From assembly GCA_947467345.1 (NCBI GenBank), contig CANIHD010000009.1, forward strand, positions 1 through 64,000: a stretch of 64,000 nucleotides of DNA, given 5' to 3'. Shown here in pieces: positions 1 to 64,000 of the stretch. Position 1 is the stretch's first letter; each line of letters opens with the position of its first letter. The notes below the pieces were generated by a model. It ran no database searches and had not been told where the DNA came from. It saw only the letters and a list, made by a program, of their open reading frames with translations. This DNA comes from Alphaproteobacteria bacterium (GTDB taxonomy: Bacteria > Pseudomonadota > Alphaproteobacteria > Micropepsales > Micropepsaceae). Made by a program: the position numbers and the translations under genes.

Positions 1-73
1 CGCCTTGCGCTAGAATAATCTCGGCCTCGCGCAGCTTACCGATAATCTCCTCAGGCCCGTGCTTCTTGCCCAT
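1..73 (-). CDS. IS3-family transposase OrfA, N-terminal fragment
   Basis: Only the first 24 codons are in the window. The translation begins MGKKHGPEEIIGKLREAEI, matching the start of the helix-turn-helix OrfA of IS3-group transposases (typically M-x-K-K-x-x-x-E-E-I-I-x-K-L-R-x-A-E). A GGAG ribosome-binding site lies 8 bases upstream of the ATG at 73. OrfA binds the element ends and is normally fused to OrfB by frameshifting, but the remainder is cut off by the window edge. Confidence 0.75.
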   Translation of the reverse strand, partial: MGKKHGPEEIIGKLREAEIILAQG

Positions 74-136
74 TTGTCTTCTCCTTCAGGGTCCAGACTA
101 AAATAGTCGATGGACCACTCTGAAGGGGGCAGATCA
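1..136 (-). mobile_element. End of an IS3-family insertion sequence (partial)
   Basis: The minus strand starts at 136 with TGATCTGCCCCC, a TG-initiated terminus of the kind found at IS3-family ends. About 60 bases further in comes the start of an OrfA-like transposase. The rest of the element lies outside the window, so neither the partner inverted repeat nor a target duplication can be checked. The terminus coincides with the stop codon of the adjacent glycosyltransferase gene, which suggests the element inserted into that gene. The family assignment rests on the OrfA N-terminus and the terminus shape. Confidence 0.7.
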
Positions 137-787
137 AAAAATGCGTGGGTTTTCCCTGGCGCGCGGAATTTCCCCTGGCAGAAAGGCGTAGATGGATTCG
201 GGAAGCAAAGTACTGCGGTATTTCCCAGCATTCACGATGTTGCGGATGGCTTCCTGGTCGCCGTACCAAAAATGGAATTTTGGATCGAGGCGATCCATTT
301 CGTCCAGGCATTCTTGCCAAAATGCCGCGTTCTGCGAAATCGTTGCACAGCCGAGATAGGGGTAAATTTCCCCGAATGTCTTACCTTCATATTCGGAGAG
401 GTTCATCCCGCCGAACGATGTATTGATCAAGTTCGTGCGTCCAAATTCCCTGGCGCAAACGGCGATTTCGCATTCGCCCAGCACAAGCGCCGGATCAATG
501 GGGGCCATCACAAGCATGTCGGTGTCGAGATAGAGCGCTGGAGTGGTAAGTCCCAACCGCGCGAAGCAAACAAGACGGAAGCGCATTAAATTGGAGATAT
601 TGCCGCGGCTGCGAAAAACCTCGCTGACGCCCCCAATTTCCTGGGTTAGGTGGTCGGAACATTGAATGAGCCGTGCATGCGGGTGCTGAGCACGGATCGA
701 GCGCACCAGCAGCGAAGGCAATAGCCCATCCGCGCCGACATGCAGGAAGACGAAGTGCGGCACGGGCTTCAATTCTGTCTCAGGCAT
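134..787 (-). pseudogene. Glycosyltransferase-like protein, C-terminus cut by an insertion sequence
   Basis: The reading frame from ATG 787 encodes about 217 residues. It contains a DTD motif inside LYLDTDMLV, the DxD metal-nucleotide-sugar signature of GT-A glycosyltransferases such as GT8, followed by GGMNLS and a WYGDQEA segment. The frame ends ENPRIF-stop exactly where the IS3-type terminus begins, so its TGA is supplied by the element and the native C-terminus is missing. The start overlaps the stop of the diiron gene (780-787), indicating translational coupling at the end of the biotin operon. Substrate unknown; loss of the C-terminus probably impairs function. Confidence 0.6.
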
Positions 788-1448
788 TTGCGTGAATGAC
801 GCGTTGGGAATGTTCTGATGAGAGGGAATTCCACAGAGTCGCGAACCGGCCACATTCGAATGCGCAAAATTCTTCCGTGCGCGTGTCGTGCATCGCGTCC
901 AGAGAAGCAAGCCGCGAAGTCATCTCGTCGAGATGCAATTCCTCTTCCGCGAGAACGCTTTTCAGCGACAGCGAAATGTGTTTCGTGGTAAGAACGTCCT
1001 GATACAGCCGGTAAAACCAGACCGCGCGGAATTCAACGACAAGCGACATATAGAGATAGGCCGCCTCACGCGGCACATTGGAGAGCGCGTTTTCGATATA
1101 GGCGTCGAGGCGGGCCATATACATGCGCGCGGCAGGGCCGACGATAATGTTTGTGGTGCCGTAGTCGAGGCTTTGTCCCGCCATCGTTTCGGCCGCGCGC
1201 TTGAAGAAGAAGGCGTGCCGTGTTTCCTCAGCCAGATGTTTCAGCGTCTCTTGCTGCAGCATGGCGCCGGATTGGCTCGCCATGATTTTGCGGCTGCCGA
1301 TATGTTCCATCAACGAAAGCGTGTTGAGAAAGCGCGCATGCTGCGCTGGGTTCGCGCAGATATCGCTCAGCCATGCGCGCATCGGGCCGGCGATGCCGCG
1401 GCTCGCCTCCTCAAGCTTCGCGTAGTTCGAGCGACTCTTCGATGACAT
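780..1448 (-). CDS. Ferritin-like diiron-carboxylate protein of unknown function in the biotin operon
   Basis: 222 residues, mostly helical, with no signal peptide. The spacing of possible metal ligands is that of a complete ferritin/RNR-type diiron site: E48, E75-x-x-H78, E139 and E169-x-x-H172. The start at ATG 1448 lies inside the last 38 bases of bioA; the next internal ATG is 1382. The gene therefore reads as a translationally coupled member of bioB-F-D-A. I do not recognise a named family. An oxidative role linked to the pimeloyl precursor is an inference from position only; an oxidase for the neighbouring glycosyltransferase product is an alternative. Confidence 0.65.
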   Translation of the reverse strand: MSSKSRSNYAKLEEASRGIAGPMRAWLSDICANPAQHARFLNTLSLMEHIGSRKIMASQSGAMLQQETLKHLAEETRHAFFFKRAAETMAGQSLDYGTTNIIVGPAARMYMARLDAYIENALSNVPREAAYLYMSLVVEFRAVWFYRLYQDVLTTKHISLSLKSVLAEEELHLDEMTSRLASLDAMHDTRTEEFCAFECGRFATLWNSLSSEHSQRVIHANA

Positions 1449-2676
1449 CGTAAATCCGGTCGAGTTCAGTCGGGGTGGTGCAATATGGCGGCAAGACATA
1501 GACGACATTGCCGAGTGGCCGAAGCAGAATATCGTTTTCCAGGTAAAAGCGCTGGAGGCGCGGGCCAAGCCCGGCGAGGTACCCGCCATCCGCGACGTTT
1601 AACTCTATGGCAGCGATGCTGCCCATCTGGCGCGTCTCGGCCACTTCGCGCCGCGATTGCAGGGCGGCGAGGCGGGTTTTGTGATGTGCGGAAATGGCGG
1701 CGATGCGCGCCAGCACCGGTTCGCTTTCCCAGATTTCAAGATTCGCTAAGGCCGCTGCGGAGGTAATGGCATTGCCGGTGAAGGACGAGGAATGGAAAAA
1801 GGTGCGCGCCCGGTCTTCGGCGTAGAACGCCTCGTAAATTTCTTCGCTCGCCAGTGTCATGCCCATCGGCAGGAAGCCGCCGGTAAGTCCCTTGGAGAGG
1901 CACAGGAGATCGGGCGTCACATTCGCTTGCTCGCAGGCGAACATCGTGCCGGTGCGGCCGAAGCCGGTCATCACCTCGTCGGCGATCAGGAATATGCCGT
2001 GGCTGCGGCAGATGTTTGCGAGCTCCGCGAGCAGGTTAGGCGTGTAGGTCAACATTCCGCCGGCGCCGAGAACCAATGGCTCAAGGATCAGCGCCGCGAA
2101 AGCATTCGGTTCGCGGCGCAGTGCATTTTCCAGCGCGTCAATCGTGTGTTGCTCACCACCGGCCACGGGAAAAGGTAGGCGCGCCACGTCGAACAGCATG
2201 TTCTCATACGGCGCATTGAACGTGCCGCGATTCCCCACCGCCATCGCGCCGAACATATCGCCGTGATAGCCGTGCTCCAACGCGATGATCTTGTGTCGCC
2301 TCTGTCCGCGATGATGCCACGCGCCTACCGCCATCTTGAGCGCAACCTCCACCGCGGTGGAACCTGAATCCGAAAAGAACGCGTGTTTGGCGTATGGCGC
2401 TAACGCGAGAAGCTTGCGCGCGAGGCGCTCCGCTTTCTCATGTGTGAAGCCGGCGAAGATCACTTGATCGAGAACGCCGGCCTGCTCGGCAATGGCGCGC
2501 GCGATATGCGGGTTTCCATGACCGTGCGTGATCACCCACCAGGACGAAATCGCATCCAGGATGCGGCGGCCGCCCGGCGTGACGAGCGTTGAATCGCGCG
2601 CCGATTCAATTTCAATGGCGGGGCCGACCAGGGCTGCCTGCGTAAACGGATGCCAAATAGGAGAACGATCAGCCAA
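1411..2676 (-). CDS. bioA: Adenosylmethionine-8-amino-7-oxononanoate transaminase
   Basis: 421 residues, the usual BioA length. This class III PLP aminotransferase uses SAM as amino donor to convert KAPA to DAPA in biotin synthesis. Visible marks are the WHPFTQ N-terminus, SDSGST (102-107) for PLP phosphate binding, DEVMTGFGRTG with D233, and the Schiff-base lysine K262 in CLSKGLTGG. The start is a TTG at 2676 that overlaps the bioD stop by 8 bases. No in-frame ATG lies close to the conserved N-terminus, so TTG is preferred. Third-to-last intact step in a bioB-F-D-A transcript. Confidence 0.95.
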   Translation of the reverse strand: MADRSPIWHPFTQAALVGPAIEIESARDSTLVTPGGRRILDAISSWWVITHGHGNPHIARAIAEQAGVLDQVIFAGFTHEKAERLARKLLALAPYAKHAFFSDSGSTAVEVALKMAVGAWHHRGQRRHKIIALEHGYHGDMFGAMAVGNRGTFNAPYENMLFDVARLPFPVAGGEQHTIDALENALRREPNAFAALILEPLVLGAGGMLTYTPNLLAELANICRSHGIFLIADEVMTGFGRTGTMFACEQANVTPDLLCLSKGLTGGFLPMGMTLASEEIYEAFYAEDRARTFFHSSSFTGNAITSAAALANLEIWESEPVLARIAAISAHHKTRLAALQSRREVAETRQMGSIAAIELNVADGGYLAGLGPRLQRFYLENDILLRPLGNVVYVLPPYCTTPTELDRIYDVIEESLELREA

Positions 2677-3295
2677 GGGCGAAATCGCTCAGCTTGAAAT
2701 GATCGGCAAAGGCTTGGCGCAACGCGCCTTCATTCAGCGCCGGTAAGCGCGGCAAACGTCCAAGATGTTTGACGCCGCCCATGTCTACGATGGTACTTTC
2801 ACTGTCCGGCATTTCGTCGCCGACAAACACGATGCCATGCACCTTGATGCGCCACAGGCGTAAAGCCTCCAGCGATAGCAGGCTGTGATTGATGGTTCCG
2901 AGCGCCGTACGCGCTACCAGAATTACGGGCGCATGCCACCGGGCGAAAAGTTCGATCTGAAGAATATCGCGTGTGATGGGTACCATAAGCCCGCCGGCAC
3001 CCTCGACAATGAGCGTTGTGTTTTCCGGCACGTCACGCGGCAGATCCAACGCGTTCCAATCGATAGTGCGGTTTTCAACCTCCGCAGCGCGGTGCGGCGA
3101 CAGCGGCGCGCGCAGCACATAGGCTTCCTTATGCGCCCGTCCAGACAAGGCAGAAACGGTCTTTGTGTCCGTGCCGTCGTCGGTGCCGCATTGAATAGGT
3201 TTCCAATAGAGGCCGTCCAGCGCCAGCGTCAGCATGGCGGAAACCACCGTCTTACCGACATCCGTATCCGTTCCCGTAACCACAAACGCCTTCAC
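2669..3295 (-). CDS. bioD: Dethiobiotin synthetase
   Basis: 208 residues. It closes the ureido ring of dethiobiotin from DAPA, CO2 and ATP. The N-terminal P-loop is GTDTDVGKT (residues 8-16), followed by the KPIQCG substrate loop and VEGAGG (about residues 110-115), all typical of BioD. Translation starts at a GTG whose last bases overlap the bioF TGA (GTGA at 3292-3295), giving tight coupling. The 3' end overlaps bioA. Confidence 0.95.
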   Translation of the reverse strand: MKAFVVTGTDTDVGKTVVSAMLTLALDGLYWKPIQCGTDDGTDTKTVSALSGRAHKEAYVLRAPLSPHRAAEVENRTIDWNALDLPRDVPENTTLIVEGAGGLMVPITRDILQIELFARWHAPVILVARTALGTINHSLLSLEALRLWRIKVHGIVFVGDEMPDSESTIVDMGGVKHLGRLPRLPALNEGALRQAFADHFKLSDFALG

Positions 3296-4419
3296 GCTGT
3301 TTTCTCCAATGCGGTGGCGAGGGCTTGCGCCAACGCCGCGATGTCATTTTCGTTGATATTGATATTGAGGGAAATCCGCAGCCGCGCGGTGCCTTCCGGT
3401 ACGGTGGGCGGGCGAATGGCACGCACATCGAAGCCTTCCGCTTGCAGCAATGCGGCGATGCGCACCGCTTCGCCGCCCTCACCTAATATAAAAGGCAGGA
3501 TTTGCGTGCCGCCCTCGCGCAATCGACCGCCCGCGATGTCTTTCAATTCGTGCGCAGCGAAGGCGCTGAGTTCGGCAAGCCTAGTGCGCCGCCAAGGTTC
3601 GGCCTCAACCAGATCGAGCGCACACGACACCCCGCTTGCCAAATGCGGCGGCGGGGCGGTGGCATAAATAAAGGGGCGCGCTTTGTTGATCAGATAATCG
3701 CGTGTGGTTTTTCCGCTGCATACCAGCGCGCCGTAGACACCTAGCGCCTTGCCGCAAGTATGAACCGAAATCACATTCTCGCTCAGTAGTCCTTCGCTTA
3801 GGCCGCGTCCTGACGCGCCAAACACGCCCGTTGCGTGGGCTTCATCGACAATCAGGGTTGCGTTGTGAGCGCGGGCCAACGCGTAAAGCTGGGAAAGGGG
3901 CGCCACATCGCCGTCCATGCTGTAGACGCTTTCCACCGCGATCCAGACATCGCGCGCGCCGCTCTCGCGGGCGCGTTTGATATTGTCTTCGAAGGAATTG
4001 AGATCGTTATGTGCGGCGCGGAATCGCTTCGCCGTTCCAGCGTGAATGCCTTCTTTGACGCTGGCGTGAATATGCTCGTCGAAAATCACCGCGTCGTGTC
4101 GTTCGGGCAATGTCGTGAACAAAGCGAAATTGGCGAGAAATCCGCCGCCGAAGAAAAGTGCCGCCTCGCTGCCAAAGAAGCGGGCCGCGTGCTCCTCCAG
4201 TTTTTCATGCGCCGGATGATGTCCACGCAAAAGGCGCGAGCCGCCGGCGCCTACCATGCCGTTGTCCTGCACCGCAGCGATGGTCGCTGCGACAAGCTTA
4301 GGATGCTGCGCAAGCCCGAGATAATCATTGGACGAGAAATCGCGCCCGTGCGGCAGGCGCAAAGTGCGATAGGCGGCATGCGCCTTCAAAGTCTCGATGT
4401 CGTTCTCGAGCCGTCCCAT
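3292..4419 (-). CDS. bioF: 8-amino-7-oxononanoate synthase
   Basis: 375 residues from ATG 4419, chosen over a TTG at 4434 because an AAGG ribosome-binding site sits just upstream. It is an alpha-oxoamine synthase that condenses pimeloyl-thioester with alanine to give KAPA. Motifs: SSNDYLGL (29-36), GAGGSR (57-62), DEAHATGVFG (192-201) and the PLP lysine K224 in HTCGKALG. The gene follows bioB by 18 bases. No bioC, bioH, bioW or bioI is present here, so the source of the pimeloyl group is not in this operon unless the downstream diiron protein supplies it. Confidence 0.95.
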   Translation of the reverse strand: MGRLENDIETLKAHAAYRTLRLPHGRDFSSNDYLGLAQHPKLVAATIAAVQDNGMVGAGGSRLLRGHHPAHEKLEEHAARFFGSEAALFFGGGFLANFALFTTLPERHDAVIFDEHIHASVKEGIHAGTAKRFRAAHNDLNSFEDNIKRARESGARDVWIAVESVYSMDGDVAPLSQLYALARAHNATLIVDEAHATGVFGASGRGLSEGLLSENVISVHTCGKALGVYGALVCSGKTTRDYLINKARPFIYATAPPPHLASGVSCALDLVEAEPWRRTRLAELSAFAAHELKDIAGGRLREGGTQILPFILGEGGEAVRIAALLQAEGFDVRAIRPPTVPEGTARLRISLNININENDIAALAQALATALEKTA

Positions 4420-4437
4420 GACAGCCCTTCGCAATCG

Positions 4438-5406
4438 TCAGGCCGGCATCGGCACAAGGCCGAGCTCAGCCATGAGGGCACGGTCTTTATCGGCGACCGG
4501 ATTTGGCGTGGTCAAAAGGCGCGGACCATAGAAGACGGAGTTTGCGCCGGCCAGAAAACACAAAGCCTGCGTTTCGTCCGACATGTCTTCGCGCCCCGCA
4601 GAGAGACGCACCACTGATGCTGGCATGGTGATGCGCGCCACCGCAATGGTGCGCACGAAATCGAGCGGCGCCAATTTGGCGATGCCGTTCAACTTGGTGC
4701 CTTCCACTTGCACGAGAAGATTGATCGGCACGCTTTCGGGATGTGCGGGAAGCGTCGCCAATGCGTGAATCATACCCGCGCGGTCGTCTTCGCTTTCGTT
4801 CATGCCGACAATGCCGCCGCAGCACACATTAATGCCGGCGTCACGCACGCGCGACAGCGTATCCAACCGATCCTGATAGGTGCGCGTGGTGATGATGTCG
4901 CCGTAATATTCCGGGCTCGTATCCAGATTGTGGTTGTAATAATCGAGACCGGCTGATTTCAGACGCGTCGCCTGATCGCCTTCCAGCATGCCCAGTGTGA
5001 CGCAGGTTTCGAGACCCATTGCCTTCACGCCTTCCACCATAGCGCAGACCTTATCGAGGTCACGGTCCTTCGGTGAGCGCCACGCCGCGCCCATGCAGAA
5101 ACGGCTGGCCCCTGCGTCCTTCGCGGCTTTGGCTTCGGACAACACTGTTTCCAAGGCCATCAGCTTGCCGGCGCCGACTCCGGTGTCGAAATGCACGCTT
5201 TGCGGGCAATAGGCGCAGTCTTCAGGGCAGCCGCCGGTCTTGATGGAAAGCAGCGTGGAAATTTGCACCTGCCGCGCATCGAAATATTTTCGGTGCATTT
5301 CAGCAGCGCGAAACATCAATTCCGGAAACGGCAATTGGAAGAGGGCGCGAATGTCGGCGCGTGTCCAATCGTGCCTAATATCGCCAGAGCTGGTCTTGTC
5401 TGTCAT
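4438..5406 (-). CDS. bioB: Biotin synthase (radical SAM)
   Basis: 322 residues from ATG 5406, with a GGGGA ribosome-binding site. It inserts sulfur into dethiobiotin. The radical-SAM cluster motif is CPEDCAYC (Cx3Cx2C), followed by PQS, the usual BioB continuation. Later blocks include [10 protein letters not shown] and [10 protein letters not shown], whose Arg ligates the 2Fe-2S cluster in characterised BioB. Longer in-frame extensions to 5508 lack family similarity and run through the intergenic region. First gene of the biotin operon, divergent from a Nudix hydrolase gene. Confidence 0.95.
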
Positions 5407-5463
5407 ATGATCCCCATCGATCCCACTATCCCGGGGCCCCCAATGATTGCAAGGGGTGGAAAC

Positions 5464-5492
5464 ATCGCGGGCAAGGCGTAAATGCCTGCGAT
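5464..5492. promoter_or_regulatory. Inverted repeat between bioB and the Nudix gene
   Basis: ATCGCGGGCA (5464-5473) and TGCCTGCGAT (5483-5492) form arms matching at 9 of 10 positions around a 9-base spacer. They lie in the 100-base region shared by the two divergent genes. It could be an operator or a small hairpin. It does not resemble the BioR consensus TTATMKATAA, and I see no BirA-type long dyad. Confidence 0.35.
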
Positions 5493-5506
5493 ATGACAGG
5501 TAAACC

Positions 5507-6076
5507 ATGACCGGCTTTGAAATCGTCGAAACTGATAAGGTTCACAACGGCTGGGCCCGGTTCTCCGTGCTCAAAATACGCTTGCCGGGCGGAAAAGTGA
5601 TCCGCCGCGAGGTCGAGGAACACGGCCGCGCCGCCAGCGTGCTGGCCTATGATCCGGAGCGTTGCGTGGCGATGTTGGTGCGGCAGTTTCGCGCGCCCGT
5701 ACTGGTGGCAAGCGGCGACACGGATATTTTGGAATGCATCGCGGGGATTGTCGACGAAGCCGATCCTGCGGCGGCGGCAATCCGCGAGGCGGAGGAGGAA
5801 GCCGGGCTGTCTTTACGCGCGGTCGAGTTCGTCGCGAATGTGTTTTCCATGCCGGGACTTTCAACAGAGCGCATGTATCTTTATCTCGCGCCCTACCGCG
5901 CGAGCGATCGCACCGGCAAGGGCGGCGGCGTTGCGACGGAAGACGAAAATATCACCGTGGTGGAATGTCCGCTCGCCGAGCTCGCGGCCATGGCCGATGG
6001 CGGCCGCCTGACGGATTTGAAAACCTTCGCATTGGTGCAAACCTTGCGCCTGCGGCGGCCGGACCTTTTCATCTGA
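5507..6076 (+). CDS. Nudix hydrolase, NudK/ADP-sugar pyrophosphatase type
   Basis: 189 residues. The Nudix box sits around residues 79-101 with its catalytic REAEEEAG glutamates intact. The segment between the box glycine and the RE pair is one residue shorter than the general GX5EX7REUXEEXGU pattern, as also remembered for GDP-mannose pyrophosphatase NudK. The N-terminal half ([29 protein letters not shown]) matches the YffH/AdpP nucleoside-diphosphatase group that splits ADP-ribose or sugar nucleotides. Exact substrate unknown. Divergent from bioB and 8 bases upstream of a DNA glycosylase gene, probably in one transcript. Confidence 0.85.
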
Positions 6077-6084
6077 ACGGCGAC

Positions 6085-6651
6085 ATGAGCCTCGATCCGA
6101 AATTTTTCGCGCGCGAGCCCGTCATTGTCGCGCGCGATTTGATTGGTGTGACGCTGCTTCTCGATGGTGTCGGCGGCATTATTGTCGAAACCGAAGCCTA
6201 TGATCCGCTCGATCCCGCATCGCACAGTTTTGGCGGCAAGACCGCGCGCAATGCCAGCATGTTCGGTCCGCCGGGCTGCGCCTACGTCTATCGCTCCTAT
6301 GGCATTCATTGGTGCATGAATTTCGTCGCCCACAAATCGCGCATCGGAGGCGGCGTGCTCATCCGCGCGCTGGAGCCCACGCATGGCATCGCAATCATGG
6401 AAGCGCGGCGCGGCTGCGAAAGGCCAAAGCTTCTATGCTCGGGACCGGGGCGTCTCGGCCAGGCTCTGGCCATCACGCGTGCTTTGGATGGGCTGAACCT
6501 GAACGCACCGCCTTTCGCGCTGAGCAAACGTCAGAAGCGCTTTCCGGTAGTCGTGGGACCGAGAATTGGACTTTCCCGCGGGGTCGAAACGCCGTGGCGT
6601 TTTGGCCTCAAGGGATCCGAATTCCACAGCCGGGGCTTTCCGGCCACCTGA
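6085..6651 (+). CDS. DNA-3-methyladenine glycosylase (AAG/MPG family)
   Basis: 188 residues from ATG 6085, close to the usual bacterial length of about 190-200. It removes alkylated purines in base-excision repair. Signatures are VETEAYDPLDPASHS, which carries the catalytic glutamate in the conserved E-x-E-A-Y block, NASMFGPPG, YVYRSYGIHWCMN, RALEP and GPGRLGQA. It follows the Nudix gene by 8 bases and ends 32 bases before the start chosen for the TonB receptor, so the three may be co-transcribed. Confidence 0.92.
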   Translation: MSLDPKFFAREPVIVARDLIGVTLLLDGVGGIIVETEAYDPLDPASHSFGGKTARNASMFGPPGCAYVYRSYGIHWCMNFVAHKSRIGGGVLIRALEPTHGIAIMEARRGCERPKLLCSGPGRLGQALAITRALDGLNLNAPPFALSKRQKRFPVVVGPRIGLSRGVETPWRFGLKGSEFHSRGFPAT

Positions 6652-6683
6652 CAATGCGCCCGTCTTCTCTATGCTGCGCCTCC

Positions 6684-8720
6684 ATGCGCCGCTCAACTGT
6701 TCTCCTATTTCTGCTCGCCACCGCTGCCTTACCCGCCTTCGCCGCCGAGCCGGCGGAAGAGGTGTTGGTGACGGGTAGGGTGCTGCCGCCGGTTGGCAGC
6801 GCTGCGTTCTCCACGGTGCGGCTTGAGGCCAAGGACTTGAGGTCCGCTCCGCAATTGGACGCGGCTCTGGCGCAGGTTCCGGGACTTTCGCTGTTTCGGC
6901 GCAATTCGAGCCTTTCGGCGCATCCAACGACGCAAGGCGTTTCCTTGCGCTCCATCGCGCCCTCGGGCGCCGGACGGGCATTGGTGACGCTCGATGGCGT
7001 TCCGCAAAACGATCCGTTCGGATCCTGGGTAATCTGGAGCGCGCTGCCGAGCGAGGCGATTGCGGGTGCCGAGATTGTTCGCGGTGCTGGCGCGGGTCCA
7101 TACGGCGCGGGCGCATTGACCGGGATCATCGCGCTGCAGGAACGAGAAGGCGACGGCGTGGTGCTCGCCGCGTCGGCGGGGTCGCGCGGGGTCGCGAATC
7201 TGGGTGGCGCTGCCGGAAGCGGCGCGGTTTTTTTCACCGGATCGATACAACGCTCCGATGGCTGGATTCCTGTGAATGCGGCCCAGCGCGGCGCCGCCGA
7301 TGACGAGGTTACGCTCAAATCCGAAAGCGGGGCCTTTCGTGTGCAAACCAATGTCGGCGCCAGAACCAGCGCCACCGCGCGGATCGGTGCCTATAGCGAA
7401 CGCCGCAATACCGGACTCGTTGGTGCCACTGCCGAAGCAAGCGGCTGGTCGGGAAGCTTTACTGTGGCGCACCCACCGCAAGAAGAAAATATGGGTTGGC
7501 GATTGCAAGCCTGGGCGCGCGAAAGCGATTATTCCAGCGTCGCGGTTTCAGTTGCTGCGGGGCGTACGAGCACTACGCCATCGAATGATCAATACAAAAC
7601 GCCCGCTTTGGGGTGGGGCTTTAATGCCGCGTTGCGCGATTCCACACCACTCTTCAATTGGGAGATCGGTATCGACTCGCGTTTCGCCGATGGCGATTTG
7701 CACGAAAATCTCCAATTCGTCTCCGGCAATTTTGTTTCCAATCGCGTGTCGGGCGGAAAAAGTTTTGTCGGCGGTGCCTATGCGGAAGCGGCGATCGATC
7801 GCGCGCCTTGGCTATTCACCGCCGGGTTGCGGCTCGATCATTGGCGCAGCTACGACGGGCATGTCGTGCAACGCACGCGCGCAACCGGCGCGGTGACACT
7901 GGAACAAGACTACGCCGCAAAAGATGGCGTTGTTCCCACGGCGCGCGGCGGCGTGCGCTACGAACTCGGCGACGGATTATATGTTCGCTCCGCCGCCTAT
8001 GCCGGATTTCGCGTGCCCAGCCTCAACGAACTTTATCGGTCGTTTCGTGTCGGCAACAATATCACGCAAGCAAACGCCGAGCTGAAACCGGAGCGGCTTT
8101 ACGGCGTCGAACTTGGCGGTGGCGATGATGACGGCGCGCTCATCTGGCAAGGGACGCTGTTCGTGAACCGGCTCGACGACGCGATTTCAAATGTCACCAT
8201 CGGGCAGGGGCCGGGAAATTTTCCCGGCGTGGGATTTGTTCCGCCCGGCGGGCTTCTTATCCAGCGGCGAAATGCTGGTGCGATCGATGCTGTCGGACTG
8301 GAGGCGGAAGCGCATTACGCGGTTCTTCCCGAGCTTACGCTTGATGGCGCCTTCGATGTCGTTGAAGCGAAAGTGGATGGCGGCACGGCTGTGCCCGCAC
8401 TGGATGGGAAGCGCCCATCGCAGGCGCCGGCGTGGACGATCACCGGCGGCATCACATCGAATCCCATCGCGTCGCTCACAGTTTCGGCAAATGTCCGTTT
8501 CGAAGGCGCGCGCTATGCGGACGATCAAAACAATTTACGCCTGGCCCCAGCCACGCGCGTAAACGCAAATATCGCCTGGTCATTCGCGGAAGGTTTTTCG
8601 CTTTATGCGGCGGCCGATAATATATTCGACGACGCCATCGCCACCACGATGGGGGCCGATGGGATCATCAGCTACGATGCACCTCGGGCGTTCCGCGTCG
8701 GCCTAAACTTTACGCATTAG
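6684..8720 (+). CDS. TonB-dependent outer-membrane receptor
   Basis: 678 residues from ATG 6684, chosen because it opens directly into a signal peptide (MRRSTVLLFLLATAALPAFA). An upstream ATG at 6654 would add ten residues. After the signal comes a TonB-box-like EEVLVTGR, then a plug domain (about residues 40-150, with GVSLRSIAPSGAGRAL and VEIVRGAGAGPYG-type blocks) and a beta-barrel with LDHWRSYDG, FRVPSLNELYR and NFTH at the C-terminus. The length fits vitamin or siderophore receptors. The ligand is not identifiable, and proximity to the bio operon is only suggestive. Confidence 0.88.
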   Translation: MRRSTVLLFLLATAALPAFAAEPAEEVLVTGRVLPPVGSAAFSTVRLEAKDLRSAPQLDAALAQVPGLSLFRRNSSLSAHPTTQGVSLRSIAPSGAGRALVTLDGVPQNDPFGSWVIWSALPSEAIAGAEIVRGAGAGPYGAGALTGIIALQEREGDGVVLAASAGSRGVANLGGAAGSGAVFFTGSIQRSDGWIPVNAAQRGAADDEVTLKSESGAFRVQTNVGARTSATARIGAYSERRNTGLVGATAEASGWSGSFTVAHPPQEENMGWRLQAWARESDYSSVAVSVAAGRTSTTPSNDQYKTPALGWGFNAALRDSTPLFNWEIGIDSRFADGDLHENLQFVSGNFVSNRVSGGKSFVGGAYAEAAIDRAPWLFTAGLRLDHWRSYDGHVVQRTRATGAVTLEQDYAAKDGVVPTARGGVRYELGDGLYVRSAAYAGFRVPSLNELYRSFRVGNNITQANAELKPERLYGVELGGGDDDGALIWQGTLFVNRLDDAISNVTIGQGPGNFPGVGFVPPGGLLIQRRNAGAIDAVGLEAEAHYAVLPELTLDGAFDVVEAKVDGGTAVPALDGKRPSQAPAWTITGGITSNPIASLTVSANVRFEGARYADDQNNLRLAPATRVNANIAWSFAEGFSLYAAADNIFDDAIATTMGADGIISYDAPRAFRVGLNFTH

Positions 8721-8869
8721 CCACCGCAACTTTTCGTCACCACCGTGTGCCGTCGCTTGATTTCCAGCGCCGGAGCGGGAGAAATTGCAAATGGGAGTTT
8801 GGCAGTAAAATTGCATCGTTTCGCGCGCGCCCCGCGACGGGGCGGCGGAATTTCTGTACAAGGCTTGTT

Positions 8870-9847
8870 ATGGTTCGTTTGACACGACGCGATTTTGCGC
8901 TGGGCGCGGCAGGTTTGACGGTCGCTTCCGGCTCCGCTTTCGCGGCCGCGCCGGTCTTCCCGCAGAAGAATATCACGCTGCTTCTGCCCTACGGTCCGGG
9001 CGGCGGATTCGACAGCTTCGCGCGCGCCGTGACGCCAGTCATGGAAACCTATCTGCCACGCAAAGTGAATATCGTGCCGTTCAATCTGCCTACCGGCGGT
9101 GGCGGCAAAGCGATTGCGCAGCTCTATCGTACCCGGCCCGACGGCTACACGATCGGGATGTTCCCCATTCCGGGCGCGCTTATCCTGCAGCAACAGCAGC
9201 GCGCCCGCGTATTCGATCTGCACAAATTCACCTGGCTGGGCACGCTGGGCTCCAGCGACAATTACGCCATCGCCGTACGTGCAGGGTCTCCCATCAAATC
9301 GGTCGCGGATTTGCAGGCGCTGTCCAAACAGCGCGGGGTGAAATTCACCTCAACCGGGCCGGACGGAACGGCCTATCTCGCTAGTGTCATTTCCACGCGG
9401 CTGCTCGGAATCCGTTCCAGATTTATTCTCGGCTATAGCGGTTCCACCGATTACATCGTGGCCGCCATGCGTGGCGATGGGGACGCGGTGGTCGCTGCGG
9501 TCACCAGCCTCAAGCAATTCCATGAATCCGGCAGCATGCGAATCATCGCCAGCTTCGAAGCCCAGAGCACCATGCCGGGCGTTCCTTCGGCCGGAGATCT
9601 CGGCAAGCCGGAGCTGGCCCAGATCACCATCGACCGGATGCTGGCGGCGCCCCCGGGCTTGCCGGCCGATTTGAAGGCCATTCTGACCGGCGCCATCGAC
9701 AAAGCGGTACGCGACCCTCGCGTTTTGGCATGGGCCAAGAGCAACCGGATTCCCTGGGATCCGCACCCCCCTGGGGAGGCCGACGCCACCTTCCGCTCCC
9801 AAGCCGCGTTTTTCGAGAAGTGGAAGGGCTTTCTGCCGGCGACGTGA
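8870..9847 (+). CDS. Tripartite tricarboxylate transporter substrate-binding protein (Bug family), copy 1
   Basis: 325 residues from ATG 8870 with an AAGG ribosome-binding site. The N-terminus RLTRRDFALGAAGL followed by a hydrophobic stretch is a Tat signal, so the protein should be exported folded to the periplasm. It has the Bug-type fold with a YGPGGGFD ligand loop and an SSGSTDYIVAAM-type hinge region (GYSGSTDY). It binds a carboxylated solute and hands it to TctA/TctB encoded downstream. It is a close paralog of the next gene; the second copy suggests a different or broadened substrate. Confidence 0.88.
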   Translation: MVRLTRRDFALGAAGLTVASGSAFAAAPVFPQKNITLLLPYGPGGGFDSFARAVTPVMETYLPRKVNIVPFNLPTGGGGKAIAQLYRTRPDGYTIGMFPIPGALILQQQQRARVFDLHKFTWLGTLGSSDNYAIAVRAGSPIKSVADLQALSKQRGVKFTSTGPDGTAYLASVISTRLLGIRSRFILGYSGSTDYIVAAMRGDGDAVVAAVTSLKQFHESGSMRIIASFEAQSTMPGVPSAGDLGKPELAQITIDRMLAAPPGLPADLKAILTGAIDKAVRDPRVLAWAKSNRIPWDPHPPGEADATFRSQAAFFEKWKGFLPAT

Positions 9848-9965
9848 GCCGGAGCCCCTATCCAAGCGCTTGTCGCAGCGCCCCCCCTGAAATAGCTTAC
9901 GGCCCAAACCAGGACGATGCCGCACGGGATCAGAATCCCAAGGCATGGAATTTTCGGAGGACGTA

Positions 9966-10949
9966 ATGACCCGACTGACGCGACGCGATTTCGTCGCCAC
10001 CACCGGTGCTGCCGGTCTGGCTCTGGCCACGTCCCCCGCCTTTGGCGCCGGCGCCGATTACCCAGCCAAGGACATCACCTTCATCATTCCGAACGGTCCC
10101 GGCGGCAATTTCGATATTTTCGCGCGGCTGATCTCGCCGGTGATGGAAAAATACCTTCCCAAGAAGGTGAGCATCATCCCGCTGAACGTAGCGGCAGGCG
10201 GCGGCGGCAAAGGTCTGACACAGCTCTTCCGCGCTCGTCCTGATGGCTACACGATCGGCATCGTGAACATTCCTGGTGCCTTTATGCTGCAGGAACAGCA
10301 AAAGGGCCGCGCCTTCGATCTGAATAAGATGACTTGGCTGGGCAATATCGCCCAAGGCGAAACCTACGCCATCGCCGTGCGTCCGAACTCGCCGTTGAAG
10401 ACGGTCGCCGACATGGTGGCGCTGTCCAAACAGCGCCCGGTGAAATTCACCTCTACGGGTCCGGAAGGCACGTCCTATTCGGCGATTCTGATTTCCACCG
10501 AGATTCTCGGCGTTCGGCCGCAGATCATCACCGGCTACAAGGGCTCGAACGATTATATCGTTGCGGCGATGCGCGGTGACGGCGATGCCGCACTCGGCAC
10601 GCTCTCCACATTGAAGCGCTTTGTCGATGGCAAGTCGGTGCGCGTGATCGGCACGTTCGAAGCAAAAAGCTCAATTCCTGGCGTTCTGGATGCGCCGGCC
10701 CTCGGCAAACCCGAGCTCAGCCAGATTGTTGTGGAGCGCATGATCGGCGCGCCGCCGGGATTGCCGCCAGCCATCAAGGCCACGTTGCAAGCAGCGCTGG
10801 AAAAGGCGGTGCGTGATCCTACCGTGATCGCCTGGGCCAAGACGCAAGGCCTGCCGTGGATTCCGCAATCGCCGTCCGAAGCCGACAATGTCATGCGCAC
10901 GCAAGCCGCGTTCTTCAACAAGTGGAAGTCGCATCTGCTGGCCGGCTGA
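9966..10949 (+). CDS. Tripartite tricarboxylate transporter substrate-binding protein (Bug family), copy 2
   Basis: 327 residues from ATG 9966, with a strong GGAGG site 7 bases upstream. It carries a Tat signal (RLTRRDFVATTGAAGLALA). It shares long blocks with copy 1: TRLTRRDF, GPGGNFDIFAR, VAAGGGGKGLTQL, RARPDGYTIG, KFTSTGPEGTSY and DYIVAAMRGDGDA. This points to a tandem duplication followed by divergence. The gene lies 44 bases before tctA. Confidence 0.88.
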   Translation: MTRLTRRDFVATTGAAGLALATSPAFGAGADYPAKDITFIIPNGPGGNFDIFARLISPVMEKYLPKKVSIIPLNVAAGGGGKGLTQLFRARPDGYTIGIVNIPGAFMLQEQQKGRAFDLNKMTWLGNIAQGETYAIAVRPNSPLKTVADMVALSKQRPVKFTSTGPEGTSYSAILISTEILGVRPQIITGYKGSNDYIVAAMRGDGDAALGTLSTLKRFVDGKSVRVIGTFEAKSSIPGVLDAPALGKPELSQIVVERMIGAPPGLPPAIKATLQAALEKAVRDPTVIAWAKTQGLPWIPQSPSEADNVMRTQAAFFNKWKSHLLAG

Positions 10950-10993
10950 TAGGCTTCTTTTCGTCCTTTCAAATCACGGAATAGGTTCGCCTC

Positions 10994-12511
10994 ATGCTCG
11001 ATGTATGGCTTGGCGGTGTCCAAAGTCTTATGGACGTCAACGAGATCGTCTTTCTGCTTATCGGGATGTCGATCGGCTTGTTCGTCGGCGTTCTTCCCGG
11101 TCTTGGCGGCACCACGGCTTTAGCGCTTCTAACGCCGGTTACGTTCGGCATGGAGAACACTGAAGCATTGGCGCTTGCCGGTGGTGTGATGGGCGGCGTG
11201 CCGATGGGCGGCGCGGTGACGGCCATTCTTCTCAATACGCCCGGGCAGACGGCGAACGCCGTGACCTGCCTCGACGGGTATCCGCTGGCGCAGCAAGGCA
11301 AGGCCGGACTCGCCATCGGCGCGGCGGCCAGTGCCAATGCCATCGGCGGCATTATCGGCACCATCTCGGTGCTTTTGGTTTTGCCCATCGCAACCAATTT
11401 GGTGCTGCTGTTTGGGCCACCGGAATTTTTCCTCATCGCCATTCTCGGGCTTGTGCTGGTCGCTACTACCTCGCGCGGCAAGATGCTGCGCGCGCTGGTC
11501 GCCGGCGCGTTCGGTTTGATGGTTGCCTCGGTCGGTTACAACGACGTGACGGGCACCGAGCGTTTCACGCTGGGCAATGAATATCTTTGGGACGGCCTGC
11601 ATTTGGCGCCGGCATTGGTCGGCCTGTTCGCCATTGCCGAGATGATGCATCTCTCGGTCAAAGGCGGCTCCATCGCCAAAGCCGATACCAAGGTCGAGAT
11701 CACCAATATGACGGCGGGCCTCTTGGAGGCTTTCAAACATTGGGGAACGATTTTGCGCGGGTCCCTGATCGGGACCTTTGTCGGCGCCATTCCGGGCGTC
11801 GGCGTCACCGTGGCGTCATTTCTCTCTTACTCCATGACGGTGCAGGCCTCGAAAGATCCCGAGAGCTTCGGCAAGGGCAACATCAAGGGCGTGATTGCGC
11901 CGGAAGCCGCCATCAACGCTAAAGACGGCGCGGCGCTGATTCCGACGCTTGCCTTCGGCCTTCCCGGCGGCGCCGAGATGGCGGTGTTCATGGGCATCCT
12001 TATCTTGCACGGCATGCAGCCCGGGCCCCTGATGCTCATCGAACATCAGGTCGAAATTTACAGCCTGGTGTGGGCGCTGACCCTTTCTTGCGTGCTGTCG
12101 TCGTTTGTCGGCCTGTTGTTCGCGCGGCCCTTAGCCAAGCTCACGCAAATCGACACGCAGCTTTTGGCGCCGATCATCATCGCAATTTCATTGGTTGGCT
12201 CCTACGCCATCGATATGACGATCGAGAACGTTGTTCTCAGTGCGGTGTTCGGCGTGATCGGCTATCTGATGATCCGCTTTGACTATCCGCGCATCACGCT
12301 GGTGGTAGCGATGGTTCTCGGCAGTCTGGCGGAGCGCAATTATCACCAATCCATGCTGATGAGCGACGGTGATTGGGGCATTTATCTTGCCCGCATTCCA
12401 AGCGCCATTCTTGTCGTGTGCATCGTGCTGTCGCTGCTTTCGCCCGCCATGCGCCCCTTCTTCAAGCGGTTGGCCGCGCGCCGCCTCGCCACCAAAGGGC
12501 TCGTGCCATGA
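10994..12511 (+). CDS. tctA: Tripartite tricarboxylate transporter large membrane subunit
   Basis: 505 residues, multi-spanning (about 11-12 membrane segments). It matches TctA: the N-terminal GLFVGVLPGLGGTTALALLTP block is the family signature, repeated in part at FVGAIPGVGVTVASFLSY and AFGLPGGAEMAVFMG. It forms the secondary transport channel for the carboxylate delivered by the Bug proteins. The TGA overlaps the ATG of tctB (ATGA at 12508-12511). This family normally has the gene order TctC-TctB-TctA; here A precedes B. Confidence 0.94.
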   Translation: MLDVWLGGVQSLMDVNEIVFLLIGMSIGLFVGVLPGLGGTTALALLTPVTFGMENTEALALAGGVMGGVPMGGAVTAILLNTPGQTANAVTCLDGYPLAQQGKAGLAIGAAASANAIGGIIGTISVLLVLPIATNLVLLFGPPEFFLIAILGLVLVATTSRGKMLRALVAGAFGLMVASVGYNDVTGTERFTLGNEYLWDGLHLAPALVGLFAIAEMMHLSVKGGSIAKADTKVEITNMTAGLLEAFKHWGTILRGSLIGTFVGAIPGVGVTVASFLSYSMTVQASKDPESFGKGNIKGVIAPEAAINAKDGAALIPTLAFGLPGGAEMAVFMGILILHGMQPGPLMLIEHQVEIYSLVWALTLSCVLSSFVGLLFARPLAKLTQIDTQLLAPIIIAISLVGSYAIDMTIENVVLSAVFGVIGYLMIRFDYPRITLVVAMVLGSLAERNYHQSMLMSDGDWGIYLARIPSAILVVCIVLSLLSPAMRPFFKRLAARRLATKGLVP

Positions 12512-12996
12512 CGCGCGTTCTCGGCACCAAGCTGATCGAGTACATGCCCGCTGTCGGGATGCTTGTGCTTACCATTCTCTATCTCGCGACGGCCTCCGGC
12601 TATGAATACGAGGCGCGCGAGGCGCCTATGGCCGTGGGCTGGGTGATGCTGGTTCTGTTGGTGCTGGATCTGGTCTCCCGCACCTCCACGCCGTTCGGAC
12701 ACGCGCTGTTGAAATTTCTCAATCCCTCGGCGGAGGAAGCTTCGGAAGAACGCTTTCCCATTTCAAAGCAGCTCAGCGCCATGCTCTGGGTCGCCGCTTA
12801 CACCGCGATGCTGGTTTTTGTCGGCGTTTTGATTGCGACGCCGCTTTATGTCTTCGGCTCCATGCGTTTCCACGGCAAGCGCACCTATGCCACTGCCGCC
12901 TTCGCCGCAGTTTTGGTGACGCTCTTCACCTGGGCGCTGTTCCAAGTGGCTTTGCGCGTGACGCTCTACCCCGGCCTTTTGTTCGCGGAGTATTGA
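12508..12996 (+). CDS. tctB: Tripartite tricarboxylate transporter small membrane subunit
   Basis: 162 residues with four predicted membrane helices (around 15-31, 46-60, 90-112 and 125-150), the layout of TctB. Start ATG 12508 overlaps the tctA stop. Its own stop overlaps the following VOC gene start by one base. Sequence conservation in TctB is low, so the call depends on size, topology and position. Confidence 0.85.
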   Translation: MTRVLGTKLIEYMPAVGMLVLTILYLATASGYEYEAREAPMAVGWVMLVLLVLDLVSRTSTPFGHALLKFLNPSAEEASEERFPISKQLSAMLWVAAYTAMLVFVGVLIATPLYVFGSMRFHGKRTYATAAFAAVLVTLFTWALFQVALRVTLYPGLLFAEY

Positions 12997-13373
12997 TGTC
13001 GTTCGTTAAGGGCCTCGCTCATATCGGCATTCGTGTGCACGATCTGGCGCGCAGCCGCGCCTTCTACGAACAGCTCGGTTTTACATTCGCATGGGGTCCG
13101 GCGGGTCCGGAGCCGGTGGCGGCGATGAATCATCCCTCGGGGCTGGAGCTGAATTTCATCCTCAACGCGCCGCAGGCGAAAGAACCTAATATTTTGATGG
13201 ATGTAGCGGAGAAGCACGCAGGCATTACGCATTTCGCGCTTAAGATTTCCGATGTTGCAGCGGCGGAAGCCGCGCTCAACGAAGCCGGAATCGTGCTGAG
13301 CGGAAAGCGCGGGACGGTCGCTATCTTCGTGCGTGATCCTGATGGCAATGTGATCGAGTTTGCGAGTGATTGA
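12996..13373 (+). CDS. VOC-superfamily (glyoxalase/extradiol-dioxygenase fold) protein
   Basis: 125 residues, start ATG 12996 preferred to TTG 12993. One VOC domain is visible: HIGIRVHDLARSRAFYEQLGF at the N-terminus, HFALKISD in the middle, and VRDPDGNVIEF at the end. Metal-ligand candidates are His10 (AHIGI), the His of THFAL, and the terminal Glu of NVIEF. Such proteins act as lactoylglutathione lyases, isomerases or dioxygenases. Placement between a carboxylate transporter and a bicupin suggests a catabolic step on the imported compound. Confidence 0.8.
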   Translation: MSFVKGLAHIGIRVHDLARSRAFYEQLGFTFAWGPAGPEPVAAMNHPSGLELNFILNAPQAKEPNILMDVAEKHAGITHFALKISDVAAAEAALNEAGIVLSGKRGTVAIFVRDPDGNVIEFASD

Positions 13374-13382
13374 GGAAGGCCC

Positions 13383-14606
13383 ATGCACGACCTCGTAGGG
13401 CGCGACAGCCATTGGCATGAACCGTCGGGTGACAATCGCGCCGGCTTCGGTAAATTCGAACGTCCGAAATCGCCCTATGATGTGTTCATGGAGTCGGAAG
13501 ACATTCCGGTCTTTCGCGGGATTGGTATTTCCAAAGTACAGAATCTGCCGCTGAAGCCGTGGAAGCGCACTGGCGGCAAAGGAAGTTTCATTCAGCTTTA
13601 TGGCACCGAGGGCAAATGGGGCTCCTTCGTTGTCGAGGTGCCGGGTGCGGGCGCGCTGCATCCGATGCGTCACCTCTACGAGGAAATCTATTACGTCATT
13701 GAAGGTCGCGGCACGACAGAGGTCTGGCTCGACGACGAGAAGAAGCGCCATGTCTTCGAATGGCAACAAGGCTCGCTGTTTTCCATTCCGGTGAATGCGT
13801 GGTTTCGTATCGTCAACGCGAGTTCCGCGCCGGCTTTGCTTTTGGCCGGAAACACGGCGCCGAATCTGCTTAATCTGATCAAGAACACCGGCGCAATTTT
13901 CGACAATCCCTATCGCTTCGGCGACCGCTTTTCGAACGCGCCGGATTTCTACAAATACAAGGGCGACGTGCTGCCCGATCCGGTGCGCGGGCTTGCCATG
14001 CGCAGCACCAATTTCATTCCCGATATCGCGAATTGCGATCTGCCGCTCGACAATCGCCGCTCGCCCGGCTCGCGCCGCATCGAACCCAATATGACGGGCA
14101 ATAGTTTTTATCTCTGGATCGGTGAGCATCAGACCGGGCGCTATTCCAAAGCGCATGCGCATTCGTCTTGCGTCATGCTCATTTGCATCAAGGGCAAAGG
14201 CTACACGTACACGTGGCCCGAGAGCCTGGGACCGCGCCCATGGGAAGCGGGTAAGGGCGCCGAGGTGAAGCGCATCGATTACGAGCCGGTGGGGATTGTT
14301 TCCGCTGCGCCGGGGGGCGCCAATTGGTGCCACCAACATTTCGGCGTTTCAAAAGAAGCATTGCGCCTCACCGCGTGGTACGGACCGAACCATCCGGCGC
14401 GCGATCCCGGGCAAGCCGGCGAGAAGCTGATCGATTTCGGCGCCATCGATATGGACGAGGGCGGCACTGCGATTCCCTATTCGATGGAAGATCCTTACAT
14501 CCGTGCCGAATACGAAGCGCATCTGGCGCGCGAGGGCGTGCCGTCGCGTATGGATCCGGAATGGTACAAGCCCGGCGTGAAAACGGGTTCGGCCGGCGGG
14601 GATTAA
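13383..14606 (+). CDS. Bicupin, gentisate-dioxygenase-like, copy 1
   Basis: 407 residues with two cupin domains. The N-terminal cupin has RHLYEEIYYVIEGRG (about residue 98 onward). The C-terminal cupin has HAHSSCVMLICIKGKG plus a later CHQHFG, which supplies the three-His set expected for a metal site; the motif-1 glutamate is absent there. The architecture is that of gentisate 1,2-dioxygenase and related ring-cleaving bicupins, but key substrate residues cannot be assigned. A paralog lies at 27961-29187. Likely co-transcribed with the TTT transporter genes (9-base gap to the VOC gene). Confidence 0.78.
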   Translation: MHDLVGRDSHWHEPSGDNRAGFGKFERPKSPYDVFMESEDIPVFRGIGISKVQNLPLKPWKRTGGKGSFIQLYGTEGKWGSFVVEVPGAGALHPMRHLYEEIYYVIEGRGTTEVWLDDEKKRHVFEWQQGSLFSIPVNAWFRIVNASSAPALLLAGNTAPNLLNLIKNTGAIFDNPYRFGDRFSNAPDFYKYKGDVLPDPVRGLAMRSTNFIPDIANCDLPLDNRRSPGSRRIEPNMTGNSFYLWIGEHQTGRYSKAHAHSSCVMLICIKGKGYTYTWPESLGPRPWEAGKGAEVKRIDYEPVGIVSAAPGGANWCHQHFGVSKEALRLTAWYGPNHPARDPGQAGEKLIDFGAIDMDEGGTAIPYSMEDPYIRAEYEAHLAREGVPSRMDPEWYKPGVKTGSAGGD

Positions 14607-14612
14607 ATCTTT

Positions 14613-14716
14613 CCATTCATCATTCGAGACGCGCGCGTCGCGCGCTCCTCAGGATGAGGTACTAGTTTAACCCTCATGGTGAGGAGGCCGCGTCAGCGGC
14701 CGTCTCGAACCATGAG
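14613..14716. repeat. REP-like palindromic intergenic repeat
   Basis: Two GC-rich dyads follow each other. One is CGAGACGCGCGCGTCGCGCGCTCCTCAGGATGAGG-like (14625-14659). The other runs from CCTCATGGTGAGGAG (14672) through a CCGCGTCAGCGG palindrome to CGTCTCGAACCATGAG (14715). The outer arms CCTCATGGT and ACCATGAG pair. This is the form of repeated extragenic palindromes common in alphaproteobacterial genomes. It may act as a transcript end for the bicupin gene and for the convergent DoxX gene. Confidence 0.7.
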
Positions 14717-14725
14717 ATGCAATGC

Positions 14726-15157
14726 TCAATTCCACTTGCCGCCGATGTTCAGGCTGTAGCGCCCTGCGCCTTGCAGCAGAACGACGACGCTTCCCACCAA
14801 GAAGAACAGCGGCACTTCGATTCGCCAGCTGACGCCGTTTTCGGTGAGCTGCCACAGATGGCCCGTGTGGACATGCGCCATCAGAAAAGCCAGCACCATC
14901 CAAAACGTCATCACGCCGGCGCCGATGCGCGCAAAAACCCCGAGGATGACCATGATGGGCGCGAGGCCTTCGAAGAAGATCGCTGTATAGGCGAGCTCGA
15001 TCGGCAAGCCCCACGCCATCAGCGTGTCGCGGATCGCCTGTTCGCCCAACAGCACCGCGCGGGTGTGAAACAGAATCAAAACACCGAGCGCGATGCGGTT
15101 TATGGCCTTGGCCAGATCGTCGCGTTTCTCTTTCTCGTCGTTTGAAAAACTCGTCAT
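14726..15157 (-). CDS. DoxX-family membrane protein
   Basis: 143 residues with four hydrophobic segments (about 18-35, 58-80, 82-97 and 110-130) and the family-like FEGLAPIMVILG and FARIGAGVMTF blocks. DoxX proteins are inner-membrane proteins, some linked to thiosulfate:quinone oxidoreductases, most of unknown function. It is convergent with the bicupin gene and 45 bases downstream of the DUF6152-like gene, so those two may form a transcript. Confidence 0.75.
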   Translation of the reverse strand: MTSFSNDEKEKRDDLAKAINRIALGVLILFHTRAVLLGEQAIRDTLMAWGLPIELAYTAIFFEGLAPIMVILGVFARIGAGVMTFWMVLAFLMAHVHTGHLWQLTENGVSWRIEVPLFFLVGSVVVLLQGAGRYSLNIGGKWN

Positions 15158-15202
15158 GACCTGCTCCTAAATCTCGCGCTAGGTCACGTCGCTGTGAACA
15201 GC

Positions 15203-15604
15203 TCAGTCGAACTCGCGGCCCGGATGACGTTCATGTGTTGCCGGCAAATCCTGGCCGTCAAGCGCCAGCACATAGCCGCCGAGGCACCCGGGTCCGCCGC
15301 TGCGCAAGGGATAGCAGCTGATCTTGATGTTGGAGCCCACTTTCAGCATGTCGCCGGTCCAGCCTTTGCGCTGCAACTGGCCGATGGCGGCGCCTTCCAA
15401 TGCCCAAACCTTGGTCGTGCCATCGGGATTCGCAACATAGATGTACAGCCACACATGCGGATTGGCCCAGCGCACCTCTTTAATGGCGCCTTGGATTTGA
15501 ATTTCGCCCGACGCGTCATACATCGCATGGGAATGATGCGCGGCTACCGGGGCTGCGGAAGCGAGCGTGGCGAAGGCTGCAAGCGCAAACAGGCTGGGCT
15601 TCAT
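15203..15604 (-). CDS. Secreted DUF6152-like protein
   Basis: 133 residues with a signal peptide MKPSLFALAAFATLASAAPVAA. The mature start HHSHAMYD, then GAIKEVRWANPHVWLYI and GDMLKVGSNI, match the small periplasmic DUF6152 group. That group tends to occur near metal- or steroid-related catabolic genes. No catalytic residues are evident; the histidine-rich N-terminus could bind metal. Function unknown. Confidence 0.75.
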   Translation of the reverse strand: MKPSLFALAAFATLASAAPVAAHHSHAMYDASGEIQIQGAIKEVRWANPHVWLYIYVANPDGTTKVWALEGAAIGQLQRKGWTGDMLKVGSNIKISCYPLRSGGPGCLGGYVLALDGQDLPATHERHPGREFD

Positions 15605-15826
15605 TGATGGCTCCCCGAGCGAATTCGTGACAATATTAGGCGGTTAGAGGCGAAACACATACCCCAAAAGCGGGGCATGGCTGTACCGCTATTGCCATAC
15701 ATTCTAGCATGGTTTCACCCAAGTTCGTGGTCTAAGGTTTTAGATGAGAGAGCCTCCGTTGGGTTTTAGCGGGAATGCCCGCCAGCGCCTTAAGGACGGC
15801 CCAAAATGGAATGATTTAGGGAGGTC

Positions 15827-17068
15827 ATGATGCGGTTTGCGATTCTCGTCTCGGCGGCGTTAGCGATTCTGTTCGCGAACCCCGTGTCGGCGGCGGACGA
15901 CCCCTGGGCCACCTATGTGAACCGGCAAGACCGCTTCGCTATCAATCTGCCAGGCCAGCCGAAAATCGAGGAATTCACTTATACCTCGGAATATAAATCG
16001 CCTTGGAAGGCGAGGCGCTACACGGTTGAGTACGAGGGTTACATCTACCGGATGACGGTGGTGGACATGAGCAATTCTGTTCTCCCCGCGAACACTGATC
16101 CGTCCCGCGATATCGGCCCAGGAATCGAGAAGCGCGGCGCCATGGCCTTCGCGGCCACGAATTTGCGCAAGACCGGGCAGGTGACACTCGACACCTATGA
16201 CCAATTGCAAGTGATCCCCGGCCACAAACTGGAAATCATCTTGCCGGACGGGCGCCAAAACATTGTCGAGATGCATACGCACTATAATTTTCTTTACATC
16301 CAGGAATGCATTTCGCCGAAGGACGCGGTTCCCGGCTATGACGTGCAGAGCTCAATGGAATTTCTTGACGCCAATGGCGGCGTGCCGCGCTACGACGACG
16401 CCGGATTTCCGGGGAAGGTCCCACTGGTGTCCGCCGCCGCTTTGGCCCCGCGCGCTCCCGTGCCCGCCGGCTGGATCAATTATGTGAACCGCGCCGATCT
16501 TTTCGCGCTGAATCTGCCGTCACAACCACGCGTGGAAGAGTTCGCCTTCAAATCCGCTCAGGGCTCGCCCTGGATGGCGCGGCGCTACATTTCAGAACGC
16601 GATGGTCACCGTTATGTCCTCACCGCGATTGACACGAGCACCACGGCGCTGACACCCGACAAAGACGCGTTTCGCAATGCCGCGCGGCCTGCGAGCGAAA
16701 AGAGTGGCGCCCTGTCGAACGCGGCCTGGGATTTGCGCAAGACCGGAGTTGTGACCCGCGACATCTATCAAGAGTTGCAAGGCGCGCCTGGCCTCCGGAT
16801 GGAGATCACATTGCCTGACGGACGGCAGAGCATTGTCGAGCTCTACGCCCTTAGCGACAGGCTCTACATTTTAGTGAGCATGGCGCCGAAGGGCGCACCT
16901 CCCGGTTATAACGTTCCCGGCTCGCTGGCCTTGCTGGACGCCAACGGAAATGTGCCGCGCTATCAGGACAATGGCCGCACCTTCCCGTCCTTCGTGACCA
17001 TGACCGGCGACGGTGCTGGCGCGGCGGGACGCGCACCTGGCGTCGGCCCCGGCGGCGCAGCGCAGTAA
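15827..17068 (+). CDS. Periplasmic protein with internal tandem duplication, function unknown
   Basis: 413 residues with a signal peptide (cleavage likely after NPVSA). Two copies of a domain of about 185 residues follow. Both open with YVNRxDxFAxNLPxQPxxEEF, continue with SPWxARRY, and later contain LRKTGxVTxDxYxxLQ, LEIxLPDGRQ(N/S)IVE and a closing DANGxVPRY. Similar single domains are annotated as hypothetical. The C-terminal tail is Gly/Ala-rich. A GGGAGG ribosome-binding site precedes ATG 15827. The gene ends 3 bases before a convergent gene. Confidence 0.8.
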   Translation: MMRFAILVSAALAILFANPVSAADDPWATYVNRQDRFAINLPGQPKIEEFTYTSEYKSPWKARRYTVEYEGYIYRMTVVDMSNSVLPANTDPSRDIGPGIEKRGAMAFAATNLRKTGQVTLDTYDQLQVIPGHKLEIILPDGRQNIVEMHTHYNFLYIQECISPKDAVPGYDVQSSMEFLDANGGVPRYDDAGFPGKVPLVSAAALAPRAPVPAGWINYVNRADLFALNLPSQPRVEEFAFKSAQGSPWMARRYISERDGHRYVLTAIDTSTTALTPDKDAFRNAARPASEKSGALSNAAWDLRKTGVVTRDIYQELQGAPGLRMEITLPDGRQSIVELYALSDRLYILVSMAPKGAPPGYNVPGSLALLDANGNVPRYQDNGRTFPSFVTMTGDGAGAAGRAPGVGPGGAAQ

Positions 17069-17071
17069 GCG

Positions 17072-17464
17072 CTAACGCGAGGAAGGCCAGCGCGTTGGCG
17101 TGAGTGAAATGGGAATCGCTTCGCCGAATGCACGCCAGTGATGTTTGGCGATGATTTCGTTGCTTTCGACAGCTTTGCGGTTTGGCCCGAGCGACCAGGT
17201 GATGTGATAGACACTGCCATCGGGGCGCGCAGTGCTGCCGTCAATCGCGACGACCATCGCTTCGACGCCAGTGCCGTCATCGCTGAGGCCAATAATCGCG
17301 GCGCTTACGGGCGGCGGTAGCGGCCAGGTTTCTGGCACTGGGCTCATCAGCGTGACATGATCGGCGACGATGTTCGCGTAGCGGGGCGGAAAGCGCGACA
17401 GAAGAGTCTCGCGCTCGCTGCGGTCCAGCTTCCAGCCGAGAACATTGTTTGTGCTCTCGCTCAT
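17072..17464 (-). CDS. Small protein with two HxT motifs, 2H-phosphoesterase-like
   Basis: 130 residues, no signal peptide. Two motifs, HVTL (36-39) and HITW (near residue 86), are spaced by about 50 residues. This is the pattern of 2H phosphoesterases, including the cyclic phosphodiesterase domain of fungal and plant tRNA ligases. The family assignment is a motif-level inference. The start ATG overlaps the GH3 gene stop (ATGA at 17461-17464), so it is the third gene of an acylase-GH3 operon. Confidence 0.55.
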   Translation of the reverse strand: MSESTNNVLGWKLDRSERETLLSRFPPRYANIVADHVTLMSPVPETWPLPPPVSAAIIGLSDDGTGVEAMVVAIDGSTARPDGSVYHITWSLGPNRKAVESNEIIAKHHWRAFGEAIPISLTPTRWPSSR

Positions 17465-18969
17465 TTCGGTGTCGTTCTTTCTGCAACGAATGATTTGAGG
17501 CCCGCGAACAATTCCGCGGCGTTGATGACGCGTGGTACTTTGTTTTGTCCGCCCAACCGCCCGCGCGATTTCATCCAGGCGGCGAATGTGCCCCGCGGCA
17601 CTGCCAGAATTTGCGGCGCGCCCAAAGAGGTGTCGCCGCGATGGGCGCGGTAGTCGTCGTTGCGCGTTTGCAGGTTTTCATCGATGCGCGCCGACATGCG
17701 CGCGATAGCTGTTGCGGACGGCGCTTCTGAAAATTCCACCACATAAAGATGGTGCGCCGGCACAAACTCGGCGCCCACGGAAAAATCCGTGATCGTGATG
17801 CCGATCTTGGACGCGGCCTCGGCCAACGCGTTTTCAATCTCTTCGCCGATGAGGTGTTCGCCAAACGCCGACATGAAATACGACGTTCGGCCTGTCACCA
17901 AAATACGCGGCGGCGCATTCGAAACGAAACGCACGGTGTCGCCGATGACATAGGCGAATGCACCGGCGCAAGTCGAGAGCACCAGCGCGTAGTTCACGCC
18001 GATTTCGGCATCGGCAATGGTGTGGCGCGTGGGACTTGTGCTGTCCAATTCCTCCACCGGCACGAATTCGAAGAGGAGTCCGTTATCGGCGACCAGACGC
18101 AAGCCGTCGTTGGGCGTCTCGTCTTGCAGCGCTATGAAGCCTTCGGACGCGGCGTAAACTTCGCGCAGCTCTGCTTTCCCGTCGAGGAATGCTTCGAACC
18201 GCGCGCGGTAGGGTTTGAAATTGACGCCGCCATGCACAAGAAGTTCGAGATGCGGATAAAGATCGCGAGCATGTGCGGGGCGTCCAAGCTTTGCAGCTTG
18301 CCGTTGAAACAGCAGCAAAAGCCAAGACGGCGTACCGCCAAGAACGCTGATATTCGCGCGCTTCGTTAAACCGATGATGCGTTCCACTTTCTTTTCGAAA
18401 TCGCTCTCGTGCGCCACATCGGGCGGCGGAAAGGTGAATCCGCGCAGCCACCATGGCAGGCGCTGAACCGCTATGCCTGAAAGATCGCCGGAATGAATGC
18501 CGGGAGCACGCTCGACCAAAGCAGTCGAACCGCCCAGCATAAAAGTCTTGCCCGAAAGCGGTCTGCTGTTCGGACGCGCCGCGAGATGATGCGCGAAAAG
18601 ATCGAACCCGGCGCGCGTATTGGCTCGGTTCATCTCATGGCTGACCGGAATGAATTTGGATGTGCCAGATGTGGTGCCTGAAGACGCCGCGAAAAAGGGA
18701 ACGGTTCCAGGCCAGGAAATATCGGTGAGTATGGGAAAGGGCGATTTCCAATAGTCGTTCCACATCGCCTCATAGCGCCGCAAAGGCACGGCGCGCTGAA
18801 AATCGCGCACGCTGCGGAGGGACGAGAACCCGTGGTCGCGTCCGAACTTCGTGTTCTTCGCCTTTTCGAGAAGCGCGAGGAGTTGGCGCTCCTGTGCCGC
18901 GACGGCATCCTCATCGGCAAGCGTCTGGCGGCGGCGGCGCGAATAGAATTTGAGCGCGGCGTCAATCAC
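17461..18969 (-). CDS. GH3-family acyl-amide synthetase
   Basis: 502 residues. GH3 proteins belong to the adenylate-forming superfamily and in plants conjugate indole-acetate or jasmonate to amino acids. The ATP loop SSGTTSGTSK is at 96-105, with YAASEG at 272-277 and GDTVRF plus a GRTSYFMSAFGEHL hinge near residues 365-390. Bacterial homologues are mostly uncharacterised. The start is a GTG overlapping the upstream acylase TGA (GTGA at 18966-18969), and the stop overlaps the next gene. Confidence 0.88.
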   Translation of the reverse strand: MIDAALKFYSRRRRQTLADEDAVAAQERQLLALLEKAKNTKFGRDHGFSSLRSVRDFQRAVPLRRYEAMWNDYWKSPFPILTDISWPGTVPFFAASSGTTSGTSKFIPVSHEMNRANTRAGFDLFAHHLAARPNSRPLSGKTFMLGGSTALVERAPGIHSGDLSGIAVQRLPWWLRGFTFPPPDVAHESDFEKKVERIIGLTKRANISVLGGTPSWLLLLFQRQAAKLGRPAHARDLYPHLELLVHGGVNFKPYRARFEAFLDGKAELREVYAASEGFIALQDETPNDGLRLVADNGLLFEFVPVEELDSTSPTRHTIADAEIGVNYALVLSTCAGAFAYVIGDTVRFVSNAPPRILVTGRTSYFMSAFGEHLIGEEIENALAEAASKIGITITDFSVGAEFVPAHHLYVVEFSEAPSATAIARMSARIDENLQTRNDDYRAHRGDTSLGAPQILAVPRGTFAAWMKSRGRLGGQNKVPRVINAAELFAGLKSFVAERTTPK

Positions 18970-21227
18970 GGCGTCAGAACAGTTTTGTGTGGAAATTCCG
19001 TGCGCACGGTTTCGAGGCGCAACGGAACATGGATCAGCGCGCCCGAGCGGAAGGCGTCGATTTGGTCCATGAAATTGGCTGAGTTGAACCAGCCGTCATT
19101 GCCGCCGAGCAGCGCGAACCAATTGCTGTCGAGATCGGACATGTCGGAAATATGCCGCGCTTGCGCACCGAAACCGACGGTGACCTTCTCGGCCGAAAGA
19201 TCGTGATCGGCACGCCATAATGTTTCGCTCGAACCCGGCCAAGGAATTTCGCCGAAGCGATAGCGCCCGCCCAAGACCGGCAGCATGCTGAATTGATGGT
19301 TGAGAGGTAGAGCGTGCATGGCGCCCCAATTCGGATACGCATCCATACTGCGTTTGGCGGCGGAGAGCGCATCGGCAATTGCGCGGTCTGTTGCGCCCGG
19401 TGCTTCTGCCGCAATCATATCGGCATAGATGATGTTCTCCGAGCCGCCGGTTTCGATGATGGTGCGCTCGGTAGCATCGGCGAGCTGCGGCACTAGGGTC
19501 GCAATCGTTGCCTGAAACGCGACGGCACTTTTGGACTCGGCATCGTAGCGGGCATCCCAGCTCGCGATGGCGGCGAGCGATGCCTTCGCTTCTTCGGTCA
19601 AATTCGAAATGGAGCGCCCGCGCGCCACAAGCGCATCGCGCAGCCGCGCCGAGGGGCGCATATAGGTGTCGTTCTGCAGGTGCCGGACATCTTCGATGCC
19701 CATCGTGTTGGCTGCGCCCAGCACCTCGCGCATGCGCAAGACCCGGTCGTCGCCGGAAAAGAAATAGCCAATTGGATAGGGCGTCTCTGCCAGTTTGTTG
19801 TTGGCGGATGCCACGAAGCCTTCATTCGGCTGATAGGTGAATGGCAAATCACGCGACGTCAGAATCGTGTTCCACGCCGCCGCATCGGCGAGGGGGCGCA
19901 CAATGTCCTTCGGCAATTCGGCGGAACGGCGCGGCAAATGCGTTGTGGTGAGCTGCCCGACATTGCCGTGTGTATCGGCATAGACGAAATTCTGCGCCGA
20001 GACGGAGAACGGCTCCAGGCTCGTGCAGAATTCTTCCCAATTCTTCGCGCGGTTCATGTTCAGCATGGCGCCGAATTCGTCAGACGGACGATGGCCGATC
20101 CATTTCAACGCGAAAACCTCGCCGTCGCGCTTCGGCATGATCGCGGCGTCGGAAAGGATCGGCCCATAAGGCGTGTCACGCACCTGCACGGTGCGGTCGG
20201 TCCAGAAGCGCACGCGGGAGGGAATCTCGCGTGTGGTGATCTGCTCCGCGGGCAATGAGGAAACATCAATCAGATCGCTCGCGGCCGAGCGCAAATTCGT
20301 GCCGCCCCAGGCAATCTCCGGATTGCGGCCCACTGCGATGAAAGGCAGCCCCGGCACCATGAGGCCGGCCATGTGATAGGTGGGCGTTTTCAATCCCGCG
20401 AGCAGCCACAGATTGGGCAGGCTGACGCCGAGATGCGGATCGCTGGCGATGATGGCGGCGCCGCTACGCGTTTTGCTGCCGGCCACCGCAAAACTGTTGG
20501 AGCCGGTGCGCGCCGTCGTCGCTAGAATATTGTTGAGATCCTGCAGCGCCTTGTTTTCGGCGAAAGTGAAAGATGGTGCAGAAGCGGTGCCACCTTCCAG
20601 TGCGCGGCGCCACAGCTCCGGCCAATCGGGGCGGTCGCGTAAAGTGAAGAGGCGCATCCACACCAACCACGACACATCGACGGAAGCGAGCCGCCCGAGC
20701 GTCAGGAATTCCTGCGGTGTCCATGGCTCGCGCGCAATGCCGAGCAGTGCGTATTCATGCGGTATCACCGCGACGTTCTTCTGATAGTGGTTCACGCCCG
20801 CCGCGAACGCATCGAGAAATTCTTTCGGCCCCGGCGCCATGCGCGCATAGACCTCATTCGAGGTTTTCCCGAGATCGAGAATGCGCAACGCCTGTTCGAT
20901 ATCGCGCATGCGCGCCATCGGCCCCGCGATTTCGGCGATGCGCCCTTGCGACACGCGGCGCAAGATTTCCATCTGGCCGAGGCGCAAATGCGCGTGCACC
21001 AGGCCGAGCGCGAAGGCGCCGTCGCGGTCGGTCTCGGCCTCGATGAAGGGAATCTGCTCGCGGCTCCAATGGATGGTGACGGACCGCGAAACGGGCGCGC
21101 CGGCAAGTGGGATCATTCGCAGGCGCTCTTCCGTGGTCGTGGCGCGCGGCAAGCCCCCAGCTGCGGCGCAGCCGAGCAGCGAGAGCGACGCCAGAATTAC
21201 GAACAGGCGCGGATGGAAAGCGGCCAT
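18966..21227 (-). CDS. Penicillin-acylase-family (S45) N-terminal-nucleophile amidase, lipoprotein
   Basis: 753 residues from ATG 21227. The N-terminus has a lipobox (SLLGC, lipidated C20). The alpha chain covers about 40-210. A spacer then leads to TGSNSFAV, where S243 should become the N-terminal nucleophile after autoproteolysis (canonical GSNxWAV). Further S45 blocks are DPHLGVSLPNLW, GNPEIAWGGTN-like and FVYADTHGNVGQ. The family hydrolyses amides such as penicillins, acyl-homoserine lactones and aculeacin. It heads an overlapping operon with the GH3 synthetase, an enzyme of opposite chemistry. The in-frame extension upstream to 21944 is not coding. Confidence 0.88.
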   Translation of the reverse strand: MAAFHPRLFVILASLSLLGCAAAGGLPRATTTEERLRMIPLAGAPVSRSVTIHWSREQIPFIEAETDRDGAFALGLVHAHLRLGQMEILRRVSQGRIAEIAGPMARMRDIEQALRILDLGKTSNEVYARMAPGPKEFLDAFAAGVNHYQKNVAVIPHEYALLGIAREPWTPQEFLTLGRLASVDVSWLVWMRLFTLRDRPDWPELWRRALEGGTASAPSFTFAENKALQDLNNILATTARTGSNSFAVAGSKTRSGAAIIASDPHLGVSLPNLWLLAGLKTPTYHMAGLMVPGLPFIAVGRNPEIAWGGTNLRSAASDLIDVSSLPAEQITTREIPSRVRFWTDRTVQVRDTPYGPILSDAAIMPKRDGEVFALKWIGHRPSDEFGAMLNMNRAKNWEEFCTSLEPFSVSAQNFVYADTHGNVGQLTTTHLPRRSAELPKDIVRPLADAAAWNTILTSRDLPFTYQPNEGFVASANNKLAETPYPIGYFFSGDDRVLRMREVLGAANTMGIEDVRHLQNDTYMRPSARLRDALVARGRSISNLTEEAKASLAAIASWDARYDAESKSAVAFQATIATLVPQLADATERTIIETGGSENIIYADMIAAEAPGATDRAIADALSAAKRSMDAYPNWGAMHALPLNHQFSMLPVLGGRYRFGEIPWPGSSETLWRADHDLSAEKVTVGFGAQARHISDMSDLDSNWFALLGGNDGWFNSANFMDQIDAFRSGALIHVPLRLETVRTEFPHKTVLTP

Positions 21228-21341
21228 GAAATGAATTCCTCCGGGGCGCCATTGAAGGCAGAGCTTGGCCCCCGCTTCAAGGCGGGGGTGCTTACGTGCT
21301 AGCGCGTCTGCATGTAGAATAGGCGCATTCAGCTTTGGGGA

Positions 21342-22055
21342 ATGTCCCACATGCAAGGCCTGCCCACCACGCGTGGACCGATCTATTGCGAGACCTTGAG
21401 CTTCGTTCCAGGCGTGTTCCCGGCGGAGATGTGGAACACCTATTCCAATCTCGTCATCATTTTCTTCGGCTTCGTGGCGCTCTGGCAGGTGATCCGCAAA
21501 GCTCCGCGCGCTTACGACCTTTACGTACTGTGCGCGCTCCTGATTGTGAACGGCGCCGGCAGTTTCCTCTGGCACGGCACGCGCACCTCGTGGGCGCTGA
21601 CGCTCGACGTCACGCCGGGGCTGCTTTTTCTCTTCGCCATGGTGTTCTTCTGGGCGCGGCGCCTCTGGGGCACGATACCTGCGGGACTCGTGCTCGGCGG
21701 GTTCTATATGCTCGCGCAATATATGCGGCAGCTCGACATGTTTGCCTTCGGCCGTTGGGCCGCGATGATGCCCGCCATCATCGCCATCGGCGCGCTGTTG
21801 ATCGCGCGCACCATTCCGGTCTCCAAATCGGGAGCCATGCTCGGCGCCAGCACCATCGGTGCTGCCATAGTGGCGCTCGGTTTCCGCACCTATGACATGA
21901 CGGCCTGCGCGACCATTCCCTTCGGCACCCATTTTCTCTGGCACATGTTCCTGTCGGGCGGGGCGTATCTCGGCATCATGGCCATGATCAAAATCGTCAA
22001 CGCCGGCGCGCCTGCAGTGGCGGCGGCGCGTCCGGCCCAGGCCCCAGCGGAATAG
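21342..22055 (+). CDS. CREST-superfamily (ceramidase-like) membrane protein
   Basis: 237 residues, about seven membrane segments. The N-terminal YCE, the MWNTYSNL block, GAGSFLWHGTRTSWALTLDVTPG, and the late HFLWHMFLSGGAYLG reproduce the Ser/Asp/three-His pattern of alkaline ceramidases and relatives (CREST: ceramidase, PAQR, Per1). These are zinc-dependent intramembrane amidases or lipid hydrolases. Start may be ATG 21342 or, with better ribosome-binding-site spacing, ATG 21351. It is divergent from the S45 amidase. Confidence 0.78.
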   Translation: MSHMQGLPTTRGPIYCETLSFVPGVFPAEMWNTYSNLVIIFFGFVALWQVIRKAPRAYDLYVLCALLIVNGAGSFLWHGTRTSWALTLDVTPGLLFLFAMVFFWARRLWGTIPAGLVLGGFYMLAQYMRQLDMFAFGRWAAMMPAIIAIGALLIARTIPVSKSGAMLGASTIGAAIVALGFRTYDMTACATIPFGTHFLWHMFLSGGAYLGIMAMIKIVNAGAPAVAAARPAQAPAE

Positions 22056-22109
22056 CCCCTTTTAACCGGGGCACTGAGGCACCATGTTGGGGGCAGAAGG
22101 AGCCCTCTT

Positions 22110-23051
22110 ATGTCCCAAACTGCGACCACTACCCAAACCGCGTCGAAAGAGGCCACCTCGAAAGAGATTGGCGCCACTTCGACGCTCAAATCCGTTCTGA
22201 ATGTCCGTCCCACGCCGCAAGGCCATTGGGTGGGCGACGGATTCCCCGTGCGCACGATGTTCGGCTACGACACCGCTGCCGCCGTGACGCCCTTTCTGCT
22301 TCTGGACTATGCGGGCCCCCATCATTTCGAGCCGGCCATGCAGCGCCGCGGCGTGGGCGAGCATCCCCATCGCGGCTTCGAAACCGTTACCATCGTCTAT
22401 AGCGGCGAGGTGGAGCATCGTGATTCCAGCGGCGGCGGCGGCCGCATCGGGCCGGGCGACGTGCAATGGATGACGGCGGGCTCGGGTCTGGTGCATGAGG
22501 AAATGCACAGCCCTGAATTCACCATGTCCGGCGGCGCGTTCGAAGCCATCCAGCTTTGGGTCAATCTGCCCGCGAAGTTGAAAATGACGACGCCGAAATA
22601 TCAGACCATTCTGAATGGCGACATTCCGGAAGTTGCGTTGCCGGATTCGGCCGGAACGGTGCGTGTCATTGCGGGTGCGTTCAACGGCCATAAGGGGCCG
22701 GCAAACACATTCACGCCGATCGATCTCTGGGATACGCGTCTCGCCAAAGGCAAGGGAGCGGAATTCCACGTGACGCCAGGTCACAACACGCTGGCCTTCG
22801 TCATGAAGGGTGCGATTGTCATCAACGGCAAACGCCTGAAGGAAGCGGAGCTGGTGGAGTTGGGCCGTGACGGCACGACGATCCGCATCGACGCGGAAGA
22901 GGATACGAAATTGATGATCCTCAGCGGCGAGCCGATCGACGAACCCGTGTTCGGCTATGGTCCGTTCGTGATGAACTACCAGGCTGAAATCCGTCAGGCG
23001 GTGAATGATTTCAACGCCGGAAAAATGGGCCGCCTAGGTTCGACTCTCTAA
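22110..23051 (+). CDS. Pirin-family bicupin protein
   Basis: 313 residues. The pirin N-terminal cupin shows GEHPHRGFETVTIV, with metal ligands among the two His and the Glu, followed by GPGDVQWMTAGSGLVHEE, the classic pirin block. Some pirins are quercetin 2,3-dioxygenases, others regulators. A serine/threonine-rich leader of about 25 residues precedes the domain. An AGAAGGAG site precedes the ATG. It is convergent with the next gene, 9 bases away. Confidence 0.88.
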   Translation: MSQTATTTQTASKEATSKEIGATSTLKSVLNVRPTPQGHWVGDGFPVRTMFGYDTAAAVTPFLLLDYAGPHHFEPAMQRRGVGEHPHRGFETVTIVYSGEVEHRDSSGGGGRIGPGDVQWMTAGSGLVHEEMHSPEFTMSGGAFEAIQLWVNLPAKLKMTTPKYQTILNGDIPEVALPDSAGTVRVIAGAFNGHKGPANTFTPIDLWDTRLAKGKGAEFHVTPGHNTLAFVMKGAIVINGKRLKEAELVELGRDGTTIRIDAEEDTKLMILSGEPIDEPVFGYGPFVMNYQAEIRQAVNDFNAGKMGRLGSTL

Positions 23052-23060
23052 GCGAAGCGG

Positions 23061-24515
23061 CTAGTCTGCGATCACTTCAAATGCGTAGCGGATCGCCGGC
23101 AAATCTTCGGCCGGATGATCCGCTGCATAAGTGAGCTGCGGCATCCGGTAATTGCTGAGATCCGTCTCTGTGCCTTTGTAAATGCCGGGATAGAGATCGA
23201 TGAAATGCCAGCCCGGCGCGCCAGTGGCCTTCAGGAAAATCTCGATATCGCCCTGGCTGTTGAAGGCGCAGGAATAGCCTATATACGTGTTGTCATAGAC
23301 CACATGCATGATGTTGGCGGTTTCGGTCCAGCCAACGCCCTTCAAATGGATTTTTACATCGGTGCCGACAGGGCCGCGCGCCACGCTGAGCGGAAATGAT
23401 GTCGTCTTGATCAGATGCGCGCCGAGCTTCTTGCCGCCATTGTGTTCGATCCATAGACCATGCGTGCCGCCGAGATCATCCGGCGTGGCGACGTTGAATT
23501 CGATGCGCCCGTCCGCGCCGGCCTTGGCTTCGCCGACTGGAATCGAATGATCCGCCCAGCCTTGCCCGTCGATGCGATTGCCGACAACGCGCGTCCAATT
23601 CAGCGTGTAGTTGCGGCCCGGCGTGAGCCCTGTGCCGCTCACCTTGATCGGTTCGCCAACGCCTGAAAAACGTGGGGCGGAAATAAGCTCGCCTTGCGGC
23701 GGTAGCACGCGGACATTCGTCTGGCCTTGGCGATCCGCCGCGATGGGCAGAACCGGCGCGCCGGCCGTGATGGTGAAAGGCACCGCGAAGGTGGGGCGGT
23801 CCGGATTGGGGCTCTGCTGGGTGTTGCGATACGGGAAGGTGAATTGCCCGTGATGCACTTCCAAAATGTGGTCGCCGACATTGCCGGTGGCAGGGATGGT
23901 GAAGCTCGCCAAACCGTGTGTCGTGACGGTCGATATCCAGCCGGTGATGTGGTTGTCGTAGAGCAGATGCCAGGAATTGAACTGCGTCTGCCAACCCATG
24001 CCTTTGACCTGGACCGTGATCGGTGTGCCGACCGGACCGCTTTTCGGCGTCGCCTCCACCGTCATATCTACCGAATAGGCCACTTGCGTCATCACGCGCG
24101 TGCCTTGCTGCAGCACGATGTCATGGAGGAAGCCGAAATCGTCGGGCGTTACGAAATTGCCGCGTAAATTTCCTTGCGCATCGCTGCGCAGTTTCGCCAT
24201 TTCATAATCGACCGGAACGTATTCACGCCCCTTATAATAGGGGCCGTCGATATTCCACTTCCCATCGACCGTGCGCCAGATCAGCTGGAATTCCTGATTG
24301 GGCGGAAGGCCGCTGGCGCTGAGCGTGAAGGGATCACCCGCTTTGCCGTGCAGCGGCGCGACATCGAGCTTGCCGACATAGCCGCCGCTCGCTTGGCCCC
24401 CTTGAACCTTGGGGCCCAAGGCGGAGGCGGGGGCCCCGGAAGCCGGTTGTGCCGCAAGAACAACCGCGAAGAGCATGCCAATAAGGCCAGCGAGCCGTGA
24501 GCCGCCGTTCGTCAT
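23061..24515 (-). CDS. Secreted protein of duplicated Ig-like domain pairs
   Basis: 484 residues from ATG 24515 (GGAGGG site), with a signal peptide ending near ASGAP. It contains four beta-sandwich-like domains in an A-B-A-B order. The A domains have AGDPFTLSASGLPPNQEFQLIW and VGEPIKVSGTGLTPGRNYTLNW. The B domains have GPVGTPITVQVKGMGW and GPVGTDVKIHLKGVGW, each followed by a YDN motif. A two-domain unit has clearly been duplicated. No catalytic motif is seen. It lies 22 bases downstream of a small secreted gene on the same strand. Confidence 0.75.
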   Translation of the reverse strand: MTNGGSRLAGLIGMLFAVVLAAQPASGAPASALGPKVQGGQASGGYVGKLDVAPLHGKAGDPFTLSASGLPPNQEFQLIWRTVDGKWNIDGPYYKGREYVPVDYEMAKLRSDAQGNLRGNFVTPDDFGFLHDIVLQQGTRVMTQVAYSVDMTVEATPKSGPVGTPITVQVKGMGWQTQFNSWHLLYDNHITGWISTVTTHGLASFTIPATGNVGDHILEVHHGQFTFPYRNTQQSPNPDRPTFAVPFTITAGAPVLPIAADRQGQTNVRVLPPQGELISAPRFSGVGEPIKVSGTGLTPGRNYTLNWTRVVGNRIDGQGWADHSIPVGEAKAGADGRIEFNVATPDDLGGTHGLWIEHNGGKKLGAHLIKTTSFPLSVARGPVGTDVKIHLKGVGWTETANIMHVVYDNTYIGYSCAFNSQGDIEIFLKATGAPGWHFIDLYPGIYKGTETDLSNYRMPQLTYAADHPAEDLPAIRYAFEVIAD

Positions 24516-24537
24516 GAAACCCTCCACGTTAAAAGCT

Positions 24538-25041
24538 TTAGGGAGTAGGAGCCGCCATGGCCGGCGCGCCGGCAACGACGACGAGCTGCGAAGCTGCGCG
24601 GGTGAACGGTTGCCAGGTGACGACGCTGCCGTCCTGCATGGTGGCGTGCACCTTGTAGCCCAGCGAGCCGGTCGGGAATTCCGCCGGAATTTGCCAGCTC
24701 TCGGCCCAGAAGAAATCAGTCGGCGGCATGCCGTGCGGACCATAGGTGAGGGCAATTTTCTGACCGTTGCCGAGCTCGACCTCGAGGCTTTTCAAAACTG
24801 TGTTGTCGGCAACCGTGCCGTTGGCCTGTATCACGCGCATGCGCCAGGCGACGGCTTCGCCGCGCTTGAACTGGCTTTGCAGCACGCAGAACGGGCCCTG
24901 CTGACCCATGATGTTGTGTTTGACGATATCGCCTTCGAAAAAGAGCTTTCCGGCGGGCTTGGTCGTCACCTGGGCATTGGCGCTGCCGGCGAAGGCCGCA
25001 AAAGCGGCGAGGGCGATCACAACAGATGAGGTGGTTTTCAT
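24538..25041 (-). CDS. Small secreted protein of unknown function
   Basis: 167 residues from ATG 25041, with a signal peptide MKTTSSVVIALAAFAAFAGSANA. The mature part contains GDIVKHNIMGQQGPFCVLQSQFKRGEAVAWRMRV and a single Cys. It looks like a beta-rich periplasmic protein; I do not recognise the family. It is probably co-transcribed with, and a partner of, the Ig-like repeat protein 22 bases downstream. Confidence 0.65.
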   Translation of the reverse strand: MKTTSSVVIALAAFAAFAGSANAQVTTKPAGKLFFEGDIVKHNIMGQQGPFCVLQSQFKRGEAVAWRMRVIQANGTVADNTVLKSLEVELGNGQKIALTYGPHGMPPTDFFWAESWQIPAEFPTGSLGYKVHATMQDGSVVTWQPFTRAASQLVVVAGAPAMAAPTP

Positions 25042-25187
25042 GGCAGGCCCCTTGACTTGCCGGCAACTGAGCGCCGGAACGACATCTAGTCTCAATCGCA
25101 TGGATACAGCGGGAACCGGGAGACTGCAAACCTTCGAGCGCCCGCCCGATCACACATGCGTGGGCGCGAAGCGCACCGAATCGAGGC

Positions 25188-26087
25188 CTATTTCCGCTCC
25201 TTCATTGCCGCTTTCAGGAAGTCGATCAGGGCTTGTAGCGCTGCGGGGTTCTGATGCCGGCTGGGATAATAGAGATAGAGGTCGTCGCCTGGCGGCATCC
25301 AATCCTCCAAAATCGGCACGAGTTTCTTTTGCGCGACCGGCGTTTCCATATAGGCCGCCGCGAAATAAAGAACGCCAACGCCGTCCATGGCCATGCGAAC
25401 CGCGAGCGTCGCATCGTTCACGATGACGGAGCCTTGCACCGCCACGTCGAGGCGCTTGCCCTTTTTCTCGAAGCTCCACGGCACGAGCCCGCGCGGAAAG
25501 CGAAAGCCGATGCAATTGTGGGTGCGTAAATCCTGCGGATGAATCGGCGTGCCGTGCTTGGCGAGATAAGACGGCGCAGCCACCACTTGCAGGCGCCAAT
25601 TCTCGCTGATCTTCACCGCGACCATGTCGCGTTCCACCCGCTTGCCTGCGCGCACGCCGGCATCGAAGCGTTCTTCCACGATATTGGTCAGCGCCATATC
25701 GGCGGAAATCTCGATCTTGATCTCCGGATATTGTTTGAGAAAACGCGCGAGCAATGGCGCTAGCAGAAACTCCGCCACCGGCGGCGGCACGGTGAGCCGC
25801 AGCATGCCGCACGGGCGATCGCGAAAATCATTGATCGATTCAATCGCGGCTTCGTAATCGTTCAGCACCGGGCGCAGCCGCGCCAAAAGCCGCTCACCCA
25901 CATCGCTGACCGCGACGTTGCGCGTGGTGCGGTTAAGCAGGCGTACACCAAGACGGTCTTCCAGGCTCTTGATCGATTGGCTAAGCGTGGCGGTCGAAAT
26001 GCCCAGCTCATTGGCCGCTTTTGTGAAGCTTTTCTGCTCTGCCACCGTCACAAAGGCCGAAAGCTCGGCAAATTGGGTGCCGCGCAT
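25188..26087 (-). CDS. LysR-family transcriptional regulator
   Basis: 299 residues, normal for LysR. The N-terminal winged helix-turn-helix has AEQKSFTKAANELGISTATLSQSIKSLEDRLGVRLLNRTTR, and residues 90-295 form the periplasmic-binding-protein-like effector domain. It is divergent from an azoreductase gene. The 101-base gap between them is AT-richer (near TTTCGATTATAAGGAAT), where a LysR box would be expected, so it likely controls azoR. Confidence 0.9.
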   Translation of the reverse strand: MRGTQFAELSAFVTVAEQKSFTKAANELGISTATLSQSIKSLEDRLGVRLLNRTTRNVAVSDVGERLLARLRPVLNDYEAAIESINDFRDRPCGMLRLTVPPPVAEFLLAPLLARFLKQYPEIKIEISADMALTNIVEERFDAGVRAGKRVERDMVAVKISENWRLQVVAAPSYLAKHGTPIHPQDLRTHNCIGFRFPRGLVPWSFEKKGKRLDVAVQGSVIVNDATLAVRMAMDGVGVLYFAAAYMETPVAQKKLVPILEDWMPPGDDLYLYYPSRHQNPAALQALIDFLKAAMKERK

Positions 26088-26188
26088 TGTTTGATCCTGC
26101 CTAACATTTTGTTTCGATTATAAGGAATACCGCAAAACCCCGCGGGGCGCCACCTTACCTCTCGAAACGGGAACCAAGGCTGTGTGTC

Positions 26189-26812
26189 ATGAGCAATATT
26201 CTCTTCGTCACTTCGAGCATCTTCGGCGAGAATTCCAAATCGCGCACCGTGGCGCTTGATCTTCTGACCAATCTGAAATTGTCGGAAGGCGCCGCATCGG
26301 TAACGACGCGCGATGTCGCCGGATTGCCGCATTTCGACGGCGACACGTTAGGCGCGCTGATGACGCCGGCGGAGAAGCGGGATGCTGCGCAAACATCGCG
26401 GGTCGCATTGGCCGACGCGCTGATCGGCGAAGCGGAGGCGGCAGACACCATCGTCATCGCCGCGCCGATGTATAATTTTTCCATCTCGTCGCAGCTGAAG
26501 GCTTGGATCGATCATATCGCGCGCTCGGGCCGCACGTTCCGCTATAGCGCGGCCGGACCGGAAGGCCTGTTGAAAGGCAAGAAGGTCTACATCGTTGCCG
26601 CGCGCGGCGGCTTGTATGCGAATGGCGGACCCGCCGCGGCAATGGATTTTCAGGAACCCTATTTGCGCGGTTTGCTTGGCTTTCTTGGGCTCACCGATGT
26701 GTCCTTCGTCTATGTCGAAGGGCTGAATATGGGTCCGGAAGCGGTCGCCAATGGTTTCGCTGTTGCCAATAAACGCATCGCGCAATTGGTGCCGACCGCC
26801 ATCGCGGCGTAA
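26189..26812 (+). CDS. azoR: FMN-dependent NAD(P)H azoreductase
   Basis: 207 residues of the flavodoxin-like AzoR family. Marks are the N-terminal TSSIFGENSKSR phosphate loop, APMYNFSISSQLKAWIDHIARSGRTFRYS (FMN isoalloxazine contacts), and ARGG near residue 135. It reduces azo bonds and quinones with NAD(P)H. Divergent from a LysR regulator, a common arrangement for inducible quinone and azo-dye reductases. Confidence 0.92.
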   Translation: MSNILFVTSSIFGENSKSRTVALDLLTNLKLSEGAASVTTRDVAGLPHFDGDTLGALMTPAEKRDAAQTSRVALADALIGEAEAADTIVIAAPMYNFSISSQLKAWIDHIARSGRTFRYSAAGPEGLLKGKKVYIVAARGGLYANGGPAAAMDFQEPYLRGLLGFLGLTDVSFVYVEGLNMGPEAVANGFAVANKRIAQLVPTAIAA

Positions 26813-26839
26813 CGCGAAAGTCGAAGACGTGCTCCGCCC

Positions 26840-27910
26840 CTAAGGATGTACGTCTTCGGTGAACCATTCGGTCGGAAGTTTGTGGCCGAGGCCGGCGGCG
26901 AGCGCTTTCTTGTAGAAGACGCCACCGGTCACCGCGAACTGAAAGCCAAGCCCGATATTGTTGAGGAAGCAGGTGATCTGCTCGGGCGATGTGCGCTTCG
27001 GCCCATTGCCGGAAATCAAATCCGGCAGCGTCGGCAGCGTGGAATAATCGATACGGTCTTCCTTCTTGCCTTTGTCCTGCTCCGCTTCGGCGACATGGAC
27101 ATCTTTCGCCACGACCAGAATCGGTTTGCCGTCGCGGCTATGTACCGCGATGATATCGGCGCGCCGCACGGCGGAGACTTCGATTTCAGGCCGTTTGATC
27201 GACGACAAATGCATGCCGGGTTTCACCCAGCGTTCAAAGAACACCGGCTCCAGCACATTGGTGGCGCAGAGCGCCAAATCGGCGTTTTTCATCGCCGCTT
27301 CCGGGCTATCGACCGGGATGATATTCACGCCGAGCCGCTCGCTCCATTCGCGCGCGAAGGCTGTGCGATTGGTTTTTGTCGGGCTGAACACGCGCACGGT
27401 TTCAACCTTGCGCACGGCGCAAGCGGCCATCAATTGTGCGCCTGCCTGCCAGCCGGCACCGAGAAGTCCGACGGTCTTCGCATCTTCACGCGCAAGATAT
27501 TTAACGCCCAGTCCGCTCGCGGCGCCCACGCGCATGCGCTGCAAAACGCCATCGGGGAAAATCGCCAGCGGTTCGCCGTTCTCGCAAGAGAACAGCATGA
27601 TGAGCCCGACATAGCGGCCACCCGGAGCGGCCGGCACTTTGACGCGGCGCTCGCTGCCGCCGTCCTTCGGTGAGGTGATGAGATCGGAATTGATGCGCAC
27701 CGCGCCGACACCGAGGCTGGGCACAATGCCGTCCATGGATTTCAGGCTGTAGGTCGCGTCGGGGCGTTTCGTCTGCGTGAAGGAATTGGAGCGCGTGCGT
27801 GTGGTGGCGTGACCCTCGCGCAATTCCACATAGGCATGTTCGAAGGCGTCGATGACGTCGCCCATGTTGAGGATTTTGTCGGCGTCTTCATTGGAAAGAA
27901 TGAGGGTCAT
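26840..27910 (-). CDS. Ornithine-cyclodeaminase/mu-crystallin family dehydrogenase
   Basis: 356 residues. It has an N-terminal substrate-binding half with RTRSNSF and KVPAAPGGRYVGLIMLF, then a Rossmann NAD(P) site VGLLGAGWQAGAQLMA (about residues 147-162). The family includes ornithine cyclodeaminase, alanine dehydrogenases and ketimine reductases. The typical catalytic Asp region reads differently here, so true ornithine cyclodeaminase activity is unlikely. It sits 50 bases downstream of the second bicupin gene on the same strand and probably works in the same pathway. Confidence 0.82.
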   Translation of the reverse strand: MTLILSNEDADKILNMGDVIDAFEHAYVELREGHATTRTRSNSFTQTKRPDATYSLKSMDGIVPSLGVGAVRINSDLITSPKDGGSERRVKVPAAPGGRYVGLIMLFSCENGEPLAIFPDGVLQRMRVGAASGLGVKYLAREDAKTVGLLGAGWQAGAQLMAACAVRKVETVRVFSPTKTNRTAFAREWSERLGVNIIPVDSPEAAMKNADLALCATNVLEPVFFERWVKPGMHLSSIKRPEIEVSAVRRADIIAVHSRDGKPILVVAKDVHVAEAEQDKGKKEDRIDYSTLPTLPDLISGNGPKRTSPEQITCFLNNIGLGFQFAVTGGVFYKKALAAGLGHKLPTEWFTEDVHP

Positions 27911-27960
27911 GCCGAAATCTCGTTTTTGAATGTCAGCAGACGAGGGAAGATTCCCGTCCC

Positions 27961-29187
27961 CTACATCACATTTCCAAGTCCGTCGTCGCCGCCTTCGGTG
28001 TAGAAGGATTCATTCATGCGGCTGGTCACGCCATCGCGCTTCAATTGCGCTTCGAATTCTTTGCGAATGGCGGGGTCTTCCTCGCTATACGGAATCGCGG
28101 AGCCGCCATGCTTCAAATTGATGGCGCCGTAATCCATCAGCTCCTCGCCGGGGCGTCCCGGCTTGCGTGCGCGCTGATTATTGGGCCCGTGCCATGCGGA
28201 AATGCGCAACGGCTCTTTCGACGTTCCGAAATGCTGGTGGAACCAGTCGCCGCTCATCGGCGCTGCCGAAACCATGCCGCCCACTTCGTATTCCTGGCGC
28301 ATGACCTTATCGCCATTGCCGGCTTCCCACGGCCTTGTGCCGAGCGCCTCGGGCCACGTGTAGGTGTAGCCCTTGCCTTTGAGGCACACGAGCACGGCGG
28401 CGGAGGCGTGCTTATGCGCTTTGGAATAGCGCCCCGTTTCGTGCTGCCCGATCCAGACATAGAAGCGATTGCCGGCCAGTGATGGCTCGACGCGGCGATA
28501 GCCGGGCGAGCGGCGATTGTCCAAAGGCAGTTCGCAATTCACCGCGTCAGGCACGAAATTCGTGCGCCGCATGGCAAGGCCGCGAATCGGATCGGGAAGA
28601 ATGTCGTCCTTCGCCTTGAAATAATCGGCAGCGCCGGAGAAGCGGTCGGTGAAATTGAACGGGCAACCGAAAATAAAAGCCGGGTTGTCCATGAGGTTCA
28701 TCACATTCGGCGCCGTGGTGCCGCAGAGAAGCATGGCCGGCGCATTGGTGGCGTTGACGAAACGATGATTGGCGTTAAGCGGAATGGCGAACATCGAACC
28801 CTTCTGCCATTCGAAGACGTGCTTCTTCGTTTCGCCGTCCTGCCACACTTCGGTCGAGCCGCGCCCTTCGACCACGAAGACGAGTTTCTCGTAGAGATGT
28901 TTCTCCGGGTTCAGCGCGCCAGCCGAGGGAATCTCGACCACGTATTGGCCCCACAGCCCTTCGGTGCCGTAAAGCTGAATGTAGCTGCCGCGCCCGCCCA
29001 GTCGCTTCCACGGCGTCATTGGAAGGTCTTGGGCGCGTTTCACGCCGATACCGCGATAGAGCGGCACGCCCTCCGCCTCCATGAAGGCGTCGTAGGGCAT
29101 TTGCGGGCGCAGGAATTTGCCGAAGCCGGCCTGTTGGCCCTTGCCGGGCTCGTGCCAATGGGTTCCGAGGTCAGGTGCGCCGTGCAT
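27961..29187 (-). CDS. Bicupin, gentisate-dioxygenase-like, copy 2
   Basis: 408 residues from ATG 29187, where similarity to copy 1 (13383-14606) begins: both open with a short H-x(n)-HWHEP sequence. Conserved blocks include FGKFLRPQMPYDAFME, KHLYEKLVFVVEGRGSTEVW, LPLDNRRSPG, ETGRYSKAHKHASAAVLVCLKGKGYTYTWPE and WFHQHFG. The HKH plus HQH set in the C-terminal cupin probably binds iron. It is followed by the ornithine-cyclodeaminase-like gene rather than by a transporter, so the two bicupins serve different gene neighbourhoods. Confidence 0.78.
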   Translation of the reverse strand: MHGAPDLGTHWHEPGKGQQAGFGKFLRPQMPYDAFMEAEGVPLYRGIGVKRAQDLPMTPWKRLGGRGSYIQLYGTEGLWGQYVVEIPSAGALNPEKHLYEKLVFVVEGRGSTEVWQDGETKKHVFEWQKGSMFAIPLNANHRFVNATNAPAMLLCGTTAPNVMNLMDNPAFIFGCPFNFTDRFSGAADYFKAKDDILPDPIRGLAMRRTNFVPDAVNCELPLDNRRSPGYRRVEPSLAGNRFYVWIGQHETGRYSKAHKHASAAVLVCLKGKGYTYTWPEALGTRPWEAGNGDKVMRQEYEVGGMVSAAPMSGDWFHQHFGTSKEPLRISAWHGPNNQRARKPGRPGEELMDYGAINLKHGGSAIPYSEEDPAIRKEFEAQLKRDGVTSRMNESFYTEGGDDGLGNVM

Positions 29188-29225
29188 GGGAATCTCGCCG
29201 CTGGTTCGCGGCGATAGGGAACACA

Positions 29226-29888
29226 TCAGGCCACGCGGCGCAACAATTCCGGCCCGTCCAGAAGGCTTGATTCCCTGGCCTTCGCCACCGGCCAGCCGCG
29301 CATCATTTCGGCCGGGTAGGGCATGATCAGATTGTAGGCCGCATAGGGGTTGGAACTCGGCGTCAGCCAGGCGCGCTCGTCCTCGCGGTAGAGGATGGCG
29401 GGCATACGTTCGTCCACGAGCGCAAGCGATTCGTTAGGGCCGGTGGTGATGATGGCGCAGCGGTCCGTGCCGTCCGCGTGGGGCAGCCACATGGCGGCGA
29501 CACCCATGATGCCCGAATCGTCCAGCGCGAAGGCCCAATGATGGCCGCCGCGGGCGTGCTGGGGCGGGCCGGCATAGAACGCATCCGCCGGCACGATGCA
29601 GCGATTGGTGGAAAAGAGATCCTGCAGGAGCGCCGCGCGGCGAAGTTCAAGCGCCGTCACGGCAACGATAACGCCATCCACCGTGCTGAGCGCGTGGTGG
29701 TCGAGCTCAAGCCCCCATTTGAGGAAGGCGAGTTCGCGGCGCCGGTTTTCGCCTTGGCGAATCACCGGCAGCGCGTCGCGGGGACGCACATTCCAGCTTG
29801 TGGAGATCGCGGGGAGGGGCCGGGTACGAACGGAAAATCGCGCGCAGATCGCGGCAGACTCGCTCGAACGCACCATACGGTTACACAT
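29226..29888 (-). CDS. SRAP (HMCES/YedK) family protein lacking most active-site residues
   Basis: 220 residues from ATG 29888, chosen so that the protein opens MCNR with Cys2, the residue that crosslinks to abasic DNA in SRAP proteins. The scaffold is recognisable: WNVRPRDALPVI, LKWGL, RCIVPADAFYAG and ERMPAIL. The usual Asn of NARAET is V77, the catalytic Glu of GFYEW is A106, and the His before RMP is D159. The G-rich ribosome-binding site lies within a hairpin (GCCCC 29893-29897 with GGGGC 29905-29909). Crosslinking may persist but normal reversal chemistry is doubtful. Confidence 0.82.
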   Translation of the reverse strand: MCNRMVRSSESAAICARFSVRTRPLPAISTSWNVRPRDALPVIRQGENRRRELAFLKWGLELDHHALSTVDGVIVAVTALELRRAALLQDLFSTNRCIVPADAFYAGPPQHARGGHHWAFALDDSGIMGVAAMWLPHADGTDRCAIITTGPNESLALVDERMPAILYREDERAWLTPSSNPYAAYNLIMPYPAEMMRGWPVAKARESSLLDGPELLRRVA

Positions 29889-29978
29889 GCATGCCCCCAC
29901 TAACGGGGCGCAATGCAACACGGATTCGTTTTGCCTGCAAACAAATCAAGTACAAAACAAAACGCGCGCCAGCATGCT

Positions 29979-29999
29979 TACCGTACAATTCATACGGTA
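29979..29999. promoter_or_regulatory. Perfect 7-bp-arm palindrome upstream of the SRAP gene
   Basis: TACCGTA (29979-29985) and TACGGTA (29993-29999) form a perfect inverted repeat with a 7-base spacer, in AT-richer intergenic sequence between the divergent SRAP gene and the gene at 30131. The size and centre-to-centre spacing of 14 bases suit a dimeric repressor. The regulator is unknown. Confidence 0.4.
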
Positions 30000-30130
30000 G
30001 CTTGGTTCCTACTACGGCGGTCCTTGGAAGCCATGCGAATGCCCAAGAAGGCCTTGGATAAGACAAAGTTCAGTGGTTGGTAATTCTACCTGTGCAAGCG
30101 TGGCGAGGCGAAATCGGATTGTTTCCTGCT

Positions 30131-30739
30131 ATGCATCGAACTGGCTTATTACTGTCCGCGCTTTTCCTGTTTGGAGCTGTGCTCTGGTTTCCGCGTCACG
30201 CCCACGCGGACGTTTATGAGCAATTTCTAACGGTCAGTTGCGTTCAGGAAATCAGTTACTTCTCCCTACATAGTTCGGGAATTTACAATCCGAAGGAAGG
30301 GGCAGTAGAAAAAAGTCCGCATACGTTTACAGTGCAGGAACTCGAACAAAACCCGTATCATTGCACGTTAAACGATAGCGTCGAGATTGTGGTGAAAGGC
30401 CTGTGTCTGCACGCAATCTCGCCCGAAGCGGTCGCTTGCGCGCCTGGGCTTGAGGGCAGAATCCAAGAATTCGCGATTTTTGTGAACGATCAAATCTTAC
30501 CGTTAGTGGACCCACCCTTTCGGACAGCAGAGAACAAAGATTGGCTTTCGATTGTCGAGCAGCGTCAGATGGTCGAGATATCTGCCTATGCGCCATACGG
30601 AAGCCAGCAGGGGAAACTCAATTCTCTGAATTGTAGATTCCCGGAATCATACCCATTGCGCTACCAACCGGAGAACCCGAAATTTCCGCTCGCGATGGAG
30701 TGCTGGACCATCGAAAAAATACTCAGCCCCACACCGTAG
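30131..30739 (+). CDS. Secreted hypothetical protein, lower GC than neighbours
   Basis: 202 residues from ATG 30131, with a signal peptide (MHRTGLLLSALFLF to AHA). Five or more cysteines (VSCVQE, YHCTLN, GLCLHA, VACAPG, LNCRFP, MECWTI) suggest disulfide bonds in the periplasm. No family recognised. Codon use and base composition are visibly more AT-rich than the surrounding genes. The gene is flanked by 18-bp direct repeats, which points to recent acquisition. Confidence 0.65.
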   Translation: MHRTGLLLSALFLFGAVLWFPRHAHADVYEQFLTVSCVQEISYFSLHSSGIYNPKEGAVEKSPHTFTVQELEQNPYHCTLNDSVEIVVKGLCLHAISPEAVACAPGLEGRIQEFAIFVNDQILPLVDPPFRTAENKDWLSIVEQRQMVEISAYAPYGSQQGKLNSLNCRFPESYPLRYQPENPKFPLAMECWTIEKILSPTP

Positions 30740-30755
30740 CGTTGGCCGCAAAACA

Positions 30756-30786
30756 AAACGCGCGCCGGAACATCCGACGCGCGTTT
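30756..30786. terminator. Bidirectional hairpin terminator
   Basis: AAACGCGCG (30756-30764) pairs perfectly with CGCGCGTTT (30778-30786), and an inner CGGA/TCCG stem extends it. On the minus strand it is followed by GTTTTG. It sits between the convergent 30131 gene and the peroxiredoxin gene. Confidence 0.8.
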
Positions 30787-30811
30787 AGTCTGTACGTTAA
30801 GACTTACGGAC

Positions 30812-31351
30812 TTACGGGTGGGCGGCTTTGTAGGCCTTCACCGCTTCCTTGGTCTTGGTGACGTGTTCGATGGGATCGTTGCTCTGCAGGGACAGCAGGA
30901 TGTTGCCGTCCGGCGCGATCACATAGGAGATGCGCGCGGCGCGGCCAGGGCGCTGCGTGTTCTCGGCTTCATAGGATTTGATGACCGTGGCTTGCGGATC
31001 GGCCGCCACGGCGAATTTGTTGCGGCAGGCTTCGACCGAGAAGCGATCCAGCGTCTCAAGATTGTCGGCGGAGACGCCCACAACGGTGGCGTTCATGGAG
31101 GCGAATTCGTCGGTCGCTTCGGCGAATTCATGGGCTTCGATGGTGCAGCCCATGGTGAAGGCGGCCGGGTAGAAATAAAGGACCACGGGGCCCTTTTTCA
31201 GGGCGTCCGCCATGTTGAAATCGATGTGTTTGCCGCCCAGCGAAGCCTGCGTGGCGAAGGTCGGCGCCTTGGCGCCAACGGTCAGTGCGGCATAGGCCGG
31301 AAGCGCCATAGCGCCAGCCAGCAAAACGGAAGCGAAAAGAATGCGTTTCAT
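30812..31351 (-). CDS. Exported peroxiredoxin (Bcp/PrxQ-like)
   Basis: 179 residues from ATG 31351, with a signal peptide MKRILFASVLLAGAMALPAYA. The thioredoxin-fold AhpC/TSA domain carries VVLYFYPAAFTMGCTIEAHEF, where the Cys is the peroxidatic residue; family members usually have TPGCT. There is no Cys five residues later as in 2-Cys BCP, and the second Cys lies in VEACRNKF. It reduces peroxides in the periplasm, with an unknown thiol donor. Confidence 0.85.
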   Translation of the reverse strand: MKRILFASVLLAGAMALPAYAALTVGAKAPTFATQASLGGKHIDFNMADALKKGPVVLYFYPAAFTMGCTIEAHEFAEATDEFASMNATVVGVSADNLETLDRFSVEACRNKFAVAADPQATVIKSYEAENTQRPGRAARISYVIAPDGNILLSLQSNDPIEHVTKTKEAVKAYKAAHP

Positions 31352-31549
31352 GTGGTTTCTCCTCCAAAGTTGGCGGCAAGCTAGCATAGGACCAGCCCTC
31401 TGTCAGGGACGGATCTCGCCTCAGTTTAGCGCCTGTTTTTCAGTTCCGGTGAATTGGGGTCGATTTCGCGGAGAGAATAGGTATTCCTGAGTATGGGCGG
31501 ACCGGGGTCCGTCCAGCCGTCCCCCCGGCAGGTCTAACACCCGCAGCGA

Positions 31550-32929
31550 ATGCCCATGTCGCCTCCATCCGCCATTCCCAACGGCCTGCCATCGCCACGC
31601 CGCCAATGGGCGATTGTGGCGATGTGGTTCGCGCTGGCGGCATCGGTCATCGACCAGTCGATGATCAGCGTGGCGTTGCCGACCATTGCGCGCGATTTGA
31701 ACGTCGAGCCGTCTTTCGCGATCTGGATCATCAACGCCTACCAAGTGACCATCATGATGTCGCTGCTGCCTCTGGCGGCGCTGGGCGACATATTCGGCTA
31801 TAGCCGCATCTATCTTGGCGGGCTTGTCGTCTTCACGGTTGCGTCGTTGGTGTCGGCGCTTTCCGACGGCCTGACATCTCTCGTCCTCGCACGCGTGCTG
31901 CAGGGTTTCGGCGCGGCCGGGCTGATGAGCGTGAACATGGCACTGGTGCGTTTCACCTATCCGGTGGAGATGCTCGGCAAGGGCATCGGGCTCAACGCGC
32001 TGGTCCTGGCTGTGGCTGCGGCTGCCGGCCCGACAATCGCCAGCGGTATTCTAGCAGTGGCGCCTTGGCGCTGGATTTTCGCGGTCAGCGTGCCGATCGG
32101 CATCGCATCGTTCGCGATCGGGATTTGGGCGTTTCCGGATAGTCCACGTCAGCGACGGCGGTTCGATTACATCAGCGCGGCCTTAAGCGCGGCGGCCTTC
32201 GGGCTTCTCATTCTGTTCGTCGATACGCTGGGGCGCGGCGGCAGCATGTGGCTGCTGTCGGCTGAGATCGGTTTTTTCATTCTCAGCGGCGCGTTTCTGC
32301 TCCGGCGGCAGGTGTCGGCAACGGCGCCTTTGCTCCCGGTCGATCTCCTGCGTATTCCGATATTCGCGCTCTCGATTGCAACATCAATCTGCTCCTTTGT
32401 GGCGCAGACTCTTGCCGTCATTTCACTGCCCTTTTTCATGCAGACCAATCTTGGCCGCACCGCTGTACAGACGGGTCTCTTGATGGCGCCGTGGCCCATC
32501 GGCACGAGCCTGCTCGCGCCGATTGCCGGACGCCTTTCCGACAAATATCCCGCGGGGCTTTTGGGTCTCTTGGGACTTCTCGGTTTTGGCGCGGGGCTGG
32601 CGGCCTTGGCGCTGCTGCCGCCGCATGCCGGCATTCTCGATATCGCCTGGCGCATGGCGCTGACCGGAATGGGATTTGGACTCTACCAGTCGCCCAATAA
32701 CCGGACCATGATCACCTCCGCCCCGCGCGAGCGCAGTGGCGGCGCCGCCGGTATGCAGGGCATGGCGCGGCTTCTAGGGCAGTCCGTTGGCGCGGCGTTC
32801 ACCGCGATCCTGTTCGGCGTATTGGCTGCGAATGCGGCGCCTGTGGTCGCGCTCTGGCTCGCGGTTGCATTCGCGGTTCTGGGTGCCGTGGTCAGTTCCT
32901 TGCGCCTGACGGATCTGACGAAGAAATAG
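31550..32929 (+). CDS. MFS drug/metabolite efflux pump, DHA2 type
   Basis: 459 residues, 12-14 membrane helices. Family motifs seen are DQSMISVALPTIARDL (motif D1-like), LGDIFGYSRIY (motif A) and RVLQGFGAAGLMSVNMALV (motif C-like). The protein ends in LRLTDLTKK. It resembles the EmrB/QacA group that exports lipophilic compounds by proton antiport. Start may be ATG 31550 or 31556. Substrate unknown. It lies 37 bases upstream of an aldehyde dehydrogenase gene. Confidence 0.85.
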   Translation: MPMSPPSAIPNGLPSPRRQWAIVAMWFALAASVIDQSMISVALPTIARDLNVEPSFAIWIINAYQVTIMMSLLPLAALGDIFGYSRIYLGGLVVFTVASLVSALSDGLTSLVLARVLQGFGAAGLMSVNMALVRFTYPVEMLGKGIGLNALVLAVAAAAGPTIASGILAVAPWRWIFAVSVPIGIASFAIGIWAFPDSPRQRRRFDYISAALSAAAFGLLILFVDTLGRGGSMWLLSAEIGFFILSGAFLLRRQVSATAPLLPVDLLRIPIFALSIATSICSFVAQTLAVISLPFFMQTNLGRTAVQTGLLMAPWPIGTSLLAPIAGRLSDKYPAGLLGLLGLLGFGAGLAALALLPPHAGILDIAWRMALTGMGFGLYQSPNNRTMITSAPRERSGGAAGMQGMARLLGQSVGAAFTAILFGVLAANAAPVVALWLAVAFAVLGAVVSSLRLTDLTKK

Positions 32930-32966
32930 ATTGCCGTGATCGTCGCTTCGCATGTGGAGACACACG

Positions 32967-34382
32967 ATGGAATTTGAAGTCGTCAATCCTGCCACTGGTG
33001 AAATCGGCCGCTCCTATCCCGGAATGTCGAAAGAGGAATGGTCCGAAGCCGTCGTAGCGGCGCATGCGGCGCATCTCGAATGGCGCAAGACCGATTTCGC
33101 GACGCGGGCGGGCGCCATGCGGCAGACCGCGCGCATTTTGCGAATGCGGGCGCGCGAATTCGGTCGGCTAATGACCGAAGAAATGGGAAAGCCCATTAAG
33201 GACGCGATTGCCGAAGCGCAGAAATGCGCGCTGGGGTGCGAATATTATGCCGACAACGCCGAGCGCTTTCTTGCGTCACAAATTGTGGAACCCGCGCCGA
33301 AGAAAAGCTTCGTCGCGTTTCAGCCCATCGGGGTCGTGCTTGCCGTAATGCCGTGGAATTTTCCCTTTTGGCAAGTATTCCGCTTTGCTGCACCAGCTTT
33401 GATGGCAGGCAATGCCGGCGTGCTTAAGCACGCATCCAATGTTCCAGGTTGCGCGCTCGGTATCGAGAATCTGTTTCGCGAGGCGGGGTTTCCGGAACAT
33501 TTGTTCCGCACACTTTTGGTCGGCAGCCGCGATGTCGCGGACATCATCGAGCACAAATTGGTGCGCGCCGTTACGTTGACCGGCAGCACGCCTGCCGGCC
33601 GCGCGGTAGCGGCGAAGGCGGGATCGCTTCTGAAAAAATCCGTGCTCGAGCTTGGCGGCTCGGATCCCTATCTCATTCTCGGCGATGCCGATCTCGAATT
33701 CGCCGCAGCCGCCTGCGCTAAAGGGCGCTTGGTCAACACGGGGCAAAGCTGCATCGCCGCCAAACGATTCATTGTGTTGGAAGAAGTGCGCGCGCGCTTT
33801 GAGACGCTCTTGGTTGAAAACATGAATGCCGCGAAGATGGGCGATCCGATGATTGAGACGACCGATATCGGCCCATTAGCACGCCACGATTTGCGCGATG
33901 AGCTGCACAAGCAGGTTGTCGATTCCATCGCCAAAGGCGCCAAACTTTTGAGCGGCGGACAAATTCCGAGCGGTCCAGGCGCCTATTACCCGCCCACAGT
34001 TCTCACCAATGTGACCAAAGGCATGCCTGCCTATGACGAAGAAATTTTCGGGCCTGTTGCGGCGGTTATCTCAGCTAAAAATGTCGATGATGCCTTGCGC
34101 ATCGCAAATGACTCGCCGTTCGGGCTAGGCGGCGGTGTCTTCACTGCCGATCTTGCTCTCGGTGAAAGGCTCGCGGTGGAAGGAATTGAATCGGGATCGG
34201 TCTTCGTCAATGGAACGGTGGTTTCCGATCCGAAACTCCCTTTCGGCGGCGTCAAGGAGAGCGGTTACGGGCGCGAACTCTCCAGCTTCGGCATTCATGA
34301 ATTCGTGAATATCAAATCCATTGTGGTGTCGGCGCAGGCGGCGCCAGTGAAGGCGCCGCCCAATGTTGGTCATAGCGAGTAA
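32967..34382 (+). CDS. Succinate-semialdehyde-type aldehyde dehydrogenase
   Basis: 471 residues from ATG 32967 with a GGAG site. Catalytic residues of the ALDH family are present: N131 in PWNFP, E228 in LELGGSDPY and C262 in NTGQSCIAAKR. The NPATGE opening and GGSDPYLILGDADLE are typical of the Sad/YneI and GabD group oxidising succinate semialdehyde. Other short semialdehydes remain possible. Probably co-transcribed with the MFS gene. Confidence 0.88.
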   Translation: MEFEVVNPATGEIGRSYPGMSKEEWSEAVVAAHAAHLEWRKTDFATRAGAMRQTARILRMRAREFGRLMTEEMGKPIKDAIAEAQKCALGCEYYADNAERFLASQIVEPAPKKSFVAFQPIGVVLAVMPWNFPFWQVFRFAAPALMAGNAGVLKHASNVPGCALGIENLFREAGFPEHLFRTLLVGSRDVADIIEHKLVRAVTLTGSTPAGRAVAAKAGSLLKKSVLELGGSDPYLILGDADLEFAAAACAKGRLVNTGQSCIAAKRFIVLEEVRARFETLLVENMNAAKMGDPMIETTDIGPLARHDLRDELHKQVVDSIAKGAKLLSGGQIPSGPGAYYPPTVLTNVTKGMPAYDEEIFGPVAAVISAKNVDDALRIANDSPFGLGGGVFTADLALGERLAVEGIESGSVFVNGTVVSDPKLPFGGVKESGYGRELSSFGIHEFVNIKSIVVSAQAAPVKAPPNVGHSE

Positions 34383-34385
34383 TCG

Positions 34386-34562
34386 CTATCTAATCACCGA
34401 TTTGTAGATGGTGAGGCCGAGAAGAAGCGTCACCAAGAACATAATGATAAATAGGAAGAACAGGAAATTCGCGATTCCGACCGCCGCGCCCGCAACGCCG
34501 CCAAAACCAAGCGCGCCTGCGACGATGCCGAGTATCAGAAATATAAAAGCCCACCGGAGCAT
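34386..34562 (-). CDS. DUF1328 small membrane protein
   Basis: 58 residues from ATG 34562: [19 protein letters not shown], then [26 protein letters not shown], two membrane helices. This matches the YtjA/DUF1328 group frequently found in general-stress regulons. An EcfG-type promoter lies 33 bases upstream of the start. Function unknown. Confidence 0.88.
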
Positions 34563-34594
34563 GTGTCTCTCCACGTATTATGTGTCGCTGTATA

Positions 34595-34620
34595 AACGCG
34601 AGTGGGCGCCCGAAAGTTCC
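34595..34620 (-). promoter_or_regulatory. EcfG-type general-stress promoter for the DUF1328 gene
   Basis: On the minus strand GGAAC (34620-34616) is followed by 17 bases and CGTT (34598-34595), the -35/-10 pattern known for alphaproteobacterial sigma-EcfG. It lies 33 bases upstream of the start codon, head to head with a second EcfG promoter. Confidence 0.8.
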
Positions 34621-34710
34621 CCAGGGTTCCTTTCTCTAAAATCGCGCTCCGTAAGCGCGGTTCCTCCCTCCCACTCACGCATTCTCTAAATAAAACGAAA
34701 CATTGCCACC

Positions 34711-34735
34711 GGAACCGCTACGGAAATACGGCGTT
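34711..34735 (+). promoter_or_regulatory. EcfG-type general-stress promoter for the PRC-barrel gene
   Basis: GGAAC (34711-34715), 16-base spacer, CGTT (34732-34735), ending 28 bases before ATG 34764. This is the canonical sigma-EcfG consensus. Together with the divergent promoter at 34595-34620 it makes this intergenic region a stress-regulated hub. Confidence 0.82.
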
Positions 34736-34763
34736 ACCGTGGCGAACTGTTTGGAGAGAGAAA

Positions 34764-35129
34764 ATGGGTACTGCTAGTGGACATACAAAAGCGATTCTGG
34801 CGTCCAAGGTGAATGGCACGCCGGTTTACGATTTGAACGGCGACAAGCTTGGTCACGTTGAAGATGTTGTTTTAGACAAACTGTCGAACAATATCATATT
34901 TGCGGTGCTCGGATTTGGCGGCGTGCTCGGTATGGGCGAAAAATTTCATCCCATTCCCTGGTCGTTGCTCGACTTCGATCCAAAAAAAGGCGGCTATGTC
35001 GTGAACGTCGAAAGAAGCCAGCTCGAAGAAGCGAAGACATACGACATCGACGCACTGACTGCCGGCGACGGCACGAGTTCTATCCGGAATGAGACCTACA
35101 AATATTATCAGGCGCCGCAATATTGGTGA
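34764..35129 (+). CDS. PRC-barrel domain stress protein
   Basis: 121 residues from ATG 34764 (TTTGGAGAGAG site). The PRC-barrel covers about residues 10-80: ASKVNGTPVYDLNGDKLGHVEDVVLDK, FGGVLGMGEKFHPIPWSLLDFD. Such single-domain proteins are typical targets of the general stress response. It has no signal peptide. An EcfG promoter is directly upstream and a hairpin terminator downstream. Confidence 0.88.
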   Translation: MGTASGHTKAILASKVNGTPVYDLNGDKLGHVEDVVLDKLSNNIIFAVLGFGGVLGMGEKFHPIPWSLLDFDPKKGGYVVNVERSQLEEAKTYDIDALTAGDGTSSIRNETYKYYQAPQYW

Positions 35130-35175
35130 TGCCGCATTCAGCCTAATACCCGCTTAGCGGGTTGGGCAAAGGGAG

Positions 35176-35218
35176 CCCTCGTTCCGGTCCTCCCCCGGTG
35201 CGAGGGTTCGTTATTTTT
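35176..35218 (+). terminator. Rho-independent terminator after the PRC-barrel gene
   Basis: CCCTCG (35176-35181) pairs with CGAGGG (35201-35206), with an inner CCGG/CCGG pairing, followed by a T-rich run TTATTTTT. A shorter ACCCGC/GCGGGT hairpin lies just upstream near 35150. Confidence 0.7.
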
Positions 35219-35282
35219 GGCATTCTCTTTCGTTCGAAAAATGGGACCTGTAGATTCTTTCGGCAGCGCCGGATGAATCGCC

Positions 35283-35918
35283 ATGATCCTCCATAGCTTC
35301 TTCAGTTCTTCCGCAGCCTATCGCGTGCGCATCGCGCTCCATCTCAAAGGCCTCACTGTGGAGTATGCGGCGCATCATGTGCGCCGGGGCGAACAATTCA
35401 CGCCGGACTATTTGGCGCTCAATCCGCAAGGTCTGGTGCCTGCGTTGGAGACCGACAGCGGCACAGTGCTCACGCAATCTCTCGCCATCATCGAATGGCT
35501 GAACGACAAATATCCAACGCCGCCTTTGCTGCCATCTGACGTCGATCAACGCGCGCAGGTTCGCGCCTTCGCCTATGCCATCGCGTGCGAAATTCACCCG
35601 GTGCAAAATTTGCGCGTGCTCCGGCGCCTGCGCAAAAAGGAAGGGCTCAGCGCGGAACGCGTGAATCTTTGGGCCCGCGAGGTCACGGAGGAGGGGCTGG
35701 ATTCCTGTGAAAAACTGGCAACCGGGTCTGCCACGCGCTTTCTCTACACAGACGCGCCGTCGCTGGCGGATATCTGCCTCGTGCCGCAGCTCGCCAATGC
35801 CCGCCGCTGGGGCTCCGATATCGCCCGCTGGCCGAGGCTCGCATCCATCGATGCAGCCTGCTGTGCCCTGCCTGCCTTCATCGCTGCGGCGCCAGAAAAC
35901 CAGCCGGACGCTGAATAA
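35283..35918 (+). CDS. maiA: Maleylacetoacetate isomerase (zeta-class GST)
   Basis: 211 residues. The zeta-GST signature SSSAAYRVRIAL is at residues 8-19, then NPQGLVPALE and LTQSLAIIEWL for glutathione binding. It isomerises maleylacetoacetate, or maleylpyruvate in gentisate routes, to the fumaryl form using glutathione. The latter reaction would fit a gentisate-type pathway with the bicupins, but no fumarylacetoacetase is nearby. Stands alone between terminator and transporter. Confidence 0.9.
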   Translation: MILHSFFSSSAAYRVRIALHLKGLTVEYAAHHVRRGEQFTPDYLALNPQGLVPALETDSGTVLTQSLAIIEWLNDKYPTPPLLPSDVDQRAQVRAFAYAIACEIHPVQNLRVLRRLRKKEGLSAERVNLWAREVTEEGLDSCEKLATGSATRFLYTDAPSLADICLVPQLANARRWGSDIARWPRLASIDAACCALPAFIAAAPENQPDAE

Positions 35919-35999
35919 ATCGCGAGAACGGTCGCGGCATATTGACTCCCGCCAGCACGGGGGTATGAACCTTGGTGGAAGTCTTCTTACGGCGCTCCA

Positions 36000-36830
36000 G
36001 TGCACGGCGAACTGACCGGAACCCTTCTCGTGATCTGTGGCTTGGCCTTCGCCTGGGGCGTTCGGCACGGTCTGGATGCCGACCATCTGGCCACGATCGA
36101 TGGGCTGGCTCGCCGCGCCGCCGGCAACCGTCCAGGCCTCGCCAGTTTCGCCGGCACGCTGTTTTCGTTCGGCCACGGGCTGGTGGTTTTAGCGGTGGCC
36201 GTGGGTGCCTCGTTTGCCGCTTCGCGCTGGCATACGCCCGGTTGGCTTGAACTCAGCGGCACGGTCGTTTCGGTCGTCTTTCTCCTGGGCCTCGCTTTTC
36301 TCAATTTACATGCGGTATGGACCACTCCGCATCATCATGTGGTCGTGCCAACCGGGCTGAAATCGCGGCTATTCAATCGGTTGGTCTCGGTGGAGCACCC
36401 ACTCGTCATCATGGGCGTGGGCATGTTGTTCGCGCTCTCCTTCGACACGATCTCGCAGGCGGCCTTATTCGCTGCCGCTGCGGCGCAGTTCGGCAGCGTC
36501 GGTCACACGCTGTTGGTCGCGGGCGCCTTCGTGGCCGGCATGATGCTGGCCGACGGGTTGAACGGATTTTGGATCGCCCGGTTGATCCGGCGCGCTGACC
36601 GACGCGCGGCTTTGGCCTCGCGCATCATGGCAACCTCTGTCGGTCTGGTCAGCCTGGCAGTGGGCGCCTTCATCGTCATCAAGCTGGCGTCACCTGTTGC
36701 TGAGGCGTGGGCGGAAAACGCTGGACTATGGATGGGCGTGGGCGTGATCGGCGTGGTCGCAGTGGCCTTTGGGGGCGCTATGCTATTTGCTGGCAAGGGC
36801 GCGTCGCACGATCACGCGCCCGCCGAATAG
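36000..36830 (+). CDS. NiCoT-type nickel/cobalt permease
   Basis: 276 residues, multi-spanning. The metal-recognition motif RHGLDADHLATID (22-34) corresponds to the RHAxDADHI of HoxN/NixA. FSFGHGLVV and ALSFDTIS match motifs II and III in shortened form, and the tail HDHAPAE may bind metal. No ATG is in frame near the start, so GTG 36000 is used. It imports Ni2+ or Co2+. No nickel enzyme or cobalamin genes, and no B12 riboswitch, are visible nearby. Convergent with the cytochrome b561 gene. Confidence 0.83.
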   Translation: MHGELTGTLLVICGLAFAWGVRHGLDADHLATIDGLARRAAGNRPGLASFAGTLFSFGHGLVVLAVAVGASFAASRWHTPGWLELSGTVVSVVFLLGLAFLNLHAVWTTPHHHVVVPTGLKSRLFNRLVSVEHPLVIMGVGMLFALSFDTISQAALFAAAAAQFGSVGHTLLVAGAFVAGMMLADGLNGFWIARLIRRADRRAALASRIMATSVGLVSLAVGAFIVIKLASPVAEAWAENAGLWMGVGVIGVVAVAFGGAMLFAGKGASHDHAPAE

Positions 36831-36837
36831 CTTTTGT

Positions 36838-37365
36838 CTACGGAAGCATTCTTTCCAACACATCGTCGCCGCGAAATATGCCGTGATAGAGCGCGGCAGC
36901 AACGTGCAGCGCGATAACGCCCATCAGCACATTTGCCAGAATTTCGTGCGTCTCTTCGCCGAACTCGCCCAGCGCCGAATCCGGCGCGGCGAGTGACGGC
37001 AATGGAATGATTCCGAAAAGCTGAAACATCGCCCCTTCGTTTGATGCGGCCAGCAAGCCAGACGCCGGCATGACGATCAGCAGCACATAGAGCAGGCGAT
37101 GCGTGGCCCAGCCGACAATCTGCTGCCAGCGTGGAATGTGCGTGGAAGGCGCCACCGGATTGGAAAGCCGCGTGAACAGCCGCCACGTCGCGAGAATGAT
37201 GATCAACACACCGATCGTAGCATGCACGTTGGACGTGGCATCGACCTTCTGGCCCTCGTCATGGGGCCCCATCGTCCAGGCGGCGATGAATTGCGCGACG
37301 ACCAGCACGAAGATCGACCAATGCGCTGCCTTGGCGCCGGTTGTGTAGGTCTGCGACTCCGCCAT
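36838..37365 (-). CDS. Cytochrome b561
   Basis: 175 residues from ATG 37365, four membrane helices. Heme-ligand histidines are in KAAHWSIF, NVHATIG, THRLLYVLL and ALHVAAALYHG. The layout is that of bacterial CybB, which passes electrons between ubiquinol and acceptors such as superoxide. The long upstream extension of the frame to 37608 overlaps the next gene antisense and is not coding. Confidence 0.88.
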   Translation of the reverse strand: MAESQTYTTGAKAAHWSIFVLVVAQFIAAWTMGPHDEGQKVDATSNVHATIGVLIIILATWRLFTRLSNPVAPSTHIPRWQQIVGWATHRLLYVLLIVMPASGLLAASNEGAMFQLFGIIPLPSLAAPDSALGEFGEETHEILANVLMGVIALHVAAALYHGIFRGDDVLERMLP

Positions 37366-37502
37366 GCGACGAATCTCCGGATTCCGATGCCAGCTTAGAA
37401 TTATAAGGGGTGAAGCGGTAGCAATCTGGGTGAGCGGCGGCGGCGTTTCCGCGCAGCGAACGGCCAGCGTGTTTATTCCACGCCGACCGTACGCCCTCGA
37501 AT

Positions 37503-38204
37503 CTAATTCGTTGCGAAGCAGTAGAAGCGCCCGGCGCCGCCGGTGGTGACCAGCGCCTCGGCGGAGCAGCCCGCCGTGGTGTGCGAGGAATTCCACGACG
37601 TGTTCCATTGGCTTTGGCGGTCGTGGTGGCCGATCATGGCGTGATCTTCGGCGCTGTCCGACGTCCAGTTCTTGCAGGTGCGGTCGCCGCCCGCTGAGGC
37701 TGTGCCCGGTGGGAATGCGCGGCCATGCGAATCCGAACCGGTCAGCATGTCGTGCTCATTGTTGACGCCTTCGGCGCGGCCGACGCGCGCCGGAACCAGC
37801 TCGCCTTTTTCGGTCAAAGCCGTTTCGACAAAGATGAGGTTTGAATCGCGCTGCACATCGCCGTGCAGATCGGCGAGGCTGCCGGCAATCATGACGCCGC
37901 GAGAGTTGAACCAAGGACCATTACCAATCCGGTCGCGTGCGTTCACGGACGGCGTTTGCGGCGTGCCTTGCGTGCTCAGATAGGCGCGCCATACGCGCGT
38001 AGCCGGCGAACCCGCCGCTTGCGCGAGCCGCTGGCAAATGGCGTCGGCGCCGGCGAGGCCGCCGAGATTGCCGCTATGTTTTTCGCCGGTAACGAAAAAG
38101 CTCATGCGGTCAGGTGTCAACGGCGCCGGTGCTTGTGCGGCCATCACCGCCGCTGTGCCCAGCAATGTCGCCGCAATGGCGGCGAGAATGATCTGTCTGT
38201 TCAT
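37503..38204 (-). CDS. Secreted lectin-like protein (DUF1554/endostatin-like)
   Basis: 233 residues with a signal peptide MNRQIILAAIAATLLGTAAVMA. The mature region FFVTGEKHSGNLGGLAGADAICQRLAQAAG and WRAYLST, plus the C-terminal RTCKNWTS...CSAEAL...RFYCFA cysteines, match a family with collagen-XV/endostatin or C-type-lectin-like folds (DUF1554). It is probably periplasmic or surface exposed; ligand unknown. Confidence 0.75.
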   Translation of the reverse strand: MNRQIILAAIAATLLGTAAVMAAQAPAPLTPDRMSFFVTGEKHSGNLGGLAGADAICQRLAQAAGSPATRVWRAYLSTQGTPQTPSVNARDRIGNGPWFNSRGVMIAGSLADLHGDVQRDSNLIFVETALTEKGELVPARVGRAEGVNNEHDMLTGSDSHGRAFPPGTASAGGDRTCKNWTSDSAEDHAMIGHHDRQSQWNTSWNSSHTTAGCSAEALVTTGGAGRFYCFATN

Positions 38205-38306
38205 GCGATTGCTCTCCCCAAAATCCTGCGCGAGTTTAGCACGGTCTTCGCCGCGCCAAACGCACAGAGCTGTTATTCTTTGTGCCCAAAGTTTCGGCAG
38301 CGCGGT

Positions 38307-39365
38307 TTAGAGATCCAACGTGTTAGGCGCGAAGATTTCTTCCAACGCCACTTTGCGCGACGCAAGACCCTGCTCGTGCACATATTGGGTCACGGTATCC
38401 AGAACCTTGCGTGAAGACTTGAGCCCATACGGCATCACGTCGCGCTTGAGTGCGGCTTGTGCGTCGGCATCCAGAGCGCCGACTTGGGCGTTGATATCGA
38501 TCCAGGCTTGCGCCTCTTTGCGCACCTGCTCCTTCGCCTTGACGAAGGCGGAGTAGATGTTCAGCGCCACCCATGGGTGTTTTTCGTACAGCGCGCGCTT
38601 CATCACCATTATGTGGTTGATGGGAAACAGCCCTGTCTTGTCGTAATAGCGTTTGGCTTCCGCGGCGCGGTCGGGGAAGAGATATTTGATTCCCGGCTCT
38701 TTCGAGATGTCGACGCGGCTGCGATCGACCAGGTTCTGGTCGGTGATGTAATGCACGCAGGCGTCCAACTCGCCTTTCACCAGCATCTCGCCGATGCTGC
38801 TGGTCGGCGGAATCTGTTCGAGGCTGACGCCCGGCGGCGCCTTGAAGCCGGTGGACGTGCCATGACTCTTGTCGGCATTGCGCTCCATGAACCATTTCAT
38901 GTCGCTCGGCTTCACGCCGAATTCGTGTTCCAGCGCGCCGCGCGCCCAGATGGCGGCGGTTTGTTGAAACTCGGGCACGCCGACGCGCTTGCCCTTCAAA
39001 TCCGATGGCATCTGAATCCCCGACGCCGTGGTGACGATGCATTGCGTGTGGAAAAACGTGCGGAACGTATAGACGGGGAGGCCTACCCAATCGCGATTGC
39101 CAAGCGAGGTCGCGATGGAAAGCGTCGACAGGCTCATTTCGGAAAGGTCGAAATCGCCGTAGCGGAGCTGACGCCAGAACATTTCGGACGGGTGGCAGGT
39201 GGTTGGTACCAGACGAATGCCTTCAACCGGGATGCGCCCTTCGATAATGGGCCGTGTGCGTGGATTGTCGCTCAGCGCTATGGCGAGCTGCAATACGTTG
39301 CGCCCCGCATAGGTTTGATCCTGCACGAGCTTTGTGTTGTAGGAATTTTCTTCGCTCGTCACCAT
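38307..39365 (-). CDS. 4,5-dihydroxyphthalate decarboxylase-like / periplasmic-binding-fold protein, copy 1
   Basis: 352 residues. It belongs to the Pht5-like group that shares the fold of ABC-type binding proteins: LQLAIALSDNPRTRPIIEGRIPVEGIRL, a FDLSEMSLST block, then LKGKRVGVPEFQQTAAIWARGALEHEFGV. It lacks a signal peptide, which supports a cytoplasmic enzyme. Its start overlaps the stop of the third-transcribed Rieske oxygenase by 7 bases, making it the last gene of an MDR-Rieske-Rieske-Rieske-decarboxylase operon. Activity and substrate are inferred from the family. Confidence 0.8.
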   Translation of the reverse strand: MVTSEENSYNTKLVQDQTYAGRNVLQLAIALSDNPRTRPIIEGRIPVEGIRLVPTTCHPSEMFWRQLRYGDFDLSEMSLSTLSIATSLGNRDWVGLPVYTFRTFFHTQCIVTTASGIQMPSDLKGKRVGVPEFQQTAAIWARGALEHEFGVKPSDMKWFMERNADKSHGTSTGFKAPPGVSLEQIPPTSSIGEMLVKGELDACVHYITDQNLVDRSRVDISKEPGIKYLFPDRAAEAKRYYDKTGLFPINHIMVMKRALYEKHPWVALNIYSAFVKAKEQVRKEAQAWIDINAQVGALDADAQAALKRDVMPYGLKSSRKVLDTVTQYVHEQGLASRKVALEEIFAPNTLDL

Positions 39366-40630
39366 TTTGCAATCAGCTCCTTCTCGAAAATGTCGCGCCA
39401 GTTTGTGCCCTTGGGAATGATGCGGTCGTGCGGGCGCACGGTTCTATAGGTGCGGGCGTCGGCGCCCCTAGGCTGTCCGCCGTTTTGAACGACGTTGATC
39501 GCGTCGAGGAGAAGCCGGCGCATCGCCACAACGGCCTTATCGCTGGTGCCAAGGAATTCTTTGGAGCGATCGCAGATCGGGCCCATGCCCTCCTGCAGCG
39601 CGAAATCCTGTGTGTTGATGCCTTCAATGCCGGTGAAGGTTTGGGTCTTCTGCTTGGCGCGGTTGATCATGTAGTCGTTCGATTGATTGCGCTTCAGACG
39701 GAAAGTCCCCGGAATCATTTCGTCGGGACCGCGTCCCATCTCGGATTCGCGCTTCAGTTTCCATTCGTCGCTCATCTCAATGGTGGCGTCGTACGCGCAA
39801 TTCCAATTGTAGACAAAGGTGGAATGGTCATCGATCGGCACCCAAACATGCCCGTCGAGACGCGGCACTACGTTTTTTCCGCCGAACCAGCCCATGACGT
39901 TGGCGCGCATCTGCTGCGCAGGCATCACGTAATGATAGACGCGGAGATAATTGCCTTCGTCGCCCATGTCGCGCGTCGAGACATAGTAATAGCCGTAATC
40001 GGTGCGTTCGACATCGATATGCGGCGAGCGATCGCGCTGGCGCAGCACATCCGTGTTGCCGATATGGTTGTTGTGCGCGAAGGAAGAATGCGCCGTGTCC
40101 AGGCCGCCCTCGAGCCCTTGCAGCCAATTGCAGTTTTCATAGGTCTTGGAGACGTTGCGCTTCTCTGGCGGCGCGCGCAGCCACTCATAGTCAGGCGCGT
40201 CGGGCATTAATTCCTTGGGCCCAAGATAGGCCCACACCACGCCGCCTTTTTCGTAAGTCGGATAGGCGGGCAGCTTGACCTTGGCTTGCAGCGTCGTGCC
40301 CGCGGGCTCCGACGGCATGTCGGTGCAATTGCCGTGACGGTCGAATTTCCAGCCGTGATAGACGCAGCGCAATCCGCATTCTTCGTTGCGCGCGAAGAAC
40401 AGAGGCGCGCGCCTATGCGGGCAATAAGCGTCCACGAGACCGGGATTTCCGTCGCTGTCGCGGAACGCGATGAGGTCCTCCCCCAGAAGGCGCACGCGCA
40501 AGGGCGCGCCGTCGGGTTCGGGTAATTCCGTCGAAAGGCATGCGGGAATCCAATAGCGCCGGAATAGTTCGCCGGCCGGCGTGCCGCGTCCGACGCGCGT
40601 AATTTTGGTGTTTTCTTCCGGTGTCAGCAT
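39359..40630 (-). CDS. Phthalate-4,5-dioxygenase-type Rieske oxygenase, paralog A
   Basis: 423 residues. The Rieske 2Fe-2S ligands are C70, H72, C89 and H92 (CPH...CVYH). The mononuclear iron ligands include D178-TA-H181-SSFA-H186. The domain layout and length match single-component-type oxygenases (phthalate dioxygenase, vanillate demethylase), which need a reductase of the kind encoded at 62306-63292. No beta subunit is encoded. Third of three tandem paralogs in transcription order, 10 bases after paralog B. Confidence 0.9.
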   Translation of the reverse strand: MLTPEENTKITRVGRGTPAGELFRRYWIPACLSTELPEPDGAPLRVRLLGEDLIAFRDSDGNPGLVDAYCPHRRAPLFFARNEECGLRCVYHGWKFDRHGNCTDMPSEPAGTTLQAKVKLPAYPTYEKGGVVWAYLGPKELMPDAPDYEWLRAPPEKRNVSKTYENCNWLQGLEGGLDTAHSSFAHNNHIGNTDVLRQRDRSPHIDVERTDYGYYYVSTRDMGDEGNYLRVYHYVMPAQQMRANVMGWFGGKNVVPRLDGHVWVPIDDHSTFVYNWNCAYDATIEMSDEWKLKRESEMGRGPDEMIPGTFRLKRNQSNDYMINRAKQKTQTFTGIEGINTQDFALQEGMGPICDRSKEFLGTSDKAVVAMRRLLLDAINVVQNGGQPRGADARTYRTVRPHDRIIPKGTNWRDIFEKELIAKW

Positions 40631-40640
40631 AGGCGTCGCT

Positions 40641-41927
40641 CTACCATTGCGTCATCAGATCAGGCGCTAGCACGCTTTGCCAATCGGCGCCCGTCGGCAC
40701 GATATTGTCCCAGGCCCGCACCGAACGATGGCTTGCCGGATTAAGCCCGCGCGGATCGCCGCCTGCTTCCACCACAGCAATCGCTTCAAGAAGGAGACGG
40801 CGCATGGCGACGATGGCCTTGTCGCTGGTGCCGAGGAATTCCTTCGAACGATCGCAGATCGGTTCCATGTTCCCCTGCACCATGTTTTCCTGCAGCGCGA
40901 AGTCTTGAGTGTTGACGCCAGCGATGCCGGTGAACGTCTTCGTCTTCTGCGCGGCGCGGTCGATCATGTAATCGTTGGAGCGGTTCCGCTTCAGGCGAAA
41001 CGTGCCGGCAATAATATCTTCCGGCGCACGGCCAAATTCCGCTTCGTGCTCGGCGATCAATTCCGGCGTCAGCTGTACGTGCGGATCGCAATTGTAGTGA
41101 ATATTGTAGACCCAGGTAGTGACGTCATCAATTGGCACCCAGATGTGTCCAAAATTGCGCGGCACAGCGGTCATCTTGCCATCCCAGGTGCGCACATGGC
41201 CGCGCTGCTGACCGGTCGGCATGAAATAATGATAGGCGCGCACGTAGAAGCCGTCGTCGCCCAGGCTGCGATGCGATGAATAGGTGTAGCCATAATCGGT
41301 GCGTTCGACTTCGATGCGAGGCGCCTTATCGCGCAGGCGAAGTTCGTTTTTGGATGTGAGATTGTTGTTGTGCGCGAACGAGGAATGCGCGGTGTCGAGA
41401 CCGCCTTCCAGTCCTTGCAAATAATTGCAGCCTTCGAAGGTTTTTGAGACATGGCGCTGCGAGTCCGGCGCGCGCATCCACTCGTAATCGGGATGCGGCG
41501 GCTCTTTGTCCTTCGGGCCCATATATGCCCACACCACGCCGCCTTGTTCGAAGCAGGGATAGGCGACGAGTTTCACCCTGGCTTGCAGCGTGGTGCCGGC
41601 AGGTTCGGACGGCATGTCGACGCAATTGCCGGCGCGGTCGAATTTCCAACCGTGATAGACGCAGCGCAGCCCACATTCTTCGTTGCGTGCGAAGAACAAT
41701 GGCGCGCGCCGGTGCGGACAATAGGCATCGACAAGCCCGAGCTGACCATCACTGTCGCGGAAGGCGATGAGGTCCTCGCCCAGCAGGCGTAAGCGCAACG
41801 GAGCGCCATCGGGTTCAGGAAGTTCGCTGGAAAGGCAGGCCGGCAGCCAGTAACGGCGGAGCAGGTTTCCGCACGGGGTCCCCGGACCCACGCGCGTCAC
41901 CCGTTCGTTTTCCGCTGCTGTCAGCAT
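40641..41927 (-). CDS. Phthalate-4,5-dioxygenase-type Rieske oxygenase, paralog B
   Basis: 428 residues. The same ligand set as the neighbours is present: CPHRRAPLFFARNEECGLRCVYH and GGLDTAHSSFAHNN. It differs in the substrate-pocket half, with HVRTWDGKMTAVPRNFGHIWVP and a few extra residues near QENMVQGNMEP. Middle gene of a tandem triplet; 56 bases separate it from paralog C upstream. Start ATG 41927. Confidence 0.9.
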   Translation of the reverse strand: MLTAAENERVTRVGPGTPCGNLLRRYWLPACLSSELPEPDGAPLRLRLLGEDLIAFRDSDGQLGLVDAYCPHRRAPLFFARNEECGLRCVYHGWKFDRAGNCVDMPSEPAGTTLQARVKLVAYPCFEQGGVVWAYMGPKDKEPPHPDYEWMRAPDSQRHVSKTFEGCNYLQGLEGGLDTAHSSFAHNNNLTSKNELRLRDKAPRIEVERTDYGYTYSSHRSLGDDGFYVRAYHYFMPTGQQRGHVRTWDGKMTAVPRNFGHIWVPIDDVTTWVYNIHYNCDPHVQLTPELIAEHEAEFGRAPEDIIAGTFRLKRNRSNDYMIDRAAQKTKTFTGIAGVNTQDFALQENMVQGNMEPICDRSKEFLGTSDKAIVAMRRLLLEAIAVVEAGGDPRGLNPASHRSVRAWDNIVPTGADWQSVLAPDLMTQW

Positions 41928-41983
41928 TGTTAAGCTCCCACGCCGGCCCGTTCAGCAGCCGGCGTTCGGAAAGCCGTGAAGCG

Positions 41984-43252
41984 TTACCATTTCGCTTTCA
42001 GATCGTCCGCCATCGCCTCTTTCCAGTCGGCGTCTTGCGGAATGACGCGGTCATAGGCGCGGATATCGCTATAGATGCTGGGGTTGAGCCCGCGCGGATC
42101 GCCACCGTCTTCGTTCGTCTTGATCGCTTCCAAGAGAATGCGGCGCATGGCGACAATGGCTTTGTCGCTGGTGCCGAGGAATTCTTTCGAGCGATCACAG
42201 ATCGGACCCATGCCTTCCTGAAGCGCAAAGTCCTGCGTGTTGACGCCGAGAATGCCGGTGAAGTTCTTGGTCTTCTGCATCTGCCGGTCGATGAAATAAT
42301 CGTTCGACTGGTTGCGCTTCAGACGGAACGTGCCGGGAATGACGTCGGTCTTGCCGCGTCCGGCAGCCGTTTCGCGCGCTTCAACGGCGTTCAGCTCAAG
42401 CTCGTCCTCGGGATGCGGGCCGGCCATGATGTTGTAAACGTGGACGGTGTAGTCGTCGATCGGCACCCAGATATGGCCGTCGAGACGCGCCGGATTGTTG
42501 CGGGTACCTTCGTAACCGATGATCGACGCGCGCATTTGCTGTGCCGGCATCACAAAGTGATAGACGCGCATATATTTGCCGGCGTCCACTTTGCGCGTTG
42601 ACGCGTAATAGTAGCCGTAATCCGTGCGCTCGACGTCGAGATGGGGCGACTTGTCGTGCTGGCGAAGATTGTCGCGCGCGCCGAGTTTGTTGTTGTGTGC
42701 GAACGATGAGTGCGCGGTGTCGAGGCCGCCTTCGAGCGCCTGCAGATAGTTGCAGTTCTCGAACGTCTTGGAGACGAAGCGGTGCGAGGCCGGCGCGCGG
42801 GTCCATTCGTAGTCGGGTTCCGGCGGCTGTTTGTCTTTCGGGCCCATATAGGTCCAGACCACGCCGCCTTTTTCGACGCAGGGATAGGCCAGCGTCTTCA
42901 CCTTGGCCTGAAGCGTCGTGCCGGCGGGTTCGGACGGCATGTCGACGCAATCGCCGTGGCGGTCGAATTTCCAGCCGTGATAGACGCAGCGCAGGCCGCA
43001 TTCTTCATTGCGCGCGAAAAACATCGGGGCGCGACGGTGCGGACAATAGGCGTCCAACAGCCCGACATCGCCGTTCGAGTCGCGGAATGCGATCAGGTCT
43101 TCGCCCAGGATTCGTACCCGGAGCTGGGCACCGTCCTTCTCCGGCAATTCGCTGGAGAGGGCGAGGGGCCACCAATAGCGGCGGAACATCTTGCCAGCCG
43201 GGGTTCCGGGACCGACGCGCGTGACGCGCACGTTTTCTTCAACCGTAAGCAT
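41984..43252 (-). CDS. Phthalate-4,5-dioxygenase-type Rieske oxygenase, paralog C
   Basis: 422 residues with intact Rieske (C70, H72, C89, H92) and mononuclear iron motifs. The first 110 residues are nearly identical in pattern to paralogs A and B; the region around RASIIGYEGTRNNPARLDGH and the acidic HPEDELELNAVEARE segment is distinct, implying a different substrate. Start ATG 43252 with GGAGA just upstream. First of the three oxygenases after the dehydrogenase gene. Confidence 0.9.
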   Translation of the reverse strand: MLTVEENVRVTRVGPGTPAGKMFRRYWWPLALSSELPEKDGAQLRVRILGEDLIAFRDSNGDVGLLDAYCPHRRAPMFFARNEECGLRCVYHGWKFDRHGDCVDMPSEPAGTTLQAKVKTLAYPCVEKGGVVWTYMGPKDKQPPEPDYEWTRAPASHRFVSKTFENCNYLQALEGGLDTAHSSFAHNNKLGARDNLRQHDKSPHLDVERTDYGYYYASTRKVDAGKYMRVYHFVMPAQQMRASIIGYEGTRNNPARLDGHIWVPIDDYTVHVYNIMAGPHPEDELELNAVEARETAAGRGKTDVIPGTFRLKRNQSNDYFIDRQMQKTKNFTGILGVNTQDFALQEGMGPICDRSKEFLGTSDKAIVAMRRILLEAIKTNEDGGDPRGLNPSIYSDIRAYDRVIPQDADWKEAMADDLKAKW

Positions 43253-43281
43253 GTCGTCTCCTTAATTCGTCTCAGCTCTAT

Positions 43282-43302
43282 CTTCCGCCGCCGGGGCGGA
43301 AG
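43282..43302. other. Intergenic hairpin between dehydrogenase and oxygenase genes
   Basis: CTTCCGCC (43282-43289) and GGCGGAAG (43295-43302) form a perfect 8-bp stem with a 5-base loop, between the MDR gene and Rieske paralog C on the minus strand. There is no T-run, so it is more likely an mRNA processing or stability element than a terminator. Confidence 0.5.
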
Positions 43303-43309
43303 GACTTCC

Positions 43310-44404
43310 TCATCTCCACGGCTCAATCGTGACGTGGATGGACTTTTCCGGCAACTCACCTCCGACCATGCGCAAAGCGTGATCGACGTCGTTCAGACCC
43401 ATCACATGGGTGCTGATCAGGTCTAGCGGGAATTTACCCGACTTCATCGTCTGCAAGGCGATCTCGACCGCCTCGAAAGAATGGCCCCGTGTCCCGCTCA
43501 AATGGGCCTGATTTTGGATCAGGCGGTCAATGTCGAGCGGCGCCGCCGTCTTCTTATAGGCGGTGCAGAGCATCTGCCCACGTTTTTTGAGTAAGGCAAT
43601 TCCCGCATTGATGATTTCCGGCCCGGCGCTTGACACGTCAATCACCGTGTCGGCCATCTTCCCGCCCGTGATGCGGCGGATTTCCTCGCGCGGATCGCCT
43701 TGGTCGAGAGCGATGGCGTGGGTGGCGCCCAATTTCTTGGCGATCTCGAACCGTTCAGTGTGGCGTGACAGCCCGGCGATGACGACGTTCTGAGCCCCGG
43801 CGGCTGCGGCGGCCACGATGGAGCCGAAGCCCTGCTGGCCGGGGCCCACGACAACAATGGTCTTCTCCGGTCCCGCTTCGCCGTCGAGGTAGGCCCATTG
43901 GAAGCCGTTACCGAGCGGCAGCGCCATCGCTGCAACATGTGGCGCTATCCCATTGGGGATTTTGTGAAAAATGGTTCTCGGGTGGAGGTAAAGATAGCGG
44001 CTGTGGCCGCCATAAAGCGATGGTGACACTGACAACGGCGTGGTGCCGTAGCGTATTCCCCCGGTCCGAATGTCTGTCTCAACGCAGGAACGGTATTCCC
44101 CGCTCCTGCAATAGGCGCAGTGACCGCACGGGAGATATTCTTCGAGCGCGACGTAGTCGCCTTCTTTCACGCCCCAACGGCTCTTGGCTGTCGCGCCCAA
44201 AGCTTCGACATAGCCCACGATCTCATGGCCGAGTATCGCGGGGGCGAGCTTGTCGCTTTTGTATTTGTTGACGTCGGAGCCGCAGATGCCGTTCGCGACG
44301 ACACGCAGGAGGCCCGAATCGTCCGCCGGATCGGGCAGGGGAATTTCGCGCAGCTCGGTGGTTTTCGGCGCGGTCATTACCGCGGCCAGCGAGGTCCCTG
44401 CCAT
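43310..44404 (-). CDS. Zinc-dependent medium-chain dehydrogenase (MDR), copy 1
   Basis: 364 residues. Catalytic zinc region GICGSDVNKYK and GHEIVG; structural zinc lobe CGHCAYCRSGEYRSC; Rossmann site VVGPGQQGFGSIVAAAAAG. It resembles threonine/sorbitol dehydrogenase-type MDRs. Located directly upstream of three Rieske oxygenases, it could oxidise a dihydrodiol or an alcohol side chain. It is not the Gfo/Idh-type Pht4 of the classical phthalate route. Confidence 0.85.
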   Translation of the reverse strand: MAGTSLAAVMTAPKTTELREIPLPDPADDSGLLRVVANGICGSDVNKYKSDKLAPAILGHEIVGYVEALGATAKSRWGVKEGDYVALEEYLPCGHCAYCRSGEYRSCVETDIRTGGIRYGTTPLSVSPSLYGGHSRYLYLHPRTIFHKIPNGIAPHVAAMALPLGNGFQWAYLDGEAGPEKTIVVVGPGQQGFGSIVAAAAAGAQNVVIAGLSRHTERFEIAKKLGATHAIALDQGDPREEIRRITGGKMADTVIDVSSAGPEIINAGIALLKKRGQMLCTAYKKTAAPLDIDRLIQNQAHLSGTRGHSFEAVEIALQTMKSGKFPLDLISTHVMGLNDVDHALRMVGGELPEKSIHVTIEPWR

Positions 44405-44661
44405 AGCCTAAAACTCCTGAGCTGCTCCCCCGTGCGGGGGAAGGGCGCGAGCAAGCAAGGGGGCCGGGATACGGAGCAATTGCAGGCCTTTGGCGGGCGG
44501 GATCGGGGTTTGTATAGGAGCGAGGCAGAGCTCTGACAAGCGCACCCGCTTGCGTCGCATATTCCAGCGTCTGTCTGGGAAAAGAAGTGTCCTAAAACAA
44601 AACGGGCGCCCGACAGGGGCGCCCGTTTCGCAAGAGATGTAAGGCCGGATTAGTTGGCCGA
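44405..44661. other. Intergenic region with GC hairpins
   Basis: It contains a CCCCCGTGCGGGGG palindrome near 44426-44439 of the kind repeated between genes in GC-rich genomes, and the terminator at 44601-44629. No open frame or promoter is convincing. Confidence 0.5.
44601..44629 (-). terminator. Rho-independent terminator after MDR copy 2
   Basis: AAACGGGCGCC (44601-44611) pairs with GGCGCCCGTTT (44619-44629). In the minus direction the stem is followed by TGTTTTAGG. It lies 33 bases beyond the stop of the dehydrogenase at 44662 and separates it from the oxygenase operon. Confidence 0.85.
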
Positions 44662-45783
44662 TTAGTTCGGCTGGCCGGACAACCAGGGATTGACGGAGAC
44701 GTGGATCACGTCCGCCGCGCCCTTGTTGCCAACCGATTTCAGCGCCCAATCGACCTGGTCGAGGCCGAAAATGTGGGTGAGCGCCTGCTCGACCGGGTAT
44801 TTGTGCGAGGCAAGAAGGCGAAGAGCCAGCTCGCAAGCCTTGTAGGAATGGCCGCGCGCGCTGACCAGCGACGCGTATTTCTGAGTGACCTTGTAGATCG
44901 GGAAATCCGGGAAGGTCGGCATTTCATTGCCCTGGATGACCAGCTTGCCGGCTTTGCGCTTCAACGCCGCGATACCGAGCAGCATCGGAGCCGTTCCGGC
45001 GCCGGCGGTGCAATCGATCGAGAAATCGACGCCTTTGCCACCGGTTGCCTTCAGGATTTCCTCAAGCGGGTCCTGCTGCATGACGTCGATGACCACGTCG
45101 GCGCCAAAGGCTTTGGCGACTTCAAGACGCCTTTTGTCTTTGGTGGTGCCCGTGATGATCACGACTTCAGCGCCGGCTGCCTTGCAGGCGATGATCTGCG
45201 CCAGACCCTGTTGGCCGGGGCCTTGGATCAGCACGGTCGAGCCGAAGCCGACGCCGGCTTCGAACAGCGCCCATTGCACACCGTTGGACATCGGGGTGGC
45301 GATACCGGCCAGTTCTGCGGTCACCGAGTCCGGAACCTTGTGAACGACGGCATTCCACGGGGCATAGACGTAGTGCGCGAAACCGCCCCAGAGATGCGGG
45401 GCCAGATCAGCCGACGTATAGCCATAGCGGATCGCGTTCGGGTTGGTGTGCCAGTCGGTTTCTTTGCAGTGGCGGTATTCGCCCTGGTGGCACCATTCGC
45501 ACTTCATGCACGGCAGATAGTGCTCGAGAAGGACGCGGTCGCCTTCCTTGACGCCCTTGCGGTCCGACCATTTCTTACTGGCTTTGTACACCACGCCCAC
45601 GTTTTCGTGGCCCATGATGACGTTCTCGATCTTCTTGCCATAATTCTTGACGTCGCTGCCGCAAATGCCGGCGATTTCGACTTTGATGATGGCCGCATCG
45701 TCTCCGATGTCCGGCATATCGAATTCGCGGTAGACCGTTTCATTCGGGCCCATTTTTACGGCTGCAGGGACTTTCTCGACCAC
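44662..45783 (-). CDS. Zinc-dependent medium-chain dehydrogenase (MDR), copy 2
   Basis: 373 residues. Motifs: GICGSDVKNYG and GHENVG (catalytic zinc), CMKCEWCHQGEYRHC (structural zinc), IQGPGQQGLAQIIACKAAG (NAD site). It is a paralog of copy 1, sharing ending blocks RGHSYKACELALRLL and IHVSVNPW. The start is GTG 45783 with GGAGG 7 bases upstream; the ATG just before it is out of frame. It is transcribed alone and ends in a strong hairpin. Confidence 0.85.
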   Translation of the reverse strand: MVEKVPAAVKMGPNETVYREFDMPDIGDDAAIIKVEIAGICGSDVKNYGKKIENVIMGHENVGVVYKASKKWSDRKGVKEGDRVLLEHYLPCMKCEWCHQGEYRHCKETDWHTNPNAIRYGYTSADLAPHLWGGFAHYVYAPWNAVVHKVPDSVTAELAGIATPMSNGVQWALFEAGVGFGSTVLIQGPGQQGLAQIIACKAAGAEVVIITGTTKDKRRLEVAKAFGADVVIDVMQQDPLEEILKATGGKGVDFSIDCTAGAGTAPMLLGIAALKRKAGKLVIQGNEMPTFPDFPIYKVTQKYASLVSARGHSYKACELALRLLASHKYPVEQALTHIFGLDQVDWALKSVGNKGAADVIHVSVNPWLSGQPN

Positions 45784-45907
45784 TTCATGACCTCCTGGGG
45801 ATTTTCTGGGGGTGTGTTACTCGCGTGGGGACCCCCTGTAAACTCTTAACGGATGCGCCATTTCATCCCCTATGGACACCGTGCCTTCTGGGGCCGAAAA
45901 CTCACCT

Positions 45908-46312
45908 ATGAGCGACTACGAGACCGCCCTCCTGGCTTGGCTGCCGAAGGCCCAGACCACCCCTCAGCATGGCCCGGCTCCGCGGTCCGGCGAGGACGAG
46001 GCGGAAGGCGACGACATTTTCGGAGGCGCCAAGCCGAGATCGGTGGATCTGGCGACGCTGGAACGGGTAAGTGCCTGGACTCGCAAGCGTTTCAGTCTTG
46101 CAGCTGACGACGTCGTGACGGTCGCCGAACTCACCTGCCAGCTTCCGGGTTGCCCTCCGCTGGAGACAGTTGTCACCTTCTGGCAAAGTGATGCCCGGCA
46201 CCATTTCAAGCTCCTGAAACCAGTCGCTGAAGTCGAGGAAAGCAATCTGCCTTATGCTTGGCTGAAGGACACGCTGGTGGCGCCCGAGGGCTTCGGCTGC
46301 GACTGCTGCTAG
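45908..46312 (+). CDS. Conserved hypothetical protein with C-terminal CDCC motif
   Basis: 134 residues from ATG 45908, or 146 from ATG 45872; no start has a strong ribosome-binding site. After an acidic low-complexity stretch (GEDEAEGDDIFGG), the domain contains LTCQLPGCPPLETVVTFW, HHFKLLKPVAEVEE and the terminal GFGCDCC. The Cys positions suggest metal or cluster binding. I do not recognise the function. Divergent from MDR copy 2 and upstream of the second decarboxylase-like gene. Confidence 0.65.
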   Translation: MSDYETALLAWLPKAQTTPQHGPAPRSGEDEAEGDDIFGGAKPRSVDLATLERVSAWTRKRFSLAADDVVTVAELTCQLPGCPPLETVVTFWQSDARHHFKLLKPVAEVEESNLPYAWLKDTLVAPEGFGCDCC

Positions 46313-46399
46313 GACGGCGATCCTGGCGCTGAACGGCCCTATAGCGGCGGCGGCGCCTATTCGCTACTCACTTTTCGGAAATCGTCCCGGGGGAGCCAC

Positions 46400-47365
46400 A
46401 TGGACAAAATACCGCTCAGGATTGCCGTTGCCGACAACCCGCATACGCTGGCGGTGAAATCCGGCGCCTTCCCGATTGAAGGCGTCGTGCCCGAATTCAT
46501 CACCATCGTGCCGCAGATCGCCGCCTTCCGGCGCATGGTGCGCGGCCTCGAGTTCGATGTCTGCGAATTGGCCCCGACGACCTATCTGATCGCACGCGCG
46601 CTCGGCGCACCTTACGTGGCGCTGCCCATTTTTCTGATGCGCGCCTTTCATCACAGCGGATTTCTTGTCCGTCCCGAATCCAACATCCGCCACCCCAAGG
46701 ACCTCGAAGGCAAGAAGGTCGGTGTGCGCGCCTATTCGGTGACAACCGGCGTCTGGACCCGGCAGATTTTCATGGATGAATACGGGCTGGATTCTTCCAA
46801 GGTCACTTGGGTGGTCGACGATGAAGAACATGTCGAAGCCCTGAAACTGCCGCGCAACGTCGTGCATACGGCGCCGGACCAATCGCTGGCTGGAATGATG
46901 GCGAGCGGCGAATTGGATGCTGGCCTCGCCGGCAATGCCGGGATTGGCCGCTCCGGCGGGCCGCAATCGGGCACCTGGAAACAGGAGAAGCAGGACTATC
47001 CCGAAATGTTCCCCAATGCGCGCGAACTCGAAACCGAATGGTACAACCGCACCGGCATCTATCCGATGCACGGTACCATTGTGGTGAAGGAAAGCGTGCT
47101 GCTTGAGAATCCGTGGATCGCGTATTCGATCTTCGACACATTCCTGCAGGCGAAGAATGAATGGCTGAAGCGATTGCCGACGCTGGAGACGGCGACCGAC
47201 AAGAAATATCGCGAGCTTTCTAAGATCGTGGGCGATCCCATGCCCTACGGAATGGAAGCGAACAAGCCGGCGATTGAGGCCTTGATCGATACGGCCTTTA
47301 AGACAGGCCTCACCCATCGGCGCCTGTCGGTGGCGGAAACCTTCTTCAATCCCGAATCCCTTTAA
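46400..47365 (+). CDS. 4,5-dihydroxyphthalate decarboxylase-like protein, copy 2
   Basis: 321 residues, no signal peptide, GGGGGAG ribosome-binding site. It belongs to the same family as 38307-39365 and 51221-52165: LRIAVADNPHTLAVKSGAFPIEG, FDVCELAPTTYLIARA, AFHHSGFLVRPESNIRHPKDLEGKKVGV, and DPMPYGMEANKPAIEAL. Placed directly upstream of the large TonB receptor, it could act in the same uptake and catabolic route. Confidence 0.82.
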   Translation: MDKIPLRIAVADNPHTLAVKSGAFPIEGVVPEFITIVPQIAAFRRMVRGLEFDVCELAPTTYLIARALGAPYVALPIFLMRAFHHSGFLVRPESNIRHPKDLEGKKVGVRAYSVTTGVWTRQIFMDEYGLDSSKVTWVVDDEEHVEALKLPRNVVHTAPDQSLAGMMASGELDAGLAGNAGIGRSGGPQSGTWKQEKQDYPEMFPNARELETEWYNRTGIYPMHGTIVVKESVLLENPWIAYSIFDTFLQAKNEWLKRLPTLETATDKKYRELSKIVGDPMPYGMEANKPAIEALIDTAFKTGLTHRRLSVAETFFNPESL

Positions 47366-47466
47366 GTTATTCCTCTAAGTTTTTGCAGTGCAGCACATTT
47401 GGGGCGCCGCGAATTGCATTTCGGCGTTTCACTGGCGTGCGGCTCGTGCTATTTATTGTCTCAACA

Positions 47467-47496
47467 CGGACATGTGAGAATTTTTCACTATGTCCG
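47467..47496. promoter_or_regulatory. Long inverted repeat upstream of the TonB receptor gene
   Basis: CGGACATGTGA (47467-47477) and TCACTATGTCCG (47485-47496) pair along 11 bases with a single bulged T, around a 7-base AT loop. It lies 110 bases upstream of the receptor start. It may be an operator or a 5'-leader hairpin. Confidence 0.5.
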
Positions 47497-47605
47497 GCGT
47501 GCAGCGTCAGCGTCAGCGTTTGACTTTGCGTTCGTTCGCATTCGGGTTCGTTGCTTCAATCAACACATGAAGATCGCAGCACATGCGATCATTCGGGGGG
47601 ACGTT

Positions 47606-50600
47606 ATGTCGTCACATGAATTGCGCGCCTCGCGGCGCGCGACTCTGCGCCTGTCATTGCTTCTTGGCTCGGCATCTCTATTCGCCATCGCTTCCAGCGA
47701 TGCAGCACGGGCTGCCGCCCAGCCGGTTGCCGCTGCGGCGCCGGCCGAGGAAGAAATCCTGATCACCGGTTCACTCATCCGCGGTGCGCCCGCGGTCGGC
47801 GTGCCCGTCACCGCCGTCGGCGAAGAGGAATTCGAGAAGGTCGGCGCTGTTACGATCTCGGAGATGCTGGCCAACGTGCCTGCCATCGCGGGCAATGTGA
47901 GCGTCAACACGGTCGAAGTTTCCGGCGCCAACCGGCAGAGATTTCAGAACGCGGAAATTCACGGCATCGGCGGGCAATCGACCGCGACCCTTTTGATGAT
48001 CAACGGCCGCCGCCATCCGGGCCAGGGCACCAATCTCGAAAACGTCGATCCCTCCATCATCCCGAGCCTTGCGGTGGAGCGCGTCGACGTACTCGCGGCA
48101 GGCGCATCGGCCACTTACGGCTCCGACGCTGTTGCGGGCGTGATCAATGTCGTCATGAAGCGCGGCTTCAACGGCGCCATTACCCAATTGCGCGCCACGG
48201 TTTCGACAGATCTCGGATGGGACAGCGCGCGCTACAACGCGGCTCAACTTTACGGAACGACATGGGACACGCTTGGCGCGTTTGGTCCCGGCGGGCTGAC
48301 GGTCAGCTATGAATGGTGGGATCAGAAAGCCGTTCCCGGCACCAAAGATCACGCGGGACGCGAGTATCTGACCACCGATTTCGAACCATTCGGATATGAC
48401 GACCGCACACCTTTGGGCTCCAGCTATCCGGGCGTCGTTTCATTCGGCAATTCAAACGCCAACGCAAATCCTTCCACCACGCTGACGGTACCGTCGGGTG
48501 GCAGCGTCGCCATCGGGCCGCAGCGCAGCGACAAATATTGCACGAATTGTCTTTTGATCCCGGTGGGTACGGGTTGGGATTTCGGCGCACAGGCGCCTGG
48601 AGCAACGGTCTCGTGGGCCACATTGGTCGCCAATCCGATGGCGCCTGGCAAAAATAATTTCCGTTCGCCTTACGAGTTCGCGACCATGAACCCGCATGGC
48701 TCGGCGAATTACGCGACGCTGACCTTCGACCAGCAGATTTCCGAGAACATGTTCGGGCTCGGGCCGGTGGGCCTCTTCGTCGACGCCTATTATATGAACC
48801 GCCGCTACGACACGACCTATCCGGGTGGCTACAGCCCATCAGTGCGCACCATCACGCCGGCTAACGGAACGACGGTTCCGACCAACAACCCATACCGCCC
48901 GTCAGGTGTGCCGGCGGGGACAGTGGTCCGTACGCATTATTCGTTGATGAAGGAGTTCCCATCTCATTCGACGGAAGGTTCGATCAGCCAAGGCTATGCC
49001 TTTGGATTGAACTTCGACGAATTGCCCTATGACTGGCACGGCAAGGCATATTTCTCGACGACCGAGGAATATAGCTGGTCGTTCATGCGCAATCTGGTCA
49101 ATCCGAACGCGTTCGATGCGGCGGTCGGCAATACCATCGCTTCGACGGCGGCAAGCGGTTCGACGCCCGCGCATTCCGCCTATTCCAAGCCGGCGAATAT
49201 TCCATACCTCAACACGTTCTGCGATGCGCTGGTTTATCAGTGCAATTCACCGCAGACATTGGAGTTCATTCGCGCTTTCCGCGATGACGATTCCAACTTC
49301 AATGATCGCCAGTTCGGCTTGAATTTCGATGGTCCGATTTTTGATTTCCCATTCCTGGGCGGGCCAATCCTCGGCGCGGTCGGCTTCGAAAAACTGTCGC
49401 AGCATTTTTACCTGCGCAGCTATCGCAACGAGAACACGTTCCATCCGGAAATTACGACGAACTCGCTGCAATACAACAAGCAGCTCAACTGGGCGGTCTT
49501 CGGACAGGTGAATATTCCCGTCATCACCGACCGCAATGCGCTTCCCTTTGTCAAAGGGCTCTTGTTCGAACTTGGCTATCGCTATGACGATTATTACTAC
49601 GCCGGCAACAAGGTGAAGACGCCAAAATTGGCGGCGAACTGGGATGTGGGCAGCGGCCTGACGCTACGTGGCGCGGTAGGTTCTTCCTTCAACACGCCCG
49701 GCTTCGGGTTGATCACCAATTACGAAGGCATTCGCGAACGGCATGGCATGGTGAACAAGGGTTTCCTCGCCGGAAATCTTGTTCTCGATTGTCCTGCACA
49801 CACTTTGCTGGGCAATGCTGCCGGCGCCGCGGTTCCGGGATCGTTGCAGGCGAAACTCAATCCCAATTGTCTTGGCGCGGTGGGCCGTCCGGCAGATCCT
49901 GGTGCAGGCACGGATCAATCGATCACGCGTCCCGTCGGGTTCGATCTCGGACCCTCGCTCTTCTTTCTGCGCGGTGAAGCATTGGGTCCGGAAACCGCCG
50001 ATCAATGGTCTCTCGGATTCAATTTCGCGCCGCGTCCGGATGATCCGTACACAGGCATTCTCTTCGGCCTAAGTGTGGATGTGAGCTGGTGGAACATTCA
50101 GCGTGAAGGGCTGATCAACACGATCAATGCCGGCGAAGGCGTGAACGATCCGAGCTCTTTCGACTACGCGCAGACCACTCTGGCGAACGGCGACCCCTAT
50201 ACCTCGCGCTATATCGCGATACCTCGTCCGGATTTGCCGCTGACGGCGCCTGAAAACGCAACGTTCAAACAGATCATCGACGATCTGATTGGGAGCGGCA
50301 AAGCCGAGTACGATCCCAATTCGGTGCCCTTCGTCAAATTCCTGACCTACTCGAGCACGTTCAACACGCAAGGCTTCGAGCAATATTCGGGAATCGATTT
50401 CAGCCTTGCTTACGATTGGGACATGGGCGCATTCGGTTCGATGGGCGCCAGTGTTTCCGGTGACTACCGCCTGCGGCATCGTACGCAGAATGGTATCGGT
50501 AGCCCGATCATTGACGACTACACCCAAACGATTCGGGGTACCGACACCGTCGAAGGACAAAATTCCGGTCACCAGCTCCAACGCGCACGCTTCAATCTGC

Positions 50601-51073
50601 GGTGGACCGATGCGGACGCGACGTGGAACGTCAATCTCGGCTCGACATGGATACCGCATACATTCAACGGCGGCATTCCACCGGCGTGCTTCTGGCGCGA
50701 CGATTACGGTCCCGGCACGACATGGGCGCAAGCACGAGGTTATGCCGGATGTTATCCCGGTTCGCCTTTCTATCCGCAGCCGGCCTTGAAGGCGCAAGGC
50801 GCTAATGACGTGGATATTACGGAGCAAGAATTTGCCGGCGTATTGCAGCCGTCGCAGATGTTCTTCGACCTCGCCATTGCCTACAGCACGGGCGACATGC
50901 CGACGAATGCCTATCTGCAGAATCTGCGGATCACGCTGAACGTCAACAACATCCTTAACCGTCTGCCGTCGGCCATCGACTATGACGGCAGAACGGCCAG
51001 CGGCAGCCAACGCATCCGCCAAGGCAACCCGCTGCAACGGACGGTCGGGCTGACGATCACGAAAACCTTCTGA
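47606..51073 (+). CDS. Large TonB-dependent receptor
   Basis: 1155 residues from ATG 47606 (GGGGGGA site), chosen over ATG 47567. A long signal peptide ends near DAARA. Then come AEEEILITGSLIRGAPAVG (TonB box region), a plug with NAEIHGIGGQSTATLLMINGRRHPG and VERVDVLAAGASATYGSDAVAGVINV, and a large barrel ending GLTITKTF with the terminal Phe required for outer-membrane insertion. This size class in alphaproteobacteria takes up oligosaccharides, aromatics or polymers. It sits between two decarboxylase-like genes and ends at a strong terminator. Confidence 0.92.
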   Translation: MSSHELRASRRATLRLSLLLGSASLFAIASSDAARAAAQPVAAAAPAEEEILITGSLIRGAPAVGVPVTAVGEEEFEKVGAVTISEMLANVPAIAGNVSVNTVEVSGANRQRFQNAEIHGIGGQSTATLLMINGRRHPGQGTNLENVDPSIIPSLAVERVDVLAAGASATYGSDAVAGVINVVMKRGFNGAITQLRATVSTDLGWDSARYNAAQLYGTTWDTLGAFGPGGLTVSYEWWDQKAVPGTKDHAGREYLTTDFEPFGYDDRTPLGSSYPGVVSFGNSNANANPSTTLTVPSGGSVAIGPQRSDKYCTNCLLIPVGTGWDFGAQAPGATVSWATLVANPMAPGKNNFRSPYEFATMNPHGSANYATLTFDQQISENMFGLGPVGLFVDAYYMNRRYDTTYPGGYSPSVRTITPANGTTVPTNNPYRPSGVPAGTVVRTHYSLMKEFPSHSTEGSISQGYAFGLNFDELPYDWHGKAYFSTTEEYSWSFMRNLVNPNAFDAAVGNTIASTAASGSTPAHSAYSKPANIPYLNTFCDALVYQCNSPQTLEFIRAFRDDDSNFNDRQFGLNFDGPIFDFPFLGGPILGAVGFEKLSQHFYLRSYRNENTFHPEITTNSLQYNKQLNWAVFGQVNIPVITDRNALPFVKGLLFELGYRYDDYYYAGNKVKTPKLAANWDVGSGLTLRGAVGSSFNTPGFGLITNYEGIRERHGMVNKGFLAGNLVLDCPAHTLLGNAAGAAVPGSLQAKLNPNCLGAVGRPADPGAGTDQSITRPVGFDLGPSLFFLRGEALGPETADQWSLGFNFAPRPDDPYTGILFGLSVDVSWWNIQREGLINTINAGEGVNDPSSFDYAQTTLANGDPYTSRYIAIPRPDLPLTAPENATFKQIIDDLIGSGKAEYDPNSVPFVKFLTYSSTFNTQGFEQYSGIDFSLAYDWDMGAFGSMGASVSGDYRLRHRTQNGIGSPIIDDYTQTIRGTDTVEGQNSGHQLQRARFNLRWTDADATWNVNLGSTWIPHTFNGGIPPACFWRDDYGPGTTWAQARGYAGCYPGSPFYPQPALKAQGANDVDITEQEFAGVLQPSQMFFDLAIAYSTGDMPTNAYLQNLRITLNVNNILNRLPSAIDYDGRTASGSQRIRQGNPLQRTVGLTITKTF

Positions 51074-51089
51074 TCTAGCGGTCTTCCCC

Positions 51090-51124
51090 AGGCGTCGCAG
51101 GCTGTGTCTGCGGCGCCTTTTTTT
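51090..51124 (+). terminator. Rho-independent terminator after the large TonB receptor
   Basis: AGGCG-T-CGCAG (51090-51100) pairs with CTGCG-G-CGCCT (51108-51118), followed by seven T residues (51118-51124), 17 bases after the stop codon. Confidence 0.9.
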
Positions 51125-51220
51125 GCCCGGGCGGCAGGGTGGCCGGTGCTCTCGACGGCGCGCCTCGACCTGGCTTAAAAGGCTCAGCCTTTACCGCCCG
51201 CATTTTTCAAAGAGACACCG

Positions 51221-52165
51221 ATGTCCGACCTGAACCTGAAGACCGTCACCCGCACCGCGGGGAACAACAAAGCGCTCAAAGACGGCACCGTGAAGCCGCA
51301 CGGGTTTTCGTTCGCCTTCGAGGAAGTCGATCCGCTGATTGCTGCCTTCCGCAGGATGGTGCGCGGCTCCGAGTTCGACATCTGTGAACTCGCCATCACC
51401 ACTTATATTTGCGCCAAGGCGCACGGCAAACGCTTCACCGCCATCCCCGTGTTTCTGGTGCGGGCATTTCATCATGGCGCCATTCTGGTCAACACCAAGG
51501 CCGGCATCCGCACGCCGAAAGATCTTGAAGGGCGCAAAGTGGGCGTCAATCGCGGCTACACCGTTACCACCGGCGTGTGGGCCCGCGCGGTTTTGCAGGA
51601 CGAGTACGGCGTGGATTTGTCGAAGATCACTTGGGTGCTTTCCGGCGACGAACATGTCCAGGAATATAAGGCGCCATCAAACGTGGCGCCGATTGAGAAG
51701 GACAAAAAGATGGCCGACATGTTGATCGCGGGCGAACTCGCCGCTGCCATCGGCATCGAGGTTGATCATCCCGATGTGCAGCCGCTTATTCCCAATGCGT
51801 TGGAAGCCGGCATCTCGGCGCTGAAATCGCGCGGGCATTATCCGATCAACCATCTTGTGGTGATCCGCGATGAGCTTTTGGAGGCGCATCCGAATCTGGC
51901 CCGCGACGTGTTTGACACGTTCGCCGAAGCGAAGCGAATTTATGTCGCGAAGCTCAAGGCCGGCACCATCGAGAAGCCGACCGAGCAAGACGAAATCCAT
52001 CGCCGCGTCATGGAGATCACGGGCGATCCGTTGCCCTACGGCATCGAATCCAATCGCCGCGTGCTGGAGGATCTGGTGGGACATGCGTACACGCAAGGCA
52101 TCATCACCCGCCGCACGAAAGTGGAAGAGCTCTTCACCAAAGACTCAGGCACGCTGAGCGCGTGA
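51221..52165 (+). CDS. 4,5-dihydroxyphthalate decarboxylase-like protein, copy 3
   Basis: 314 residues. It shares with copy 2 FRRMVRGSEFDICELA, VRAFHHGAILVNTKAGIRTPKDLEGRKVGV, GYTVTTGVWARAVLQDEYGVDLSKITWV and GDPLPYGIESNRRVLEDL. The first beta-strand region is shorter than in the other copies (no LRIAV-x-D opening), so the start region has diverged. No signal peptide. Convergent with the alpha/beta hydrolase gene. Confidence 0.8.
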   Translation: MSDLNLKTVTRTAGNNKALKDGTVKPHGFSFAFEEVDPLIAAFRRMVRGSEFDICELAITTYICAKAHGKRFTAIPVFLVRAFHHGAILVNTKAGIRTPKDLEGRKVGVNRGYTVTTGVWARAVLQDEYGVDLSKITWVLSGDEHVQEYKAPSNVAPIEKDKKMADMLIAGELAAAIGIEVDHPDVQPLIPNALEAGISALKSRGHYPINHLVVIRDELLEAHPNLARDVFDTFAEAKRIYVAKLKAGTIEKPTEQDEIHRRVMEITGDPLPYGIESNRRVLEDLVGHAYTQGIITRRTKVEELFTKDSGTLSA

Positions 52166-52175
52166 GCCGGCGAAA

Positions 52176-53033
52176 TCAGCTGGCGGTTGCTTTGTCCAGG
52201 AATTCGAGCACGCGCGTGGGCGCCGTGGCTTCCGTTTGCTGCGCCACCGGCACATCCCAATATTCGCTTTTCGGGAAGCACTCTTCGAAATAGCGCGCGG
52301 CGCTGGTGGCGTGGGCGGGGTCATGGCCCGGCACAACAAGCACCGGAATATCGCAGCGCATCATGTCTTCCGGTTCGGCGCCCGGCGCGGTGTCGCGGTC
52401 TAGCAGCGTGCGCGCCATGCCGGCGACGATGAGTTTGTATTTCTCCACATCCTGCTTGCCGTAAAGCTCCGCGAAAGCGCGGTCGCTACGCAAGACGGAC
52501 GCCCACGGTCCGCCACGCGGGTCTTCGCCAAAGCTTTTATTGTTGCTTTGCGCCAGCTCCACCACGCCATTCAGCCCGTGGCCGACGACATAGGCGAGGT
52601 GAATTGCAAAACGCTGATGGCCACTGAGACGGTATTTCGGTCCGCCCACTGGCCACCACAGCACCAGACTTTTCACGCGCTCAGGGTGGAGAATGCCGAA
52701 CAACGCCACCGGCGAAACGCCCATGCAGCCGCCCATGATGTGGGCTTTCTCGTGCCCGAGAAAATCCAGCAGCCCGCGCCCTTGCGCCACATAGTCGGCC
52801 CAGGTGACGCGCTCGACGCGTCCGCCCGAAGCGCCGCATTCGCGCCGGTCGAACACGATGCAGGTGTATTTCTTCGGCAAATGGTCGAGGAATTTGACCG
52901 TCTTATAGATGCTCTGGCTGCTCCATTTTTCGACCGTCGCGTCGAAGCCGCCGGGCGCATACATCAGCAGCGGCGGACCTTCGCCGATCACTTCGTAACG
53001 CGTCTTGATGCCGCCGATGTCCGCAAATGCCAT
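52176..53033 (-). CDS. Alpha/beta hydrolase with Cys in the nucleophile elbow
   Basis: 285 residues from ATG 53033 (AAGGTGG site 6 bases upstream; GTG 53042 is too close to it). The fold is clear: PPLLMYAPGGFDA, FDRRECGASGG and HIMGGCMGVSPVALFG. The nucleophile elbow is G-G-C-M-G with C103 rather than Ser. An acid is available in PGHDPAHA. The usual C-terminal GxGH histidine is not seen; that stretch reads PVAQQTEATAP. It may be a Cys-dependent C-C or lactone hydrolase, or a non-hydrolytic family member. Paired with the PanB-like gene upstream. Confidence 0.8.
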   Translation of the reverse strand: MAFADIGGIKTRYEVIGEGPPLLMYAPGGFDATVEKWSSQSIYKTVKFLDHLPKKYTCIVFDRRECGASGGRVERVTWADYVAQGRGLLDFLGHEKAHIMGGCMGVSPVALFGILHPERVKSLVLWWPVGGPKYRLSGHQRFAIHLAYVVGHGLNGVVELAQSNNKSFGEDPRGGPWASVLRSDRAFAELYGKQDVEKYKLIVAGMARTLLDRDTAPGAEPEDMMRCDIPVLVVPGHDPAHATSAARYFEECFPKSEYWDVPVAQQTEATAPTRVLEFLDKATAS

Positions 53034-53096
53034 GTTGTCCACCTTGTCAGGGATGCCTAAACCGAAGGGACGCCTAAACCGCTCCGTCCATCACGC

Positions 53097-53936
53097 CTAT
53101 TTCGTGGGCGCTTGGCCTCGAACGTGATTGCCGGCGCGCACATCGGCGGCGTAGTTCGAAATGGCTTCCAGTGCGATCTTGGAAATGTTGGCGTAGTTGT
53201 CGCCCGTGGCGTCCAACGCCGCCGCGCTATATCCGATCGCGGCATGCGCCATGCGCATGCGCCCATCCAGCCAAGGTCCGCCGCCGAAGCCGCCGATGAC
53301 CGGCAATTTCGCGGCGCGCGTCACCGCTTCGCCTGCCACCGCACCGGAATTGGTGAAATCGAGCAGCGAGGCGCCGGCATCTTCCAGGAGCTTTGCTTCT
53401 TCCACCATCTTGGCCGCCATGCTTGCGGCGAGTTCGGCGCCCGGCTTGTTCATTGCGTTGTATTGCAGGCCGAAAGCCATGGCCGTTTGCGGCGTCAAAC
53501 CGAATTGCGCGAACACCGGAATGCCGGCGCGTGCAATCGCCGTCACCGCTTCGGGATAATCCGCTGCGCCGTCCAATTTGATAATGTCCGCGCCCGCTTC
53601 CTTCACAATGCGGATGGCGGCGCGCACGGCGCTGTCGATGCCTTCCTGCAACGTTCCGAAGGGAAAATCACACGAGAGCAGCGCGCGCTTAGTGCCGCGC
53701 CGCACCGCTTTGCAGACGAGAATCATTTCTTCCAGCGTGACTTCCAGCGGCGTCGCGTGGCCCCAGAGATTGATGCCGACAGTGTCACCAACGGAAATGA
53801 TGTCGACGCCCGCTTGGTCAACGATACGCGCCATTTGGTAGTCCCATGCCACAACACCGACGATCTTGCGGCCGTCGCGTTTCATCTGATGCAATTGCGG
53901 AATGGTGATTTTCTCGGACGACGACGCGGCGGACAT
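53097..53936 (-). CDS. PanB-like (ketopantoate hydroxymethyltransferase family) protein with altered active site
   Basis: 279 residues with the PanB TIM-barrel pattern: WDYQMARIVDQAGVDIISVGDTVG, SCDFPFG, KLDGAADYPEAV and FGLTPQTAMAFG. The Mg ligands corresponding to E. coli D45 and D84 are kept (D51, D90) and K120 is kept. The E114 position is D122, the His of HIGLTPQ is Q144, and the catalytic E181 region reads LLDFTN (D193). It is therefore probably not a ketopantoate enzyme but an aldolase- or lyase-like relative serving the local pathway. Confidence 0.8.
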   Translation of the reverse strand: MSAASSSEKITIPQLHQMKRDGRKIVGVVAWDYQMARIVDQAGVDIISVGDTVGINLWGHATPLEVTLEEMILVCKAVRRGTKRALLSCDFPFGTLQEGIDSAVRAAIRIVKEAGADIIKLDGAADYPEAVTAIARAGIPVFAQFGLTPQTAMAFGLQYNAMNKPGAELAASMAAKMVEEAKLLEDAGASLLDFTNSGAVAGEAVTRAAKLPVIGGFGGGPWLDGRMRMAHAAIGYSAAALDATGDNYANISKIALEAISNYAADVRAGNHVRGQAPTK

Positions 53937-54041
53937 GGGCGCTCCTGGCTAGGCGGGAAGTGAGGTCGGCTGATCCCGCGATGCTATAGGAAAGCCGGCC
54001 CACGCTGACAAGGATGGGCGCATCCGGGGGCGAACACAAAT

Positions 54042-54077
54042 GCGCCCGCCCGATCCTTTCATGGACCGGACGGGCGC
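54042..54077 (-). terminator. Hairpin terminator after the small Tyr/Gly-rich gene
   Basis: GCGCCCG-C-CCG (54042-54052) pairs with CGG-A-CGGGCGC (54067-54077). The minus strand continues TTTGTGTTCG. It lies 26 bases beyond the stop of the gene at 54103. Confidence 0.7.
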
Positions 54078-54102
54078 TGGGATTGCTAGTGGTTCGGCTT
54101 AG

Positions 54103-54468
54103 TTACCGGTGGCCATAATGGTTCGGCGGCGGGTAGTTATATGGGCCGTTATAGCCATAGAAGCTGTCGCCATAGTAACCGTCGTCGTAACCATAGCTGT
54201 CGTTACGGTAATTGCCACTGCGATAATTGTCTTCGCGGTTGTTGTTGGCCGCGAGCGCCGCAATGGTGCCGAGCGCGAGAAGGCCGAACACGACCGCCGC
54301 GCCGTTGTTGTTGTCGCGACGATACTGATGCGCCGGCGGTGGAGCCACGCGCACGATATGACCATGACGGTCATGACGATGCGGGTAATTTGCCGGGTGT
54401 GCCATTGCGCTGCCGGTCGTCGCGGTCACCAGCGCCGCGGCCAGCGTGATCGAAAGCAGCTTTTTCAT
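54103..54468 (-). CDS. Small exported His/Tyr-rich protein
   Basis: 121 residues. A signal peptide (MKKLLSITLAAALVTATTGSAMA) is followed by a His-rich segment (HPANYPHRHDRHGH), one hydrophobic helix (AAVVFGLLALGTIAALAA) and a low-complexity tail rich in Asn, Tyr and Gly. Similar small envelope proteins are common and uncharacterised; the His cluster may bind metal. Terminated by the hairpin at 54042-54077. Confidence 0.7.
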   Translation of the reverse strand: MKKLLSITLAAALVTATTGSAMAHPANYPHRHDRHGHIVRVAPPPAHQYRRDNNNGAAVVFGLLALGTIAALAANNNREDNYRSGNYRNDSYGYDDGYYGDSFYGYNGPYNYPPPNHYGHR

Positions 54469-54900
54469 TGTCGTCGTTCCAAACGTGCGCGCTAGAAAGC
54501 GCGGCTCGAGGGCCCATGCCCTTTTCGACGCGGATATTCACACGTTGCGCCTGAACCGGGTCTGAATGAAAAACGCCGCCTTTCAGCGGCAATTCCGCGA
54601 GCGATCGCCCCTCCGTTCGCTTTCGCGAACACCTCCCCCGTAAAAACGGGGGAGGAAAGAAATGGAGTACAGAGGCGCAATGATCAGTACACAAACAAGA
54701 TTTATGGGTTCCGCCAGGTATGCGGATTGCCGAATCATAGGATTGCACAGAGTCTTTCCTGCCCCGCTTGCGGGGGAGGTCCTCTGCGAAGCAGAGGGGA
54801 GGGGGATTGTGAGCGTTGAGGGCGACACGCCGCGGTCTTTCAAACCCGCGCTGGCGGGCGTGGTGCGCTACCGTATTTTCAGCGACTGCGCCTCAGCGCA
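54469..54900. repeat. Gene-free stretch with palindromic intergenic repeats
   Basis: 432 bases without a credible gene. They contain a perfect palindrome CCTCCCCCGT/ACGGGGGAGG (54632-54654), a compound element with GCCCCGCTTGCGGGG and CCTCTGC-GAA-GCAGAGG (about 54757-54808), and a small GCCGC/GCGGC hairpin near 54572. These look like the dispersed GC-rich extragenic repeats of this kind of genome. I see no promoter or RNA gene. Confidence 0.6.
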
Positions 54901-56205
54901 TCAAACAGCCACTCTTCGCGTTGACGGCAAACGCGTAGCGAGAACTTTGTCGATGCGGCGCCCGTCGAGATCCATCACTTCGAAACGCCAGCCATGACGA
55001 TCGAATACTTCGCCGACTTTTGGCAACGCGCCGAAACCGTCGAGCGCGAATCCGGCAACCGTGTTGTAGCTGTGATTCTCCGGTAGCGTGATGCCGATGA
55101 GATCGGCGAATTCGTCCGCCGGCATCCAACCCGAGAGAAGATAGGAGCCGCCATCGCGTTTCACGGCCGGCGGTTCCGCAGGGCCCTCTTCGTCGGCGAA
55201 GCCGCCGACGATCGCTTCCAGAATATCGGCCGGCGTAATCAGTCCGACGAAATTTCCGTATTCGTCATGCACCAGCGCCATATGTACTGACGCCGTCTTC
55301 AGCATCTCCACCGCTTCGCCCGCGTCCATGCTTTCGGGAATGATCGGCGCTTCCTTCACCAGCGCGCGCAAATCACCATCGGTGCCTGCCATCACCGCGT
55401 TCAACACATCCTTGGCTTGTAATATGCCGAGCAGTTCGTCGGGGTTGCCGTCATGCACCGGCAGGCGCGAATGCGGACTATTGGCGATCTTCTTGCGCAA
55501 CTCGTCCTGCGGTGCCGAAAGATCCAAGAGATCGACATCGTTGCGCGGCGTCATCACCGCCACCACCGGGCGGTCGGCAAGGCGCATCACGCCGGAAATC
55601 ATTTCGCGTTCGCCGGGCTCCAGCACGCCGCTGCGTTCCGCTTCAGCGATGACGCTGCGAATTTCTTCTTCGGTGACTTGCTCGGCCGGCGCGTTGCGAT
55701 AGCCGAACAGGCGAAGAACTATACGGCCCGATAAATCGAGAAGGCTCACGAGTGGCGATGTCACCCGCGACAGGAGCATCATTGCCGGCGCCACTTGCAG
55801 CGCGATCTTTTCCGGATTGCGTAGCGCGATCTGTTTGGGAACGAGTTCGCCAACGATCAGCGAGAAATAGGTGATGATCGCCACCACCAGACCGATGCCA
55901 AGGCCTTGCGCCCAATCGGCATCCATCCCCTGCGCGGCGAACCAGTTTTCGAGACGCAAACCCAGCGTGGCGCCGGAGATGGCACCCGAGAGAACACCGA
56001 CAAGGGTGATGCCGATCTGCACCGTCGAGAGAAAGCGGCCGGGGTCTGAATTCAGCGCCAGCGCTCGGCGCGAGCCCGGCGCATCCTTGGCAACCAGCGC
56101 CTTGAGCCGCGCGGGGCGCGACGACACCACCGCAAGTTCGGAAAGGGCAAGAAGTCCGTTCAGAATGATAAGGACGGCAACGAGGCAGATTTCCAGGGTA
56201 AGCAT
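54901..56205 (-). CDS. CNNM/CorC-family membrane protein (hemolysin-like)
   Basis: 434 residues. The N-terminal DUF21 membrane domain (about 1-195) has four hydrophobic segments and ELAVVSSRPARLKAL. A CBS pair follows, with VMTPRNDVDLLD and SRLPVHDGNPDELLGILQAKDVL, then HMALVHDEYGNFVGLITPADILEAIVGG. The C-terminal CorC_HlyC domain carries GSYLLSGWMPADEF and NTVAGFALDGFGALPKVGE. Such proteins are linked to Mg2+/Co2+ resistance or transport. Confidence 0.92.
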   Translation of the reverse strand: MLTLEICLVAVLIILNGLLALSELAVVSSRPARLKALVAKDAPGSRRALALNSDPGRFLSTVQIGITLVGVLSGAISGATLGLRLENWFAAQGMDADWAQGLGIGLVVAIITYFSLIVGELVPKQIALRNPEKIALQVAPAMMLLSRVTSPLVSLLDLSGRIVLRLFGYRNAPAEQVTEEEIRSVIAEAERSGVLEPGEREMISGVMRLADRPVVAVMTPRNDVDLLDLSAPQDELRKKIANSPHSRLPVHDGNPDELLGILQAKDVLNAVMAGTDGDLRALVKEAPIIPESMDAGEAVEMLKTASVHMALVHDEYGNFVGLITPADILEAIVGGFADEEGPAEPPAVKRDGGSYLLSGWMPADEFADLIGITLPENHSYNTVAGFALDGFGALPKVGEVFDRHGWRFEVMDLDGRRIDKVLATRLPSTRRVAV

Positions 56206-56299
56206 GGGGCAGGGAATAGCAGACAGGTGGCCTCGGCAACAATCGCTTCGGCGATAGCCCCCCAGCTTTGGCTGCTCGTTGCTACTGGCTCGGCACCGG

Positions 56300-56764
56300 C
56301 TACGCCGGCTGCGGCCTTAACCCTAGCCAATTTGCCAAAACATGGCCCAAGGAGACGGCGCCCGCGCCACGGGTCAACAAAATCAAGAGCATAGCTACCC
56401 ACTGGATGTGGGTGGGCCAGGCGCCAGGGTAAACGAAGAGCTGAATTACCGCCGTCATGCCGAGAAGTGCCAGCGCCGTCGAGCGCACCAGTAGACCAAG
56501 GACCAAAAGTACGGGCGTGGTCAGCTCCATCGTGGTGGCCATGTAAGCCGCAAATTCGGGAGGCAGCACTGGCACCCGATATTCTTCGGCAAAGAGATAA
56601 AGGGTGGAATCCCAGTTCGCGAGCTTGGTCATGCCGGAATTCCAGAACACCACCGCCAGCGCGAAACGCAACGGCAAGGCTAGAAGCGAATATGGCACCG
56701 TATTCAGCCACGCAATTGCGCGCGCCGGCAAAGCCAGAAGGGAATTCTTCTCCGTGGTGTTCAT
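56300..56764 (-). CDS. DoxX-family protein of the bufferin operon
   Basis: 154 residues, four membrane helices, with LRFALAVVFWNSGMTKLANW, a DoxX-like opening. Its ATG overlaps the stop of bufC (ATGA at 56761-56764), so it is translated with the RiPP genes. In known buf/gig operons the fourth gene is a DoxX protein, possibly providing redox equivalents or membrane functions for maturation or export. Last gene of the operon. Confidence 0.88.
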   Translation of the reverse strand: MNTTEKNSLLALPARAIAWLNTVPYSLLALPLRFALAVVFWNSGMTKLANWDSTLYLFAEEYRVPVLPPEFAAYMATTMELTTPVLLVLGLLVRSTALALLGMTAVIQLFVYPGAWPTHIQWVAMLLILLTRGAGAVSLGHVLANWLGLRPQPA

Positions 56765-57552
56765 TGTTCGTCTCCGCTCGTAGAGGATTGTTCAATTCGG
56801 AAATCGTGAAAGCGCCCGCGCGCGAAATGTTCGGCCATCAGCGCGGTCAGAGTTTCAGGCGCGAGTGTTGATGCCGCTTCGCCTAATGTGGTTCCGGCCA
56901 CGAGGGCTTTGGCAAATTCCCATGCGACGCGATCTTGCCGCGTCACGGCGATGCCGCTCGCGAGACGTTCGACGCAAAGGAAGAATGGTCCTTCGCCAAA
57001 AGCGATTTCATCGAGTGCGTTGTCGTCTTCCGTAAGTACGGCTTGCCAAATGGAATCGACCGGAAACGAAACCTTCAGAAACGTCAAAGCAGGTTGCGGT
57101 ACGAAGACGATTCTCGGGTGATCTTCAGTCTCGATGGCCGCCAGCGCGACGGGATCGAGTGCTTCAGAATCGTCAGCGTGAAGCGCGCGCGACACCGCCC
57201 ATTCCAAACGCGCGAGATCGGGCAGATATGGAAGCGAGGAGGCGGGTGCGAATGAGTCCAGAAAATCGGCAAAGCCTTCGCCGTAGCAGTTTAAATCGGC
57301 TGCTGTAGGAGGATTCGCTTCGACGAAGTGGCGGCCGGCGCCGGTTAAGAATTCTTCGCCGACCACGCGTTGCACGGCCGGATAGGTGAGCCGTAAGGCG
57401 GTGTCGAGCGCCGAAAGATAGGTGCCGCGATAGATGCTCAAGCGCGCCCCGGCGTCGATGCCATTCGCGATGAACATTTCGCCGAGTTCATTTGCCGGCT
57501 GCCCAAGAATGGCGACGGAGAAATGGGTTTGAACCTCACGCAGCGTCGGCAT
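56761..57552 (-). CDS. bufC: DUF2063 partner protein of the MNIO enzyme (BufC/HvfC type)
   Basis: 263 residues. The N-terminal DUF2063 domain shows MFIANGIDAGARLSIYRGTYLSALDTALRLTYPAVQRVVGEEF and HFVEANPP, followed by a C-terminal domain with a late HFARGRFHDF. DUF2063 proteins bind the RiPP precursor leader and present it to the DUF692 enzyme. The start overlaps bufB by 17 bases and the stop overlaps the DoxX start. Confidence 0.9.
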   Translation of the reverse strand: MPTLREVQTHFSVAILGQPANELGEMFIANGIDAGARLSIYRGTYLSALDTALRLTYPAVQRVVGEEFLTGAGRHFVEANPPTAADLNCYGEGFADFLDSFAPASSLPYLPDLARLEWAVSRALHADDSEALDPVALAAIETEDHPRIVFVPQPALTFLKVSFPVDSIWQAVLTEDDNALDEIAFGEGPFFLCVERLASGIAVTRQDRVAWEFAKALVAGTTLGEAASTLAPETLTALMAEHFARGRFHDFRIEQSSTSGDEQ

Positions 57553-58435
57553 GGCGGGCCTCGCTTTGCGTAGCGTCTAAGAGATTTTGCGCCGTCGCGG
57601 CTTCGCCGAGCAGAACGTCCAGCGATGGAATATTGCTGTCCCATTCGATCAGCGTCGGCACAGGGCCAAAAAGCTTCAGCGCTTTTTCGTAAAGCGACCA
57701 CACATCGGCACTTACGCGTGCGCCGTGATCGTCCACACGTATCGAGCGGCCGTTGCCGAGATCGCGCACGCTATGCCCAGCGAGATGGATTTCACCGATC
57801 GCAGAAGCGGGCAGGCCGAGAAGATAGTCTTCCGCGCTCCAGCCGTGATTGCTGGCGCTGACAAAAATATTGTTCACGTCGCAGAGAATGCTGCAGCCAG
57901 TGCGCGCGGCTATCTCGGCCATAAATTCCCATTCGGGAATGGTCGAATGCGTGTACTGCACATAGGTGGACGGATTCTCGATCAATATTTTCCGCGCCAG
58001 CGTGGTCTGTGCCTGATCCATATGGCGGCAGACGACGTCCAGCGCTTCTTCCGTCATGGGCAGCGGCAGAAGATCGGCGAGATAGACTCCGTTCACCGCG
58101 CTCCAAGATAAATGCTCGGAGACAAGTCCGGGTTCAAACCGCGCAATTGCTTCGCGCACACGCTGCAAATGTTCGCGGTCGAGATCGTCGGCACCACCAA
58201 GTGAAAGGCCGACGCCGTGAAGAGAAATCGGTAGGTCACGGCGAATGACGTCGAGCTGCGCCGGATTGGTGCCGCCGCCGAAATAATCTTCGCTATGCAC
58301 CTCTATCCAGGCAATCGCAGGACGCTCTTCCGCGACTTCGCGATGATGTTGAAAGCGCAGCCCGATTCCGGCCGCTGCCGGAATCGAGCCGCACGACGCG
58401 GCGGTATTCGGAGCTTGGGGAGACCGCCGCATCAT
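57536..58435 (-). CDS. bufB: DUF692/MNIO multinuclear iron oxidase (BufB type)
   Basis: 299 residues from ATG 58435, with an AAGGCG site within the end of bufA. The TIM-barrel MNIO family shows AGIGLRFQHH (first His ligands), WIEVHSEDYF, LPISLHGVGLSLGG, SEHLSWSAVNG, LIENPSTY, CDVNNIFVSASNHGW and EIHLAGH, which supply the His/Asp/Glu iron ligands. It oxidises Cys residues of the precursor, to thiooxazoles in characterised bufferins. The frame upstream of 58435 overlaps bufA and is not used. Confidence 0.93.
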   Translation of the reverse strand: MMRRSPQAPNTAASCGSIPAAAGIGLRFQHHREVAEERPAIAWIEVHSEDYFGGGTNPAQLDVIRRDLPISLHGVGLSLGGADDLDREHLQRVREAIARFEPGLVSEHLSWSAVNGVYLADLLPLPMTEEALDVVCRHMDQAQTTLARKILIENPSTYVQYTHSTIPEWEFMAEIAARTGCSILCDVNNIFVSASNHGWSAEDYLLGLPASAIGEIHLAGHSVRDLGNGRSIRVDDHGARVSADVWSLYEKALKLFGPVPTLIEWDSNIPSLDVLLGEAATAQNLLDATQSEARHADAA

Positions 58436-58437
58436 GA

Positions 58438-58740
58438 TTACATCGCCTTCATGGAGCCGCCGGCGATCTTCGCGCACACGCCGGTTGGCACGAGCACGAA
58501 GGACTTCGTATCGCGCATCATGGTGGCTTGGCCGGCGCACGAATGAACGCCTTCGGCGCAATCGTTCTTGGCGGCGGCGTTGATGCCGTAACATTTCTCA
58601 AGCTTGTCGCGTGTCGCGCGGGCCATGTTGTCACGCACGATTTGCGGCATGCCTTGCTGGGCGAAAACGGGAACTTGCGCAGACGCGAGACCGATGGCGC
58701 CGACCAGAGCGGATGCGATGAGAAGATGATTGCTGTTCAT
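58438..58740 (-). CDS. bufA: Bufferin-type RiPP precursor (DUF2282)
   Basis: 100 residues from ATG 58740 (AAAGG site). A Sec-type signal peptide (through FAQQG) precedes a core with exactly four Cys: EKCYG, NDCAEG, HSCAGQ and GVCAKI. This is the DUF2282 pattern of bufferins, whose modified Cys chelate copper in the periplasm. The stop lies 2 bases before the bufB ATG. A sigma-F-type promoter lies about 50 bases upstream. Confidence 0.93.
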   Translation of the reverse strand: MNSNHLLIASALVGAIGLASAQVPVFAQQGMPQIVRDNMARATRDKLEKCYGINAAAKNDCAEGVHSCAGQATMMRDTKSFVLVPTGVCAKIAGGSMKAM

Positions 58741-58789
58741 TGTTCGAACCTTTCGAAATGCCACTTCTCATGAAGCGGTCATGGATAGG

Positions 58790-58815
58790 TTCGGTGGCAG
58801 GAACGGGAAGGTTAC
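58790..58815 (-). promoter_or_regulatory. Sigma-F-type promoter of the bufferin operon
   Basis: On the minus strand GTAACC (58815-58810) is followed by exactly 16 bases and CGAA (58793-58790). From memory this equals the -35/-10 consensus described for Caulobacter SigF targets, which include homologous DUF2282 operons. The -10 is about 50 bases upstream of bufA. The divergent gene encodes the matching ECF sigma factor. Confidence 0.82.
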
Positions 58816-58871
58816 GCGTTCGCTGAAAAATAATACGAGGCGGGAGGGCGGCCTCGCGTTAGACTAATGCA

Positions 58872-59471
58872 ATGACGACTGTGGCCGATGCCGAAGAAAC
58901 TTCGCCAGAATTAACACCTGGGCCGGACGAATGGTCGGTCCTGATGGCGCGGGTACAGGCAGGGGATAGCGCCGCTTATCGCCGGCTTCTGCACAGCGTT
59001 ACGCCCTATTTGCGCACGATCTGCGGACACCACCACCGGGACGGGCGCGATGTTGAGGATTCGGTCCAGGACATACTCCTGACCATTCATATGGTGCGGC
59101 ACACCTATGATCCCGCGCGCCCGTTCAAGCCTTGGGCTGCCGCGATCGCCAAGCGCCGGATCATAGACCGCCTTCGGGTCCAGCGCCGCACCCGCGCCCG
59201 TGAAACTTTTTTAGATGCCGGGCACGAAACCTTTCCGGCCCCCGCAACGAACATTGAGGAGGCCGCATCCGAGTCCCGGGCGCTGTACCTTGCCGTGGAG
59301 GCTCTGCCCGAGCGCCAGCGCGAGGCCATTCAGTTGACGAAGTTGAAGGAGATGTCTTTGAAATAGGCGGAGGTGCAGTCCGGTCAGTCGGTGACGGCGC
59401 TGAAGATTGCCACCCACCGTGCGCTCAAGACCTTGCGCCGCATGCTCGAGAAGGGACCGGCCGAACCATGA
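58872..59471 (+). pseudogene. sigF: SigF-like ECF sigma factor interrupted by an in-frame TAG
   Basis: Region 2 (about 45-110) is intact: DVEDSVQDILLTIHMVRHTYDPARPFKPWAAAIAKRRIIDRLR. Region 4 starts ALPERQREAIQLTKLKEMSLK and then meets TAG at 59364-59366. Beyond it the same frame continues AEVQSGQSVTALKIATHRALK to a TGA at 59469-59471, an intact second half of the helix-turn-helix. One base change from GAG (Glu) would explain it. The truncated product (164 residues) lacks the -35-recognition helix. Full length would be about 199 residues, overlapping nrsF by ATGA. Confidence 0.88.
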
Positions 59472-60106
59472 CGAACACGCCAGACCTCATCGAGCAATTG
59501 ACGGCGCACGCCTCTCCGGTGAAGCGCTTGCGCCCGCCGGCCTGGCGCGCGGCGATATGGCTTGCCGTTTACGGGGTCGTGCTCGCGCTTGCGGTTATTG
59601 TGTTCGACGCATGGCCGAATATGCGGATGCGCCTGCAGTCCATGCCTTTTGTGTGGGAAATCGCGGGGACCGTGCTCACCGGCGTGGCTGCCATTGTAGC
59701 CGCGTTTTATCTGGCATTGCCGGACCGCAGCAGGAGCATTGCGCTTCTCGTCGTGCCGCCGCTTGCCGTGTGGCTCGGGAGCAGTGGCTATGGCTGCCTG
59801 GTCAATATCGGCGATGGCGGCGACGGTTGGTTACGCTCGAGCGATTGCGTGATGTTTATTATCGGGACCAGCGTTCCGCTCGGCTTGGCGCTGTATGTTG
59901 TGTTACGCCGCGCTGTGCCGCTCGATCCGCTTGCGGTGCTTGCGGTCGGCGGTCTTGGCGTTGCCGCGCTCAGCGCGGTTGTGCTGCAATTTTTCCATCC
60001 GTTTGACACCACCATTATCGACCTGGTGTTGCACATGGTCGCGGTGCTCACCGTCGTGGCGGTGATGACGACGCTTGGGCGGCGTGGAATGCAGCTGCCG
60101 GCCTAA
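59468..60106 (+). CDS. nrsF: NrsF-type (DUF1109) anti-sigma factor
   Basis: 212 residues with six membrane helices and a short cytoplasmic N-terminus (TPDLIEQLTAHASPVKRLRPP), the DUF1109/NrsF plan. Cysteines in GYGCLVN and SSDCVMF, on loops between helices, correspond to the paired Cys needed for metal sensing in Caulobacter NrsF. It would hold SigF inactive until heavy metals are present. Start ATG overlaps the sigma frame's final TGA, so it is translationally coupled. Confidence 0.9.
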   Translation: MTNTPDLIEQLTAHASPVKRLRPPAWRAAIWLAVYGVVLALAVIVFDAWPNMRMRLQSMPFVWEIAGTVLTGVAAIVAAFYLALPDRSRSIALLVVPPLAVWLGSSGYGCLVNIGDGGDGWLRSSDCVMFIIGTSVPLGLALYVVLRRAVPLDPLAVLAVGGLGVAALSAVVLQFFHPFDTTIIDLVLHMVAVLTVVAVMTTLGRRGMQLPA

Positions 60107-60107
60107 A

Positions 60108-60503
60108 CTACCCGCCCAGGCTCTTATCCACCGCCATGGCTTCGATCTGGATCAGTCGGCCGCCACGCAGCGGCATGACCAGGGAATCACGCGTCGGACG
60201 GTGCGCCGGGTCGGGATACCATTCGTGCCAGGGCTTGTTGACGTGAACGCGATAGGAATCGTCGACGAGATACACCGTGAGCTTGACGATATCGCCCATA
60301 TCCATGCCGGCTGCATCGAGCACGCGCTGCAAATTCTTGAAGCACAACTCGGCCTGGCTGGCGGCATCAGGCGGCATGACGCCGGTCTCGGCGTCTTTGC
60401 CCATGATACGGGAGGTGACGAGGATGGGCCCCACGCGGCAGGCGGTCGGGATCGGCGCGCCGCTATGCGACAGGCCCTTCACGTCGATGCTTTTCTGTCT
60501 CAA
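60108..60503 (-). CDS. RidA/YjgF-family protein
   Basis: 131 residues. The start is TTG 60503 with GGAG 7 bases upstream; no in-frame ATG exists nearby. Family marks are SQAELCFKNLQRVLDAAGMDMGDIVKLTVYL, the active-site Arg in HRPTRDSLV and the Glu in IQIEAMAV. RidA proteins hydrolyse reactive imines. Some, such as AmnD, deaminate 2-aminomuconate in aminophenol breakdown. It lies 71 bases downstream of an extradiol dioxygenase gene, so a catabolic role is plausible. Confidence 0.87.
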   Translation of the reverse strand: MRQKSIDVKGLSHSGAPIPTACRVGPILVTSRIMGKDAETGVMPPDAASQAELCFKNLQRVLDAAGMDMGDIVKLTVYLVDDSYRVHVNKPWHEWYPDPAHRPTRDSLVMPLRGGRLIQIEAMAVDKSLGG

Positions 60504-60574
60504 TGCCAGTCTCCGGTGTCCTAGGATATAATTTTAGGTGGGTCGGTTCAGTGACGCCAGTAGTGGGAGCGCCA

Positions 60575-61564
60575 TTAACTCCATTGGGCAAAGCCCAGCC
60601 CGGCGCCGGTGAGGGCAGGGGTGCGGTAGGCGGGAATATAGTCGATCCAGGCCAGGCCGAGGCCTTCCGCCGCCGCTGCGGCGCAGATCCAGCTTCGTAT
60701 CTCCGAGCTTCCGGCCTTCAACCGTTCGGGCGGCAACGCGCCGAGGTAATCCAGATCGTTTTTCCGGAACGCCTCGATGAGGCCGTGATCGAGCTCCTCG
60801 TCGACCACGAAATGCGACAGCCCGCCCGAGGCGATGATACCGACGCGCAAATCGTCCGGGTAGGACTCGACCAACGCCTTGATCGCCCGCCCGAGTTTCA
60901 CGCAGCGCGACGGTGAGACGGGATTCGGCTCGTAATAGGTGTTCATGAACACCGGAATGATCGGCAGAGATTTTCGCGCCGGCAAATAGGTGCGGTGAAT
61001 ATACGAGTAAGCGTGGCCCTCATGCTGATCGGGCGGAATCGATTTCACCGCGGTGATGTCAAAACCGTTTTTCGTCAGCCCCGTGATCAGATGCAACGCC
61101 AATTTGCCGTGCACCGGATAATGAATGTCGCCATCGGGTTCGCGGCGGCGCATTTGCGCGCGCTTGTACCAATCTTCCGGCATGGTTTCCGGCGCGCCGG
61201 CATTGCGGATCGTGTCGCCATAAAAGATAGCGAGCGAGGGCATCATGGCGTCGAGAAATAGTTCGTGCTGGTCATCGCCCACAATGATCAGCGCATCTAG
61301 CGGCGTCGCTTCTATGGCGGCGCGCAATTTCAGAATGGACGCATCGGTTTGGCGATGACGCTCTATCATCTTTTCGGGCGTGACACGGTCTTCGGCGTCG
61401 GCGGGCGCGGCGGCTAGAAGCCCATCATAGGTCAGCGTTTCACCGCCACGGCCGTAAAGCGGCATGCGCCGATCCGACACGCGGAATTTCTCGATCCAAT
61501 CCTCCGCCTCGGTGACCAGCATGACGCTGTGCGACGAACCGAAAGCGGCGGTGATGCGTGCCAA
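60575..61564 (-). CDS. LigB-type (class III) extradiol ring-cleavage dioxygenase
   Basis: 329 residues. The start is TTG 61564 with AGGGG 7 bases upstream. Conserved histidines are in AAFGSSHSVML near the N-terminus and GDDQHELF, with IASGGLSHFVVDEELDHGL late in the protein. This fits the LigB superfamily of Fe(II) dioxygenases (protocatechuate 4,5-, gallate or 2-aminophenol 1,6-dioxygenases). No LigA-type small subunit is encoded nearby, so it may act alone. In one strand run with MarR and RidA genes. Confidence 0.88.
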   Translation of the reverse strand: MARITAAFGSSHSVMLVTEAEDWIEKFRVSDRRMPLYGRGGETLTYDGLLAAAPADAEDRVTPEKMIERHRQTDASILKLRAAIEATPLDALIIVGDDQHELFLDAMMPSLAIFYGDTIRNAGAPETMPEDWYKRAQMRRREPDGDIHYPVHGKLALHLITGLTKNGFDITAVKSIPPDQHEGHAYSYIHRTYLPARKSLPIIPVFMNTYYEPNPVSPSRCVKLGRAIKALVESYPDDLRVGIIASGGLSHFVVDEELDHGLIEAFRKNDLDYLGALPPERLKAGSSEIRSWICAAAAAEGLGLAWIDYIPAYRTPALTGAGLGFAQWS

Positions 61565-61619
61565 AGCAAGCCCCTTAGATGATTGCGCGCCAGGAGATTT
61601 TTTTCCTGGGCGCGTCCCC

Positions 61620-62093
61620 TCAATCTTCCATCCGTGCGACGTTGGTGCGCACTTTCTGCAACAAGGCGATCAATGTATTGGTCTCGTCGCCGCTCAGTCC
61701 GGCCACGATGCGTTCTTGCCGCTTCAACGCGACGCCGAGAATTTTTTCGTACAGCGCTAGTCCCGACGCCGTGAACGCCACGGTGCGTTTGCGCGCATCG
61801 GTGCCGTGCGGGGCGATCAGCACATAGCCTTCCGCTTCCAGCACCCGCAGTGAACGCGATGCCGCCGCTTTGTCGAGCTGTGCTATTTGGCAGAGGCGAT
61901 TGGCGGTGGTGTTGGGTTCGGCGGCAAGCGCTGTGAGCACGCGCCATTCGGTGACGCCGATGCCAAATGTGTTCTGGTAAAATTGCGAGGCGCCGCGATA
62001 GAGCCCATTGGAAATCGAAATGATTAGGAACGGCACATAACGATTGTGATCAATGGCGGCGACGGGTTTTTCGCTGGGAGTCGCGTGTTTCAT
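61620..62093 (-). CDS. MarR-family transcriptional regulator
   Basis: 157 residues from ATG 62093; a TTG at 62105 is an alternative. Winged-helix blocks: GIGVTEWRVLTALAAEPNTTANRLCQIAQLDKAAASRSLRVLEAEGYVLIAPHGTDARKRTVAFT, then a helical dimerisation end. It precedes the extradiol dioxygenase gene by 55 bases and probably controls it in response to an aromatic acid. Confidence 0.9.
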   Translation of the reverse strand: MKHATPSEKPVAAIDHNRYVPFLIISISNGLYRGASQFYQNTFGIGVTEWRVLTALAAEPNTTANRLCQIAQLDKAAASRSLRVLEAEGYVLIAPHGTDARKRTVAFTASGLALYEKILGVALKRQERIVAGLSGDETNTLIALLQKVRTNVARMED

Positions 62094-62156
62094 CGCATCT
62101 ACCAAAATCCGCCAGTCCGCGTGGCAAACGGCCGCGCGCAGGCAACGATCTTAAAT

Positions 62157-62166
62157 GAACCGGTTC
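62157..62166. promoter_or_regulatory. GAACCGGTTC palindrome upstream of marR
   Basis: A perfect 10-bp palindrome lies 64 bases upstream of the marR start, next to a repeated TCGGCCAC (62164-62171 and 62182-62189). It is a candidate operator for the MarR protein. It is short, so chance occurrence is possible. Confidence 0.3.
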
Positions 62167-62305
62167 GGCCACAGGTTTCGGCCACACTGCGCCGCGCCGA
62201 ACTGCCCGATGGGGACAAGACTATGCAATCATACATGCCAGCCCATTGGCAACGCCGGAAAAGCGATTGCCCGGCGGAACGCCGGCCAATCAGAGGTTAG
62301 GCGAA

Positions 62306-63292
62306 TCAGAGATCCAGCACCAGGCGAGGCGATTTGGAGCCGGAGCAGCAAATCATCATGGTGGCATTCGCCTTGCGCTCGGATTCCGTCAAAATGGAAT
62401 CGCGATGATCGGGCGTGCCCGAGATCACCCGCGTTTCGCAGGCGCCGCAAATGCCTTCCTCGCAACTGAAGGGCACGTCTACGCCGGCTTCGCGCACGAC
62501 TTGAAGGATCGATTTGCCTTCAGGAACTTTGAGTTCTTTTTTCGAACGCTCCAATTGCACCGTGTAACCGCCCTCGGCGGCGGCGGCGAATTTGGGCGTG
62601 AAATATTCCACATGCACTTGCTCGGCGCTGAATCCACTGGCGGCTGCCGCGGCTTCAAAAGCCGCGAGCATCGGCGTCGGACCGCAGCAATACATGTGCG
62701 AATTCTTCGGCAGCCCCGCGATGATGTTCGCGATCGGCATCACGCCGCCTTTTTCTTGATCGAAATGCAGCTTCACTTGCGGATAGGATTCCAGCTCCTT
62801 CACGAAGGCTGCATCGATACGGGAGCGTGCGGAATAATAGAGCTCCCAGGAACGACCGAGTTCGATCAGCCGTTTCGCCATGCAATAGATCGGCGTCACG
62901 CCGATGCCGCCGGCGAACAGAACGACGTGATCCGCAGTTTCGACCAACGGGAAATTGTTGCGCGGCGGCTCGATGGTGATCGGCTGCCCGACGCGCAAAT
63001 GCGTGTGCATGAACAGCGAACCGCCGCGGCTGTTCGGGTCCAGTTTCACGCCCACAATATATTCCGTCAGCGACGGACCGTAATTGGTCAGCGAGTATTG
63101 GCGCTCAATGCCGTTGGGCAACATCAGGCTAATATGCGAGCCCGGTGTGGCACCCGGCATGGCGGCGCCGTCCGCTCGGCGGAAGGTGTAAAGATTGGTG
63201 TCCTTGGCCGCCATCTGGATGGATGTCAGGAGTACCTCGAGGGCCAAAGCGGTAAGGGCAGGTTTAGAGCTGTCGGCCAAAGCGTTCGTCAT
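62306..63292 (-). CDS. Phthalate-dioxygenase-reductase-type FMN/2Fe-2S oxidoreductase
   Basis: 328 residues. It has an N-terminal flavin domain (ERQYSLTNYG), an NAD domain (LFAGGIGVTPIYCMAKRL, YCCGPTPML) and a C-terminal plant-type ferredoxin domain (CEEGICGACETRV and a later C in MICCSGS). This order is that of phthalate dioxygenase reductase and VanB, which supply electrons from NADH to one-component Rieske oxygenases. Three such oxygenases lie at 39359-43252 without their own reductase, so this is a likely partner. Confidence 0.92.
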   Translation of the reverse strand: MTNALADSSKPALTALALEVLLTSIQMAAKDTNLYTFRRADGAAMPGATPGSHISLMLPNGIERQYSLTNYGPSLTEYIVGVKLDPNSRGGSLFMHTHLRVGQPITIEPPRNNFPLVETADHVVLFAGGIGVTPIYCMAKRLIELGRSWELYYSARSRIDAAFVKELESYPQVKLHFDQEKGGVMPIANIIAGLPKNSHMYCCGPTPMLAAFEAAAAASGFSAEQVHVEYFTPKFAAAAEGGYTVQLERSKKELKVPEGKSILQVVREAGVDVPFSCEEGICGACETRVISGTPDHRDSILTESERKANATMMICCSGSKSPRLVLDL

Positions 63293-63604
63293 CCAAATCT
63301 GGAGCCTCGGATAGGGCCGGCTCCCTGCGATCTAAGCCCAAGACCCTGTCACGGGCAGTTTCTCCCCACCTATACCAATACATCCCTACCGCAAAGGAAA
63401 AATGGGGTGTGAAAAGCGCCTTCACAAGGCATGGGCTTGGCACATGACCGCATGGTGAACAACGGTGTTCTAAATTGCCAGACAGGTCCAAGGCTGCAGC
63501 CGGATGGTGCTCTTCGCAGATGCGGCAGACGCTTTGGCGACGGTTTTGGCACCAGGGTACCACTCAGTGCTTGCGTGGGCCGGTGCGCGCGTTAATCAGA
63601 GCAT
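63293..63604. other. 312-base intergenic region without a recognised feature
   Basis: It separates the reductase gene (minus) from an MFS gene (plus) and must hold both promoters. I find no dyad, consensus promoter or RNA gene that stands out. Short frames here lack ribosome-binding sites and any similarity. Confidence 0.5.
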
Positions 63605-64000
63605 ATGGCCACGACATCGCAACCGCCGCCGGACGACCCCAAAGCCGGGGCTGCGCCCGAAGAGGTGCCAAAGGTCTCGCCCCTCGTTCCGCTGATCGTT
63701 GCCGCCAGCCTGTTCATGGAGGGGCTCGACACCTCCATCGTCAACACGGCGCTGCCGCGCATGGCCGACACGTTCCACGTCACGGCGCCGCAGATGAGCA
63801 GCGCCATTACGGCCTATCTCCTGGCGCTTGCGGTATTCATTCCGGTGAGTGGCTGGATCGCCGACCGTTTCGGCGCTCGCAAGGTCTATTGCACCGCCAT
63901 TGCCTGCTTCACCTTCGGCTCCATGATGAGCGGCTTTGCCTCGTCCATTAATATGCTGATTTTCGCGCGCATCATTCAGGGCTTCGGCGGCGCCATGATG
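63605..64000 (+). CDS. MFS transporter, DHA2 (EmrB/QacA) type, N-terminal part
   Basis: 132 residues to the window edge. After a Pro-rich cytoplasmic leader (about 25 residues) comes PLIVAASLFMEGLDTSIVNTALPRMADTFHV (helix 1 with motif D1), helix 2, motif A as GWIADRFGARKVY, and RIIQGFGGAMM at the cut end. It is typical of 14-helix drug/proton antiporters. The adjacent aromatic genes suggest export of an aromatic or toxic intermediate, but this is inference. Confidence 0.88.
   Translation, partial: MATTSQPPPDDPKAGAAPEEVPKVSPLVPLIVAASLFMEGLDTSIVNTALPRMADTFHVTAPQMSSAITAYLLALAVFIPVSGWIADRFGARKVYCTAIACFTFGSMMSGFASSINMLIFARIIQGFGGAMM

Follow-up and report, generated by a model that had tools for sequence, protein, structure and literature searches.

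The sigF-type (ECF16) sigma factor gene of the sequenced population of an environmental alphaproteobacterium probably carries a real and recent nonsense allele, null or strongly impaired in function, a reading to which we assign a probability of about 0.72 as a matter of judgement and not of computation. The factor would ordinarily turn on the copper-buffering (bufferin) operon of this organism. Homologues run uninterrupted through the position at which this frame is stopped, and the DNA-binding part of the protein is lost both by sequence and in a structural model. The gene lies in a window of 64,000 nucleotides, the whole stretch of DNA analysed, which is part of contig 9 of a 2.49-Mb genome assembled in 25 contigs and 96% complete.

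The sigF frame and what the stop removes

The sigma frame extends on the forward strand from 58872 to 59471 and comprises 164 codons, a TAG at codon 165 (59364-59366), and an open continuation (59367-59471) of 34 sense codons closed by a TGA at 59469-59471. The truncated ORF (58872-59366, 164 aa) contains region 2 and the beginning of region 4, and the continuation encodes the remainder of region 4. The start of nrsF at 59468 produces a four-base ATGA overlap with the end of the sigma frame. Region 2 (PF04542) was matched with 45.6 bits, above the Pfam cut-off. The portion of region 4 (PF08281) encoded ahead of the TAG covers positions 2-29 of the 54 in the family model and scores 21.8 bits, under the cut-off; reading through the TAG extends the match to positions 2-54 and raises it to 37.8 bits, above the cut-off. 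These results bear out what the earlier note, made from the letters of the DNA, had described: an amber codon in region 4, at which PF08281 is indeed cut, followed by 34 stop-free codons and the ATGA overlap, both confirmed by translation. The proposed identity of the locus as SigF, NrsF and bufferin genes likewise agrees with the Pfam matches, PF06532 for the anti-sigma factor and DUF2282, MNIO enzyme, DUF2063 and DoxX for the operon.

Codon usage was similarly coding-like in the 25 codons on either side of the TAG (3.9 and 3.7), indicating that the interruption is more than a chance one. Among the stops in the window that score at least as high as the sigF TAG, those inspected sit in frames antisense to evident genes, and the further apparently split frames examined there were discarded as antisense shadows. 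Elsewhere in the window, on the reverse strand (39359-43252), three consecutive ORFs of 423, 428 and 422 aa appear to encode paralogous Rieske-type oxygenases with a CPHRRAP...CVYHGWKFD motif, adjoining alcohol-dehydrogenase-like and substrate-binding-protein-like genes.

An AlphaFold2 model of the read-through sigma frame, built on a 29-row alignment and with block pLDDT values of 95-97 around residue 165, places this residue within helix 163-170, with which the helix-turn-helix of region 4 begins. Helix 174-194, a long one whose position marks it as the recognition helix, lies wholly past the TAG in the model, and the alignment to solved ECF sigma factors spans the same stretch as the region-4 helices. 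The 164-residue product would keep region 2 and lack the recognition helix. Region 4 of sigma factors has an established role in recognition of the -35 element, from which we infer that the truncated product is unable to recognise the -35 sequence GTAACC. The preferred explanation is a single nonsense mutation, whose TAG lies ahead of the whole recognition helix; without a sigma factor able to read GTAACC, metals would no longer activate the bufferin operon through sigma-F. nrsF, the bufferin genes and the promoter motif are intact, and there is no paralogue as a substitute.

Homologues at codon 165 and the age of the stop

The position was compared across 118 homologous loci, a set that includes near-duplicates. 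The codon aligned with the TAG was GAG in 65, GAA in 36, GAC in nine, CAG in five, GAT in two and GGG in one, so that residue 165 is Glu in 101 loci, Asp in 11, Gln in five and Gly in one. None of the 118 carries a stop ahead of the natural C-terminus; the sole stop flagged by the tool, in locus L174, is a TGA at the C-terminal end, and no other internal stop was found in homologues matched at an E-value of 1e-25 or better in 385 genomes of the class. The protein of the relatives therefore has no natural end at this position, and the refuting outcome named in the earlier note does not occur. In L084, the nearest homologue from the same genus (61% identical), the codons are TTG AAA GAG where the window reads TTG AAA TAG, so one base change is enough to create the stop. 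The single G-to-T change proposed earlier stands to this extent, whereas the exact ancestral codon is less certain: GAG is likely as the ancestral state, but CAG occurs in five homologues, and it is the nearest rows only that point to GAG. Near-identical SigF proteins (L085, L086 and L088) were also found in Afipia, Ancylobacter and Acidiphilium, which suggests that the SigF-bufferin locus moves between genera.

The sequence past the TAG is as well preserved as its counterpart in intact homologues. Where 90% or more of the homologues agree, the window sequence deviates at none of eight columns after the TAG and at one of 39 before, counts on either side that are typical of intact homologues. 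In a neutral simulation of the 46 conserved matches, the probability that neither a further deviation nor a further stop would arise was 0.033 at 3% divergence, which places decay since the stop below about 3% per site and indicates that the sigma gene, if free to drift, has been so only briefly. The intact continuation and the very recent inactivation suggested by the earlier note were supported by these results.

A base-calling or consensus error in this metagenome-assembled genome, with the gene intact in the organism, is judged, again without computation, to be an unlikely source of the TAG, although it has arguments in its favour: the rest of the locus looks functional, a single base separates the TAG from the codon of the same-genus homologue, and another single-base disruption, located in a short T run, is present in the same assembly. 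Another possible source of the TAG is a minority variant. Against it, no stops interrupt the 39 ABC-transporter and 14 short-chain-dehydrogenase domain matches of the genome, indicating that errors are not frequent in the assembly, and the two disruptions lie in accessory genes, where true pseudogenes would be expected. The second disruption was a chance find: a substrate-binding-protein-like gene on contig 2 (L165:592-1670, C2 about 113319), 36-38% identical to the window ORF at 38307-39365 on the reverse strand, is split by a single-base frameshift, which reflects either accessory gene loss or occasional consensus errors.

Decoding of the TAG and possible substitutes for SigF

The conservation of the continuation, comparable to that in homologues, could also be expected if the TAG were decoded, by programmed or suppressed readthrough, so that a full-length sigma factor is made. 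Recency accounts for this conservation equally well, and several results make readthrough, which the earlier note had considered as amber suppression, highly improbable. None of the 37 tRNA genes found with the Rfam tRNA model and read with ARAGORN has a CUA anticodon, in a list that is incomplete and contains no Ala or Ile-GAT genes; a suppressor tRNA was rejected on this basis, save for a remote chance of one in an unassembled part of the genome. Recoding of UAG was likewise rejected, since release factor 1 (RF1) is present in the genome and TAG is in normal use as a stop, terminating 14 of the 55 long non-overlapping ORFs of the window. Moreover, the stop is common to no homologue, and no Rfam element was matched near it.

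A second copy of SigF was searched for as a possible substitute. The genome contains five genes with sigma region 2, none of which is a SigF paralogue, the other ECF sigma factors matched being 26-28% identical to SigF. One further ECF sigma gene is located past the end of the window, 13 kb from sigF (L075:483-1872; contig C9 of the same genome, about 72482-73871), and adjoins a gene for a 151-aa protein weakly matching PF13801, a heavy-metal resistance family, and a 117-aa ORF. Judged from these matches, this locus resembles a Cnr-type metal-sensing sigma system.

The bufferin operon, known systems and meaning of the allele

The genes around sigF appear in working order, as had been claimed for nrsF and the bufferin promoter. 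Directly downstream of the sigma gene, as in the ECF16/SigF group, the NrsF-family anti-sigma gene (59468-60106, forward strand; PF06532, 74.9 bits) encodes an intact protein of 212 aa, in which C110 and C127, the two cysteines shared by 92 of 93 homologues, are both present. NrsF of the window has Ile91 and Val95 where at least 95% of the homologues have Trp and Pro; decay of nrsF was rejected as an explanation, since deviations of this extent occur in 15-38% of homologues, according to the threshold chosen. Divergently from sigF, on the reverse strand, a complete Buf1 cluster is found in the expected order: bufA1 (58438-58740), a bufferin precursor of the DUF2282 family with a signal-peptide-like N-terminus and four cysteines; bufB1 (57536-58435), a full-length MNIO enzyme (PF05114); bufC1 (56761-57552), the DUF2063 partner protein; and bufD1 (56300-56764), of the DoxX family. 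In front of bufA, an exact copy of the sigma-F promoter motif GTAACC-N16-CGAA, as defined in Caulobacter (PMC3511200), is located at 58790-58815 on the reverse strand. The exact motif has two matches in the genome, of which the bufA copy is the only intergenic one; the other falls within a long ORF that has cytochrome-like CxxCH motifs, and was taken as chance, a control pattern giving five matches, so a wider sigma-F regulon was rejected. The motif, oriented towards bufA and with a spacer of 15-17 and no more than one mismatch, was present in 47 of the 53 homologous loci in which bufA is divergent. The site at the target operon thus persists despite the damage to the sigma factor that reads it.

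With region 2 (45.6 bits) and nrsF both intact, the 164-residue product might have been retained as a regulator, acting as a decoy that binds NrsF or core RNA polymerase. Such a short form occurs in none of the 118 homologous loci, and no full-length SigF is left to be influenced, so that titration of NrsF by a decoy would set no sigma factor free; we consider this role improbable. It is very doubtful, too, that a SigF devoid of region 4 has been selected for because its binding to NrsF or to the core enzyme would put the bufferin module under constitutive control or that of another sigma factor. A recent loss of function of sigF remains our preferred reading.

The arrangement closely parallels SigF-NrsF (CC3253-CC3252) of Caulobacter crescentus, an ECF16 system with the same order of sigma and NrsF genes, the GTAACC-N16-CGAA motif and the four-gene operon CC3254-CC3257 (PMC3511200). 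Caulobacter sigF is intact and functional, whereas region 4 of the window gene is cut by the TAG, and in contrast to Caulobacter no sigma-F motif was found in front of sigF in the window. In Sinorhizobium meliloti, the ECF16 module rpoE7-ecfR7 is a local one, targeting the adjacent bufferin-type operon SMb20530-20527 and its own operon, and is missing from some strains (PMC6180224). Cupriavidus metallidurans has the same divergent organization of sigma and anti-sigma genes and a bufferin-type operon (rpoQ-rsqA/gigPABT; PMC10304878). Both rpoE7 and rpoQ are intact, unlike sigF of the window. Mutants of C. metallidurans deleted for rpoQ, the homologue of sigF, still expressed the divergent gig (bufferin) genes, and in metal-treated cells the deletion raised this expression (PMC10304878). 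Silence of the bufferin operon should therefore not be assumed here, and by analogy it may still be transcribed at a basal level or by another route.

The MNIO enzyme, NrsF and SigF co-occur in two genomes of the genus (G003 and G005) and in G000, and four other genomes of the genus, three of them less than 90% complete, have neither the MNIO enzyme nor a close SigF homologue. The absence of the module from these genomes and from some S. meliloti strains indicates that it is dispensable, which makes loss of its regulator plausible. Nonsense alleles of sigma factor genes are well documented for rpoS: in Escherichia coli, codon 33 reads either TAG or GAG, the protein of one natural isolate is truncated at its C-terminus and of low activity, and stops created by one base change inactivate the gene in natural and laboratory strains (PMC2700278). 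The sigF case is of the same kind, a one-base stop inactivating a sigma factor, in an ECF16 protein and thus in a different sigma family, with the difference that the rpoS polymorphism has been shown within a species and the sigF stop is known from one genome.

Taken together, the TAG is most likely an ordinary loss-of-function event and not a new decoding trick, and no new mechanism is indicated by it. It also carries a warning, as automatic annotation could call a working SigF-bufferin module at this locus. If real, the allele would offer a snapshot of the first step in the loss of an inducible metal-stress regulator, taken at a stage when the target operon, promoter and anti-sigma factor remain undamaged, and would allow asking whether bufferin operons work without a dedicated sigma factor.
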